Below are positions 1 to 43,950 of a stretch of 43,950 bases of DNA, piece by piece. A program made the translations under genes and the position numbers. The DNA is taken from positions 1-43,950 of IMG/VR virus record IMGVR_UViG_3300037258_001193; one strand, written 5' to 3'. Position 1 is the stretch's first letter; every line of letters starts with the position of its first letter. Source of the DNA: a virus. The notes under the pieces were generated by a model, which was given only the letters and a program-made list of their open reading frames with translations, did no database searches and was not told the DNA's origin.

Positions 1-276
1 ATGAAACCGATGTTTCCTTTGGGACAGATCGGGATCACGGAAGGAGCGGTTGAGGCGTTGGAACGGACGAACATCATGGCCACAAGCATCGTTCAGCGGC
101 ACGTCATGGGTGATTGGGGCGATGTGACTGACCAGGACAAGAGCTCGAATGAACTGGCACTCGAAATGGGAGGACGTATCTTATCCTCATACCGTCTTCC
201 GGATCGCACTGAAATATGGGTGACGACGGAACCGGACAGAAGCGCAACAACCGTTCTCTTGCCCGGTGAGCAGTAG
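1..276 (+). CDS. Conserved small mobile-element protein with a GDWGD motif (function unknown)
   Basis: This 91-residue protein starts at the first base of the window, so a longer upstream frame cannot be excluded, although the ATG fits. It has the recognisable pattern of a small cytosolic family common on plasmids and phages: an N-terminal LGQIGITEGAVEAL segment, a central GDWGD motif (residues about 37-41), an ELAL..GGRILSSY segment, and a C-terminal TEPDRSATTVLLPGE. No catalytic function is known to me. It has no membrane segment. Family membership is from memory; the motif is seen directly. Confidence 0.75.
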   Translation: MKPMFPLGQIGITEGAVEALERTNIMATSIVQRHVMGDWGDVTDQDKSSNELALEMGGRILSSYRLPDRTEIWVTTEPDRSATTVLLPGEQ

Positions 277-344
277 GTCAATGAAGTAAACGAGTCGGCC
301 GCTCTTTTCGTTACCGCCATATTGCGCCCTCCAGGAAGGATGAT

Positions 345-602
345 ATGAACGCGCTAGAACAGGTTGAACAACTCAAAGCTCAAGCGATCGATCTCTTGAT
401 CGCGGAGCGTGAACGCATCAATGAGCAGCTCGCCATTTTACAGCCGGATAAAAAAGACCCCTCCAAACGGAGAGGTCGCCCACCTAGACCGACTTCTGAC
501 CAGCTTTGTACGACTCGACCAGCTTCGATTTCGTCGCCTTCCGAACCCGACTCCAAAACGATTCTTCATCCTCCTCAGGAAGTCGCTCAAACGTTTCATT
601 GA
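345..602 (+). CDS. Small coiled-coil protein with basic RRGRPP tail
   Basis: An AGGAAGG Shine-Dalgarno lies about 6 bases before the ATG. The first 35 residues form an amphipathic helix rich in Glu, Gln and Leu. A KRRGRPPRP stretch follows and resembles an AT-hook-like or H-NS-linker sequence, so DNA binding is possible. The last 40 residues look like unstructured read-through, because the frame runs 119 bases into the convergent CHC2 gene and across that gene's terminator. The coding potential of the first 50 residues is credible, but the true C-terminus is doubtful. Confidence 0.5.
   Translation: MNALEQVEQLKAQAIDLLIAERERINEQLAILQPDKKDPSKRRGRPPRPTSDQLCTTRPASISSPSEPDSKTILHPPQEVAQTFH
450..477 (-). 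terminator. Rho-independent terminator of the CHC2 gene
   Basis: Read on the minus strand this is GACCTCTCC, a GTTT loop, GGAGGGGTC (nine pairs, one G-U), then six T. It lies just after the stop of the CHC2 zinc-finger gene. It also sits inside the convergent small ORF. Confidence 0.85.
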
Positions 603-1032
603 ACCATAGGTCAATGGACGCCATGTAATTGACCGCTACCGCAGAACTGGTATTCTTCTCGATAGCGTTTTGCTTGTTTTGTTTTCGCCCCTGCTCTGTG
701 TGAGTGGGGGCTTTTTCTTTCCCGTACCATATCGCCAGTTTGAGTGCCGCTTCCTTTTCCTTGCATCCTTCCATCAGGGCGACGAAATTGATCACATCCC
801 CGCCCCTACGCCCCCCATTGTTTGCGTTGCAGGAATCAGAGAAGCAGCGCCAGTAATTTCCCGCCAAGTTGATGGAAAACGATTTCGAACTGTCGTCCTT
901 TTTGTGGGTGGGAAGCGGACATACGCACACGGCATAATCTCCCTTGAATCTCAGGGCGATCTTGTATCGCGCGAGCACGTCGGTTAATTTAGCGGTTGTT
1001 TTGATTTTCTCAAAATCGAGGTCAGGGAACAT
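484..1032 (-). CDS. Orphan CHC2 zinc-finger protein (DnaG N-terminal domain type)
   Basis: The 182-residue protein carries a DnaG-type zinc-binding domain: C38-x4-H43, a 19-residue spacer with KSFSIN, C63-x4-C68, then GGDVINFVALMEG, the segment that follows the finger in bacterial primases. In DnaG this domain reads template DNA before primer synthesis. The TOPRIM catalytic domain is missing, and residues 105-182 are charged and low in complexity. It may act with a host or phage polymerase domain encoded elsewhere, or as a DNA-binding replication factor. A GGAGG sits 9 bases before the ATG, and a terminator follows the gene. Domain identification is firm; the role is inference. Confidence 0.85.
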   Translation of the reverse strand: MFPDLDFEKIKTTAKLTDVLARYKIALRFKGDYAVCVCPLPTHKKDDSSKSFSINLAGNYWRCFSDSCNANNGGRRGGDVINFVALMEGCKEKEAALKLAIWYGKEKAPTHTEQGRKQNKQNAIEKNTSSAVAVNYMASIDLWFNETFERLPEEDEESFWSRVRKATKSKLVESYKAGQKSV

Positions 1033-1050
1033 ATCGCTCCTCCAATTGAG

Positions 1051-1076
1051 AAAAGCCCCGCATCGGCAGGGCTTTT
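1051..1076 (-). terminator. Terminator hairpin downstream of the minus-strand small gene
   Basis: AAAAGCCC pairs with GGGCTTTT over a 10-base loop. On the minus strand the stem ends in a short T run. It separates the frame-disrupted gene (1080-1287) from the CHC2 gene. Confidence 0.65.
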
Positions 1077-1079
1077 GGT

Positions 1080-1287
1080 TCAGAACGCATCGCTCTTTTC
1101 AAAGAACACGATGTCATAGCCGTCCCTGATGAACTCGGCGACGGCATTGCGTGATTCTTCGATTTTGACATTGAGCTGGCCTTTATCGCCGGCCCACGCC
1201 GCCCCGATCTGAATGCATCGGCTCGGGCTCTTGTCTTTCCTTGTGCTGTGAAACACATACGTTGTAATCCGGCTTCTTTCCTGCCAT
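1080..1287 (-). pseudogene. Frame-disrupted small conserved protein (KKPDYN...IGAAW family)
   Basis: On the minus strand an ATG at 1287, preceded by GAAAGGA, opens MAGKKPDYNV. The frame then fails. One base over, a frame continues with YVFHSTRKDK, CIQIGAAWAGDKGQLNVKI and an acidic C-terminus ending at 1080. Together they rebuild a small conserved phage/plasmid protein of the form KKPDYNVYV...IGAAW..KDGxGxxI. A single-base indel near 1258 would restore one 68-residue protein. It could be a true decay mutation, an assembly error or programmed shifting. A terminator follows. The joined product is inferred; both halves are seen. Confidence 0.55.
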
Positions 1288-1393
1288 GAGAAAGCTGTCC
1301 TTTCAAGCAGCTCCCCTAAGCATGGGGTAACCACGGAGAAACACAAGGCGCAGGTTGGGGATAAATAACCTTGCAATAACGCGTGCATTTGTC

Positions 1394-1579
1394 ATGATTC
1401 AAGCAATGGCATCGCTCTCGTTTTTCATTAAGAAGTTCGGCCGGCGCGAAGGCCGGGAACGCTACAATGCAGTCCATCGCCAGTACCGGAAAACGCATTT
1501 AGAAGAGATCCGGAAGTATCGGCGTGAGTACATGAGGGGTTGGAGATCCCGCAAAATAACGGCTCATAAGGCGGATTGA
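1394..1579 (+). CDS. Small Arg/Tyr-rich basic protein
   Basis: The product is 61 residues (a start at 1355 would add 13). The C-terminal half is strongly basic, with YRKTHLEEIRKYRREYM, a pattern seen next to HNH-type or ribosomal S14-like small phage proteins, and probably binds nucleic acid. No Shine-Dalgarno is visible. Two DnaA-box-like sites begin directly after the stop codon. Function is unknown. Confidence 0.45.
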   Translation: MIQAMASLSFFIKKFGRREGRERYNAVHRQYRKTHLEEIRKYRREYMRGWRSRKITAHKAD

Positions 1580-1580
1580 G

Positions 1581-1615
1581 TTATCCACACCCCCGCTTGA
1601 CGGCGGTTATCCACT
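1581..1615 (+). other. Two DnaA-box-like sites in tandem (possible origin)
   Basis: TTATCCACA (1581-1589) is a perfect DnaA box and TTATCCACT (1607-1615) is a one-mismatch copy in the same direction 26 bases on. They begin a gene-poor stretch of about 190 bases (1616-1807) in which I see no convincing gene. A role in initiation is inference. Confidence 0.4.
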
Positions 1616-1640
1616 TGCTATTGTTAAGGGGTAGTCAGGA

Positions 1641-1663
1641 TGGTTCGTTGATTGAGGGGGAGG
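1641..1663 (+). repeat. Gapped repeat shared with 39947-39966
   Basis: TGGTTCGTTGAT followed by GGGGGAGG occurs here with a three-base TGA insert and again at 39947-39966 without it. Both copies lie in gene-free DNA near opposite ends of the element. The meaning is unknown. Confidence 0.4.
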
Positions 1664-1774
1664 CATCTGAATATGGAGAGCGGCCGCATTAATAGGGTGC
1701 ACGGGTTCAACTCCCACGGTAACGCCCGAAGCTAAACGGTTGAGCGCCCCCACCTCCGCCAGCGAATCATCCAA

Positions 1775-1783
1775 AAGGTCGAA
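1775..1783 (+). promoter_or_regulatory. AAGGTCGAA motif upstream of the 1808 gene
   Basis: This 9-mer lies 24 bases before the ATG of the small membrane gene at 1808. The same word sits 17-24 bases before four other starts in this window. Role unknown. Confidence 0.4.
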
Positions 1784-1807
1784 CACATAAATCAATTCCA
1801 ACAGACC

Positions 1808-1987
1808 ATGAAAAACAATATAGACACCGAGCTTGTCGGCGGCGGGATAGAGAACGACTGGAGCTATCTCAGGCCCGTCACCTACGTTCCGATGTGGAGG
1901 GTAGCGCTTGAGATGATCGGATTCATCCTCATTGTGGGGGGCCTCCTCTACGGACTCTTGTGGCTCGCGTCGATCGGCGCGTTCTAA
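1808..1987 (+). CDS. Small single-pass membrane protein
   Basis: This 59-residue protein has a polar N-terminus (MKNNIDTELVGGG) and one hydrophobic helix near residues 36-57 (LEMIGFILIVGGLLYGLLWL) ending at the C-terminus. It opens the early plus-strand gene run, has no Shine-Dalgarno, starts with the ACCATG context common in this phage, and is preceded by an AAGGTCGAA motif. Function is unknown. Confidence 0.6.
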   Translation: MKNNIDTELVGGGIENDWSYLRPVTYVPMWRVALEMIGFILIVGGLLYGLLWLASIGAF

Positions 1988-1995
1988 AGACTCTC

Positions 1996-2043
1996 ATTCG
2001 AGGGGGCAGCGGCTAAGACGAGAGCCTTTCCGCTCCCTCGAAT
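1996..2043 (+). other. Strong two-step stem-loop between genes
   Basis: ATTCGAGGG (1996-2004) pairs perfectly with CCCTCGAAT (2035-2043), and inside it AGCGG (2008-2012) pairs with CCGCT (2030-2034). No T run follows, so it may be a processing or regulatory hairpin rather than a classical terminator. Confidence 0.65.
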
Positions 2044-2072
2044 CGCGGAAATAAATTAAGCAATTCACAACC

Positions 2073-2363
2073 ATGAAAAAGCTAAATGCAGTGAAGGCGA
2101 TGGATCTCGCTCTTAAGCACAACGGATTCCAGGGCATCCCCGCGCAAATTCGTGCCCGTTACGTATCGATGTTGGTTTCGCGAGCAGTGCGTTTCTACAT
2201 TGAAAGCGATCTCGATGCAAATGTCATCGACGAAGATTTGGCGGATGGCGCTACAGACATAGGCTTTTATGAATCCGGCGGTCCACTCAAGAAGACAGAT
2301 CTTTGCAATTTGATCTACAGCGAGGAGCATGAGTCGAAGTTCCAGCAATCGCTACGCCAATAA
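2073..2363 (+). CDS. Hypothetical early phage protein
   Basis: The 96-residue soluble protein is predicted mainly helical, with an acidic middle (residues about 50-62) and no recognised motif. The start is preceded by AAATTAA 13 bases upstream and has no Shine-Dalgarno, like other genes of this block. It is first in a closely spaced run that leads to the candidate ssDNA-binding protein at 3403, so a DNA-metabolism role is possible but not shown. Confidence 0.65.
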   Translation: MKKLNAVKAMDLALKHNGFQGIPAQIRARYVSMLVSRAVRFYIESDLDANVIDEDLADGATDIGFYESGGPLKKTDLCNLIYSEEHESKFQQSLRQ

Positions 2364-2371
2364 TTAATCCC

Positions 2372-2581
2372 ATGGCAAACAAAATCATCGAGTCAGTATT
2401 GAGCGGCCAGGACGACCTCGTATGGTGCCCGCAAGGAGCGCACGTCGTCATGAAGGACGACTTCGAGCCCCGCGCCGGCATGTGCGGAGCGTGCATCAGC
2501 GAAGCGATGGCGGAATGCGGAGAGTATTTCGCACACCGAGGGTTGGTCGCCTCGGGGGAAGAACAAGAAGCCAATGACTGA
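2372..2581 (+). CDS. Small Cys-containing early protein
   Basis: This 69-residue acidic protein has W-C-P-Q-G at residue 19 and a later MCGACI segment, so Cys19 with C38 and C41 could form a metal site. The start lies 8 bases after the preceding stop, without a Shine-Dalgarno. Its stop overlaps the next gene's ATG. Function is unknown. Confidence 0.6.
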   Translation: MANKIIESVLSGQDDLVWCPQGAHVVMKDDFEPRAGMCGACISEAMAECGEYFAHRGLVASGEEQEAND

Positions 2582-2744
2582 AAAGCAATTCCGATCGTGG
2601 TGGGAGAACAAGCTCCGCGGTGCATCCGCCCGCGCGAAGTACCAGGACAGCCCGACGCGGTTTCGGTTCAAAGTGCCAACGCTGATCCAAAACCTTGAAG
2701 CGATCCTTAAAGAGGCGAAGCGGCGCGCAAAGACAACTCGGTAG
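2574..2744 (+). CDS. Small basic protein, translationally coupled
   Basis: This 56-residue basic protein begins MTEKQFRSWWENKL and ends in a Lys/Arg-rich helix (KEAKRRAKTTR). It overlaps the end of the previous gene by eight bases and ends three bases before the next start, which fits an operon. Nucleic-acid binding is possible from charge alone. Confidence 0.55.
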   Translation: MTEKQFRSWWENKLRGASARAKYQDSPTRFRFKVPTLIQNLEAILKEAKRRAKTTR

Positions 2745-2747
2745 CCC

Positions 2748-2963
2748 ATGAAAGACATCCCACTCATCCACTTCAAAGTTCTGCAGACGTGCGTCATTTG
2801 CGGTGTTCGTGACGAAACGAGCGCGGATATGTGCCGCCTCGATCTCAACGAATTCAATCCGAAGCGCCTCGCTAGGTTACCGGGTAAATACCTCGGGCAG
2901 TGGGTTCACAAGGACCCGAAGTGCATGCAACAGATATTTGAAATCACCGACCGAAACAAATGA
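2748..2963 (+). CDS. Small zinc-finger-like early protein
   Basis: The 71-residue protein contains C-V-I-C at residues 15-18 followed by C29 and C59, a possible loose zinc site. The stop overlaps the following ATG (ATGA type). There is no Shine-Dalgarno. Real coding is supported by the tight packing; the function is unknown. Confidence 0.55.
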   Translation: MKDIPLIHFKVLQTCVICGVRDETSADMCRLDLNEFNPKRLARLPGKYLGQWVHKDPKCMQQIFEITDRNK

Positions 2964-3157
2964 TCACTCTCACCACCGGCAACGAGGAAGACTGGGCGAA
3001 GGAAGAGCGTCGCGTCGAGATCCACACCGAAGAGCGATTCGGCTTTCGCCCCGGCCGCCCCCATTATTTCGCTGACACGAGAAAAGAGGACATCCTCCAC
3101 GAGATCGAGGCGGAGAACGTGCGGGCATCAAACGAAAGAATTAACTCTCACGAATAA
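2960..3157 (+). CDS. Small acidic/charged early protein
   Basis: The 65-residue, highly charged protein has many Glu and Arg residues and ends in a predicted helix (EDILHEIEAENVRASNERI). It overlaps the preceding stop by four bases and precedes an ACCATG start two bases after its own stop. I do not recognise the family. Confidence 0.55.
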   Translation: MITLTTGNEEDWAKEERRVEIHTEERFGFRPGRPHYFADTRKEDILHEIEAENVRASNERINSHE

Positions 3158-3159
3158 CC

Positions 3160-3396
3160 ATGGCAAAAATCGTAGTCACCAGATCGTTTTCCAAAACAAA
3201 GCAGGTTGCCTCGTTCGAGCCGATCAATTCATTCTGCTCCGTCTCAATGGAATATGAGGATGATTCCATGCCGAGCGATACCATCATCACATCATTTTCC
3301 GAGCATCTCGACAAACTCGCCCGGCAGGAGGTCGAACGGACGATAGAGAGCGAGATGAAGAAGGTCGAACAAATTAAAAAGAAAAACACATTTTAA
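3160..3396 (+). CDS. Hypothetical protein paired with the ssDNA-binding candidate
   Basis: The 78-residue protein has a beta-rich first half (KIVVTRSFSKTKQ, SVSMEYED) and a C-terminal helix rich in Glu and Lys (EVERTIESEMKKVEQIKKK). Small proteins of this shape often stand immediately upstream of phage ssDNA-binding or recombination genes. That association is from memory and the job is unknown. Confidence 0.6.
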   Translation: MAKIVVTRSFSKTKQVASFEPINSFCSVSMEYEDDSMPSDTIITSFSEHLDKLARQEVERTIESEMKKVEQIKKKNTF

Positions 3397-3402
3397 CCAA
3401 CA

Positions 3403-3834
3403 ATGAAATACGAAAAAACGCAGCCGATTGCAGGGGCGTGGGTGAAGGGTGCGGAAGTGCAGCCGGGTACGCGCTGCAAGCTCGTGTCGGAAACGACGCA
3501 TGTACCGTCCCAGTTCAAAGATGAGAAGACGGGCGAGACGAAGTACCAGGATGTCGCGAAGATTCAGTTGAGCGGCGAGGCGGAGTCGAAGAACGTCAGC
3601 ATCAATCGTGCCACCCTCTACGGCCTCATCGACGCTTTCGGCGAGGATTCCGTGGACTGGCAGAACCACGTCCTCACGATCGAGACTGAGAAGGTGCTTG
3701 TCGGCGGCCGTCGCGTGACCGCTGTGTATTTGATCCCTGAGAATTACGAGCGCGTAGACGACGAGAACGGCTATACCGTGATCGTGAAGAAGGGGACGGT
3801 TGCCGCCAGCGCGGCGCCGGATCTCGACTTCTAG
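3403..3834 (+). CDS. Candidate OB-fold single-stranded-DNA-binding protein
   Basis: The 143-residue protein is beta-rich with alternating hydrophobic strands (KYQDVAKIQLSG, HVLTIETEKVLVGGRRVTAVYL) and ends in an acidic-hydrophobic tip, APDLDF, reminiscent of the SSB C-terminal tail that recruits partners. That tip and the position at the end of an early cluster suggest a phage ssDNA-binding or replication accessory protein. No specific catalytic motif is visible. The fold assignment is inference. Confidence 0.6.
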   Translation: MKYEKTQPIAGAWVKGAEVQPGTRCKLVSETTHVPSQFKDEKTGETKYQDVAKIQLSGEAESKNVSINRATLYGLIDAFGEDSVDWQNHVLTIETEKVLVGGRRVTAVYLIPENYERVDDENGYTVIVKKGTVAASAAPDLDF

Positions 3835-3841
3835 TGCCACA

Positions 3842-3906
3842 AGGGACGCCGCGTGAATAGGCACGGGGCAATAGCGCGGAGGTCGGTTGACCTTCATGGC
3901 GTCCCT
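3842..3906 (+). ncRNA. Compact three-way-junction-like RNA element
   Basis: AGGGACGCC (3842-3850) pairs perfectly with GGCGTCCCT (3898-3906). Inside, AGGTC/GACCT (3880-3884 with 3889-3893) forms a GGTT-loop hairpin, and a weaker GCG/CGC helix is possible. It lies just after the ssDNA-binding candidate and may end or process its transcript. Confidence 0.5.
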
Positions 3907-3922
3907 CCCTGGGTTTTCTGAC

Positions 3923-3949
3923 AAAAAAAGCGGCGGTTTTCACCGCCGC
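3923..3949 (-). terminator. Rho-independent terminator of the Gln-rich minus-strand gene
   Basis: On the minus strand a perfect GCGGCGG/CCGCCGC stem with a TGAAAA loop is followed by seven T. Confidence 0.85.
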
Positions 3950-3972
3950 CCAAGGAGGTGGATCATGCAGGT

Positions 3973-4146
3973 TTAGCGGGTTCCGGTTTTCTCGGTTCCT
4001 TGATTCTTCTGGTCCTTGTCGTCGCTGTGAACGTCTTTCTTCTGCTGGCCAGGCTGTTGGCCCTGCTTCTGGCCCTGGTCGCCCTGTCCGGGCTGCGGTT
4101 GGGAGCCCGACTGCTGATTATGAACGTCTTTTGTGTTTTCCACCAT
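3973..4146 (-). CDS. Gln-rich hydrophilic small protein (stand-alone unit)
   Basis: The 57-residue protein is extremely hydrophilic, about a quarter Gln, with GQGDQGQKQGQQPGQQ in the middle and a repeated KDVH dipeptide context at residues 6-9 and 38-41. It is probably intrinsically disordered. AAGGAG lies about 9 bases before the ATG and a strong terminator follows, so it is an independent transcription unit facing against its neighbours, like a moron. Similar short KD-rich peptides resemble bacterial stress-type proteins; function is unknown. Confidence 0.7.
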   Translation of the reverse strand: MVENTKDVHNQQSGSQPQPGQGDQGQKQGQQPGQQKKDVHSDDKDQKNQGTEKTGTR

Positions 4147-4234
4147 GGTGTAACTACTCCTTACCGCTAGGATGCATACGTGTCGAACCGAGCACCCCTA
4201 ACGTCCAACAAATAAATATTTCCCAAGAAGACAG

Positions 4235-4684
4235 ATGAAAAATTACTACTACAACCAAAAGACCCAGGATCTTCTCATCTTCGATACCGAAGGCAACGAA
4301 ATCCTTGTTTTGGAGAGATTGACTGGCATTCGGGTCTTTACAAGTTCGGAACTTCATGATCCCGCGAAAGTGTCCCACGATCAGAACTTCAATCAGGAAG
4401 CGCCAGTGAAGGTCTACAAAAAGCACCTCAGTAAAGCCAATAAGCGGAAGTGCGGCAAATGCGGGAAGCCTGGACATCGCAGCGATAATTGCGAGAAGTT
4501 CGTCAGCGATGCTCCCGCGCCAAGAAAGAAGGGCAGAAGCGGAAAGTGGAAGTGCAAGAACTGCGGCGAACTCGGGCACAGCGCTAAGACATGCACCAAG
4601 CCTCCGAAAATCGCCAGCTCTGAATTGCCAGATGGCGAGGTCGATGCCATCGTGAAGGAGGAGCGAGCGCTTGAAACCGTCTAG
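4235..4684 (+). CDS. Protein with two CCHC zinc knuckles
   Basis: The 149-residue protein has two perfect C-x2-C-x4-H-x4-C knuckles: CGKCGKPGHRSDNC (residues 73-86) and CKNCGELGHSAKTC (109-122), joined by a basic linker with RKKGRSGKWK. Such knuckles bind single-stranded RNA or DNA and are typical of retroviral nucleocapsid and eukaryotic CNBP-like proteins; they are uncommon in phages. The N-terminal 60 residues are a small beta-rich region of unknown type. The neighbour upstream is a candidate ssDNA-binding gene, which supports a nucleic-acid role. Confidence 0.85.
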   Translation: MKNYYYNQKTQDLLIFDTEGNEILVLERLTGIRVFTSSELHDPAKVSHDQNFNQEAPVKVYKKHLSKANKRKCGKCGKPGHRSDNCEKFVSDAPAPRKKGRSGKWKCKNCGELGHSAKTCTKPPKIASSELPDGEVDAIVKEERALETV

Positions 4685-4693
4685 TACGCTTCC

Positions 4694-5014
4694 ATGATTC
4701 AGGACACGAGCCTCTTCGCCTACAGCATCGCCACCCAAAACCTCCGCGCGAAGCAGAAGCAAGTGCTCGACGCCCTCCGATTCTTTCCGGACGCGACGAA
4801 CGCCGAGATCGCTGCGAACCTCGGATGGCCTGTGAACCGGATCACGCCGCGCGTCCACGAGCTCAGGAAAATGGAGCTCGTGCTCGACGCCGGGAAGCGG
4901 ACGTGCAGGATCACGGGGAGCACGGCCCACGCATGGAGGGCGAAGCACCCGGTGCTACCTCCGGCGAGAGAAGAGGAAAAGGTCGAAGCAGATCCACAGG
5001 CATTAGGAATATGA
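4694..5014 (+). CDS. Winged-helix DNA-binding protein
   Basis: The 106-residue protein has a helix-turn-helix of winged type at residues 20-75: AKQKQVLDALRF, TNAEIAANLGWPVNRITPRVHELRKMELV and a wing DAGKRTCRITG. This is a common phage regulator or replication-accessory fold. The C-terminal 30 residues are charged. It overlaps the next start by four bases. Whether it represses or activates is not visible. Confidence 0.75.
   Translation: MIQDTSLFAYSIATQNLRAKQKQVLDALRFFPDATNAEIAANLGWPVNRITPRVHELRKMELVLDAGKRTCRITGSTAHAWRAKHPVLPPAREEEKVEADPQALGI
4979..4987 (+). promoter_or_regulatory. AAGGTCGAA motif upstream of the 5011 gene
   Basis: It lies 23 bases before the ATG at 5011, inside the end of the preceding coding region. 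Confidence 0.35.
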
Positions 5015-5346
5015 CCTACACCGAACAAGCAATTAAGAAAGCGATCGAGGGAGGGTTCGATGTCCGATGGAACCCCGCGTTCGGCGCAGCCGAAGAAGTC
5101 AGTAAAGATGGTAATGGAACGATTCTGCACAACCAGCAAGTTTTCCTTGATCCCTCCTTCTGGCAATCGCTCGGCAAAACGTTGGGGTGGAATGGAAGAT
5201 GGATGGTGCAGATATTTACCGATCACGATGACCAGAGTGCAACGGTGGAGGGCGCGGGGCGATGGAAATATGAATGGCACCGCTTCATCGACCATCTCGC
5301 CGAAGGAAAGGATGTAGAGAACTATTTTGAATCACTACTGAAATGA
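5011..5346 (+). CDS. Hypothetical phage protein
   Basis: The 111-residue soluble protein begins MTYTEQAIKKAIEGGF. Its aromatic residues (FWQSLGKTLGWNGRWM, WKYEWHRFIDHLAEGKDVENYFESLL) match a small family of phage proteins of unknown function. The start overlaps the upstream stop (ATGA) and the stop overlaps the next start, so translation is probably coupled. Confidence 0.75.
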   Translation: MTYTEQAIKKAIEGGFDVRWNPAFGAAEEVSKDGNGTILHNQQVFLDPSFWQSLGKTLGWNGRWMVQIFTDHDDQSATVEGAGRWKYEWHRFIDHLAEGKDVENYFESLLK

Positions 5347-5537
5347 CCACCCGCATCGAATTCACCTATGACGGCTGGGACTGCTGGTATCACCCGCTCC
5401 AGGGATGGGGCGCGATCTTGAGTAGGAAGGGAATGCGGCCGGTCATCATTACGAGGCTTGCGACGAAGGATGCTCTAATCGAAAGGATTGCCGCGTCTAG
5501 TCCGTCAAAACGCGGGTCAAGCGCACCCACACGCTAG
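5343..5537 (+). CDS. Small hypothetical protein
   Basis: The 64-residue protein is rich in Trp and Tyr (YDGWDCWYHPLQGWGAIL). It overlaps the upstream stop by four bases. Its last 14 codons overlap the end of the convergent minus-strand gene, where the sequence becomes Ser/Arg-rich and is probably less constrained. Function is unknown. Confidence 0.6.
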   Translation: MTTRIEFTYDGWDCWYHPLQGWGAILSRKGMRPVIITRLATKDALIERIAASSPSKRGSSAPTR

Positions 5538-5706
5538 GAATGAGTTTGCGGTTGCCTTCGTCCTGGTATTCAACCGATGCTACTTTCCAAGTCATTCCAT
5601 GCCTCGAAACAATATCGCCCTTCGTGAAGTTGAATAAGCCGCGCGCATCGAAGTCCATGTCGTCCGACCTCTGATCATCGTCATATTTGTAGACAATATA
5701 CTTCAA
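5497..5706 (-). CDS. Minus-strand small beta-rich protein, paralogue A
   Basis: The 69-residue protein aligns with the next minus-strand gene over its whole length: IVYKYDDD against IVYSYADK, FTKGDIVSR against FKKGDIITR, TWKVASVEY against TWKVESIHL, IPSVWVRL against IPTLWVLL. It looks like a small SH3-like or OB-like barrel. It stands against the direction of the surrounding early genes, so it is a moron-type insertion that has duplicated. No Shine-Dalgarno. Function is unknown. Confidence 0.65.
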   Translation of the reverse strand: MKYIVYKYDDDQRSDDMDFDARGLFNFTKGDIVSRHGMTWKVASVEYQDEGNRKLIPSVWVRLTRVLTD

Positions 5707-5748
5707 ACTTCACCCGTCTATCTCTGTCGATTGTACGCTACCGTTTCC

Positions 5749-5970
5749 TCAGTTCACCGGCGCGTTGACGAGCAGCACCCAGAGCGTAGGTATGCTCGCC
5801 GCGTCCTCTGCTTCCGTATGAAGATGGATCGACTCTACCTTCCAGGTTCTCCAGTTGCGTGTGATGATGTCACCTTTTTTAAACGACAGCTCGCCGGTCA
5901 TGTCCACTTCGAGTTCGTCGAACTCTCGCTTATCGGCATATGAATAAACGATGTTTTTCGCAGGGATCAT
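5749..5970 (-). CDS. Minus-strand small beta-rich protein, paralogue B
   Basis: The 73-residue start at 5970 (MIPAKNIVYSY) best matches paralogue A; an ATG at 6012 would add 14 residues. It shares the KGDI(I/V), TWKV and IP.(L/V)WV blocks with the 5497-5706 product. Both start with AACAATG-like contexts or none, and no Shine-Dalgarno is seen. Tandem duplication of a gene on the minority strand is the main observation. Function is unknown. Confidence 0.65.
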   Translation of the reverse strand: MIPAKNIVYSYADKREFDELEVDMTGELSFKKGDIITRNWRTWKVESIHLHTEAEDAASIPTLWVLLVNAPVN

Positions 5971-6051
5971 TGTTCGCCTGTTGACGGCGGCCTGGGGAAG
6001 GGTAATGTTCATTGTATGCTGCGGTGGCCAATAAATTAAGCGAAACAACTG

Positions 6052-6258
6052 ATGCCCCGCAAATCATTCTTTGAAGATCTGAGAAAGCACTACGAGAGCC
6101 TTGAATGCAAGGAGCGGCGCCATTCGGACTGTGACGGGTACGTTTCCCGCGAGGATTTCACCGGGCACGATCATAACTGTGACTGCCACTGCCATCTCAC
6201 GATGGCGCAGCGGATGCGGCTGAAGGTGAGAAAAGAAATCAACCAACGTTTTAGATGA
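6052..6258 (+). CDS. Cys/His-rich small protein
   Basis: The 68-residue protein has a dense metal-binding segment: C-K-E-R-R-H-S-D-C-D at residues 19-28, then HDHNCDCHCH (39-48). At least one zinc is likely. The basic C-terminus (QRMRLKVRKEINQRF) could contact nucleic acid. AAATTAA stands 12 bases before the ATG. It overlaps the following nuclease start by four bases, suggesting they act together. Confidence 0.65.
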   Translation: MPRKSFFEDLRKHYESLECKERRHSDCDGYVSREDFTGHDHNCDCHCHLTMAQRMRLKVRKEINQRFR

Positions 6259-6566
6259 AGGAATCCGATGTGCAGCGGGCGATTCTCGACTACCTTGCAT
6301 TACGACGCATTTTCCACTACCGCAATAACAGCGGCGCATTCGCCATTCCGGCATCAGCGACGCATCAGCGGCGGTTCTTCCGAGCCGGAGTCGTCGGGGC
6401 GCCGGACATCGTGTGCGTGATCGATGGGCAGTACGTGGGGATCGAGGTCAAGGCGCCGAAAGGGAGGCAGAGCGAGCATCAGAAGGAGTTTCAGCGGCAA
6501 CTTGAATCCGCAGGAGGGAGGTACATTCTGGCGCATAGCATGGATGACGTGGTAGCTCAGATCTAG
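6255..6566 (+). CDS. VRR-NUC family nuclease
   Basis: The 103-residue protein is a complete stand-alone VRR-NUC domain of the PD-(D/E)xK superfamily: E3 and Q7 in the first helix, GAPDIV with D51, GIEVKAP with E64 and K66, and Q75 in SEHQKEF. Stand-alone phage members are thought to resolve branched DNA such as replication or recombination junctions before packaging. Size is normal for the family. It is coupled to the Cys/His-rich gene upstream and overlaps the end of the convergent gene downstream. Confidence 0.9.
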   Translation: MKESDVQRAILDYLALRRIFHYRNNSGAFAIPASATHQRRFFRAGVVGAPDIVCVIDGQYVGIEVKAPKGRQSEHQKEFQRQLESAGGRYILAHSMDDVVAQI

Positions 6567-6892
6567 GGCGCGGATGGGTCCGAGGGGGTATCGGCAGTTG
6601 TACTTTGAGCTGCGGCCGGCTCACCGTGTTTCAAGGCCGCAAGATCGAATGGAGCATGGCAGGAAATGACAATCAGGCCTGGGGACGGCTTTTCAACTTC
6701 GAAATCCTCGATAGCGTAAGAACCCCCGCCTTTGAGTGGAAGGGTCACTCCACTCTGAGGAAGAAATGACTGTGCTACACTTTCAAATTTCCAGTTCCAC
6801 GCGTCCTTGAGAGTAGTACTGAAGAAATAATCGACCGTGGACGATTCAGGGTATGCCCGCGATTTGATGCGTCGAATGTATGCCTTCTGCAT
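6563..6892 (-). CDS. Minus-strand hypothetical protein
   Basis: The 109-residue protein has a beta-rich core (VDYFFSTTLKDAWNWKFESV, IEDFEVEKPSPGLIVISCHAPFDLA) and an Ala/Pro/Ser/Thr-rich disordered tail. Its layout loosely resembles the two minus-strand paralogues upstream, but I cannot align it convincingly. AAGGGGG precedes the ATG, a poor Shine-Dalgarno. It converges on the nuclease gene. Confidence 0.55.
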   Translation of the reverse strand: MQKAYIRRIKSRAYPESSTVDYFFSTTLKDAWNWKFESVAQSFLPQSGVTLPLKGGGSYAIEDFEVEKPSPGLIVISCHAPFDLAALKHGEPAAAQSTTADTPSDPSAP

Positions 6893-6901
6893 GGAGCCCC
6901 C

Positions 6902-6929
6902 TTGACTGATACGTAGGAAATTGTAACGT
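6902..6929 (+). promoter_or_regulatory. Possible sigma70-type promoter
   Basis: TTGACT, a 16-base spacer, then TAACGT lie just upstream of the plus-strand run starting at 6943 and after a divergent gene. The fit is moderate. CTTGACTGAT recurs at 36435-36444. Confidence 0.4.
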
Positions 6930-6942
6930 TAAATCATCCCCG

Positions 6943-7050
6943 ATGACATCCAAGCGCTTCAAAGACTCTCTAAGGCTGCTCTGTATTCTTTCGCTCGTCT
7001 TCATCTTCGCGGTTGTGGTCGTCGAAACCCTTAAATTAACCGCACACTAA
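6943..7050 (+). CDS. Tiny single-pass membrane peptide
   Basis: The 35-residue peptide has a short basic N-terminus (MTSKRFKDSLR) and one hydrophobic helix (LLCILSLVFIFAVVVV). It is typical of phage accessory or host-takeover peptides, but no function can be assigned. The stop lies four bases before the next ATG. Confidence 0.5.
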   Translation: MTSKRFKDSLRLLCILSLVFIFAVVVVETLKLTAH

Positions 7051-7054
7051 ATCA

Positions 7055-7564
7055 ATGCTCAGATTCATCGGCCGCCGATGGGCCAAGATCAATTACATAT
7101 TTCGCCAGGAGAAAGAAGCCGCAACTAATGAGCTCCTCTCAAAGCTCGCCCTTCGCACGGCCGGTGAGCATCGCGATCTTGCGGCCAAGCTCGGCGCCGA
7201 CGCCGACGCGATGGACGCCCGGATCAAGGAACTCGACGAAAAGCTTGACCAGGGCTTTTGGGAGTGCGAGAACGGACATGAATCGGATGCAAGTTCTGGC
7301 AATACGGCTGTAGACAGTACAGGGCAGGTTCCCTTATGTGCCTGCAATGCGCCCAAAAAGTTCATCAAGCGCGATCAGATGACCGGCCAGGAAAAGTACG
7401 AATCCGACAAGGAACGCGGCGAAGCGCAGAAGATGGCCGATCAGAAGCGCGCCCAGGCGAAGGCCGCGGAGGAGGATGCCGCGAACAGCGAGAAGACCGC
7501 CAAGTATTTCCGAGATCTCGCCCAAAGCAACAGGAGCGTCGCCGAACGAGTGCGACGCCTGTAA
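7055..7564 (+). CDS. Coiled-coil protein with central zinc ribbon
   Basis: The 169-residue protein has an N-terminal coiled coil (residues about 15-65), a central Cys/His segment (WECENGHESD near 69-78 and CACNAPKKFIKRD near 94-106) that looks like a split zinc ribbon, and a second long charged helix (GQEKYESDKERGEAQK onward). This helix-ribbon-helix form is familiar from hypothetical proteins in environmental bacteria and phages. A structural or DNA-bridging role is possible; none is proven. Confidence 0.65.
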   Translation: MLRFIGRRWAKINYIFRQEKEAATNELLSKLALRTAGEHRDLAAKLGADADAMDARIKELDEKLDQGFWECENGHESDASSGNTAVDSTGQVPLCACNAPKKFIKRDQMTGQEKYESDKERGEAQKMADQKRAQAKAAEEDAANSEKTAKYFRDLAQSNRSVAERVRRL

Positions 7565-7572
7565 AGGTCGAA
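7564..7572 (+). promoter_or_regulatory. AAGGTCGAA motif upstream of the 7595 gene
   Basis: It begins at the last base of the upstream stop codon and ends 22 bases before the ATG at 7595. Confidence 0.4.
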
Positions 7573-7594
7573 CGAAACCCAATTATCAAAAGCA

Positions 7595-7810
7595 ATGCCA
7601 GATTACGAAGCAGCGCCGGAAGGCGGAATCAGGGAGGCAGGAGCCGCGGCGCCCGAGCAGCCGGCGGCGCCGGCCGCAGAGGAAGTGAAGACAGACGCGC
7701 CGGCGGAAGAAGCAGCGCCCGAGGAGGGTGCAGAGAAGGACAGCCCGGAATCGTCCGACGAGGAGAAATCCGGGGAATCCGCGGACGAAGAAGAGAAGAC
7801 GGAGGAATAG
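7595..7810 (+). CDS. Highly acidic Ala/Pro/Glu-rich small protein
   Basis: The 71-residue protein is almost entirely Glu, Ala, Pro, Asp and Ser, with no aromatic residue after Tyr4. It would be disordered and strongly negative. Low complexity makes coding statistics weak, but the ATG follows a stop and an AAGGTCGAA motif like other starts here. DNA mimicry is one speculative role of such acidic phage proteins; there is no direct evidence. Confidence 0.5.
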   Translation: MPDYEAAPEGGIREAGAAAPEQPAAPAAEEVKTDAPAEEAAPEEGAEKDSPESSDEEKSGESADEEEKTEE

Positions 7811-7880
7811 CAATCAGGCCGGGAACGCGTCAGAGTGATCACGCGGCAGGACGAATCGGCGGGAACGATCTAGACGGCAT

Positions 7881-7933
7881 TTTGCCCGAAAAAGGCAACT
7901 CTACCTGCGCAACCGCCCCACCCGTCGGGCAAA
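7881..7933 (+). other. Stem-loop enclosing a C-rich loop
   Basis: TTTGCCCG (7881-7888) pairs perfectly with CGGGCAAA (7926-7933) in the 142-base gap between two genes. The loop is C-rich and I see no ORF in it. Confidence 0.45.
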
Positions 7934-7952
7934 GGGGCTTCCCGGCGATAGA

Positions 7953-8201
7953 ATGCAGTGTGAGGATTCAACGATCGTGTCCGCGCACAGAAAAAAGCCG
8001 TCCGGTGTCGCACTTTATTGGATTACTTGCCGCGACGAGGAAACCACTGAGCTCCTGGATTCGCATAGCTTTTCAACGATGCATAATGCTCAGCTAAACC
8101 GAATCGACTACGAAGAGAGCAAAGATCCGACCGGCCATATTTGCAAAGTTGACATTGAAGTGATCCCCATAGGCGAACTGCCGCCACAATTCAAGAAATG
8201 A
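7953..8201 (+). CDS. Hypothetical phage protein
   Basis: The 82-residue protein has a small alpha-beta pattern (GVALYWITCRDEETTELLDSHSF, ICKVDIEVIPIGELP). The stop overlaps the following start by four bases, so the two are probably co-translated. I do not recognise the family, and no Shine-Dalgarno is visible. Confidence 0.6.
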   Translation: MQCEDSTIVSAHRKKPSGVALYWITCRDEETTELLDSHSFSTMHNAQLNRIDYEESKDPTGHICKVDIEVIPIGELPPQFKK

Positions 8202-8404
8202 TCGAACGTTACACCATAAACTTCGGCCCGGCGGTGAGCCAGAAGGAGCTTAAGAAGGCATTAGATGAAGGCCTCGATTCTCCGAAGATCCAAGGCCTCC
8301 ACAAGCTAAAAGCTCGGATTGAGCTAATCTGCGATTACAAGGATTTGCATACGATAGATGAGTTCATCAAGCATTGCCGCAAGATGAATGAGGAAAGACA
8401 GTGA
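8198..8404 (+). CDS. Hypothetical helical phage protein
   Basis: The 68-residue, mostly helical charged protein (QKELKKALDEGL, HTIDEFIKHCRKMNEE) is coupled to the gene upstream by an ATGA overlap. It ends the early plus-strand block and converges on the membrane-protein gene on the other strand. Function is unknown. Confidence 0.6.
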   Translation: MIERYTINFGPAVSQKELKKALDEGLDSPKIQGLHKLKARIELICDYKDLHTIDEFIKHCRKMNEERQ

Positions 8405-8425
8405 GAACTCTCAGATATTGAACAA

Positions 8426-9028
8426 TCATGCTAGTTTTACGATGAAGTGCTTTTTCATTTCCTCTTCTGCCTCTGCCCACGTTCCATCCCAGCTTATTTC
8501 AAGTTTTGTGACGGGAGAATCAGCTTCAGTACTTCTCGCTTGAAGCCAAACCCGAAGCCTAAACTTCTCCTTCCGAAACTTATTCAAAGAACTTGCAGCA
8601 GCTATTGGGTGCAAAGAGACGAAATTTTCTGCATCGACACTCACCAGATCATAGTCAACCGGTTTTCCGATATAGTTGGGCTGTGGGTAATTACGGGGGT
8701 GTTTCCATTTAATTTGGACATCACCTTGCCACTCATCGGAGAAGGTATGGTCCGAGCGCTCTTCCTCCACCGCGATCAAATTAAGGCTAAGATTAGTCCC
8801 CGGTGACCAACGGCGTGTGTTTATAACCCTCGCGTGATAAAACCTAGCAGCGTGTTTTGATCCATCCTTCTCCCACTCTGTAAGCTCTCCGAAAGGATTA
8901 GCGAGTATTATTTCCAATTTCGGAGGGCAGAATTTCCTTCGAAAGAGAGCAACAGCAACTGCTCCGATCGTTCCTAACGCCACGAGCCCATTGATCAGCA
9001 TGGACCAGAAGAATTGAGAGCTAGTCAT
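8426..9028 (-). CDS. Membrane-anchored accessory protein (moron-like)
   Basis: The 200-residue protein has an N-terminal membrane helix (residues about 8-29, SMLINGLVALGTIGAVAVALF) followed by FRRKFCPPKLEI and a cytoplasmic beta-rich domain of about 165 residues (FYHARVINTRR, LVSVDAENFVSLHP, FRLRVWLQARS). Similar one-helix proteins of unknown function are widespread in bacterial chromosomes and defence or cargo regions. It is on the minus strand between the early and late plus-strand blocks, as expected for a lysogenically expressed cargo gene. Confidence 0.7.
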   Translation of the reverse strand: MTSSQFFWSMLINGLVALGTIGAVAVALFRRKFCPPKLEIILANPFGELTEWEKDGSKHAARFYHARVINTRRWSPGTNLSLNLIAVEEERSDHTFSDEWQGDVQIKWKHPRNYPQPNYIGKPVDYDLVSVDAENFVSLHPIAAASSLNKFRKEKFRLRVWLQARSTEADSPVTKLEISWDGTWAEAEEEMKKHFIVKLA

Positions 9029-9139
9029 GGCTGAAGATTATTGCACGTGCTTCTTGTGTTTTCCAGCCACTTCGATTTGTGGACCCCTTTCGCATTTCCC
9101 AATACATGGCATGATTAAGTAAACCCTCCTATTGGCTCC

Positions 9140-9661
9140 ATGCCTAAACTGTCCATAAAAACTAAGCATTACCACCGCGAGCGCATCCGCAGCCTGATAG
9201 TCCAGCAGCCGCACATCAGCGCCGAGGGCATACGTCGCCACCTTGAGCTGCAGGGGCTCGTTCTCGACCGCCATTACATCGGCGAGCATGTCCGGGCGAT
9301 CCATGCCGAACGCGCCAAGCGCGCCGACACATGGACGCTCAACATGGCGCTTGCCTCGTTTCAGGACGCTATGGCCGAGATCGCCCGCGTCGGCTGGGAA
9401 ATAGCCAACGACAAGTTCGCACCCGGCCGAGACCGCGCCGCAGCTCTCCGCGAAGTGCGCGAAGCCTATAACGCGATGTTCGAGAAACTCTTCGATGCCG
9501 GCGTGTTCGAACGTAAGCTCGGCACGCTGGACGCCACGATCCGGAACACCCCGCTTCCGCCGGATCGCAAGGAAGCCATCCGTGCCGTGTTCGAAAACTG
9601 GGGACTGTTAGAAGCGCCGAAGGAGGATGTCACAGGAGTTAATACCAAAGGATCTAACTGA
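9140..9661 (+). CDS. Putative terminase small subunit
   Basis: The 173-residue protein has a DNA-binding helix-turn-helix-like N-terminus (residues 10-60: ERIRSLIVQQPHISAEGIRRHLELQG) and a helical C-terminal half, the usual design of a small terminase that recognises the packaging site. It immediately precedes the large terminase and overlaps it by 35 bases. It is the first gene of the late cluster. The identification rests mainly on position and helix content. Confidence 0.65.
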   Translation: MPKLSIKTKHYHRERIRSLIVQQPHISAEGIRRHLELQGLVLDRHYIGEHVRAIHAERAKRADTWTLNMALASFQDAMAEIARVGWEIANDKFAPGRDRAAALREVREAYNAMFEKLFDAGVFERKLGTLDATIRNTPLPPDRKEAIRAVFENWGLLEAPKEDVTGVNTKGSN

Positions 9662-11072
9662 TTATCGGTTTGATAATTACGAAGCGAGAAAAGAGAGCAG
9701 GAAACACCTGCTCGGCTTTTCGCTGATCTACCTCACCGGATACTTCACCGACCCGCCGGCTACGTTCCACGCACAGCTTGTCCACGCCCTCCAGGATGAA
9801 TCAGAGCGGCGGGTTCTGATCCTCGGCTTCCGCGGCTCCGGCAAATCCACGTTCGGTTCTCTCGCCCTTCCCTTGTGGGCCGCGCTCGAATACCCCGAAA
9901 AATATCCCTTCATCATCCTCGTCGCCGATTCGTCCCGCCAGGCGACGCTTAACATCTCTGCGATCAAGCACGAACTCGAAACGAACAACCTGATTAAGCA
10001 GGACTACGGCGAGATCAAAGGGAACGTCATCGAGGACTTCACGCTTCAGGGCGAAGGCGAGGAGTGGCAGAAGCAGAACATCGTGCTTTCGAACGGCGTG
10101 CGCATCTTGGCCCGGTCCCGCGGCCAGAAGGTGCGCGGACTCCGCCATCTCCAATACCGGCCGAAGCTCATCGTCGTGGATGACCCGGAGGACGGCGAAT
10201 GGGTCCGGACGAAGGAAAACCGCGACAAGACCGATCGCTGGCTCCATTCGGAGATCATGCCGGGCCTGGACGCGCGGAAGGGCAAGCTCGTCGTCATCGG
10301 GAACTTGCTCCACATGGATGCGCTGCTCTCGCGATTGCGCGCGCCGGGCACGGGCTTCAAGGTCCTCGAATTCCCACTCATCGATAAGGACGGCAGATGC
10401 ACCTGGCCCGCGATGTACCCCACGGAGCAGAGCCTCAAGGACAAAGAGCGCGACATGGGCGCGATCCCGTGGCTAAGGGAAATGCTCCTCAAGATCGTTT
10501 CGGACGACGAAGCGATCATCAAGCCCGAGGACATTCATTACTACGACGAGCGGCCGACCGGCATCGCCGCGATCAAAGGCCACGGCATCGACCTTGCGAT
10601 CTCACAGAAGGAAGGCGCCGACTACACGGCGATCGTGAGCGGGGAAGTGTTCTACGTAGACAACGCGCCGAAGATCTATATTCGGCCTTATCCGTACAAC
10701 GAGCACGTCACGTTCCACAACTTCCTACTGAAGGTGAGAAACATGCCGGGCGAGCTCGGCGGCGCGAACCTGTTCTTCGTGGAAGATGTCGCGTATCAGA
10801 AGGCCGCGATCCAGGAGATGGAGCGTGCGCTCCTGCCCGTGATTCCGATGAAGCCGCAGGGAGACAAGCGGGCACGGCTGCAGGTCGTGGCACCGTACAT
10901 CAAGAACGGCACGGTGCTATTCCCGCGGAGCGGATGCGAGGAGCTGCTCGGACAGATGTTCAACCTTGGGGTCGAGAGCCACGATGATTTAGTCGATAGC
11001 TGTGTCTATTTGCTTCAGGGACTCGTAAATCAGGGTCTCGAATTGCCGAAAATCCATTGGATTGACGCATAG
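9627..11072 (+). CDS. terL: Terminase large subunit
   Basis: The 481-residue DNA-packaging motor has an N-terminal ATPase with Walker A GFRGSGKST (residues 67-75) and Walker B LIVVDDPED (181-189), and a C-terminal RNase-H-like nuclease with GIDLAISQKEGADYT (D322, D332), FFVEDVAY (E386/D387) and SHDDLVDS (D453, D454, D457). Length is normal for the family. AGGAGG directly touches the ATG, which is too close for normal initiation, so coupling to the upstream gene is likely. The last 16 codons are duplicated at 11680-11730 beyond an HNH gene, so the present C-terminus seems to have arrived with that insert. Confidence 0.95.
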   Translation: MSQELIPKDLTDYRFDNYEARKESRKHLLGFSLIYLTGYFTDPPATFHAQLVHALQDESERRVLILGFRGSGKSTFGSLALPLWAALEYPEKYPFIILVADSSRQATLNISAIKHELETNNLIKQDYGEIKGNVIEDFTLQGEGEEWQKQNIVLSNGVRILARSRGQKVRGLRHLQYRPKLIVVDDPEDGEWVRTKENRDKTDRWLHSEIMPGLDARKGKLVVIGNLLHMDALLSRLRAPGTGFKVLEFPLIDKDGRCTWPAMYPTEQSLKDKERDMGAIPWLREMLLKIVSDDEAIIKPEDIHYYDERPTGIAAIKGHGIDLAISQKEGADYTAIVSGEVFYVDNAPKIYIRPYPYNEHVTFHNFLLKVRNMPGELGGANLFFVEDVAYQKAAIQEMERALLPVIPMKPQGDKRARLQVVAPYIKNGTVLFPRSGCEELLGQMFNLGVESHDDLVDSCVYLLQGLVNQGLELPKIHWIDA

Positions 11073-11127
11073 AGCTACCGAGCTTATCCACTCTTGTAAA
11101 CACGAATGTATCAGTCATACTTTACAT

Positions 11128-11676
11128 ATGGAACCACTCTCGGTCGAGTACCGAGGAAAACTCTATAGGCGCAATCCGCACGCAAAGCAACGAGCCCACC
11201 GCGTTTATTACTGGTGCCACGACAAATGGAAGAAGCCGCCGCATTCTCTCCATCGGGATATGTGGATTGATGCTTACGGTCCGATTCCACGCGGTATGCA
11301 CGTCCACCACAAAGACTGCAACCCCTTCAACAATCGCCTCTCGAACTTCGAGCTCAAATCGGCCAGGCAACACATGGCCGATCATATGCGAGATCCTAAA
11401 CGTAAGCGCCAATCCCGACACAACATCCTTCGCTATGGCGTTCCTGCCGCCCGAGCGTGGCACAAATCCGAAGCAGGAAGGGCATGGCACAGCAGACACG
11501 CAAAGAAGCAATGGAGAAATCCAATCGTCCATCAGCGCATTTGTGAGGAATGTAAAAAGCCATTCAAGGCATTTCATCGCCTTGCGCGTCGGTGTGGCAA
11601 CAGATGCCATCAACGATACTTCCGCAGAACACATCCCGGATACTATCGGCGGCGTAAACAGGCTGTTCCTGCGTAA
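11128..11676 (+). CDS. HNH homing endonuclease with C-terminal zinc finger
   Basis: The 182-residue protein from the ATG at 11128 (an in-frame TTG at 11062 would add 22 residues) has an HNH core: HSLHRDMWIDAYGPIPRGMHVHHKDCNPFNNRLSNFEL, with the HH pair and NN..N positions of HNH_3 homing enzymes, and a C-terminal finger CEECKKPF...CGNRC. Such enzymes cut a phage gene lacking the insert and spread by recombination repair. It sits between the terminase stop and a second copy of the terminase C-terminal codons, which marks it as an inserted mobile gene. Confidence 0.9.
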   Translation: MEPLSVEYRGKLYRRNPHAKQRAHRVYYWCHDKWKKPPHSLHRDMWIDAYGPIPRGMHVHHKDCNPFNNRLSNFELKSARQHMADHMRDPKRKRQSRHNILRYGVPAARAWHKSEAGRAWHSRHAKKQWRNPIVHQRICEECKKPFKAFHRLARRCGNRCHQRYFRRTHPGYYRRRKQAVPA

Positions 11677-11679
11677 TGT

Positions 11680-11730
11680 TTCGTCAGTCAGGGGTTGGAG
11701 CTGCCGAAGATCCACTGGATTGAGGCGTGA
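11680..11730 (+). pseudogene. Relic of the original terminase 3' end
   Basis: Codons here read FVSQGLELPKIHWIEA-stop, matching the end of the intact terminase LVNQGLELPKIHWIDA-stop (11022-11072) at 13 of 16 residues, with many synonymous differences. A TAA blocks the frame just upstream. It is the displaced native gene end left behind by the HNH insertion. Confidence 0.9.
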
Positions 11731-11807
11731 TCAGTCCGGTATATGTTTCGGTCCATACAACCGCAGGCGCTTCAGGAGCATCCCACCCATTTCGGTTGTG
11801 TGTTGAT

Positions 11808-12179
11808 GTGCCTTCTGTAACCACATTGCTTACGGTTCTTGTAGTTGACGATCATAAGTTCGTCGCGGACACCATTGTGCTCATCCTCAAAAAACACGGA
11901 TTTACTGTCTCTGTCGCCTATAGCGGCGAAGAAGCTGTCGAAATAGCGCGTCAATCAGCCCCGGACTGGCTGGTGTCCGATATTGAGCTGGGGGCGGTGA
12001 GCGGTATTGATGCCGCGATTCAGATCCGTGAAATATGTCCTAAATGTCAAATCGTGCTCATGTCTGGGAATGAGCTGACGCACCATTTATTAAAGGATGC
12101 TCGGTCGGAGGGTCATGAATTCGACGTACTCGTCAAGCCATTTCATCCCAAGGAGCTTCTTAGACGGCTCGCCGCGTGA
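11808..12179 (+). CDS. Stand-alone response-regulator receiver domain
   Basis: From a GTG at 11808 the product is 123 residues, exactly one receiver domain: acidic pair D14-D15 in LVVDDHK, phosphoacceptor D58 in LVSDIEL, conserved S86 in LMSGN and K100 in LVKPFHP. There is no output domain. An in-frame GTG at 11727 would give 150 residues with a poor N-terminus. The EFDVLVKPFHPKELLRRL end resembles receiver proteins I associate with Acidobacteriota. It could intercept or titrate a host phosphorelay. Its place between the terminase relic and the head genes is unusual. Confidence 0.85.
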   Translation: MPSVTTLLTVLVVDDHKFVADTIVLILKKHGFTVSVAYSGEEAVEIARQSAPDWLVSDIELGAVSGIDAAIQIREICPKCQIVLMSGNELTHHLLKDARSEGHEFDVLVKPFHPKELLRRLAA

Positions 12180-12268
12180 TGCCGCGCTACACTGATGCGC
12201 ATAAATTGGGGTTCCTACCCCTTGCCTAATACGCTGAAGTTGCTACGCTGAAGATAATCTCTCTCCAC

Positions 12269-12649
12269 ATGCCCGCCACCGCGCTAGAAGTCAAGCGTGT
12301 GTCCGCTTCTGAAGATCTCCTCCACCCAGGCGAGTACGTTTTCATCGGCAAGCGCGAGCCGCACCGGACCTTCCAGAGCATCCCGCTCGATCCGCCGGCC
12401 GGCGCCTTCCGCCGCTTCTGGTGGAACCTGTTCAGCCCGAAGTACGAGATCAAACAGATCGTCGAGCTTCTCTGGCCTGAGATCGACACGGTCATCATCA
12501 ACTGCCCGGACTGCAATAGCCCGCTCGCCACGACCAAACACCATAAGATCGTGACCCTCGAACCGCTCACCATCGAGACACCGCTCACGTGCCCGTATTC
12601 GAAAACCCACACGTTCAAGGTCGCTGAAGGAAAGATTATGCTCGCATAG
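12269..12649 (+). CDS. Hypothetical protein with zinc-ribbon-like C-terminus
   Basis: The 126-residue protein has C-P-D-C at residues 80-83 and a later C108 with nearby His, a probable partial zinc ribbon, preceded by a Trp-rich region (FRRFWWNLF). The stop is followed immediately by the HAD gene start. It is probably a late-cluster accessory protein. Its function is not recognised. Confidence 0.65.
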   Translation: MPATALEVKRVSASEDLLHPGEYVFIGKREPHRTFQSIPLDPPAGAFRRFWWNLFSPKYEIKQIVELLWPEIDTVIINCPDCNSPLATTKHHKIVTLEPLTIETPLTCPYSKTHTFKVAEGKIMLA

Positions 12650-13072
12650 ATGAAGGTACTTTTTCTCGACATCGACGGCGTGGTGAATTGCGAGAGAACG
12701 ACCGCCCGTTATCGCGGGATAATCGGTATCGATCCGCACATGGCATTCCTCGTCGGTCGCATCATTTTGAACACGGATGCCAAGATCGTGCTCAGCTCCG
12801 CCTGGCGCGGATGGCCGGAAGGCGAGGAAGAAATCAGGAAGCAGGTGTACGACTTCATCGATTGCACAAAGCACATACCCGATGAAGATGCTGTCCGCGG
12901 CGATGAGATCAAGGAGTGGCTCGGCCGGCATCCAGAGGTGCAGCGTTACGCGATTCTAGACGACGATACCGACATGCTCCCGGATCAGATCGATCACTTG
13001 TTCCAGACGGAGTGGGAGACCGGCATCACCGCGGAGATTTCTGACAAAGTAATTGCCTATTTGAACGCCTAA
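12650..13072 (+). CDS. HAD-superfamily phosphatase
   Basis: The 140-residue protein has HAD motif I FLDIDGVV (D7, D9), motif II VLSSAWRGW, a short helical cap and motif IV ILDDDTDM. This compact form resembles the HAD family of phage and bacterial nucleic-acid-repair phosphatases (polynucleotide-end processing), as well as small-molecule phosphatases. It directly abuts the portal gene, so it is expressed with the late genes. The substrate is not determinable here. Confidence 0.85.
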   Translation: MKVLFLDIDGVVNCERTTARYRGIIGIDPHMAFLVGRIILNTDAKIVLSSAWRGWPEGEEEIRKQVYDFIDCTKHIPDEDAVRGDEIKEWLGRHPEVQRYAILDDDTDMLPDQIDHLFQTEWETGITAEISDKVIAYLNA

Positions 13073-15412
13073 ATGTCGTCCCCATCCCTCAACTCCAAAG
13101 GTAAGCCAGGATGGTTCCCGCGGTTCATGCGGGGTATTGCCGCGCGCATCGATCCCGAGACCCACGAGCAGTCCCAGGGCATCACGATGACCCGGTACGG
13201 CCTCACGAAAGCCGTCGGCGGGAAGTTCGGCGAGATCGATACCGGCGGGAATCAGTTCGCGATCGAGCGGCCCGGCGGCGGCCACCACATCGACGCGGAG
13301 AAAGCGCTCGCGAACAATCGCGGGTACGTTTACGCCGCGGTGAACGCGAAGGCGCGCGAAGTGCAGAACATCGACTTCCGCCTCTTCGAGGTGGACGGCG
13401 AAGACCATAACGAGAAGGAACAGCACCCGCTCCTCGACCTCTTGGACAGCGTGAACCCGGACATGATCGGGTCGGAGCTGAAGTACCTCACGTCAAGCCA
13501 TCTCGATCTCGTAGGCAATTGTTATTGGCTCCTCACCGATTCCAAGGGGAATCCCGTCAAAGGCGATCTCGACAAGCCGGAGGCGATCTATCTCCTCGAT
13601 CCTTCGAAGATCCATCCGCTCATCGACAAAGACCATTTTCCGTATCGCATCAGTGGCTACAAATTGAAGCTCGAAACGCGGAACGTCCTCTTCGACCCGG
13701 CGTGCATCATTCACTTCCGCTCGCCCGATCCCATGAACTTTTACGAAGGCCGCGGCATCGTCCAGGCGGGCGCGGAGTTCATCGACAACGACAACTATGC
13801 GATGGAGTTCAACCGCAAGTTCTTTGTGAACGGCGCGCGGCCGGCGGGCTTCCTCGAAACAGAGATGGTATCGGAAACGCAGGTTGAGTCCCTGAAGATC
13901 GGCTTCATGGACGTTCACGGCGGCATCGACAACATGCAGCGTATCGGCGTGCTGCCGAAGGGCGTGAAGTGGGCGCCGGCAGGTTCGAGCCCGAAAGACA
14001 TGGACTTCAAGAACCTCTCCGAGGACATGCGCGACCGCATCCTCGCCTTGTTTGGCGTGTCGAAGACGATCCTCGGCACCGCGGAATCGGACACGAACCG
14101 CGCAACAGCGGAGACAGCGGATTATGTCTTTTCGAAGCGCGTCGTGAAGCCGCACATGCAGCGCATCTGCGATTTCCTGAACGAGAAGCTCGTGCCGCGC
14201 TACGGCGACGACCTTTATATCAGCTTCATCGATCCGGTGCCTGAGGACCGCGGCGCGCGGACGACCGAGATGCAGGCGGCGGTCGGAAGTCAGCCGGTGC
14301 TCACGATCAACGAGGCGCGCGACGAGTTCATGGGGTTGGGTCCGGTCGAAGGCGGCGACCAGCTCATGGCGCCGAGCGCCATGTCGCCGGTGGGTGAGCC
14401 GCAGGGCGACGGCGATGTGGCGCCCGAGGCGGCAGGCGGCAAGGAAGCCGGCAAGCAGCACCGCAAGGCGATCGAAGCGAAGGTGCAGAAAGCCGCGAAC
14501 GGCCAGCGCGTCGCGTTCCGTCCGGCGCGGACGAAGCTCGCGACCCGCGCCAAAGCGCGCACTGAGATGGCCGACTCGCTTACGAAGACCATCGCCGAGA
14601 AGCTCCAGAAAAGTCTCACGGTGAAGAAATTCGAATCGACCAAAGAGCAGGACGAAGTGAAGTGGAAGGAGTTCAGCGACTACACGGCGGAAGCGGAGAA
14701 AGACATCGCGTCGACGATCCGCAAGATCAACGCCGAGCAGAAGAAGGAAGTCATCGCGAATCTCCCGCACGCGATCGGTAAGGCGATCGACCCGAAGGAC
14801 CTGTTCAGCATCGAGAAATGGATCTCCATCACGACCGACGCCATGACCCCGATCATGGAGACGCTTTTTGACCACCAGGCGCGCGCCGCGGCGGCCGAGA
14901 TCGGCAAGCCGGAACTCAATCCGTTCAATGACACCACCCGCGCGGCGGTGAAGCGCTCCGTCCAGATGATGTCCGAGAGCTACCAAGAGACGACACTCAC
15001 GGTGCTCGAAACGAAGATCAACGACGGGTTGCAGGCCGGCGAACCGCTCGCCGACATCACGAAGCGCGTCGAAGAGATCTACGAATGGAGCGACGAGAAG
15101 CGCGCCGCGCTGGTCGCAAAGACCGAATCGTTCCGCACCGCGAACGACGCCCTGAAGTCCGCATGGCAGCAGTCAGGCGTCGTGAAGACGGTGAAGTGGT
15201 ACACGGCATCGGGAAATCCCTGCCCGTTTTGTCAGAAGATGGACGGCACGGTCATCCCCATCGACGGCAATTTCTTCAACGCCGGCGACAGCATCACCGC
15301 AGATGTTGACGGTCATGAGCAGGCGATGTCCCTCGACTATGGAGATGTGAGCGCGCCGCCGCTACATCCCAGCTGCATGTGCTTCCTGCGTCCGGAAGAC
15401 GTGTCGTTATGA
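13073..15412 (+). CDS. Portal protein fused to MuF-like minor head protein
   Basis: The 779-residue product has an HK97-type portal in residues about 60-440 (LDSVNPDMIGSELKYL, FYEGRGIVQAG, ILALFGVSKTILG, TETADYVFSKR, LTINEARDEFMGL), an Ala/Lys/Glu-rich linker, and a C-terminal MuF domain (about 620-775) ending in WYTASGNPCPFCQKMDG and PLHPSCMCFLRP, the conserved Cys/His signature. Portals form the dodecameric DNA channel; MuF proteins are usually encoded by a separate gene next door. The fusion is in one uninterrupted frame. No Shine-Dalgarno is present. Confidence 0.93.
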   Translation: MSSPSLNSKGKPGWFPRFMRGIAARIDPETHEQSQGITMTRYGLTKAVGGKFGEIDTGGNQFAIERPGGGHHIDAEKALANNRGYVYAAVNAKAREVQNIDFRLFEVDGEDHNEKEQHPLLDLLDSVNPDMIGSELKYLTSSHLDLVGNCYWLLTDSKGNPVKGDLDKPEAIYLLDPSKIHPLIDKDHFPYRISGYKLKLETRNVLFDPACIIHFRSPDPMNFYEGRGIVQAGAEFIDNDNYAMEFNRKFFVNGARPAGFLETEMVSETQVESLKIGFMDVHGGIDNMQRIGVLPKGVKWAPAGSSPKDMDFKNLSEDMRDRILALFGVSKTILGTAESDTNRATAETADYVFSKRVVKPHMQRICDFLNEKLVPRYGDDLYISFIDPVPEDRGARTTEMQAAVGSQPVLTINEARDEFMGLGPVEGGDQLMAPSAMSPVGEPQGDGDVAPEAAGGKEAGKQHRKAIEAKVQKAANGQRVAFRPARTKLATRAKARTEMADSLTKTIAEKLQKSLTVKKFESTKEQDEVKWKEFSDYTAEAEKDIASTIRKINAEQKKEVIANLPHAIGKAIDPKDLFSIEKWISITTDAMTPIMETLFDHQARAAAAEIGKPELNPFNDTTRAAVKRSVQMMSESYQETTLTVLETKINDGLQAGEPLADITKRVEEIYEWSDEKRAALVAKTESFRTANDALKSAWQQSGVVKTVKWYTASGNPCPFCQKMDGTVIPIDGNFFNAGDSITADVDGHEQAMSLDYGDVSAPPLHPSCMCFLRPEDVSL

Positions 15413-15452
15413 CCCATTGCATAATTCCGAAACCCCCACATAATTCAAAACA

Positions 15453-16031
15453 ATGGCGCTCGATGGCGTAGCCAATTTCATCAATCTCACCGTAAGTACG
15501 GGGTATGACCAGAATGCCTACGAAATAGCGGTTGCTTCCGGCGGTTCATCGTTGCCTTCAGCACCGTTCAATATGATCTGGTGGAATTCCATGCTTTACC
15601 CAAGCCCCGATAAAGACCCTGATGTAGAGATCGTGCGCGTCATATCGATCGACGGGAATGTGCTCACGCTCGAAAACAACGGCACGTCGCGCACTCCCCA
15701 GGAAGGCACCGTCGCTTCCGCAAAGAACACCCCGAACGTGACCTATTCCCTGATGCTTGGCATCACGGCCGCGATGATTACGGCCATAGGGAGCAACCTT
15801 CAGCAGCCGTGGAGGTACGTGAATGTGGACGGGACGATCGACGGGACAAACTCGACGTTTACTCTGCATGGTGGCGTCACACCCTATGATCCCAATTCCA
15901 TGCAGATCACCCTTGCACGGCAGCCGCAGATCCAGGGTATTGACTATACCCTTAGCGGTACTACGATTACGTATATAACCCCGCCGCCGTTGTCCTTGTC
16001 AGGACAGCCTCATATCGCTCAGTACCAGTGA
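15453..16031 (+). CDS. Virion-associated beta-rich protein (fibre or decoration type)
   Basis: The 192-residue protein has an N-terminal domain with a pattern seen in many phage structural proteins (LPSAPFNMIWWNS, DPDVEIVRVISIDGNVLTL) and a C-terminal beta domain of the type IDGTNSTFTLHGG...SMQITLARQPQIQGIDYTLSGTTITY, used in fibre and adhesin modules. The stop overlaps the next GTG start (GTGA). It lies in the head region rather than with the tail genes. Confidence 0.7.
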   Translation: MALDGVANFINLTVSTGYDQNAYEIAVASGGSSLPSAPFNMIWWNSMLYPSPDKDPDVEIVRVISIDGNVLTLENNGTSRTPQEGTVASAKNTPNVTYSLMLGITAAMITAIGSNLQQPWRYVNVDGTIDGTNSTFTLHGGVTPYDPNSMQITLARQPQIQGIDYTLSGTTITYITPPPLSLSGQPHIAQYQ

Positions 16032-18829
16032 AGAAATTCCTCATCATTGCATTCAGCATTCTTGCCATCTTCGGCGCCTTAGGCGCAATTGATGCAACCG
16101 CAGCAGCATATCCTCCCGGCCTCGGCGGGACCGGCACCACCGCGAGTCCGACGAGCGGGCAGACGCTTATAGGCAACGCAAGTGGAACGTACACCCCGGC
16201 AAACGTCAGTTCTGGCGCCGGCGTCAGTATCACGAACGGTTCCGGCACCATCACGATCGGCAACACCGGCGTGACCTCATTGGCGGGCAGCGGATGCGTG
16301 AGCGTCCCGGACGCGACTGGCTCGATCAGCCTGGCCGTTTCTTGTATCAGCGGAAACCAGAATATCGTCTTCACGATCACGGGCGACGCGACCGGCACGG
16401 CGAGTGGCACGACTGCCATCACCGACACGATTACCGTCATCGGCTTAAATGGCAAGCTTCTCCCAACCAATACTACCGGGACCCTGCAATATAGCGGCGG
16501 CGCATGGAGCATCAACCTCGCCACCAGTTCGCTCGGCCTTTATAACGCGAACGGCGTGCTATCGAGCTATGCGGGATCATCGTGCGGCGGCAGCCAATAC
16601 GTATCAAGCATTTCGGCAACCGGAGTGGTCACGTGCTCCGTTCCTCCCGGCACCGGCGTATCGACGTTCAACAATTCGAGCGGCACGGTGAACTATGCCG
16701 ATGTGGGAACCGGCAACGTGACCACCACCAAAGCGGTGTCGGGCGGAAACACTACAACGACCTTCTCGATAACGGGCGTGATACCGGCGGCGAATGGCGG
16801 CACCGCGACGACGACTGCGCTCGGCTCCAACGCATTCACGAGCACCCCGATCCCCACCACCTTCGTCTCCATGCTGAATGGCGGGAGCGGCGCCGTTACC
16901 TATAACGTGAACGCTGGGACCGGGATTGCGGTGACGACCAGCACGACGAGCAGCACCGTAACCCTGAACATCAACAACGGATCTGTGCAGAACTGCGCGA
17001 CCGGCCAGCTTGTGAACGGTCTCTCCGCAACCGGGACGATCGCGTGCACGGTGACGATCAACTCGATCGGTGGCGTATCGACCGGGACCATTCTTCTCTC
17101 CGGAACTGGAGGAATCAGAATTTCGACGACGACCAACACGATCACAATTTCGGGTGTTTCAACATCTACGGCAAATACATGGACAGCACCGCAGACATTC
17201 TCTGGCGGTGTAGCCGGTCCCCTGAACGTCGCTTCCGATACGATTTCCGGATCTATTGCCAGCCCCTCTCTCATAGAAAATCTTGATACTGTCATTTATG
17301 CCTCCACTTCAACGCCGAGTGGGTTCGGTGATTACGCAGCGTATTTGACCTCACTTTGTTTGGCAAACGCGACGGGAACGACGATCATGGTCCCGCAAGG
17401 AGTACTCAATGTCTCGACGACGATCTTGGAGGCATATCGTTGCACCTATCAGGGAGCCGGCGGCGGAGGGACGATACTCAATTGGACCGGCCCGCAGGGT
17501 GGCGCTATGGCGCAGATGGCATTTCCACCCACGCCCCATACCGCGGGCGGAGGATTCTATAACATCACATTCAGCAATGCTCAAGGGAGCGCCACAACGA
17601 CGAACCCCACCATTGGAATCTTGGAGGGCAGCTCTACGACCGCAGGCGGCGCGCATAGCATCGTGTATGGCAATACCTTCGTAGGTTTGGGCCTTGCGAT
17701 GGAGGTAACGAGCGGGACCTATGACAATACGATCCAGCAAAATACGTTCCGAAACAACGGAGGGGCGATATGGACGCTCCCTTCAAATAACTCCGGAGAG
17801 GCAGAGCATATCGTTTTGAATTGGGTCGTGGACCAGGCTGGAGGGAGCGGCAATAACTGCATTTGGTTCCAAACTTCGTCAGTCGAGCAAGCCGATGTTA
17901 CCGACAACACGAATGATAATTGTCAAATCCGGGTCGGCGCCAACAACCAAGTATTCATAAATTCCGATGAGGTTGAGAATGCCGGTTACTTGGACGGAAA
18001 TTATATCCCGATTCAGGAAGATAGCAGCGGCGGTAGCAATATGGTCGTTTCAGGTCTCCAGGTAACGAACGACAGCAGCAGCACCGCAAGCACTTACGCT
18101 TCGGTATTCTACATCGGAAGCAATGCAGTCGTGAGTGGCGTTACCGTGAACCGCAACACGGTATCAAATGCGACCTCGGTTCCGATCCTCGTGCAGGATG
18201 ACGGGAGCGCCGGAAATGAAAATCTCACCATCTCGGATGTCTATAACGAATCGGGAGGATTCCAACAGTGGTCAACATCGGCCGCGAATAATCTTCCGAC
18301 TTCCACACCCTTCTCCGGGTGGGTGCAACAGTACCACAATAGCTATTGGTCAGGGTGGGTACAGCAGGGAAATAATAGGACGCAGCTTTACAACGGTGAC
18401 GGAACTACTATATCTATCTCTACCGGTCCCGCAGGTGGGGGATCTGCTGCAGGCATGACATCTGAGTTCGGTGGACTTAATAATGTTGGTACGTCAACAA
18501 TTTCAGACGATGGGACATTGGGATTACGTACTGAAGTCAATGCTGCTAGCGTCCCAATAACTGGTCCAGAGGCAGGGACGAATGGATATGCAAATTATAT
18601 CTTCACTGGATCATCTGCGGCGACCGACACGCTACCACTGATCGCTTCTTCCACGTTCCGAGAATACACGTTCTACGATCGCGGGACAGCCGCTTTCGTG
18701 GTGAACGCTAGTTCGAGCGATCTGATAAATAATGCCGCCGCGACTTCAACTGCATTCTCGCTCGCGTCGGGGCATGGCGTGACATTCGTGGATGATGGAA
18801 CGTATTGGGACGTGATAATGAAAGACTAG
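16028..18829 (+). CDS. Large fibre/pectate-lyase-like protein with signal peptide
   Basis: The 933-residue protein starts with GTG. Residues 1-27 look like a Sec signal (KK followed by FLIIAFSILAIFGALGAI and an Ala cleavage region). Residues 30-390 are Thr/Ser/Gly-rich repeats of the LGGTGTTASPTSGQTLIGN type, common in tail fibres. Residues about 430-770 resemble a right-handed beta-helix (many N-rich turns, NITFSNAQG, VYGNTFVGLG, NTIQQNTFRNN). A signal peptide is unusual for a virion fibre; the protein may instead decorate the lysogen's surface. Ser/Thr-rich segments resemble proteins I associate with Patescibacteria. Confidence 0.75.
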   Translation: MKKFLIIAFSILAIFGALGAIDATAAAYPPGLGGTGTTASPTSGQTLIGNASGTYTPANVSSGAGVSITNGSGTITIGNTGVTSLAGSGCVSVPDATGSISLAVSCISGNQNIVFTITGDATGTASGTTAITDTITVIGLNGKLLPTNTTGTLQYSGGAWSINLATSSLGLYNANGVLSSYAGSSCGGSQYVSSISATGVVTCSVPPGTGVSTFNNSSGTVNYADVGTGNVTTTKAVSGGNTTTTFSITGVIPAANGGTATTTALGSNAFTSTPIPTTFVSMLNGGSGAVTYNVNAGTGIAVTTSTTSSTVTLNINNGSVQNCATGQLVNGLSATGTIACTVTINSIGGVSTGTILLSGTGGIRISTTTNTITISGVSTSTANTWTAPQTFSGGVAGPLNVASDTISGSIASPSLIENLDTVIYASTSTPSGFGDYAAYLTSLCLANATGTTIMVPQGVLNVSTTILEAYRCTYQGAGGGGTILNWTGPQGGAMAQMAFPPTPHTAGGGFYNITFSNAQGSATTTNPTIGILEGSSTTAGGAHSIVYGNTFVGLGLAMEVTSGTYDNTIQQNTFRNNGGAIWTLPSNNSGEAEHIVLNWVVDQAGGSGNNCIWFQTSSVEQADVTDNTNDNCQIRVGANNQVFINSDEVENAGYLDGNYIPIQEDSSGGSNMVVSGLQVTNDSSSTASTYASVFYIGSNAVVSGVTVNRNTVSNATSVPILVQDDGSAGNENLTISDVYNESGGFQQWSTSAANNLPTSTPFSGWVQQYHNSYWSGWVQQGNNRTQLYNGDGTTISISTGPAGGGSAAGMTSEFGGLNNVGTSTISDDGTLGLRTEVNAASVPITGPEAGTNGYANYIFTGSSAATDTLPLIASSTFREYTFYDRGTAAFVVNASSSDLINNAAATSTAFSLASGHGVTFVDDGTYWDVIMKD

Positions 18830-18833
18830 TGCC

Positions 18834-19283
18834 ATGTATGGCTACTCAGGCTATGCAACCAATACTTACGGATCGAGCCGCTTGTCGATTCTCGGCCCGA
18901 TCGTAAACCTCCTTATGCGCACCCTCCTTCTCGGCATCAATTCCTTCATCCAGCCGTTCTATGTTGCGCAAGGGGCGTATGGCTATCAGCTCCCGTTCAC
19001 CCTTGAGGATGGGGGCGGGGACCCGGTGGATCTCACGAACGCGGTGCTCACGCTCACCGTCCAAGACAGCCAAGATCCTACCCTCACTGCGCTGTTTACC
19101 GGAGGCATGAGCGTCGACGGCGGCGCGGGTGGAACCTGCCACTACACCGTGGCCGAGGGTAATTTCCCGAACCCCGGCACGTTCCTCGCGCAGATCACCG
19201 CGACATGGGGATCGTCTGAGATGCTTACCTGGCCGGGCATTGCAATCATCGTCGAGCCCGCGCTCCCCAAGACCAACAACTGA
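18834..19283 (+). CDS. BppU-N-like structural protein
   Basis: The 149-residue protein has an amphipathic N-terminus and a C-terminal immunoglobulin-like domain (residues 48-145) with the pattern of the BppU N-terminal family: YQLPFTLEDGGGDPVDLTNAVLTL, GTCHYTVAEGNFPNPGTFLAQITATWG, LTWPGIAIIV. BppU-type domains anchor receptor-binding or baseplate proteins. It follows the large fibre gene by four bases, so it may help attach it. Confidence 0.7.
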   Translation: MYGYSGYATNTYGSSRLSILGPIVNLLMRTLLLGINSFIQPFYVAQGAYGYQLPFTLEDGGGDPVDLTNAVLTLTVQDSQDPTLTALFTGGMSVDGGAGGTCHYTVAEGNFPNPGTFLAQITATWGSSEMLTWPGIAIIVEPALPKTNN

Positions 19284-19284
19284 C

Positions 19285-19452
19285 ATGCTCGCCGGCACAC
19301 GATCGCCAAATTACGTAAAGATGAAATGTACCGGATGTCCCTCGCTCATCCTTCGCCGGAAGGGCGTGAAGAATCCCCTGTGCTCATCCTGCAAGCAGAA
19401 GAACGACCGCGATCGGAAGCGAGAAGTTCTGCACATGTCCAAATCGGCTTGA
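19285..19452 (+). CDS. Tiny zinc-ribbon protein
   Basis: The 55-residue protein has CTGCPSL (residues 15-18 region) and CSSCKQK about 19 residues later, a four-cysteine zinc ribbon, in a Lys/Arg-rich context. The ATG overlaps the end of the previous gene by about one base. It probably binds nucleic acid; it is one of about ten small zinc proteins in this element. Confidence 0.6.
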   Translation: MLAGTRSPNYVKMKCTGCPSLILRRKGVKNPLCSSCKQKNDRDRKREVLHMSKSA

Positions 19453-19470
19453 CATCCCTACGATTAAGGT

Positions 19471-20031
19471 ATGAATAACAAAACTCTCGTCGGGTTGGTC
19501 GCAGTGGTGGCACTCGTCGCGGGTGCGATCGGGGGATATGCGGGAAATAAACTTTCGTCGAATGGGATTCTCGGCGGCGACTTCTCCGGCGGGATTACGC
19601 CGTCGCAGCTCCTCTCGGGCAACGCGTCGGGCGGCTTGACCGGCAACGGGTACGTCTCCGCGGCGGGCACGCTCGCCGTCGACGCACAGAGCGGCGTATC
19701 GGTCGGTGGCAACGACCAGTATCACGGGCTGACGGCCTATGTGACGGCATCAGGCACGCCCTCTGCGGTCGTGACCTTGGGCGCGTTCGGTGCGACGACC
19801 TCTTCGGCATCGACGACCATCACCGTTTCGGAATCGGCCGGGCTCACGATCGGAGCGATCTGCAGCGGCTCATCCGCGACGACGACCGTCTTCGTGTCCG
19901 GTTGCATCTTGACCTCGACAAACGGCGCGACCGGCACCGCGCAGGTCTACTACAGCAACGGCACTCCCACCAGCCTTTCCGTCCCGACCTCGACACTATT
20001 CCGTATCAGCTTCGACCAGCTTCCCTATTAA
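19471..20031 (+). CDS. Membrane-anchored Ser/Thr-rich virion or surface protein
   Basis: The 186-residue protein has an N-terminal hydrophobic segment (residues 5-25, TLVGLVAVVALVAGAIGGYAG), then GGITPSQLLSGNASGGLTGNG and a beta-rich C-terminal domain containing STTITVSESAGL and SATTTVFVSGCILTS, ending FDQLPY. Similar short secreted proteins are, from memory, frequent in Patescibacteria. It lies between fibre-like genes and the capsid protease. Whether it is on the virion or the cell is open. Confidence 0.65.
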   Translation: MNNKTLVGLVAVVALVAGAIGGYAGNKLSSNGILGGDFSGGITPSQLLSGNASGGLTGNGYVSAAGTLAVDAQSGVSVGGNDQYHGLTAYVTASGTPSAVVTLGAFGATTSSASTTITVSESAGLTIGAICSGSSATTTVFVSGCILTSTNGATGTAQVYYSNGTPTSLSVPTSTLFRISFDQLPY

Positions 20032-20049
20032 CCTTATCCACCATTCTCG

Positions 20050-21852
20050 GTGAACGAAGAGCTCAAACAATTCTCCGAATCAGTAGCTCTTGAACTCAAG
20101 GCCAAGTTAACTTCCGCATCGACCGAAGAGTTCATCACGCAGACCAAAGCATCCGGCGACGACCGGAGCTTTGAGGTTGTGATGAGCACGGCTGACGAGG
20201 ATCGCCAGGGCGACGAACTCGACCAGTCCAAATGGGATCTCAAATATTTCACGCTCAATCCCGTCGTCCTTTGGGCGCACAACTATCAGGGCTTCCCGAT
20301 CGGCGTCGTGACCGACATCGAGATCCAGGGCAATAAGGCCGTCGCTACCGGCAAGTTCGCCCCGGCAGGCATCAATCCGGAAGCGGATCTGGCCTGTGCG
20401 CTCTACCAACAGAAGATCCTCCGCGCCGTGTCTCCCGGTTATATCCAGAACGACGACGGCACGCGTGAGCTTCTCGAAATGAGTTTTTGCCCGGTACCCG
20501 CCGGCAAGTTCGCCCTGTCGTTGCGGCAGGTGGGCGCGCTCGGAATGTCCACGCGCGAGCTCGTGACGAAGGGCTTTTTCTATGAGACGAAGGGCGCCGT
20601 CCCTTATCACGATTACGGCAACGCCGATCCGGGCGAATCATGGGACGGCCCGGCCCAAGTAAAGGAGTGCGGCGACGACGTGGAGAAGTTGAAATCCATC
20701 TGCGCGTGGTTCGATTCTGAGAATGACGACGTGAAATCCGCGTATAAGCTCCCCCATCACCGCGCCTCCGACCGCAAAGCGGTTCTCAAAGGAGTGGAAG
20801 CCGCAGGCGCTGCTATACAGGGCAGCCGTGGGGGAGTTGACATTCCGTCCGGCGACATCGCCGCAGTCAAAGCGCACCTCGCCAAGCACTACAAGGCCTT
20901 CGGCAAGACCCCGCCATGGGAGGAAGAGAAATCGGAGAAGTCGCCGCAGATCGGCGAACGCTGCGAGTTAGACGACGGGACGGAGGGAATACTCGCAGAT
21001 GATCCGAAGAATCCCGGTTCTCTCGTGTGCGTGCCCGCCAAATCAATCAAATCCGAAAACATGAACGACGAACTCAACAAGAAATTCAAAGCAGAGCACG
21101 AACGGCACGGCAAAGCCTTTGCGAAGGCGATTGACGAGTTCAAGTCGATCGATGACTTGACAAAGTCCATCGACGACGAGCAGGACAACCACCTCGAAAA
21201 GACTATGAAGGCCGTCGACGAGGGCTACGAGCTGGAGAACCAGAAGCCGAAAAAGGCTATCGACGAGTTCAAGTCCGAAATGAAAGCGGAGCATCTGAAA
21301 CACGTCAAAGCCGTCGATAAGGCAATCGACGAGTTCAAGTCCGCGCACGATGCGGCCGACGGCGATGACGACAAGGCAAAAGCGATCGAGGAGTTCACGA
21401 AAGCAGCCGGAGAGGAGCTTGACCGCCACGAGAAGGCCCACAAGGCAATGTGCGACGCCGAGTTCGGCGAAGGCGAGGACAACGAAGAGAAGTCCGCGCA
21501 GGAGCTCATCACGAAAATCGGCCGGCAGATCTCCGCGAAGAACAAGGAGAAATTGAAAGCCATTCTGGAAAAGATGGAATCCCACCACAACGATGTCACC
21601 GCGGCCCTCAAGGAGCTTATCGGCTCCGATGACGGCGACGGAGGGGAGGAACCTTCCCCGAAGCCGAAGGACGATGAGTCCGAAGGCGACGAGAAGGCCC
21701 TGAACTCAAGGTCGAGCACCTCAGGAGCAAACGCGGAACTGGAGACTTATCTCTTCACTCAGCGGCTCGTGAGGCAGGTCAAAACTGCTTCGGAGGGTGC
21801 TCTTCGCCAGATCAACGAAAAGATCAAGGAGGCGCGCACTTCGGGCAGATAG
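20050..21852 (+). CDS. Prohead protease fused to coiled-coil scaffold
   Basis: This is a 600-residue product from a GTG start. The N-terminal protease resembles the HK97/S78 class: FEVVMSTADEDRQGD, NPVVLWAHNYQGFPIG with candidate catalytic H77, and ILRAVSPGYI with S128. A second domain (about 190-295) has KLPHHRASDRKAVLKGV and GSRGGVDIPSGD, seen in related phage proteins. The C-terminal 260 residues are a charged coiled coil with KAIDEFKS repeats, fitting a scaffold. An ATG at 21061 opens MNDELNKKF, echoing the gene's own MNEELKQF start, so a separate scaffold may be made by internal initiation. Confidence 0.88.
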   Translation: MNEELKQFSESVALELKAKLTSASTEEFITQTKASGDDRSFEVVMSTADEDRQGDELDQSKWDLKYFTLNPVVLWAHNYQGFPIGVVTDIEIQGNKAVATGKFAPAGINPEADLACALYQQKILRAVSPGYIQNDDGTRELLEMSFCPVPAGKFALSLRQVGALGMSTRELVTKGFFYETKGAVPYHDYGNADPGESWDGPAQVKECGDDVEKLKSICAWFDSENDDVKSAYKLPHHRASDRKAVLKGVEAAGAAIQGSRGGVDIPSGDIAAVKAHLAKHYKAFGKTPPWEEEKSEKSPQIGERCELDDGTEGILADDPKNPGSLVCVPAKSIKSENMNDELNKKFKAEHERHGKAFAKAIDEFKSIDDLTKSIDDEQDNHLEKTMKAVDEGYELENQKPKKAIDEFKSEMKAEHLKHVKAVDKAIDEFKSAHDAADGDDDKAKAIEEFTKAAGEELDRHEKAHKAMCDAEFGEGEDNEEKSAQELITKIGRQISAKNKEKLKAILEKMESHHNDVTAALKELIGSDDGDGGEEPSPKPKDDESEGDEKALNSRSSTSGANAELETYLFTQRLVRQVKTASEGALRQINEKIKEARTSGR

Positions 21853-21873
21853 ACCAATCCCACAAACAACACA

Positions 21874-23103
21874 GTGGAAAAGAAAGAAATCTTGGAAGCG
21901 GTCTCTAAGACCGTTTCCGATGGGTTCAACGACTTCATGGAAAAATCGCTCATCCCCACGATGAACGACATCTCTGTGAAGACCGCGCGACAGATCGTCG
22001 AGCAGGCCATGGTGGAGCGCGCTATCAAAGGCCGCGACATCTCCGGCATGACATCTGACCAGAAGATAACCTTCGCCAAGCAGGTGCAGGCGGTCTTCCG
22101 TGGCAATCGCGATGGCGCACTTCGCGTGAAAGCGAACGAGGCGCTCATCGAGGAACAGGACAACCGCGGCGGCTACTTGGTCGAACCGGAAGTTGCGGCA
22201 GCGATCCTTCGTATCGCCGCATCGGTCGGTACGATCATGAAGCAGTGCCAGCAATGGCCGATGAAGACCGATGAGTTGGGCATCCCCAACTACACCGGCT
22301 CCTTCCTCACCGGCTCCTACGTCGGCGTCGACTTGCCGGGCTCCGTTACGGGGCTCACGTTCGGCCAGGCGGTCCTCATTGCCCGCAAGTGGCAGCTCGC
22401 GTTCACCGTTGGCAACGACCTTTTGGCCGATGCTTCGGTGCAGCTCGCGGACTGGCTCATGGCGATGGCAGGCGAGGCGCTCGCGAACATGATCGACCAG
22501 CAGGGCTTCGTCGGCAGCGGCACGGTTGGCGGCTCGACCTACACGGGTCCGTTCGTCGGCATCTTCAACACGGCGAACGTGAACACGTACACGTTGGGCT
22601 CCGGCAGCACGACCTACGCGAAGTTCAATCCGGTCACCGATGCCGCGAACGTCATCGCGACCTTGGAGGAATCCATCTTGGACGGCGCCGCGTGGTACTT
22701 CCACCGCACCGTCTGGGCAGCGATCCGCTCCGCGTTGGCATCGACGTCCGGCCTTCCGTTCCTGTTCCTCTCTGGCGCAGGACGCGAATTGTCCGACAAC
22801 CCAGGTGGTGGTCCGATCAAGCCCGCGGGTGAGATGGCCGGTTATCCGGTCTTCACGAACCGCTGGCTCCCGGCGACGACCGTCGTCTCGCAGACCAGCA
22901 CCGCGTTCGGCATCTTCGGCAACCTCAAGGCGTGCGCGTTCGGTGACAAGGGCGACCTCCGCGTCGCGCAGTTCGAGTCAGGCTCGTTCGGCGGCAAGGA
23001 GATCGCGCTCGCGGATCAGCGCGGCATCGTCTACAAGCACCGCCACGCATTCGTGGTCGTGCTTCCGAAGGCGTTCACGGTCATTTCGACCGCAGCTGAG
23101 TAG
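21874..23103 (+). CDS. Major capsid protein, HK97 fold
   Basis: This is a 409-residue product from a GTG start. A helical N-terminal delta region (residues 1-95) precedes the HK97 shell: NRGGYLVEPEVAAAILRIA, GTIMKQCQQWPMKTDELGIP, WQLAFTVGNDLLADASVQLADWL, FVGSG and a C-terminal FGDKGDLRVAQ..KHRHAFVVVLPKAF. The order protease-scaffold-capsid is classical. A GC-rich hairpin region follows the gene. Confidence 0.93.
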   Translation: MEKKEILEAVSKTVSDGFNDFMEKSLIPTMNDISVKTARQIVEQAMVERAIKGRDISGMTSDQKITFAKQVQAVFRGNRDGALRVKANEALIEEQDNRGGYLVEPEVAAAILRIAASVGTIMKQCQQWPMKTDELGIPNYTGSFLTGSYVGVDLPGSVTGLTFGQAVLIARKWQLAFTVGNDLLADASVQLADWLMAMAGEALANMIDQQGFVGSGTVGGSTYTGPFVGIFNTANVNTYTLGSGSTTYAKFNPVTDAANVIATLEESILDGAAWYFHRTVWAAIRSALASTSGLPFLFLSGAGRELSDNPGGGPIKPAGEMAGYPVFTNRWLPATTVVSQTSTAFGIFGNLKACAFGDKGDLRVAQFESGSFGGKEIALADQRGIVYKHRHAFVVVLPKAFTVISTAAE

Positions 23104-23245
23104 TCTCTTTCATCCGCTCCCGGCGTGCGCCAGTCCTCGGCGCGGGCCGGCGCGGACAAAATTAACCGCCCATCGAAGCACATAAGTGTTTCGTCCCTTC
23201 CGATTAAAGTCGAAGGAAGGTAGGGGCCAACACACCTCATCTCTC

Positions 23246-23701
23246 ATGCGAAACAATCCGTATGACGATGCGAAGATCATCGGCGGCACGAGCCTCGCTC
23301 CGCAGAGCTTTACCGGCTCGGCGGCAGTTGACGGCGGCTCGGTCAGCACGCTCGGCGCGGACAACGCATTGATCTACGCCTTTGGCGCTGAAGCGTCGGG
23401 CTCTCCGTCTGCCGCGACGCTTGTCGTCACGCTCCAGGAGAGCGCGACCGGCACCGGCAACTGGGCGAACGCGCTCGACAACACGGGCGCGGTGATCGGC
23501 TTCACGCTCAACTGCGAATCCGCAACGGCGGAGAATGCGGCCCGCATCGAAGGCCTCAACCTTAATCGGAAGCAGTACCTTCGGGCGGTCATCACCCCGA
23601 GCTTCACCGGCGGTTCGTCCCCCGCGATCCTCGGCTATGCCGTGATCGTGCTCGGCAACAACGGGCAGCTCCCGGTCGACACGAACCCCTCGAACACTTA
23701 G
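23246..23701 (+). CDS. Putative capsid decoration/head-stabilising protein
   Basis: The 151-residue beta-rich protein (TLVVTLQESATGTGNWA, YLRAVITPSFTGGSSPAILGYAVIVLG) lies directly after the major capsid gene, where decoration or stabilising proteins are usual. The ATG at 23246 is preferred; a GTG at 23186 would add 20 residues but lies within a CCTTCC/GGAAGG hairpin. The family resembles a common phage structural protein in which a sample of residues is compared with the local capsid surface; the exact role is inference. Confidence 0.7.
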   Translation: MRNNPYDDAKIIGGTSLAPQSFTGSAAVDGGSVSTLGADNALIYAFGAEASGSPSAATLVVTLQESATGTGNWANALDNTGAVIGFTLNCESATAENAARIEGLNLNRKQYLRAVITPSFTGGSSPAILGYAVIVLGNNGQLPVDTNPSNT

Positions 23702-23716
23702 TTCGAACCTTCGTTC

Positions 23717-23764
23717 CGTGGCTCTTCCGTTGAGGTAAGAGCCACGACACGAGGGAATCCCTCG
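23717..23764 (+). other. Two tandem perfect hairpins
   Basis: CGTGGCTCTT/AAGAGCCACG (23717-23746, ten pairs) is followed by CGAGGG/CCCTCG (23750-23764) with a 3-base loop, just before the ATG at 23772. No T run follows. They may stabilise the capsid mRNA end or regulate the next gene. Confidence 0.75.
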
Positions 23765-23771
23765 ATATTTC

Positions 23772-24638
23772 ATGGCAGAAAAAATCGCGCCGTATGCGCT
23801 CACAACCTTGCAAAGAGTCAAAGACCGGCTCGATATAGCCATTGACGACGCTGATCCCGTGCTCACGAGGATGATTAACGGCGCCACTGATTTTATCGAG
23901 CGCGAGTGCGGCAAGAGCGGCCTTGAGATGTATCCGAACGACGGTCATTTCGTGCAGAAGACATATACGAATGAGGTCTATACCGCTCAGGGTAAGAAGC
24001 AGCAGCGCCTCGTGCTTCGGAGCGCTCCTGTGACCTATCTCATCGTCACGGGTAATCTCACGCAGGGTTCGGCGAGCGTCACGGTCGCTCCATACACGGG
24101 CATCGTTGCCGGGATGCAGCTCTACAACATCCAGGGACTTTTCCCGCAGGGAACAACGGTCGTAGCGGTCGGCATCAGCGGCGCGCTCACCATGAGCCAG
24201 CCCGCAAGTGTCTCGCAGTCAGGGGCGGTGTTCGAGATCTCCGGGCTCATATCGTTCCAATGGCGCGCCGGCACGCCGAGCAATCCGAACTGGACGAGCT
24301 TCATCACGGACCAATATGAACTTGACCAGCAAGGAAGGGCAGGCATCATTCGCGTCTATGGCTCGATCCCCGGGCTCTACAACAACATGATCCGCGCGAC
24401 CTATGTGGCGGGCTATCCGATCGACTGGCAGAACGCCGGCAACGGAACCAGCCATCAGCTTCCGGCCGATCTCACGAACCTGTGCGAGAACCTGGTAGTC
24501 CGCATTTACAAACGGCGCCAGCTTGAAGGGAAAGCAAGCGAGGCGATCCAGGGCGCGACAACCTCATGGCGTGATGCCCTCGACGCATTCGATCAGAACG
24601 TTATCAATAATTACCGTCGCGTCGGCAACATTTTCTAA
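23772..24638 (+). CDS. Head-tail connector (gp6-like adaptor)
   Basis: The 288-residue protein has an N-terminal connector helix pair typical of gp6/gp15-like adaptors (LTTLQRVKDRLDIAIDDADPVLTRMINGATDFIERECG) and a C-terminal DLTNLCENLVVRIYKRRQLEGKASEAI segment. A beta-rich insertion with hydrophobic repeats (residues 85-165) makes it longer than the common 100-residue form. It extends the portal ring toward the tail. Confidence 0.8.
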   Translation: MAEKIAPYALTTLQRVKDRLDIAIDDADPVLTRMINGATDFIERECGKSGLEMYPNDGHFVQKTYTNEVYTAQGKKQQRLVLRSAPVTYLIVTGNLTQGSASVTVAPYTGIVAGMQLYNIQGLFPQGTTVVAVGISGALTMSQPASVSQSGAVFEISGLISFQWRAGTPSNPNWTSFITDQYELDQQGRAGIIRVYGSIPGLYNNMIRATYVAGYPIDWQNAGNGTSHQLPADLTNLCENLVVRIYKRRQLEGKASEAIQGATTSWRDALDAFDQNVINNYRRVGNIF

Positions 24639-24642
24639 TTCA

Positions 24643-25113
24643 ATGCCCGGGTCCACATTCTCAATCTCAATCCCCAACCTTCCGGCTCTCCAAGACGCGC
24701 TTGCGAATTATCCTTCTGTTTCCCAGCCGATCATCCAGAAGGCTGTGGTTGCCGCGCAGGCGATCCTCGCGAAGTTTACGACGGCCGCAACCGTTCCCGT
24801 AAAGACCGGATACCTCGTGCAGAACTGGGCGTTCGAAGTGGGAACCCTCCAGGCGCGGTGGTATCCGCGCGCGAGCTATGCGCCGTATGTCGAATTCGGC
24901 ACCGGACCACATGAGATCAAGGCCGTGAACAAGAAGGTTCTCGCGAATGTGCAGGCGGGGCAGGTATTCGGCCCGATCGTTCATCATCCTGGCACGAAGG
25001 CAAATCCCTTCATGGAACGCATCGTCGCCGCCTCACAGCCGGACATCGAGACGCTATTTCTTCAAGCACTTGATCAAATAAATGAGGCAATCGCTTCACA
25101 AGCCAATGGATAA
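24643..25113 (+). CDS. HK97 gp10-like head-tail/tail completion protein
   Basis: The 156-residue protein carries the gp10 signature: VPVKTGYLVQNW, SYAPYVEFGTGPH, and HHPGTKANPFMERIVAA. It is part of the neck between connector and tail tube. The start at 24643 (CAATG context) lies four bases after the preceding stop, and its end overlaps the next gene's start by eight bases. Confidence 0.85.
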   Translation: MPGSTFSISIPNLPALQDALANYPSVSQPIIQKAVVAAQAILAKFTTAATVPVKTGYLVQNWAFEVGTLQARWYPRASYAPYVEFGTGPHEIKAVNKKVLANVQAGQVFGPIVHHPGTKANPFMERIVAASQPDIETLFLQALDQINEAIASQANG

Positions 25114-25570
25114 TACCTTCGCCCAAAATCTCAAACAGGCAATCGTGAATGACCTTCAGTCACTCGTCTCTTCCGGCGTGCTCGGGTCCGTTGCGGCCGA
25201 CGACTTCACGAAGCTGAATCCCCTCGACCGCACATGGGGCAAATTCCCCGCCGCGCTCGTGATCCCGCCTACTGTCGGCGCCTCGGAATACGAAGATGTC
25301 GCCACGAACCTCCGCGAGTACACGTGGTACCTCATGATCGTCACGACTCCGGACAACCTCCCCAAGAACGATCCAACCTATCTTGAGGGGCTGATTGACA
25401 ATGTGCTTCAGGTATTTGATAACGACGTCACCCTTCAAGGCATGGCCGTCGGCGGCGTGAATCCGGCTATTCTCGACCCGCCCGGACCTGTGAGTAGCGG
25501 GGCAGTGACATATGTAACAGCGTATGTACAATTAAAGGCAAAGGCCCTCGTCCCGGCCGCCGTGCAATAA
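25106..25570 (+). CDS. Tail terminator/completion-like protein
   Basis: The 154-residue protein has an N-terminal helical region (FAQNLKQAIVNDLQSL) and later strands (TWYLMIVTTPDNLP, YVTAYVQLKAKALV), as in tail-terminator proteins that cap the tail tube. Position between the gp10-like and tail-tube genes supports this. The ATG at 25106 is chosen because it overlaps the preceding stop. Confidence 0.65.
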   Translation: MDNTFAQNLKQAIVNDLQSLVSSGVLGSVAADDFTKLNPLDRTWGKFPAALVIPPTVGASEYEDVATNLREYTWYLMIVTTPDNLPKNDPTYLEGLIDNVLQVFDNDVTLQGMAVGGVNPAILDPPGPVSSGAVTYVTAYVQLKAKALVPAAVQ

Positions 25571-25614
25571 ATTAACCCACCACATACTTGGACATTCCGA
25601 AGACAGAAAACAAA

Positions 25615-25836
25615 ATGATAGACCAGGCGAACGTCGAGCAGAAAGACGTGCAGCCGTCCTTCGCGCGCGCCGCATCCGTCCTTGAGAACGATTATTTCTA
25701 CCCCGAAGCGAACGGGTACCAGGCGATGACCGTCCGTGCGGCGACCCGCGAGGATGCGCACGCCATCTATCTTGCAAAGCGGAAACCGGTGACGCCGGAA
25801 GAAAAGGTCGTTGAATCAGAAACCAATAACGAATAA
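25615..25836 (+). CDS. Small protein upstream of the tail tube
   Basis: The 73-residue acidic protein is ended by an acidic KVVESETNNE tail. A TTG at 25588 would add nine residues and would sit 12 bases after AAATTAA, the motif seen before other starts, so the longer form is a real alternative. The fragment RAATREDAHAIYLAKRKP suggests a small helical tail accessory. Function is unknown. Confidence 0.55.
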   Translation: MIDQANVEQKDVQPSFARAASVLENDYFYPEANGYQAMTVRAATREDAHAIYLAKRKPVTPEEKVVESETNNE

Positions 25837-25838
25837 CC

Positions 25839-26843
25839 ATGTCACAGAAAGGAATAGGGCGGCGGTTCAGCATCGGGATCGCCAAAGAAGTCACCCGCGG
25901 CACGGCCATCTCATCCGCCAACCACTGGCTACCCTTCAGCGACGCATCGATCGACGAGAAGTATGAGAACGTCACCCAGGACGAGGCGTACGGCATCATC
26001 GAAGATTCGGTCGGGCAGTTCCGCACAAAGAACTGGGCGGAGGGAACGCTCAAAGTTCCGGTAACGGATCTCAGCCTCCCGCTCATCTTTTATGCGATGT
26101 TCGGCGCGAGCGCCGACAGCACGCACTCGGGCGAAACGGTCGTCTACGACCATACGGCCACCGTGGCCGAGTCAGCACAGCATCAGTCCCTCACATTCTT
26201 CATCCACGATCCGCTGGCGGGAGTCGATTACTCCCATGCCTTGGGCGTCGTCCACAAATTGGACCTCGACGTGGAGCTCAAGAAGTTCGCGGAGCTCTCG
26301 CTTTCGGTAAAGGCCTTGAAAGGCGCCTCGCAATCGTCATTCAGCCCATCGATCGCTGCGGAGAACCGTTTTCTCCCCCAGTACATGACCTTCAAGTACG
26401 CGACCTCGGTCTCCGGGATTTCCGATGCGACCGCCATCGCCCTCAAGTCCTTCAAGATGTCCGTCGACGCGAGCATTGAGGACGACGACGTGCTCGGAAG
26501 CGTCGCGCCGATCGACTATCTGAACAAGGAGTTCAAGGTCGAAGGGTCATTTGAGGCCATCTGGCAGAACGAGTCGGACTTCAAGACCGTCGCGCTCGCC
26601 ACGCCGAACGTTCCACAGGCGCTTTCGATCGTCCTCCAGAATTCGGATGTGAACATCGGCAGCGTCCCGTCACACCCGACCGTGAACATCACCCTTGACC
26701 AGTGCTACTTCACGGACATCAGCCGGCCGATCAAGGTCAAAGATCTCGTCTACCAGACGATCAAGTTCAAGGCGACGTATTCGACTGCCAATTCGGAGAT
26801 GATGAACATCGTCACCACGAACACCGCGGCGACGAGCGCTTAG
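25839..26843 (+). CDS. Major tail tube protein
   Basis: The 334-residue, beta-rich protein (SIGIAKEVTRGTAISSANHWLPFSDAS, GTLKVPVTDLSLPLIFYAMFGA, DHTATVAESAQHQSLTFFIHD, FKMSVDASIEDDDVLGS) is of the size and place of a siphophage tail tube, immediately before the tail-chaperone genes. The start is ACCATG two bases after the preceding TAA. The tube fold is inferred from pattern and context. Confidence 0.85.
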   Translation: MSQKGIGRRFSIGIAKEVTRGTAISSANHWLPFSDASIDEKYENVTQDEAYGIIEDSVGQFRTKNWAEGTLKVPVTDLSLPLIFYAMFGASADSTHSGETVVYDHTATVAESAQHQSLTFFIHDPLAGVDYSHALGVVHKLDLDVELKKFAELSLSVKALKGASQSSFSPSIAAENRFLPQYMTFKYATSVSGISDATAIALKSFKMSVDASIEDDDVLGSVAPIDYLNKEFKVEGSFEAIWQNESDFKTVALATPNVPQALSIVLQNSDVNIGSVPSHPTVNITLDQCYFTDISRPIKVKDLVYQTIKFKATYSTANSEMMNIVTTNTAATSA

Positions 26844-26866
26844 TCATAAACCAAATCCTCACCACA

Positions 26867-27169
26867 ATGTCAGAACGCAAAACAAAGACAGTCACGACGC
26901 CGTCCAACCATGTCGTCGAACTCAATGAATACATCACCGCCGGAGAGTTCCTCGACATCAATGACGCGAAAGGTGGCGTCGACGTCTCGAAGAGCGAGCT
27001 CGCGAAGCACCTCGTGAGCATCGCGGTCGTCTCGATCGACGGTTCCACCGAAGACACCGTGAACAAGCTCCGCAACCTTCCGCTTGGCGACTATCTCTTC
27101 CTCAGCAAGGAGGTAACCAAGATCGTGAACGGGGATTTTACGGAGGCGAAGACTCCAGCGCAGAGCTGA
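26867..27169 (+). CDS. Tail assembly chaperone, short form (gpG-like)
   Basis: The 100-residue protein lies between tail tube and tape measure, the canonical gpG position. The first part carries an N-terminal beta region and the C-terminal LPLGDYLFLSKEVTKIVNGDF. A sequence G-GAT-TTT-A at 27134-27140 allows the ribosome to slip back one base, giving the long form described separately. It chaperones the tape measure during tail assembly and is not expected in the virion. Confidence 0.85.
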   Translation: MSERKTKTVTTPSNHVVELNEYITAGEFLDINDAKGGVDVSKSELAKHLVSIAVVSIDGSTEDTVNKLRNLPLGDYLFLSKEVTKIVNGDFTEAKTPAQS

Positions 27170-27354
27170 TCTGGCACGAGTTCTTCGCAAACGGCCACGC
27201 CTATCTTTCGTCCGAGCTTAAAGCCGTCCTTCTCTGCCGTGAGATGAAGTGGACGTGGGATGAATACCGCGCCCAGCCACAATGGTTCGTCATGAACCTT
27301 CTCCTCATGCTCCAAACCGAAGCTGAGGATGCCAAGCATAAGGCAAAGGGGTGA
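27139..27354 (+). CDS. Frameshift extension of the tail chaperone (gpGT-like long form)
   Basis: In the minus-one frame an open stretch of 71 codons begins at the slip site and ends at TGA 27352-27354: GGEDSSAELIWHEFFANG, YLSSELKAVLLCREMKWTWDEYRAQPQWFV, AEDAKHKAKG. It has no start codon of its own before an internal Met, but is in-frame with the short form after a -1 shift at TTT (27137-27139). The joined product would be 162 residues, as in lambda gpGT-type systems. Confidence 0.8.
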   Translation, partial: YGGEDSSAELIWHEFFANGHAYLSSELKAVLLCREMKWTWDEYRAQPQWFVMNLLLMLQTEAEDAKHKAKG

Positions 27355-27368
27355 CTTGCGAAGTCACC
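27350..27368 (+). other. Perfect hairpin over the chaperone stop
   Basis: GGTGACTT, a GCG loop, AAGTCACC: eight pairs, including the TGA of the long chaperone frame. No T run follows. Confidence 0.65.
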
Positions 27369-27395
27369 GAAACTATGGCTTAGTGAAGGGGTCGA

Positions 27396-27404
27396 AAGGT
27401 CGAA
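27396..27404 (+). promoter_or_regulatory. AAGGTCGAA motif upstream of the 27424 gene
   Basis: It lies 19 bases before the ATG at 27424, with a partial second copy (GGGTCGAA) directly before it. Confidence 0.4.
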
Positions 27405-27423
27405 ATCAACTACGCAATAGATT

Positions 27424-27561
27424 ATGGAAACATTCATCATCCTGTTCGTGTTTGCCTTTTGCCCCCTTGCGCTTTTTGCATTCATCATCGGCGCGGCCAT
27501 ATACCGCGCAAAGCAGCACAAGAAGGTCTGGGACGCGGCAGGAAAATATCTCAATTCATAA
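27424..27561 (+). CDS. Tiny membrane protein between chaperone and tape measure
   Basis: The 45-residue protein has one strong membrane helix (residues 3-28, TFIILFVFAFCPLALFAFIIGAAI) followed by a basic tail (YRAKQHKKVWDAAGKYLNS). An AAGGTCGAA motif precedes it. A place inside the tail module is odd for a membrane peptide; it might act in DNA entry or superinfection exclusion, which is speculative. Confidence 0.55.
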   Translation: METFIILFVFAFCPLALFAFIIGAAIYRAKQHKKVWDAAGKYLNS

Positions 27562-27567
27562 GCCCTC

Positions 27568-29376
27568 ATGGATTCCGAGCTTCAAATCCTCATATCCGCG
27601 GTTGATGAAGCGTCGGGAACGATAGCCGAGGTCGGCGACTCAGTAGCTGCCATGTCCGAGAGCGTCACCGAAGCAACGGAGGCGGCAAGTTCCAGCTTCG
27701 CCGACTTTGGCCTCCAGGTGAACGAAACGACGGGCGAGATCGAAAATGCACTGCTCACGCAAGAGCAGTCTTTTGCGTTGGCGGCTGACATGGCGACGCA
27801 GAGCTCGGACGAGATCATCGAGCTCATGGCCTCCGAGGGCATTTCCTCCCAGGAGGCAGCGGCGGTCATTCAGGAAGCAAACGCAGAGATCGCGGCATCA
27901 GGCGAAGCTGCAAGTACGGCATCGGCGGGAGCCTATGCCGGGCTCGCGGCGATCGCTGGCATCGCCTTCCTCGGCATCAAGAGCGCCATCAGCGATGCCG
28001 TGTCCTCCGCGCAGCAATGGGATGAAACGTCGGCGCAAATCGCGCAGATCCTCAGGGATACCGGCTCCGCGATCCCGCTCTCGCAGATCCAGGCCTACGC
28101 ACAGCAGGTGCAGTCCACGACGCTCTTCACCCAACAGGACGTCCTCGCATCCGAAGCGTTGATCGTGAGCCACACGGATCTGCAGGGTTCATTTGAGCAA
28201 GTGACGAATATAGCGGCCGATCTCGCAACGAAGATGGGGAGTGATCTTCCGAATGCCACCCGCGTTCTTACCAACGCGCTTGCCGATCCTGTAGCTGGAT
28301 TGAACCAGCTTATTCGCCAAGGCAACATTGACTTTCCTGCGGCGACAGTCACCATGATCGAGAATTTAGCGAAGGCGGGAGACACCGCCGGAGCTGATGC
28401 CGTCATTCTCCAAACGCTTCAGACCTCCATCGGAGGTGTCGCGCAAGCGGCAGCGGGAGCGCCCGGAGCCGCGCTCACGCAATTGAACAATCAACTCGCC
28501 GCCCTCGGCACAGTGGTCGGGAACGATCTTTTGCCGTTGCTCGACACGCTCGCAAAGGACCTTGAACCGGTCATCCAGGATGTCACACAATGGGCCGCGG
28601 CGCATCCGAAGCTGACCGACGCGATCGTGATCGGCACCGCGGCGCTTGTCGCATTGGCACTTGTCATCGGCGTTGTTGAAGTCGCGATCATCACCATCAC
28701 TCCGGTCGTCGAAATGATCGGCGTCGCCATCGCTGCCTTGAGCGGTCCTATCGGCCTCGCGATCCTTGTCATCGGGGTGCTTGCCGCTGTCATCGCATCG
28801 AACTGGAGCCTCATCGAGAACGATACCGAAACGATATGGGACGGCATCACCACCTTCTTCACGACGACGTTCAATTGGCTGAAAAACCTGTTCACCTCAT
28901 CGCTTGACGATGTGAGCAATATCTGGACGTCGGCGTGGACCGACATGAGCACCTTCCTCGGGAACATCTGGGCCACGATCGAGAACACCGTGAAGACCGG
29001 GGTCAATTACGTCATCACCGCAATCAACGCATTCATCAATGCGCTCGACGCGCTCCACATTTCAATCCCTTCGATTGCGATTCCCGGAACAAAGCTCTCA
29101 ACGCCATCGATCAACCTCGGCTTCAGCATCCCCGACATCCCGATGCTCGCCGCCGGAGGATTCGTGACACAGCCGACGCTCGCGCTCATCGGCGAGGCAG
29201 GACCCGAGGCGGTCGTGCCGCTCTCGCAGATGGGCGGCGGAGCGGGCGGCCAGCAGATCGTCGTGAATATCAATGGAGGCATTTTCCCGGCCGATCAGTC
29301 CGCAATCAAGCAGATCGGCGACATGCTCGCAAAGTCAATCGTGACGCAGCTCCGCGTGAAGAACTACGCCCTGTAA
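27568..29376 (+). CDS. Tape measure protein
   Basis: The 602-residue protein has long coiled-coil N-terminal helices (residues 1-120, Ser/Ala/Glu-rich), a first small hydrophobic segment (AGLAAIAGIAFLGI, about 128-141), a strong hydrophobic core at about 350-412 (ALVALALVIGVVEVAIITITPVVEM and PIGLAILVIGVLAAVIAS), and a C-terminal GEAGPEAVVPLSQMG motif that is characteristic of phage tail tape measures. It sets tail length and probably helps DNA pass the inner membrane. At 602 residues it predicts a rather short tail. Confidence 0.93.
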   Translation: MDSELQILISAVDEASGTIAEVGDSVAAMSESVTEATEAASSSFADFGLQVNETTGEIENALLTQEQSFALAADMATQSSDEIIELMASEGISSQEAAAVIQEANAEIAASGEAASTASAGAYAGLAAIAGIAFLGIKSAISDAVSSAQQWDETSAQIAQILRDTGSAIPLSQIQAYAQQVQSTTLFTQQDVLASEALIVSHTDLQGSFEQVTNIAADLATKMGSDLPNATRVLTNALADPVAGLNQLIRQGNIDFPAATVTMIENLAKAGDTAGADAVILQTLQTSIGGVAQAAAGAPGAALTQLNNQLAALGTVVGNDLLPLLDTLAKDLEPVIQDVTQWAAAHPKLTDAIVIGTAALVALALVIGVVEVAIITITPVVEMIGVAIAALSGPIGLAILVIGVLAAVIASNWSLIENDTETIWDGITTFFTTTFNWLKNLFTSSLDDVSNIWTSAWTDMSTFLGNIWATIENTVKTGVNYVITAINAFINALDALHISIPSIAIPGTKLSTPSINLGFSIPDIPMLAAGGFVTQPTLALIGEAGPEAVVPLSQMGGGAGGQQIVVNINGGIFPADQSAIKQIGDMLAKSIVTQLRVKNYAL

Positions 29377-29377
29377 C

Positions 29378-30865
29378 ATGAATCCCGTCAGGATACTGGA
29401 TAACGGAACCGACATCTCGAACCTCGTCGATTGGAAGTCGCTCGATTTCATCTCCGTACTGACCAAGGAAACCGGGACGGGCACCTTCAATATCAAGTGC
29501 AACGCCGCGAACCTGCCGGCGAGCCTACCTCAGATCGGTGACACGATCGAGCTCTACGACTCGTCCGGGCTCATGTGGGGCGGCACGCTCACGGAACAGG
29601 AGCCGATCATTTCCGGCCTCATGGTGACCTACCAGTACACAGCAACCGATTGGGGATTCTTGTTGGACGGGCAGCTCGTCAAGAAAAACTATGCCGGCAT
29701 GGACCCGCACGACATCGTCGTCGACATCATCAGTACCTTCTGCGCCGGCAAGGGATTCACTACGACCGGCGTCCAATATGGCAACTTCCTCGTGGAAACG
29801 ATCAAGTTCAACTACCAGCAGCCCAGCAAAGCGCTCCAGTCGCTTGCGAAACTCATCGGCTGGGATTGGTTCATCGGTCCGGACAAGACGGTCTATTTCT
29901 TCTTGGGCGACGTGGACGACGGCAGTGGCGGCGGCGCGTCGGGCGATGGCGGCGTTGCTCCGGTCGCGATCGACGCGACCTCCGGCGAAATCGAATGGAA
30001 TTCGCTCGACATCGATCTCCAGATCACGAACATGCAGAACAGCGTGTATGTGATCGGTGGTACGCTCCCCGTCATGTTCACGGCCTCCAGCACGAACGAC
30101 GTCTATCCGACGAACGGGACCGCGAATACATTCCCCGTCGCCTATGCCTACAGTTCGAGCACAATCGCCGTCGAGCTGAACGGCGTCCCTCAGACCGTCG
30201 GCATCCTGAACCAAGTGACCGACCCCTCCACCGTGGACGTGCTTTACAGCGACGGCGGCCGGTTCATCCAATTCACCGCCGGCGCGCCGGCGGGCGGCGG
30301 TGTCGTCAAGATCTTCGGCACCGCGCAGGTTCCGATCGTGGCCCATGCCTCGAATGCCGCGAGCATCGCCACGTACGGAGAGCGTCAGGGCGTCGTCACC
30401 GACGCGACGATCACCTCCGTCCCGGAAGCTCACCTCCGCGCCCAGGCGCAGATCCTTCAGTTTGGCCATCCGGTCTATGACCTCAAGGTCAACACACTCA
30501 TCCCCGGTTGCAGGATCGGCCAGACGATCAAGGCGAACATCCCGGCGATGGGGATCACGAACTACAACCTCGTTATCAAGCGGATCGAGGCGGTGGGGTT
30601 CGCGCCGGGAACCAATGGGATGCTCGAATACCAGATCGAGTGCATCGGCTCGGACACCGTGACGTTCACCGACCTCATGACGACCATCCTTCAGCAGGAA
30701 CAGACCCAGACGGACGTTGCGGACGACACGATCACCGAAAACCTTGAAGAAGCCGACGAAGCGCTCGTCCTTACGGAGACGGTGACCGCCACGCCCGGTG
30801 CGCGACCCTATCTCTACGGACCGACTTCTCCACAGCCGCGCTATGGCTTCGCGACGTATTCGTAA
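29378..30865 (+). CDS. Baseplate hub/distal tail-associated protein
   Basis: The 495-residue protein begins RILDNGTDISNLVDWKSLDFISVLTK, like the gpD/gp27/XkdQ hub family, continues with GTFNIKCNAANLP and VTYQYTATDWGFLLDGQLVKKNYAG, and has ALQSLAKLIGWDWFIGPDKTVYFF. A beta insertion with ELNGVPQTVG (residues about 245-310) and C-terminal VNTLIPGCRIGQTIK complete it. It forms the ring at the tail end to which fibres attach. Confidence 0.8.
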   Translation: MNPVRILDNGTDISNLVDWKSLDFISVLTKETGTGTFNIKCNAANLPASLPQIGDTIELYDSSGLMWGGTLTEQEPIISGLMVTYQYTATDWGFLLDGQLVKKNYAGMDPHDIVVDIISTFCAGKGFTTTGVQYGNFLVETIKFNYQQPSKALQSLAKLIGWDWFIGPDKTVYFFLGDVDDGSGGGASGDGGVAPVAIDATSGEIEWNSLDIDLQITNMQNSVYVIGGTLPVMFTASSTNDVYPTNGTANTFPVAYAYSSSTIAVELNGVPQTVGILNQVTDPSTVDVLYSDGGRFIQFTAGAPAGGGVVKIFGTAQVPIVAHASNAASIATYGERQGVVTDATITSVPEAHLRAQAQILQFGHPVYDLKVNTLIPGCRIGQTIKANIPAMGITNYNLVIKRIEAVGFAPGTNGMLEYQIECIGSDTVTFTDLMTTILQQEQTQTDVADDTITENLEEADEALVLTETVTATPGARPYLYGPTSPQPRYGFATYS

Positions 30866-30900
30866 CTATGCTTATTACATAACCCCGTCCTAACTTCCCC

Positions 30901-31458
30901 ATGCTCCCAGAAGGCCTCAAGATTTCAGGAAAGGTGACCGTGCGCTCACATCCAGCGGGAACGCTCCATCTCTACGAGAGCTTGGTGAAATTGGGACGCC
31001 TCGAACTTGCCCGCGAGCTTTTGGCTGACGGTAAAGTCGAGGTGGTGCAGAAGAATCTCATCGTCGATTCGTCGAATTACGGCATTGACATTCTTGTGCA
31101 GTATCTCATCAGCGCGTATAGCGGGTCGTTCAGCTTTCCCCTCGGCATCGCATGGGGAGAAATCGGTACCGGATCAACGACACCGAGCGCGGGCGACACC
31201 GCCCTTACCACACCGACGAACCGCGCCGCGGTGTCCTATGCAATGGATTCCGGCCTCAATACCGCGGTGATCCAATTCTTCTTTCCTGACAGCGTCCTCG
31301 CAAACGAGACGTATTACGAATGCGGCACGTTCATCGGCGGCTCGTCAACGATCGGAAGCGGGAACATGTTCAACCACGCACTCTTCGAAACGCCGTATTC
31401 AAAATCTTCGGGAACTGACACGACATTGGAGGTTGATATAAGCATTGCGAACTCCTGA
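30901..31458 (+). CDS. Tail-tip structural protein
   Basis: The 185-residue, beta-rich protein has YGIDILVQYLISAYSG, FPLGIAWGEIGTGSTTPS and VIQFFFPDSVLANETYYECGTFIGG, a pattern that recurs in phage tail-fibre attachment or baseplate wedge proteins of unassigned name. It is between the hub and the glycine-rich fibre, followed two bases later by the fibre gene. Confidence 0.7.
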   Translation: MLPEGLKISGKVTVRSHPAGTLHLYESLVKLGRLELARELLADGKVEVVQKNLIVDSSNYGIDILVQYLISAYSGSFSFPLGIAWGEIGTGSTTPSAGDTALTTPTNRAAVSYAMDSGLNTAVIQFFFPDSVLANETYYECGTFIGGSSTIGSGNMFNHALFETPYSKSSGTDTTLEVDISIANS

Positions 31459-31460
31459 AC

Positions 31461-33350
31461 ATGAAATCCCGTCCAATCGGACCCGGACAAAATATCCTCG
31501 CATCGCAGAATAACGACAAGCGTGACGATGCACGAGCTGGTTCGTTCCTTTTGGCGCACCAGATGTTCGGCACGTTGGCGCTCGGGACCGCACCCGCAAA
31601 CGGCGACACGGTCACCGTGAACGTGAGCGGCAATGCGATCGTTATAAAAGCGGTGACCGGCACTCCGACGAACCCCAACGACGTGAAAGCTCCAGGCACA
31701 CCCCTCGGATGGGCCACGAATGTCCTCAACTTCCTTCGTCGTCCGGACCTCACGAATGCGAATCAGGTCGCGGCGACCATCGCAAATCAGCAGTTCCTTC
31801 AGTACGTCGGATGGGCATGGCCCGGCAGCACGACGAATATCGTCCCCTTCTCCCTCGACAAGAACGTCAACGGCAACAGCAACCTTGTCACGAGTTTTAG
31901 CATGTCCACGACGACGTCCGGCAACACATGGACCGCAAACACCATGGCGCTTTACGTCGAAGATGGTACTTATTTCATCGGCAACAACCGATATTTCTTC
32001 CTCGGCGGCTCGACGCTCACCGTCACTGCGCCGTCATCCCATCCGCGCATCGACGTCCTTACGATCGACAACGCAGGCACCCTCGCATGGACGACGGGCA
32101 CCGAGAACGCGTCGCCCGTGGCCCCGGCCTACCCGAGCGGCAAGATCCCACTCATCGAGCTTTACAACGTCGTCGGCGAGACCGCCCTCTACGATACCGA
32201 GAACCAGCAGAGCGGCGAGGGATATATCAGCAACGATGTGCGTTCCACCCTCCAGGCGCCCGCCGGCACGACGGCGCCGTTCTCGATCACGGAAGGGAGC
32301 CAATATACCATCTCGCCTACCACCATCAGCTCGACGCAAGGACCGTTCACGAGCAATTTTTCGTATACCGGCAGCATCCAGACGTGGCTTTGTCCTGCGG
32401 GCGTGACAAGCGTCACGATCACGCTGAGTGGTGCAGGAGGAGGTCCAGGCGGGAATAATAGCGGGGGCAGTAAAGGAGGGGAAATCGTCGGAACCTATAC
32501 CGTGGTTCCAAGCACGACGTATTATATCGGCGTCGGACAAGGAGGATCGGCCGGCGGAAGCGCAACCTATGGCGGCGGCGGTGCCGGCGGAGGTGACACG
32601 GCCGGAGGAGTCGCAGGAGGATCTGGCGGCGGCGCGTCGTGGTTCGCGAGTGCGAGCGCATTTTCCCAGGGGAACATCATTATGATTGCAGCGGGAGGAG
32701 GAGGCGCAGGAGGCAATTCCTCTGGCGGCGGCGGCGGGAATGGCGGTGGTACATCGGGCGTCGCAGGAGGCACCACTGGCAGTTCTGTAGGCGGTGGCGC
32801 TGGTACCGCATCCACGGGCGGCAGTGCGGGAACTGGTTCCGGCGGATCGGGCATGACGGGAGGTGCTGCGCTGTCAGGAGGAACTGGCGCATCGAACTAT
32901 GCCGGCGGCGGCGGCGGCGGTAGTGGCTACTATGGCGGCGGCGGCGGCGGCTCTACTAGCATTACGGGCGCAGGCGGCGGCGGCGGATCATCATGGGCTT
33001 CGGGCAGCGTAACCTCTGTCACGAACACGGCTGGCGCCGGATCGAATGCAGGGAGTAATGGCATCGTCTCGCTCGTGTATGATGAAACGCAAACCGTCAC
33101 GCCCGTGCTCCACGGAAACGATTCGATCGGCACCATCGTGATCCCCGGATTCACATCGCCGCTCTCGAACCTCTCTGGCCAGACGATCACCGTGACCTTC
33201 TCGGGAACATTCCCCAATACGCCATTCCTCGCCCTCACCGCGGCCGCAATCGCGGCTGGTGCGAGCATCACTTCATGGTCCACGACGGAGATCGTCCTCT
33301 CCGTGTCGACGGGGACCACCGTGCAATGGCTTGCTATCGGCTACGTCTGA
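31461..33350 (+). CDS. Glycine-rich tail fibre/receptor-binding protein
   Basis: In this 629-residue protein, residues 1-290 are a beta-rich shaft (SKTVTVNVSG-like segments, YVEDGTYFIGNNRYFFLGGSTL). Residues 310-520 are a glycine-rich domain opened by IQTWLCPAGVTSVTITLSGAGG and dominated by runs of Gly broken by Asn/Ser/Ala. The remainder is a beta domain ending WLAIGYV. Polyglycine sandwiches of this kind form the receptor-binding tip of some phages. The low-complexity core could recombine easily, changing host range. Confidence 0.8.
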   Translation: MKSRPIGPGQNILASQNNDKRDDARAGSFLLAHQMFGTLALGTAPANGDTVTVNVSGNAIVIKAVTGTPTNPNDVKAPGTPLGWATNVLNFLRRPDLTNANQVAATIANQQFLQYVGWAWPGSTTNIVPFSLDKNVNGNSNLVTSFSMSTTTSGNTWTANTMALYVEDGTYFIGNNRYFFLGGSTLTVTAPSSHPRIDVLTIDNAGTLAWTTGTENASPVAPAYPSGKIPLIELYNVVGETALYDTENQQSGEGYISNDVRSTLQAPAGTTAPFSITEGSQYTISPTTISSTQGPFTSNFSYTGSIQTWLCPAGVTSVTITLSGAGGGPGGNNSGGSKGGEIVGTYTVVPSTTYYIGVGQGGSAGGSATYGGGGAGGGDTAGGVAGGSGGGASWFASASAFSQGNIIMIAAGGGGAGGNSSGGGGGNGGGTSGVAGGTTGSSVGGGAGTASTGGSAGTGSGGSGMTGGAALSGGTGASNYAGGGGGGSGYYGGGGGGSTSITGAGGGGGSSWASGSVTSVTNTAGAGSNAGSNGIVSLVYDETQTVTPVLHGNDSIGTIVIPGFTSPLSNLSGQTITVTFSGTFPNTPFLALTAAAIAAGASITSWSTTEIVLSVSTGTTVQWLAIGYV

Positions 33351-33358
33351 TCCTCGCC

Positions 33359-33700
33359 ATGACAGTGTCAAAAAATAAACCAAGGAGAGCGTCCCATCCG
33401 GCCGACATCGAGCTCGCACAGCAGATCGCCGAGCTTCGCGGGGTCACAGTTGCGGGCTTCAAAGCAGTGAACGACCATCTCGCGACGCTGAACGGCCGCG
33501 TGGGCAAGCACGACGAACTCTTCGGGAAGATCCTTGGCAATGAAAAATTCCAGGACGGCACGAAGAACGGCATCGGCCTCGCATGGAAAGTCTTCCTTGC
33601 CCTCGTGACCATCGCGCTAGGCGTTTTTGGGATCATCGCTACCTACCATAGCTATCCACACCTGCCCGCCTCGACAAATTCCGCGTATCACACACAATGA
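33359..33700 (+). CDS. XhlA-like membrane protein of the lysis cassette
   Basis: The 113-residue protein has a helical N-terminal half (QQIAELRGVTVAGFKAVNDHLATL) and one C-terminal membrane helix (residues 78-98, VFLALVTIALGVFGIIATY). This architecture fits XhlA-type hemolysin/holin accessory proteins. The start at 33359 overlaps no other gene. It precedes the candidate endolysin. Confidence 0.65.
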   Translation: MTVSKNKPRRASHPADIELAQQIAELRGVTVAGFKAVNDHLATLNGRVGKHDELFGKILGNEKFQDGTKNGIGLAWKVFLALVTIALGVFGIIATYHSYPHLPASTNSAYHTQ

Positions 33701-33707
33701 AATCAAC

Positions 33708-34607
33708 ATGACGCCGTTCCGGTTCACGAAACTTGGAGCCATTCCCTACGAGAGAACCGGAGCGGAACTTCGGGTTGGACAATCGGCGGCGCCGGCGCCG
33801 CAAACCTATGACGATCCCGCGTTCTTCACGACGCCGATCCTCATGCAAGGGGTTTCCCCGGAATGCGGCGGATATTCGCTCGCCTTCGCACTCGCATATC
33901 TCATGAGCCTCAATGCGAAGCTCTCCGGCAGCTTCGCCTATGCCTACGAAAAGACGGTGGACGGGGTGCCGAGCGAAGCAGGGACCCTAATCCCCGCGAT
34001 CGGCGACGCAGCCCAAAAAGCAGGCTCCTGCCTCGATCCGCTCTTCCCCGATGACGGAAACACTGCAACCGATCCGCAAGGCAATAGCACGCCATATTCG
34101 GATGCAACCCCGGCGGCGCTCCAGGACGCGCTCACCCGCGCTGGCTGGATTCCGCTCATGCTCACCGACCTCTCGTGGAACGGCCTGCAGGCCGCGATCT
34201 CGAAATACAAAGCTGTCATCGTGGAAGCGCAAGTCGGCGAGGAATGGTACACCGCGCCGGACGGCGCGACCTCATGGACGGCGGAAAATGTTCTTCCGAT
34301 CCGGCCGCCGAAACAAGTTATCGATGCGCATTTCTTCGCGATCGGCGGACGATACGACGAGACGAACATCTGGTTCGCCAACTCATGGAGCACTGAATGG
34401 GGTGAGAGCGGCTTCGGCTACTTCCAGCAGGATTACATTCCGTTTGTAAAGAACGCGATCGTTCTTTACAAGGCTCCGCCCTCGGTTCAGGCAATCGTGA
34501 ACCACCCGACGCTCACGCAGCCGGAGAAGAATTCCATCATCCAGCAAATTATCGACGATATTGAAGCTGCAGTCGGGCTTGTCTCACAAGAAATCGGGTC
34601 ACTGTAA
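33708..34607 (+). CDS. Papain-like (C1A) cysteine peptidase, candidate endolysin
   Basis: The 299-residue protein has a C1A layout: oxyanion Q47 and catalytic C53 in LMQGVSPECGGYSLAFALAYL, H208 in VIDAHFFAIGG and N225 in WFANSWSTEWGESGFGYF, the NSW motif of papains. No signal peptide and no clear prodomain are present. A C-terminal helical segment (residues 255-299) follows. It lies between two small membrane proteins at the end of the tail genes, where endolysins are normally encoded, suggesting it cleaves peptidoglycan stem peptides, cell-surface proteins, or a virion target. Most endolysins use other folds. Confidence 0.85.
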   Translation: MTPFRFTKLGAIPYERTGAELRVGQSAAPAPQTYDDPAFFTTPILMQGVSPECGGYSLAFALAYLMSLNAKLSGSFAYAYEKTVDGVPSEAGTLIPAIGDAAQKAGSCLDPLFPDDGNTATDPQGNSTPYSDATPAALQDALTRAGWIPLMLTDLSWNGLQAAISKYKAVIVEAQVGEEWYTAPDGATSWTAENVLPIRPPKQVIDAHFFAIGGRYDETNIWFANSWSTEWGESGFGYFQQDYIPFVKNAIVLYKAPPSVQAIVNHPTLTQPEKNSIIQQIIDDIEAAVGLVSQEIGSL

Positions 34608-34608
34608 A

Positions 34609-34617
34609 AAGGTCGAA
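34609..34617 (+). promoter_or_regulatory. AAGGTCGAA motif upstream of the 34635 gene
   Basis: It begins shortly after the peptidase stop and ends 17 bases before the ATG at 34635. Confidence 0.4.
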
Positions 34618-34634
34618 ACCAACTTTCATTTCCA

Positions 34635-34835
34635 ATGAATCTTTCCAAAACGAATTGGACTCTGATCGCGACCGTTGTGATCGCAGTCGGAAACGCCGTC
34701 GTCCCGTTCATGTCAACGCAGGTTTCCGGGATCGTCGTTACGATCCTTTCGGTGATTGCGTTCGCGTTCCATATTTCGGACGTGAATAACGCGGTCGCAA
34801 GCGCGAAAGCTCCTCCAGCCACCTCCGCACAATAG
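34635..34835 (+). CDS. Small two-helix membrane protein, putative holin
   Basis: The 66-residue protein has two membrane helices (residues 7-27, NWTLIATVVIAVGNAVVPFM, and 30-50, VSGIVVTILSVIAFAFHISD) and a short polar tail. Size and place next to the peptidase fit a class II holin that releases the lysin. It is the last gene of the late block. Confidence 0.65.
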   Translation: MNLSKTNWTLIATVVIAVGNAVVPFMSTQVSGIVVTILSVIAFAFHISDVNNAVASAKAPPATSAQ

Positions 34836-34842
34836 TCGAACC

Positions 34843-35056
34843 TCCACACCAGTAGCTCTCACGGACGGGACAGTCCAGATAAGCCGCGCGGCTTGCTCCT
34901 ACAGGAGAACTACTGGCGTGGGCGCTGAACGTCGCGCGCTGGAGATGTGTCGCTTTCGACCCGACACCGATCCAGCGCGGGGCGCTCAAGCAGTAAGGGC
35001 TAACCGGCCCGGCGCTCCACCAGCTCATTTCCAAGTAAATACGAAAGGACAGTCCA
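34843..35056 (+). ncRNA. Structured RNA leader of the DUF932 gene
   Basis: At least six helices are visible: 34845-34855 with 34910-34920 (ten pairs, one mismatch) enclosing hairpins at 34863-34876, 34881-34894 and 34896-34907; then 34935-34943 with 34971-34979 (nine pairs) enclosing 34947-34952 with 34962-34967 (six pairs); and GGGC/GCCC at 34997-35010. GGACAGTCCA occurs at 34868-34877 and again at 35047-35056, touching the ATG at 35057. A cis-regulatory RNA or a separate ncRNA is likely. Confidence 0.65.
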
Positions 35057-35770
35057 ATGACGCTTATGGCGCACACGGGCACGGAATTAATAACCCGCGC
35101 TCAGCTTGCGGAGATACTTCCGCCCGAATCCACCGACACCCACAAGCCCATCGCTCACAGCGTGCTTGTGAACTCCATTCTTGAAACCCTTTCCTTCCGG
35201 CATATCAATGTCGTGAAGGACGAGTATGCCGTGTCAGAAGACGGCATGAAATTATTTGGTGTTCTCGACCTCGAAACCTTGGGCGACGGATACCGATTTT
35301 CCCTTGGATTGAGGAACGCGAACGACAAGTCCATGCGGCTCGGCCTCGTGGTCGGGGTACGGGTTCTCGTATGCGACAACATGGCCTTTTCGGGCGACTT
35401 CACTCCCGTCCTTGCGAAGCACTCCAAGCACTTTGACCTCAACTCCGCTCTCGCGATCGGCGTTGACCAGATGCAACGGAACTTCAAGCCGATGGCCGAC
35501 CAGATCACAAACTGGCGTGCCGCGCAGATCACCGATGGACAAGCGAAAGAGATCATCTATCGCGCGTTCATCGAGGACGAGCTCGACGCTCCGAAACACC
35601 TGGCACGAGTCATTCATCACGAATACTTCGAACCGGCTTTTCCGGACTTCGCGCCCAGGACGAAATGGAGCTTGCAAAACGCTTTCACAAGCGGCTTCAA
35701 GCTCCTCGAACCGGTCCCGCAATTCAAGGCGACCGCCAGTTTCGGCGAATTCTTCAATGCCCTCAACTAG
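35057..35770 (+). CDS. DUF932 family plasmid/phage protein
   Basis: The 237-residue protein shows the DUF932 pattern: THKPIAHSVLVNSILETLS, DEYAVSEDGMKLFGVLDLE, RFSLGLRNANDKSMRLGLVVG, VCDNMAFSGDF, LAKHSKHF, YRAFIEDELDAPKHLARVIH and TKWSLQNAFTSGFK. These proteins are abundant on plasmids and phages; their role is not established. AAAGGACAG lies before the ATG within a repeat shared with the RNA leader upstream. It is translated with a Shine-Dalgarno, unlike the late genes. Confidence 0.88.
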   Translation: MTLMAHTGTELITRAQLAEILPPESTDTHKPIAHSVLVNSILETLSFRHINVVKDEYAVSEDGMKLFGVLDLETLGDGYRFSLGLRNANDKSMRLGLVVGVRVLVCDNMAFSGDFTPVLAKHSKHFDLNSALAIGVDQMQRNFKPMADQITNWRAAQITDGQAKEIIYRAFIEDELDAPKHLARVIHHEYFEPAFPDFAPRTKWSLQNAFTSGFKLLEPVPQFKATASFGEFFNALN

Positions 35771-35778
35771 GAGGAACC

Positions 35779-35928
35779 ATGGACAACCGCTGCCCTCGAT
35801 GCGGATGGCCCAACCCGCCTTCCGTCATCTTCTGTTCACGCCCCGGATGCACGTACCTATATCCGCCCGTCGCCACAATCGGCCGTACCTACCCCGTAGG
35901 CACACGACCTGATGAAAAGAGGAGGTGA
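35779..35928 (+). CDS. Tiny zinc-ribbon protein 1
   Basis: The 49-residue protein has NRCPRCGWPNPPSVIFCSRPGC, a classical four-cysteine zinc ribbon. A strong AGGAGG is five bases before the ATG. It is the second gene of the DUF932 cluster. Partner or nucleic-acid binding is likely but not identified. Confidence 0.65.
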   Translation: MDNRCPRCGWPNPPSVIFCSRPGCTYLYPPVATIGRTYPVGTRPDEKRR

Positions 35929-35980
35929 TTCACCGTCTCGGCGGGTTACAACCCCGCACACCGCCCGAAAGGAGGTTCCT

Positions 35981-36124
35981 ATGATCACCCAGGGAGGGAT
36001 GTATTGCGACGCCTGCAAGCAGGAACTCGACGCGCGGCAAGCAAGCATCGTCGTCCATCTCTCCATCAACAAGACCCAGTACTTCCACTATTTCTGCCTC
36101 GCGCAGAAATTGAACAAGAGGTGA
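35981..36124 (+). CDS. Tiny zinc-ribbon protein 2
   Basis: The 47-residue protein has MYCDACKQELDA followed by HLSINKTQYFHYFCLAQKL. It aligns with the next gene's product (HFCEACGGAIQP, QGRTYQFYFHN, DCLARYI), so the two are paralogues, presumably each binding one zinc. A strong AAGGAGG precedes the ATG. The 52-base gap upstream contains a GCGGG/CCCGC hairpin. Confidence 0.65.
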   Translation: MITQGGMYCDACKQELDARQASIVVHLSINKTQYFHYFCLAQKLNKR

Positions 36125-36127
36125 ATC

Positions 36128-36349
36128 ATGTTTCTCGTTGAGACGATCCACTTCTGCGAGGCCTGTGGGGGCGCGATTCAACCAGACGACGGAACCCCCG
36201 TCAGGCTTGTCATCCAGGGAAGGACCTACCAGTTCTATTTCCACAACAGAAGCACCTCGGACTGTCTTGCACGCTACATCGAGCAAACGCGTCAAGTGTA
36301 CGCGTCGCACAGTCAGTTCGCCGCCGCCCCCGAAAGTAACAACAATTAG
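36128..36349 (+). CDS. Tiny zinc-ribbon protein 3
   Basis: The 73-residue protein has CEACGGAIQPDDGTPVRL, then QFYFHNRSTSDCLARYI, similar to the preceding gene. A GAGGTG lies seven bases before the ATG. The last codons overlap the stem of the terminator. The three ribbons with DUF932 form one SD-led operon. Confidence 0.65.
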   Translation: MFLVETIHFCEACGGAIQPDDGTPVRLVIQGRTYQFYFHNRSTSDCLARYIEQTRQVYASHSQFAAAPESNNN

Positions 36350-36361
36350 GGGCGGTTTTTT
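36324..36361 (+). terminator. Rho-independent terminator of the DUF932 operon
   Basis: CCGCCCC (36324-36330) pairs with GGGGCGG (36349-36355), followed by six T. Confidence 0.85.
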
Positions 36362-36494
36362 ACCTGTGTACAGCGGACTTGCAATCCTTCACAAACAATT
36401 CATGCTTAATGGTGTCGCCAAACCTACCGCCCCACTTGACTGATGGGGATGCGCGAATAAGCGCGGGCCGTGAGTGACAGGACCGGCCAGACAT

Positions 36495-36920
36495 ATGAAA
36501 CGCCTATGGATTGCCCTATTTTTGCCATTTCTAGCCCTTTCGACCATCAAAACCGCCCGATATAGCATTCAGCCACAAACGACCGTCCAGACCGAAATAT
36601 CGGGGAAGGGATGGGTGTATACAGTTCCGTTCACGGTTCACAACGTCCAAACCATCGAAAAGCTGATCCAATGCGAAAGCCAAGGAGTAAATATCACGAG
36701 GCCAGACTCGGACGGAAGGCTTTCTATTGGAATCTTGCAATATCACTTGGGACCCCTCGACACAATGCAAAGCAGCACGTGGGAATCATTTTCGAAGGCG
36801 AGCGGATTAACAGGAAGCCCGGCTATCCCAAGCGATGCGATCCGGATGACCGATTGGGCGATTGACCATGGATTGCTCGGGCATTGGACGTGCGCCCACA
36901 TCCTACATCTTGTGAGTTAA
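36495..36920 (+). CDS. Secreted lysozyme/transglycosylase-like protein
   Basis: The 141-residue protein has an N-terminal signal (KRLWIALFLPFLALS). The domain has EKLIQCESQGVNITRPDSDGRLSIGILQYHL with E61 as the candidate catalytic glutamate, a WESFSKASG segment, and AIRMTDWAIDHGLLGHWTCAHIL, a pattern known from small lysozyme-like transglycosylases. It could degrade peptidoglycan outside the cell, or act as a lysis or entry enzyme. It lies downstream of the terminated DUF932 operon and has no clear Shine-Dalgarno. Confidence 0.7.
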   Translation: MKRLWIALFLPFLALSTIKTARYSIQPQTTVQTEISGKGWVYTVPFTVHNVQTIEKLIQCESQGVNITRPDSDGRLSIGILQYHLGPLDTMQSSTWESFSKASGLTGSPAIPSDAIRMTDWAIDHGLLGHWTCAHILHLVS

Positions 36921-37010
36921 ATCACGTTTTACAGCTTCAGTAATAATTCTTATTCTGTTTTTTAGAACGCAAACAACTCATCTTATTCGCGGTGTTAAAC
37001 TTCGAATACG

Positions 37011-37895
37011 ATGACAAACAAGTTGCAGCCGCTCGTGGAAGTCTTCGGATTTCCGATCGACAACATGAGCGACGAAGCTGCCAGGTACCGTAAGAGCAGG
37101 CTTTGCCCCTTTAACAATAAGGTCCCAAATTGCACGAAAGACAAGCTGAACGACCCGCTCGGGGTATGCGCGGTGTTCGAGCAAGACTTTACGGCTATCA
37201 CCTGTCCGGTGCGGTTCCGCGAGAATTGGATCATCGTGGAAGACGGCGCTGACTTCTTCTTCCCGAAAGGGGCTAGCTGGACCTCGCTCACGGAGGTGCG
37301 GCTGAAAGACAAATACGGGAAGTCTGCAGGCAACATCGATCTCGTCCTGGTCTCGTATGACCACGACGGGAAGATCAAGGATTTTGGCGCGCTGGAGGTC
37401 CAGGGCGTCTACATCTCGGGAAATGTTCGGGATCCCTTCGCGTTCTACATGAAGGATCCCGCGGGTCGAAAGAACATGAACTGGCGCGGAAAGCTCAAAT
37501 ACCCCGGCCCGGACTATCTCTCATCTTCGAGGAAACGCCTCGCGCCGCAGCTCATTTTCAAAGGCGGCATCCTGAATAGTTGGGGAAAGAAATCAGCCGT
37601 GGTTCTTGACCAAGGCTTTTTCAACACCCTCCCAAAGCTCACCGAGGTGCCGAAGGATAAGGCCGAGATCGCTTGGTTCATCTACGATCTCGAACTGAAC
37701 AAAAAGACGAATCGCTTTGTGCTCGTGAGGAAAAAGACGGTTTACACCAAGTTTCTGGAAGCGCTCGAAAAAATCACGCGCTCCGATCCGGGGAAGATGG
37801 AGAGCTTCATGTCCGTTATTCAAAAAAAGCTCGACAAGAAACTGATTGATGGCGTCGAAGAAGAGGACGAAACACCTCTTTCCACTACTGAATAA
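37011..37895 (+). CDS. NotI-family type II restriction endonuclease
   Basis: The 294-residue protein matches the NotI family: VFGFPIDNMSDEAARYRKSRLCPF, NKVPNCTKDKLNDPLGVCAV, ITCPVRFRENWIIVEDGADFFFP, TSLTEVRLKD, AGNIDLVLVSYD, FGALEVQGVYISGN. The four cysteines C32, C41, C53, C65 match NotI's unusual Cys4 metal site, and D110 with E129-x-Q131 are the probable catalytic residues. The adjacent methylase is an adenine enzyme, so the target may not be the NotI site. It probably gives the lysogen protection against other phages. Confidence 0.9.
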   Translation: MTNKLQPLVEVFGFPIDNMSDEAARYRKSRLCPFNNKVPNCTKDKLNDPLGVCAVFEQDFTAITCPVRFRENWIIVEDGADFFFPKGASWTSLTEVRLKDKYGKSAGNIDLVLVSYDHDGKIKDFGALEVQGVYISGNVRDPFAFYMKDPAGRKNMNWRGKLKYPGPDYLSSSRKRLAPQLIFKGGILNSWGKKSAVVLDQGFFNTLPKLTEVPKDKAEIAWFIYDLELNKKTNRFVLVRKKTVYTKFLEALEKITRSDPGKMESFMSVIQKKLDKKLIDGVEEEDETPLSTTE

Positions 37896-37912
37896 AAACC
37901 TATAATGAAGTT

Positions 37913-38806
37913 ATGAATCAATTGGCTCTCTGGACTAGCGAGGCCCCACAGCCGGATCGCGTCGTGAACGTCTCGCAAATTCCCCAGAGGAGCCCATTCC
38001 GCTATCCGGGCGGGAAGACATGGCTCGTTCCTCACATCAGAACGTGGCTCAAGAGCGGCAAAAAGCCGAAGCTCTTTATTGAACCGTTCGTCGGCGGCGG
38101 AATTGTAAGCCTAACGGTCGCGTTCGAGGATTTGGCTGACCAGGTCATCATGGTCGAGCTCGACGACGAGGTCGCGGCCCTGTGGGAAACGATGCTCGGG
38201 GACGACAACGAATGGCTCGCCGAGCGCGTCGTCTCGTTTGACCTTTCCTACGAGTCAGCGAAGGAAGTGATGACTGCTTCCACTGAAAGCCGCCGGGAAA
38301 TCGGATTCCGGACCCTGCTCAAAAACAGAACGTACCACGGCGGGATCCTTGCCCCTGGTAGTGGACTGTTGAAATATGGCGAGGGCGGAAAAGGGATCAA
38401 GTCCCGCTGGTACCCTCAAACTCTTGCGAAGCGCATCCGGAACATCGCCCACGTCCGCGATAAGATCACCTTTATTCAAGGCGACGGGATTGCGATCATT
38501 AGGCAATACGCGAATCGTAAGACGGCCGCATTCCTCGTTGACCCACCCTACACAGCGGGGCGCAAGGGCAAACGCGCCGGCAGCCGTCTCTATACTCACT
38601 TCGAACTTGATCATGATGAGCTCTTTCGGCAGGCCGAGAGAATCCAAGGAAGTCTCTTAATGACCTATGACAATGCCGAAGAAGTAAAGGAAATGGCAGG
38701 GCGCCACGGATTTGAAACCGCTCTGATTTCCATGATGAACACGCATCACGCTACGATGCAGGAGCTCATCATCGGCCACGATCTCCAATGGGCTTCTGAC
38801 TTCTAG
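37913..38806 (+). CDS. D12-class N6-adenine DNA methyltransferase
   Basis: The 297-residue protein has the D12/Dam-type motifs: FRYPGGK (residues 29-35), EPFVGGG (57-63) for S-adenosylmethionine, and DPPYT (210-214) as catalytic motif IV. It would methylate adenine at the restriction site of the neighbouring NotI-type enzyme. The 17-base gap and shared direction fit an R-M pair. The recognition sequence cannot be read from the sequence. Confidence 0.92.
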   Translation: MNQLALWTSEAPQPDRVVNVSQIPQRSPFRYPGGKTWLVPHIRTWLKSGKKPKLFIEPFVGGGIVSLTVAFEDLADQVIMVELDDEVAALWETMLGDDNEWLAERVVSFDLSYESAKEVMTASTESRREIGFRTLLKNRTYHGGILAPGSGLLKYGEGGKGIKSRWYPQTLAKRIRNIAHVRDKITFIQGDGIAIIRQYANRKTAAFLVDPPYTAGRKGKRAGSRLYTHFELDHDELFRQAERIQGSLLMTYDNAEEVKEMAGRHGFETALISMMNTHHATMQELIIGHDLQWASDF

Positions 38807-39100
38807 GAAGCTGTGTTTCTCGCGCGGATATACACTCGCTCTGCGCCAGTTCTTCTTTGCGGTTGGGAAGCCGCATCGTCCTACGGACGCCAAGGTCACT
38901 GGGGAAGGGGCTCGCCGCTTCACAGAAATTTCATCTTTCCCGCGCTACCCTCAAAATCAGGCAGCTTATGGGGGCTGCCAGGTCGAAACAGGTCGAACCT
39001 GCACGTCGTACCTAAATGTCCGAAAAGCGAAAAGAACCCTCTTTTGCACCGCGCGACACTCCTTGAATGGGGCGGCGGTTTTTTCTTATGCGCACCCGCA
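38807..39100 (+). other. Gene-free stretch with small hairpins
   Basis: No convincing ORF is visible. It contains a GGCAGC/GCTGCC hairpin near 38960, two tandem CAGGTCGAA words near 38980-39000, and a GGGCGGCGG plus T run near 39072 that may end transcription. I see nothing further. Confidence 0.4.
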
Positions 39101-39334
39101 TCACGCTCCGAACTGCAAATGCACGTCGAGAAACAGCATCACTCTCTCAGCGAGCGTCAGATAGCCTGGCAACATCGAATCGCTGAGTTTGGAAAGATTG
39201 CAGATGTGAAGGTTTTCGGCCGCCTCAAGAACTATTTCATTGGCGGCCGTCGTTACGACGTTCTCACATTCTTCGCAAAACGAGGTTTGACTACCGTCCG
39301 GATTGATCCGGCGTATGAAGGTAACTGAAGGCAT
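39101..39334 (-). CDS. Short Cys/His zinc protein
   Basis: The 77-residue protein has FIRRINPDGSQTSFCEECENVV, then AAENLHICNLSKL: a C-x2-C and H-x-C arrangement in the form DGSxxSFCxxC...ExxHxC that I associate with short conserved proteins of Acidobacteriota. GGAG lies eight bases before the ATG. Its function is unknown. The overlapping plus-strand ORF was rejected. Confidence 0.7.
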   Translation of the reverse strand: MPSVTFIRRINPDGSQTSFCEECENVVTTAANEIVLEAAENLHICNLSKLSDSMLPGYLTLAERVMLFLDVHLQFGA

Positions 39335-39493
39335 GGAGCGAACTCCAAGGAGGGAGGAGAGCCCGGACCACGATCGAGATATGGTCTCTGCACGACAGTA
39401 TGCGTCAAATCCCTAGTTACTTCTATATAAATAAAAAGAGGCGAGTTTTCCACAAACGAGGCGTTTCTCTCTTCGGCGTCCTCACAGTGCCAG

Positions 39494-39685
39494 TTACTCG
39501 CCGGTAAACCGCCGTCCGCCCATGAGCACGCCAAATCCCACCCCAAAGCACAGGCCCGAGGCAATGAGCTGAACACGATCAGATCCATGTATCAGGTGGA
39601 GGCGCGGGTTATTCAAACTGTTCATTAGCACGAGTATCCCAAACAGAAGCAAGAACCCCGCCACAGCCAATCTTCGTCTGTCCAT
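39494..39685 (-). CDS. Small two-helix membrane protein
   Basis: The 63-residue protein has two membrane segments (residues 5-21, RLAVAGFLLLFGILVLM, and 42-56, ASGLCFGVGFGVLMG) joined by a polar loop. A strong AGGAGG lies six bases before the ATG. It resembles chromosomal small membrane proteins rather than phage holins; it is probably cargo. Confidence 0.7.
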   Translation of the reverse strand: MDRRRLAVAGFLLLFGILVLMNSLNNPRLHLIHGSDRVQLIASGLCFGVGFGVLMGGRRFTGE

Positions 39686-39779
39686 GCCAGCCTCCTAAGA
39701 AAAGTTGTCCACAGCATACGCCTTGCGCGATTTCATGGATGCTTCATAATTCACTTGTCCTTCATGGACGGCCGAGTCG

Positions 39780-40350
39780 CCCGATAACCTTTTGGCGGGC
39801 AGCTCTGGATAGCGCGGGGAAACCCAAGCTTGAAAGGGCTCTCGGCCAAAGGGTTTTTCTTTTCATCCGAGAGTGAAGGTGTCCGGGCAGACCCCGGCCC
39901 AAGCAGGGCGACGGCTGACGACTTGCCGACCCTGTAATGCGGAATGTGGTTCGTTGATGGGGGAGGAAAGTTCAAAAGACGGAACTTCTCTAAGGAGGCG
40001 AGAAAGTGGGCGCGGGGAGAGCAACGCGACTGACCCATGAGTACCGACAAGCCAAAGTATCTCTCACATTCTTTGGCGACTGGTAGCTCCAGCCCCTCCC
40101 CACCAGCGAATCACTTGGTAGTTTGGTAGAGCCACCGCAAACGGAAACGCCGTCAAGAACGGCCTCTGAATGACGCAGGAAATGTCCTCCGGCTTCGAGG
40201 ACAGAGAAGGGCGAACCGGTTTCCCCGTCCAGCTTCGACCCCTGCGATCCAACACGAAACGGCAAATCGGCGACGAGACACAGCGAAGGATGAAATATAA
40301 AAGAGCCGCAATACAAAGCGCTAGCCGCTGATTTTTAAGATCTGACCCCA
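39780..40350 (+). ncRNA. Candidate large structured noncoding RNA
   Basis: The gene-free interval 39686-40496 (811 bases) is unusual in this packed genome. Perfect or near-perfect helices: 39839-39845 with 39867-39873 (seven pairs); 39883-39887 with 39893-39897; 39904-39908 with 39930-39934 enclosing 39912-39915 with 39925-39928; 39968-39973 with 39982-39987; 40011-40014 with 40025-40028; 40051-40057 with 40071-40077 (seven pairs); 40149-40153 with 40159-40163; 40183-40189 with 40197-40203 (seven pairs). Loops are purine-rich on the plus strand. Size and place recall GOLLD/ROOL-type phage RNAs, but no family is recognised. Confidence 0.45.
39947..39966 (+). repeat. Gapped repeat shared with 1641-1663
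   Basis: TGGTTCGTTGAT followed directly by GGGGGAGG. The other copy carries a three-base insert. It lies within the candidate ncRNA. Confidence 0.4.
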
Positions 40351-40496
40351 TCTGTAAAAAGTCGAGGGGCAAATCAGCCGGGAACGAACCTTCAATTCAG
40401 TCTTCGAATCTCGATTGTGGTATCCTAATCGGCAAGTCGCTCATCTGCATCGGCCAGTGGCCGGCGCTAAATCAAGGTGGCGATTTAGGAGAATGT

Positions 40497-41678
40497 ATGA
40501 AATCCCATCCGGCGAAAGCCGTCGTAGTCCCGTTTCCGTTTCATTCCTTCCGCAACATCAGCTGTCCAGAAGATACTGAGAATGACCGTAAGGTCTTCAG
40601 CGGGCATGCCCCTATCATGTCGGTTTTGCAGCTCGAAACCGATGCTAACGTGCGCGACTATCTGCTTGAGGCTGAAGGCAAGCAACGTCGGCGCGAGACG
40701 CAGGTAAATCGGGAGATCCGGCAGACACTCGAAAGCAAGCCACAGGTCTTTTCCATTCTCAATGGTGGAGTGGTGATTGTCGCGCATCGTCACGATGTCG
40801 ATGAACAGAAAAAGCTCCTCCGTCTTACGAATCCGAGTATCATCAACGGGTCGCAGACCCAGGGGGTTTTGATCGATTTTTTTTCGCGGCTTGCTGAAGT
40901 GAAGGAGGATGCGCCACACATCCATATCAAATATGAGCTCATCGTCACAGAAGACGAAGATCTCATCGGCGAGATCTCGATCGCACGTAACTTCCAGAAC
41001 GACGTCGCGAGCATCTCGATTGCCGGCCGTAGAGGGCAACTCGACGAACTCGAACGTGCTCTCCGGAAAGCTGATTCCGACGCGAAGCTTCAGAAGAAGG
41101 AAACGCAGCTATCCGAAGACTACGTGCAGACGGAACGGCTTCTGCAGGTGATCACCGCGCTCATCCCCTCTTCGCTATGGCCGAAGACGAACGAGGCTGA
41201 TAACCCGAATAAGGTCTACACCTACAGCATGAAGGCGAAGTGTCTGAGGGAATTTCAGGAAATCTTTAACAAGGCGCACGATAAGAAGCATCCCGAATAC
41301 GAGTCCGCTAAGGAGCTCTATCAGTTTTATCTCGACGTCGCGGCGCAGGCGCTGGAACTCTACGAGAAATGGAAGTCCCATCAAGGCTTTGCAGGTACCG
41401 GAATCCGCTCAATCACTCGTGAGGGTCGGGAAATCGTCGAAGTGCCCGACGGCATTATCTTTCCGATCATCGCTTCACTCTCAGCTTTCGCGAAGAAAAC
41501 TGATAAGGGGTGGCGTATTGTGCCGCCGCAGTCTTTCAAGGATACGGAAATCATTCGCGCGGCGAAAGCGGTCTATCAGAGCATGGCGACTTCAAATCCG
41601 TGGATCATGGGCAAGAATCCTGCATGCTACTTCGCTCTATACCAGATCACGTCGATCTACCAGAAACTTTCAAAATAA
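40497..41678 (+). CDS. AIPR-family abortive-infection/phage-resistance protein
   Basis: The 393-residue protein has the AIPR signature: FSILNGGVVIVAHRHD (residues 85-100), LRLTNPSIINGSQTQGVL (109-125), then ISIARNFQNDV and QLDELERAL. AIPR proteins are associated with abortive infection against phages; the mechanism is not established. AGGAG lies about seven bases before the ATG. It stands directly after the large structured region and near the restriction genes, so this arm looks like a small defence island. Confidence 0.88.
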   Translation: MKSHPAKAVVVPFPFHSFRNISCPEDTENDRKVFSGHAPIMSVLQLETDANVRDYLLEAEGKQRRRETQVNREIRQTLESKPQVFSILNGGVVIVAHRHDVDEQKKLLRLTNPSIINGSQTQGVLIDFFSRLAEVKEDAPHIHIKYELIVTEDEDLIGEISIARNFQNDVASISIAGRRGQLDELERALRKADSDAKLQKKETQLSEDYVQTERLLQVITALIPSSLWPKTNEADNPNKVYTYSMKAKCLREFQEIFNKAHDKKHPEYESAKELYQFYLDVAAQALELYEKWKSHQGFAGTGIRSITREGREIVEVPDGIIFPIIASLSAFAKKTDKGWRIVPPQSFKDTEIIRAAKAVYQSMATSNPWIMGKNPACYFALYQITSIYQKLSK

Positions 41679-41688
41679 CATCAGTTCC

Positions 41689-41714
41689 CGGGAGCCGCAC
41701 TATGGGCTCCCGGA
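41689..41714 (+). terminator. Terminator-like hairpin after the AIPR gene
   Basis: CCGGGAGCC/GGCTCCCGG with an eight-base loop, 11 bases after the stop codon. There is no strong T run, so its efficiency is uncertain. The rest of 41715-41898 shows no clear gene. Confidence 0.6.
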
Positions 41715-41898
41715 ATCCATTTAGGTCTTGCTATCGCCACGCGAGCTTCACGTCCGCATAGGTCGCTTCTCGACGATTCGAGGACTCAGGCAGGGACTGC
41801 CGGATCAGGAGTGGCATAATCGTCCGAACCTGAATACCTTTCCAGAAAATCTTCCGAATCCCCGATTCCCGAGCGTACAATTCCGCCAGAGGTCGCCG

Positions 41899-42195
41899 AT
41901 GCCCTCAATTGCCGAACACTTCGAGAGAATGCAGCGGAGCGAGTATCTCAACCCTTCTTCAAAGTGGCCGCTCATCGTCGGCGGTCTCGCCTTCCTATTC
42001 GCAGCGGCCATCACCCAAACGAGGACTCATGACCTGTCCCGCGCGGCGGTGTGGCTCTCAATCGGGTGCGGGACGATCCTGTATGGAGTCACCGAAATAT
42101 CATTTCGGCGCTCCGCGCTTCGCTGGCCTCTCACGCTGATTGCCCTGGTATTGTGGCTCGGCGGCGTGTACTGGTCGATCCGCATCATGTTTTAG
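41899..42195 (+). CDS. Small multi-pass membrane protein
   Basis: The 98-residue protein has three membrane segments (residues about 24-41, 52-66 and 75-95) after a soluble 20-residue N-terminus. AGAGGT lies before the ATG. An upstream longer frame (start at 41728) was not used because it lacks plausible coding content. Function is unknown; it is probably cargo. Confidence 0.6.
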   Translation: MPSIAEHFERMQRSEYLNPSSKWPLIVGGLAFLFAAAITQTRTHDLSRAAVWLSIGCGTILYGVTEISFRRSALRWPLTLIALVLWLGGVYWSIRIMF

Positions 42196-42221
42196 GAATG
42201 CTCGCGGCCGGCTTTCCGCGT

Positions 42222-42479
42222 TCAGTTCAGCTCCGCACGCGGCTTGAGATCGAGCTCGCGGGCTTGACGATCGCGGGATTCCTGCAACTCGGTCATGATC
42301 TCGCCCCATTCGACGATGGACCGGTCCCGCCGGATCGAAGCGATGTAGCGCTCATCTTCATCGGTATTCCGATCGTCGATCTTCGCGTTCCAGGTAATGC
42401 GTTCCATCTCACACAGTGCCGCTTGCGCCTGAAGTTGGATGATTTTCAGTCTCAGGATGATCTCTTCGATTTCGTCCAT
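42222..42479 (-). CDS. Small coiled-coil protein
   Basis: The 85-residue, strongly helical protein (EEIILRLKIIQLQAQAALCEMERI and IVEWGEIMTELQESRDRQAREL) is probably dimeric. A weak AAGG lies upstream. It is located between membrane genes next to the integrase. Function is unknown. Confidence 0.55.
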   Translation of the reverse strand: MDEIEEIILRLKIIQLQAQAALCEMERITWNAKIDDRNTDEDERYIASIRRDRSIVEWGEIMTELQESRDRQARELDLKPRAELN

Positions 42480-42606
42480 AAAGGGAAGCCTTGCCTAGGG
42501 CACTAATTGTAGCGCATGTTCAAGCGTGTGGATATTTGGGCAGTGGGTCAGTTTGTGGCCTGTGGAATTCGGTGAGATGATTGGAGCGCGAGGAAACCGA
42601 GGGAGC

Positions 42607-42879
42607 ATGAAACTCCGAATTGCGATTTGGGCTGCGGTGGGCGCGCTCGTCGTGGCCTTGCAGTTTCTTTACCTTTTCACGTCTCATACAGGGATAAGGC
42701 CGTCTGGAGCTACATGGGCCTTTATCGTTCTGACGTGTCCCATTGTCGGCTTCGCTGGCCAACACGCGCTCAGCATTTACTTTGTCCTTGTGACAAATGT
42801 GGCTACCTATGCGTTGATTGGCGCGGTTGTGGAAACTATTCGGCATCACTGGAAACAAGCCCGTTTCGTTTCAAGCTGA
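42607..42879 (+). CDS. Small multi-pass membrane protein next to the integrase
   Basis: The 90-residue protein has three membrane segments (residues 4-24, IAIWAAVGALVVALQFLYLF; 32-48, WAFIVLTCPIVGFAG; 54-76, SIYFVLVTNVATYALIGAVVE). The pattern matches short hypothetical membrane proteins I associate with Acidobacteriota. It converges with the integrase gene. Confidence 0.65.
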   Translation: MKLRIAIWAAVGALVVALQFLYLFTSHTGIRPSGATWAFIVLTCPIVGFAGQHALSIYFVLVTNVATYALIGAVVETIRHHWKQARFVSS

Positions 42880-42910
42880 CCCCCCCTACTGATATTTGCG
42901 TCAGGGGGTC
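42878..42910 (-). terminator. Hairpin between integrase and convergent membrane gene
   Basis: GACCCCC (42878-42884) pairs with GGGGGTC (42904-42910), overlapping the integrase stop. It probably serves both convergent genes, but no T run is present. Confidence 0.5.
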
Positions 42911-43950
42911 GCCCAGACCTTCTTGACCGCCGCATTGATCGCGTCCTGGCGTTGGGAGATCCATTGGCTGTAATGTTTCTCGACGATCCGGGGAGTATTT
43001 CCTAAGATCGCGGCGACCTCCGAAACGGGAATTCCATTCGAGAGCAATTCCACCGCGAGCGTGTGACGAAATCTATGCGCGTGAACTTTTATATGCGCCA
43101 CTTTTCCCAACCGTTTGAGCGTGCGCCACCAGTCCGTCACTGCGGAATGGATGGTCCCATTCCCAGACCAGAAGAAATAACGGCCGTTCATTTCTTCGAG
43201 CGCCGAGACGATCTCCGGATGAGCAGGAATTGATACGCGCTTCCCATTCTTTTCTGTCCGCAAAATGATCTGACCATCGACAATCTTCGAGGAATCGAGC
43301 TGAATCGCATCCCCAATTCTCATCCCTGTCCATCTGAGAATGGCAACGAACGCCCGAACGCGATCGCGGTTCTTCTCTCCATAGATTCCCCAATTAGGAA
43401 ACTTGTCTATCGCCCGCATGATTCGTTGCAGCTCGTCTTTCTCGTAGGGCTTTATTTCGATGTCGTCGATCTTCGGCATCTTGAGGGACTTCGCCGGGCT
43501 CTTTTCTATCCATTCCCTATTCACGCAGAACGTAAAGAATGACCGCAGGCGCCCGATCTTGTACTTTGCCGTTTGCAGCCCCACCGTCCACGATTCCCGG
43601 TATCGAGACACCTCGTCCACGCTAAGAGACCTTACCGGAACATCTCCGAAGAACTCCAGGCATTCCCGCTTTAGGAGACGGTATTTTTGGACCGTCGCGG
43701 GCATGGAGCCGTTCGCCTCGTGTTGCGCGATGAAGCGGTCATAGGCGTCGGAAATCGAGACCACATTCTTTCTCCCGTGGATCTCCCAATCCCTAATTCT
43801 CTTTAGCGCCGCCTCCCAATTCGTGAGATCAAGCGAACGCCGGATGCTTTCCCCATGCAAGACCCCTTGTACCCAGATCGGACAGGAGCATTTCGCGGCC
43901 CGCGCAGTAAACCGGCACTTCGCACGATGACGGCGATAGGGCGTAAGCAT
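42901..43950 (-). CDS. int: Tyrosine recombinase/integrase
   Basis: The 349-residue protein has an N-terminal Cys cluster (C12, C21, C23), a SAM-like core-binding domain (residues about 64-150) and a catalytic domain: R211 in GMRIGDA, K234, H292-x2-R295 in HAHRFRHTLA, and Y327 in EKHYSQW. The usual LGH is LGN (N318) here, a tolerated but less common change. It would catalyse site-specific integration and, with a directionality factor, excision. The start codon is the last base triplet of the window, so attP should lie just beyond. Confidence 0.95.
   Translation of the reverse strand: MLTPYRRHRAKCRFTARAAKCSCPIWVQGVLHGESIRRSLDLTNWEAALKRIRDWEIHGRKNVVSISDAYDRFIAQHEANGSMPATVQKYRLLKRECLEFFGDVPVRSLSVDEVSRYRESWTVGLQTAKYKIGRLRSFFTFCVNREWIEKSPAKSLKMPKIDDIEIKPYEKDELQRIMRAIDKFPNWGIYGEKNRDRVRAFVAILRWTGMRIGDAIQLDSSKIVDGQIILRTEKNGKRVSIPAHPEIVSALEEMNGRYFFWSGNGTIHSAVTDWWRTLKRLGKVAHIKVHAHRFRHTLAVELLSNGIPVSEVAAILGNTPRIVEKHYSQWISQRQDAINAAVKKVWATP

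Follow-up and report, generated by a model that had tools for sequence, protein, structure and literature searches.

A modular, phage-borne RNA element of an undescribed type was found at about 39705-40377 of the IMG/VR record IMGVR_UViG_3300037258_001193 (43,950 bases; the whole record is referred to here as the window). Near the integrase gene, a promoter leads into folded non-coding RNA of about 620 bases. Direct support exists for the position of the element, its homology, the promoter pattern, the pseudoknot, the leader-trailer helix and the exchange of modules. Because 11 relatives keep the layout, the position and the base-pairing while their sequences differ, the RNA element is real. 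It is probably a switch with a processing signal rather than a giant RNA of the GOLLD or ROOL kind. At slightly less than an even chance, we favour a pseudoknotted attenuator followed by boxA-like leader-trailer modules that carry transcription into exchangeable cargo.

Genomic context, coding potential and folding

Judging from its gene content, the record is a temperate tailed phage with a terminase at 9.6 kb, a portal at 13.1 kb, a major head protein at 21.9 kb, a tape measure at 27.6 kb and a reverse-strand integrase (42901-43950) at the right end of the window. Ahead of the integrase are genes for a restriction enzyme of the NotI type, a D12 methyltransferase and AIPR. The adjacent restriction enzyme and D12 adenine methyltransferase (37011-38806) form a restriction-modification-like pair on the phage. 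No tRNA genes were found in the 43,950 bases of the window. The interval 39686-40496 is bounded by a short reverse-strand ORF, which ends at 39685, and by the AIPR gene, which starts at 40497, and a crude gene caller left further gaps in the window besides this one. A sequence-only reading had taken the whole interval for a gene-free structured region; this held for the RNA at about 39705-40377, whereas the final ~60 bases, from 40435 on, are part of the AIPR gene module. The claim that the interval holds no convincing gene was confirmed, with plus-strand ORFs of at most 55 aa and minus-strand ORFs of 99-108 aa that start with TTG. The best-conserved stretch, 40102-40312, is 94% identical in phage G008; its frames were checked, and an indel of 1 nt leaves the two phages without a common one. 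The homologues have no reading frame in common. The locus has no convincing coding content and is a real structured non-coding RNA.

The 811-nt plus strand folded moderately better than its shuffles (z -2.49; equalled by 0/20 shuffles), and the minus strand gave a z of -0.53. The sequence-only reading had rested on at least eight perfect helices of 4-7 pairs, which are chance expectation in 811 nt, and so it found a real RNA through a weak argument. The conserved features are instead the promoter, the pseudoknot and the long leader-trailer helix, visible solely through comparison of phages. Covariation, proposed in that reading as a check, is strong in the pseudoknot and the leader-trailer helix, and the short helices are no part of this evidence. 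The earlier reading was right in that the region is large, structured, non-coding and carried by a phage; its helices covary, and Rfam has no match to it. The whole window gave no family match at the gathering threshold, the region 39300-40600 gave nothing at E<=10 with the GOLLD and ROOL models included, and eight homologous loci gave no GOLLD or ROOL match at E<=1. Over all searches at gathering and permissive thresholds, the sole match was in G008, which has an ordinary tRNA-Met at its end. The suggested likeness to GOLLD and ROOL was not upheld, since no model matched even at E<=10 and the locus is a mosaic of swapped modules, not one fixed giant RNA.

Homologous loci in related phages

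Searches of phage and plasmid collections by BLAST gave nothing similar to the RNA region. In Acidobacteriota, the region had matches of only ~30 nt, and portal relatives in the sampled Acidobacteriota and Verrucomicrobiota were only 23-32% identical. Homologues were reached by two steps only: 41 related phage loci were gathered through the portal protein, and their whole records were searched with the RNA region. Partial matches of high identity came from G008, in three collinear pieces with up to 94% identity, and from G007 (91% over 145 nt), besides short exact ones; G014, G034 and G042 were reached when G008 served as the query. The common layout was recognised by reading the tails together with a scan for the pseudoknot topology. 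Homologues occur in 11 related IMG/VR phages at the matching position, after the late genes and mostly beside the integrase. They have in common a DnaA-box-like motif with a sigma70-like promoter, a pseudoknot with a U-tract, boxA-like modules in most phages, and exchangeable contents. Motif scans in viral contigs gave no copies outside the phage family except probable chance hits.

Promoter, pseudoknot and U-tract

All parts of the element described below lie on the plus strand. A sigma70-like promoter (39723-39750; TTGCGC at 39723-39728, a spacer of 16 nt, CATAAT at 39745-39750) is indicated by sequence and by conservation in related tails, and transcription is expected to start near 39757. 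Upstream of the -35 box is the DnaA-box-like motif TTGTCCACA (39705-39713), which reads TTATCCCCA or TTATCCACA in most other phages. The pattern TTATCCCCA-N1-12-TTG had 31 exact matches in 39 related records and its reversed-pattern control had 0. Many promoters of this phage family have such a motif (TTATCCCCA, TTATCCACA or TTGTCCACA) a few bases ahead of the -35 box; in the window it occurs at 1364(-), 1581(+) and 39705(+). A generic scan for promoter and terminator consensus listed neither the proposed 39723-39750 promoter nor the putative pseudoknot terminator, the latter because the loop limit of the scan is 8.

The pseudoknot (39770-39855) is of the H-type and begins about 15 nt past the expected start. 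Stem S1 pairs GGCCGAG (39770-39776) with CUCGGCC (39841-39847), and stem X pairs AACCUUUUGG (39786-39795) with CCAAAGGGUU (39846-39855). The 5' strand of X sits within the loop of S1 and its 3' strand just beyond S1; the two stems have bases in common at the outer two pairs of X. The terminator-like U-tract UUUUUCUUUUC (39854-39864) is next, as it is after the 3' strand of X in other tails. The X hairpin alone has a fold z of -3.10, and its helix extends into a terminator-like hairpin; together with UUUUUCUUUUC it provides a GC-containing hairpin directly before a U-tract, as in a terminator. The two stems could thus stack coaxially as a pseudoknot or be rivals, one as antiterminator and the other as terminator. 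The U-tract may not terminate, because homology runs on past it.

In the six phages aligned, the pseudoknot was 100% paired and 12/15 pairs were changed on both sides, which was equalled in 0/500 shuffles; slid controls were 35-56% paired. The rows were chosen for pairing, so the percentage leans towards structure, and the count of double-sided changes is in our view the stronger point. The strands read AAGCUUUUUGG/CCAAAGAGCUU in G014 and AACUCUUUGG/CCAAAGAGUU in G033. In G042 the sequence is unrelated and the topology unchanged, and G010, G020 and G040 keep the topology with differing sequences, with 7/7 and 8/8 pairs in these three; the pseudoknots of G037 and G017 were added by eye. The topology scan in 12 genomes gave 23 real occurrences vs 5 in shuffled sequence. 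The promoter, pseudoknot and U-tract are the most widely kept part of the element (12 phages, including the window). Apart from this family, CGCGCCAAAGAGTTTTTCTTTTCAGTAATGACTAATACAAAG is conserved just ahead of a start codon in the contigs L208, L210 and L211 (22.6-97 kb), which are not known as family members, and it has 20 nt in common with the pseudoknot region, perhaps by chance.

The boxA-like leader-trailer helix

In most of the phages, the modules open with UUC(U/G)UUGA, a sequence like the boxA of rRNA operons, and close with a complementary trailer. In the window, the leader strand UGUGGUUCGUUGAUGGGGGAGG (39945-39966) is complementary to the trailer strand CCUCCCCACCAGCGAAUCACU (40095-40115), as seen from covariation and homologous copies. 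Pairing joins 39945-39962 with 40098-40115, where GUUCGUUGAUGGGG (from 39949) faces CCCCACCAGCGAAU (to 40111). In 18 copies from 12 phages, two of them in the window, 15-18 of the 18 pairs were formed in each copy, 90.4% of the cells were paired and 13/18 pairs were changed on both sides (0/500 shuffles), with a covariation score of 0.62 vs 0.22 in shuffles. A blind search using the 13 inner positions only supplied 12 of the 18 copies, and the other six were registered by eye. This search found 15 helices in the real sequence vs 1-5 in controls, and across its 12 copies the outer five pairs, which it had not used, were paired in 52/60 cases. The phage module has the long complementary leader and trailer, kept through covariation, that a unit of the rRNA type would have. 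Tandem copies also occur, three in G020 with differing contents. In G037 and G017, the pseudoknot is present without a clear boxA module.

The boxA core UCUUUGA stands at the module start in most tail copies of the other phages, which read UUCUUUGAA, and the two copies in the window (class II) read UUCGUUGA. For comparison, GGATCTTTGACAAC is found in 16S leaders of Acidobacteriota and AAGTTCTTTGACAAC in a verrucomicrobial rRNA locus. In the window copies, a U-to-G change in the leader is matched by an A-to-C change in the trailer. The helix, and not the box sequence, is thus under constraint in the window, because a boxA base was changed while pairing was kept. By its letters, the window's box is a poor boxA. 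Moreover, boxA is normally read as a single strand, and the box in the phage module can be buried in the helix. NusB/E bind the boxA that precedes 16S and 23S, with GYTCTTTAANA as the gamma-proteobacterial consensus (PMC5725501); in the host of this phage, boxA may read differently. Pre-rRNA is framed by boxA and leader-trailer helices (PMC10250234).

A second copy of the helix in the window (1639-1771, within 1581-1771) stands before the first rightward operon, 63 nt past the promoter box TTATCCACA at 1581, an early promoter. Helix modules follow early promoters in the window (1644), G011, G012 and G008, and an early-leader copy occurs together with a tail copy in the window (1644 and 39950), G008, G014 and G020. 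The module is therefore found near the promoter in leaders of more than one operon per phage, as with nut or put sites. The tail modules lie about 170-370 nt past the promoter box, behind the pseudoknot. Because the helix module recurs at early promoters, a cis-acting signal for transcription or processing is preferred over a unique RNA product. In G040, an extra promoter with an 18/18-bp leader-trailer module (GGAAGTTCGTTAGAAACT..AGTTTCTAGCGAGTTTCC) was observed at 39884-40380, about 2.5 kb before the tail element.

Exchangeable contents

An all-against-all comparison of ten tails gave a mosaic, in which phage pairs have some modules in common in the same order; at the sensitivity of this comparison, those modules did not recur elsewhere in the genomes. 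In the window, a small hairpin domain, GCAGGGC..GACGACUU..GACCCUGU (39903-39935; fold z -2.20), is 79% identical in G008, without significant covariation. The 128 nt inside the leader-trailer helix (39967-40094) are unique and have no counterpart in the other phages. The block 40102-40312, 94% identical to G008:49124-49333, is too similar for a covariation test and its inner structure gave no significant covariation. The 3' stem-loop CUGAUUUUU..AAAAAGUC..GCAAAUCAG (40328-40377) is matched in G008 at 79% identity along about 60 nt, and its covariation was not significant either. Among the relatives, covariation was strong for a module of G008 and G034 (6 two-sided changes; as many in 0/100 column shuffles) and suggestive for a hairpin of G007 and G014 and a domain of G033 and G042. 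G008 and G014 also have an 85%-identical insert in common.

Some modules (G020, G042, G008) contain sequences like the tRNA T-arm, AGAGGUUCAAAUCCUCA, GGUUCGACCC and GGGGUUCGAGUCCCC (G020 reverse strand 2428-2294, L077 about 1800-1890, L091 about 1876-2013); ARAGORN called no tRNA in the modules, including these. On the reverse strand of G033 (about 1883-1650), a boxA-like leader-trailer helix surrounds a complete 58-aa ORF (MGEEKTYTIND...) without a confident family match; a supposed likeness to Acb2/Tad1 sponges has no support from Pfam. In G007, an HNH endonuclease gene starts directly behind the pseudoknot U-tract, beside an OLD-family nuclease gene (L057:2843-3295(+) and 612-2720(-)). A G-rich tract, GGGGGGTAGGGGGGG or GGGGGGGTAAGGGGGGG, was observed near the 3' end of the RNA region, ahead of the next small ORF, in four phages (G007:43673, G010:13361, G034:2594(-), G037:39727).

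Alternative explanations

The gene downstream had been described as a Shine-Dalgarno-led abortive-infection gene, and this was correct: it encodes a 393-aa AIPR protein (40497-41678) that is genuine as judged from its match to PF10592 (E 2.8e-27). The gene and its leader, which has a hairpin and the Shine-Dalgarno sequence, form a cargo module (40435-41678, plus strand) outside the RNA element. With AIPR next on the same strand behind a clear Shine-Dalgarno sequence, and no strong promoter identified for AIPR itself, the RNA might be taken for a long 5' leader that regulates this gene. We regard this as very improbable, because the other phages with the RNA have no AIPR, the AIPR relatives outside this phage lack the RNA, and the common AIPR leader starts only at 40435. 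AIPR was absent from the 29 phage records compared, the window excepted. An Acidobacteriaceae contig has 76.6% DNA similarity over 40435-41671 and no counterpart of the RNA region, and searches centred on AIPR gave relatives outside this phage without the RNA. Conservation of the RNA element beside the AIPR gene, which would mark an AIPR/AbiU system, was not found. With AIPR and the RNA occurring separately, the RNA element cannot be counted as a component of a conserved defence system, a possibility raised in the sequence-only reading.

A functional large non-coding RNA similar to GOLLD or ROOL, whose full ~620-nt transcript would fold and build up in lysogeny or lysis as a particle or ribonucleoprotein, is doubtful but deserves consideration given the size, the phage context, the elaborate covarying structure with its pseudoknot, and the tRNA-arm-like inserts in G020, G042 and G008. 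It implies a conserved frame with variable insertions, whereas the contents of the relatives differ almost completely and the tails of G037 and G017 keep little but promoter and pseudoknot; the helix module at early operon leaders also fits a signal rather than a unique product. Wide retention of promoter, pseudoknot and U-tract, and the HNH gene directly behind the U-tract in G007, would agree with a short pseudoknotted sRNA gene, whose terminated RNA of ~105 nt acts in trans and whose flank is a secondary landing place for modules and cargo. This is unlikely, as the helices further downstream covary as well and are in the same order in most tails. That the locus holds no functional RNA, only decayed genes or random sequence, is hardly credible: the 811-nt fold only moderately beats its shuffles, but pairing survives double-sided changes in two independent structures, and the covariation of pseudoknot and leader-trailer helix already refutes this explanation.

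Proposed mechanism

We hypothesize that, in a family of temperate phages, the element is a modular cis-acting RNA transcription unit. Its promoter, at the end of the prophage, would start a transcript whose first ~105 nt form the pseudoknot ending in the U-tract, and S1 against the extended X hairpin would act as a gate of the terminator/antiterminator type. Polymerase that passes the gate would transcribe one or more modules, each running, like pre-rRNA, from a boxA-like leader to its complementary trailer. While still single-stranded, the leader could attract NusB/S10 of the host, or a factor of the phage, and so make the polymerase resistant to termination. Once closed, the helix could be a substrate for RNase III or another nuclease that cuts double strands. 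The boxA-like box cannot open the gate, because it comes after, and not before, the putative terminator. The unit would drive exchangeable content, namely structured RNA modules, small ORFs and the genes behind (AIPR in the window, HNH in G007). Termination gating, boxA-like antitermination, helix cutting and cargo expression are steps that we infer from this arrangement. A bolder version, possible but rather improbable, is a phage form of rRNA operon logic, in which a pseudoknot-gated promoter and swapped boxA-like cassettes release structured RNAs or small proteins during lysogeny; if true, it would be a cassette system for phage non-coding RNAs.

Comparison with known systems and implications

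GOLLD has one less conserved half and a linker able to hold tRNAs (PMC12286853). GOLLD, ROOL and the present locus are alike in size range, prophage or phage setting, extensive structure with pseudoknots and the lack of a known protein partner. The phage locus differs in having no covariance-model match, mosaic contents, no tRNA array nearby and a helix module common to early operon leaders; neither the Rfam match nor the nearby tRNA genes that mark GOLLD and ROOL were found. A further mark of those two RNAs is an abundant, stable product that assembles into homo-oligomers. The locus resembles an rRNA operon leader in the boxA-like UUCUUUGAA at the start, in the structured contents enclosed by a long leader and its complementary trailer, and in tandem repetition (16S and 23S; up to three modules in G020). 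Unlike in that leader, the contents are not rRNA, class II copies such as those of the window have UUCGUUGA, the box itself is paired, and the phage-borne module comes after a pseudoknot and U-tract. The HK022 put RNA is a phage antitermination signal, likened here by description. With lambda nut and HK022 put the locus has in common an RNA signal that occurs in at least two operon leaders of a phage, right behind the promoter, whereas this phage family has no identified N-like protein, a much longer helix and exchangeable contents.

Phage ICP1 has a non-coding transcript of ~800 nt (PMC7567579). By description it is alike in its large size, in being non-coding and in the absence of tRNAs from the phage, but ICP1 is virulent and the transcript is positioned at the lysis cluster. 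In boxA-protected CRISPR arrays, as far as they are described where PMC12691694 cites them, boxA carries polymerase through long untranslated RNA; the present locus differs in having no repeats or spacers and in being phage-borne.

The family described here lets the constant parts, gate and closing helix, be told from the exchangeable ones, and signal and payload are therefore separately testable in a laboratory host. To our knowledge, large phage non-coding RNAs are few and their roles are unknown. From this family it may also become clear how temperate phages keep polymerase moving across long cargo, untranslated or foreign, at the end of the prophage.
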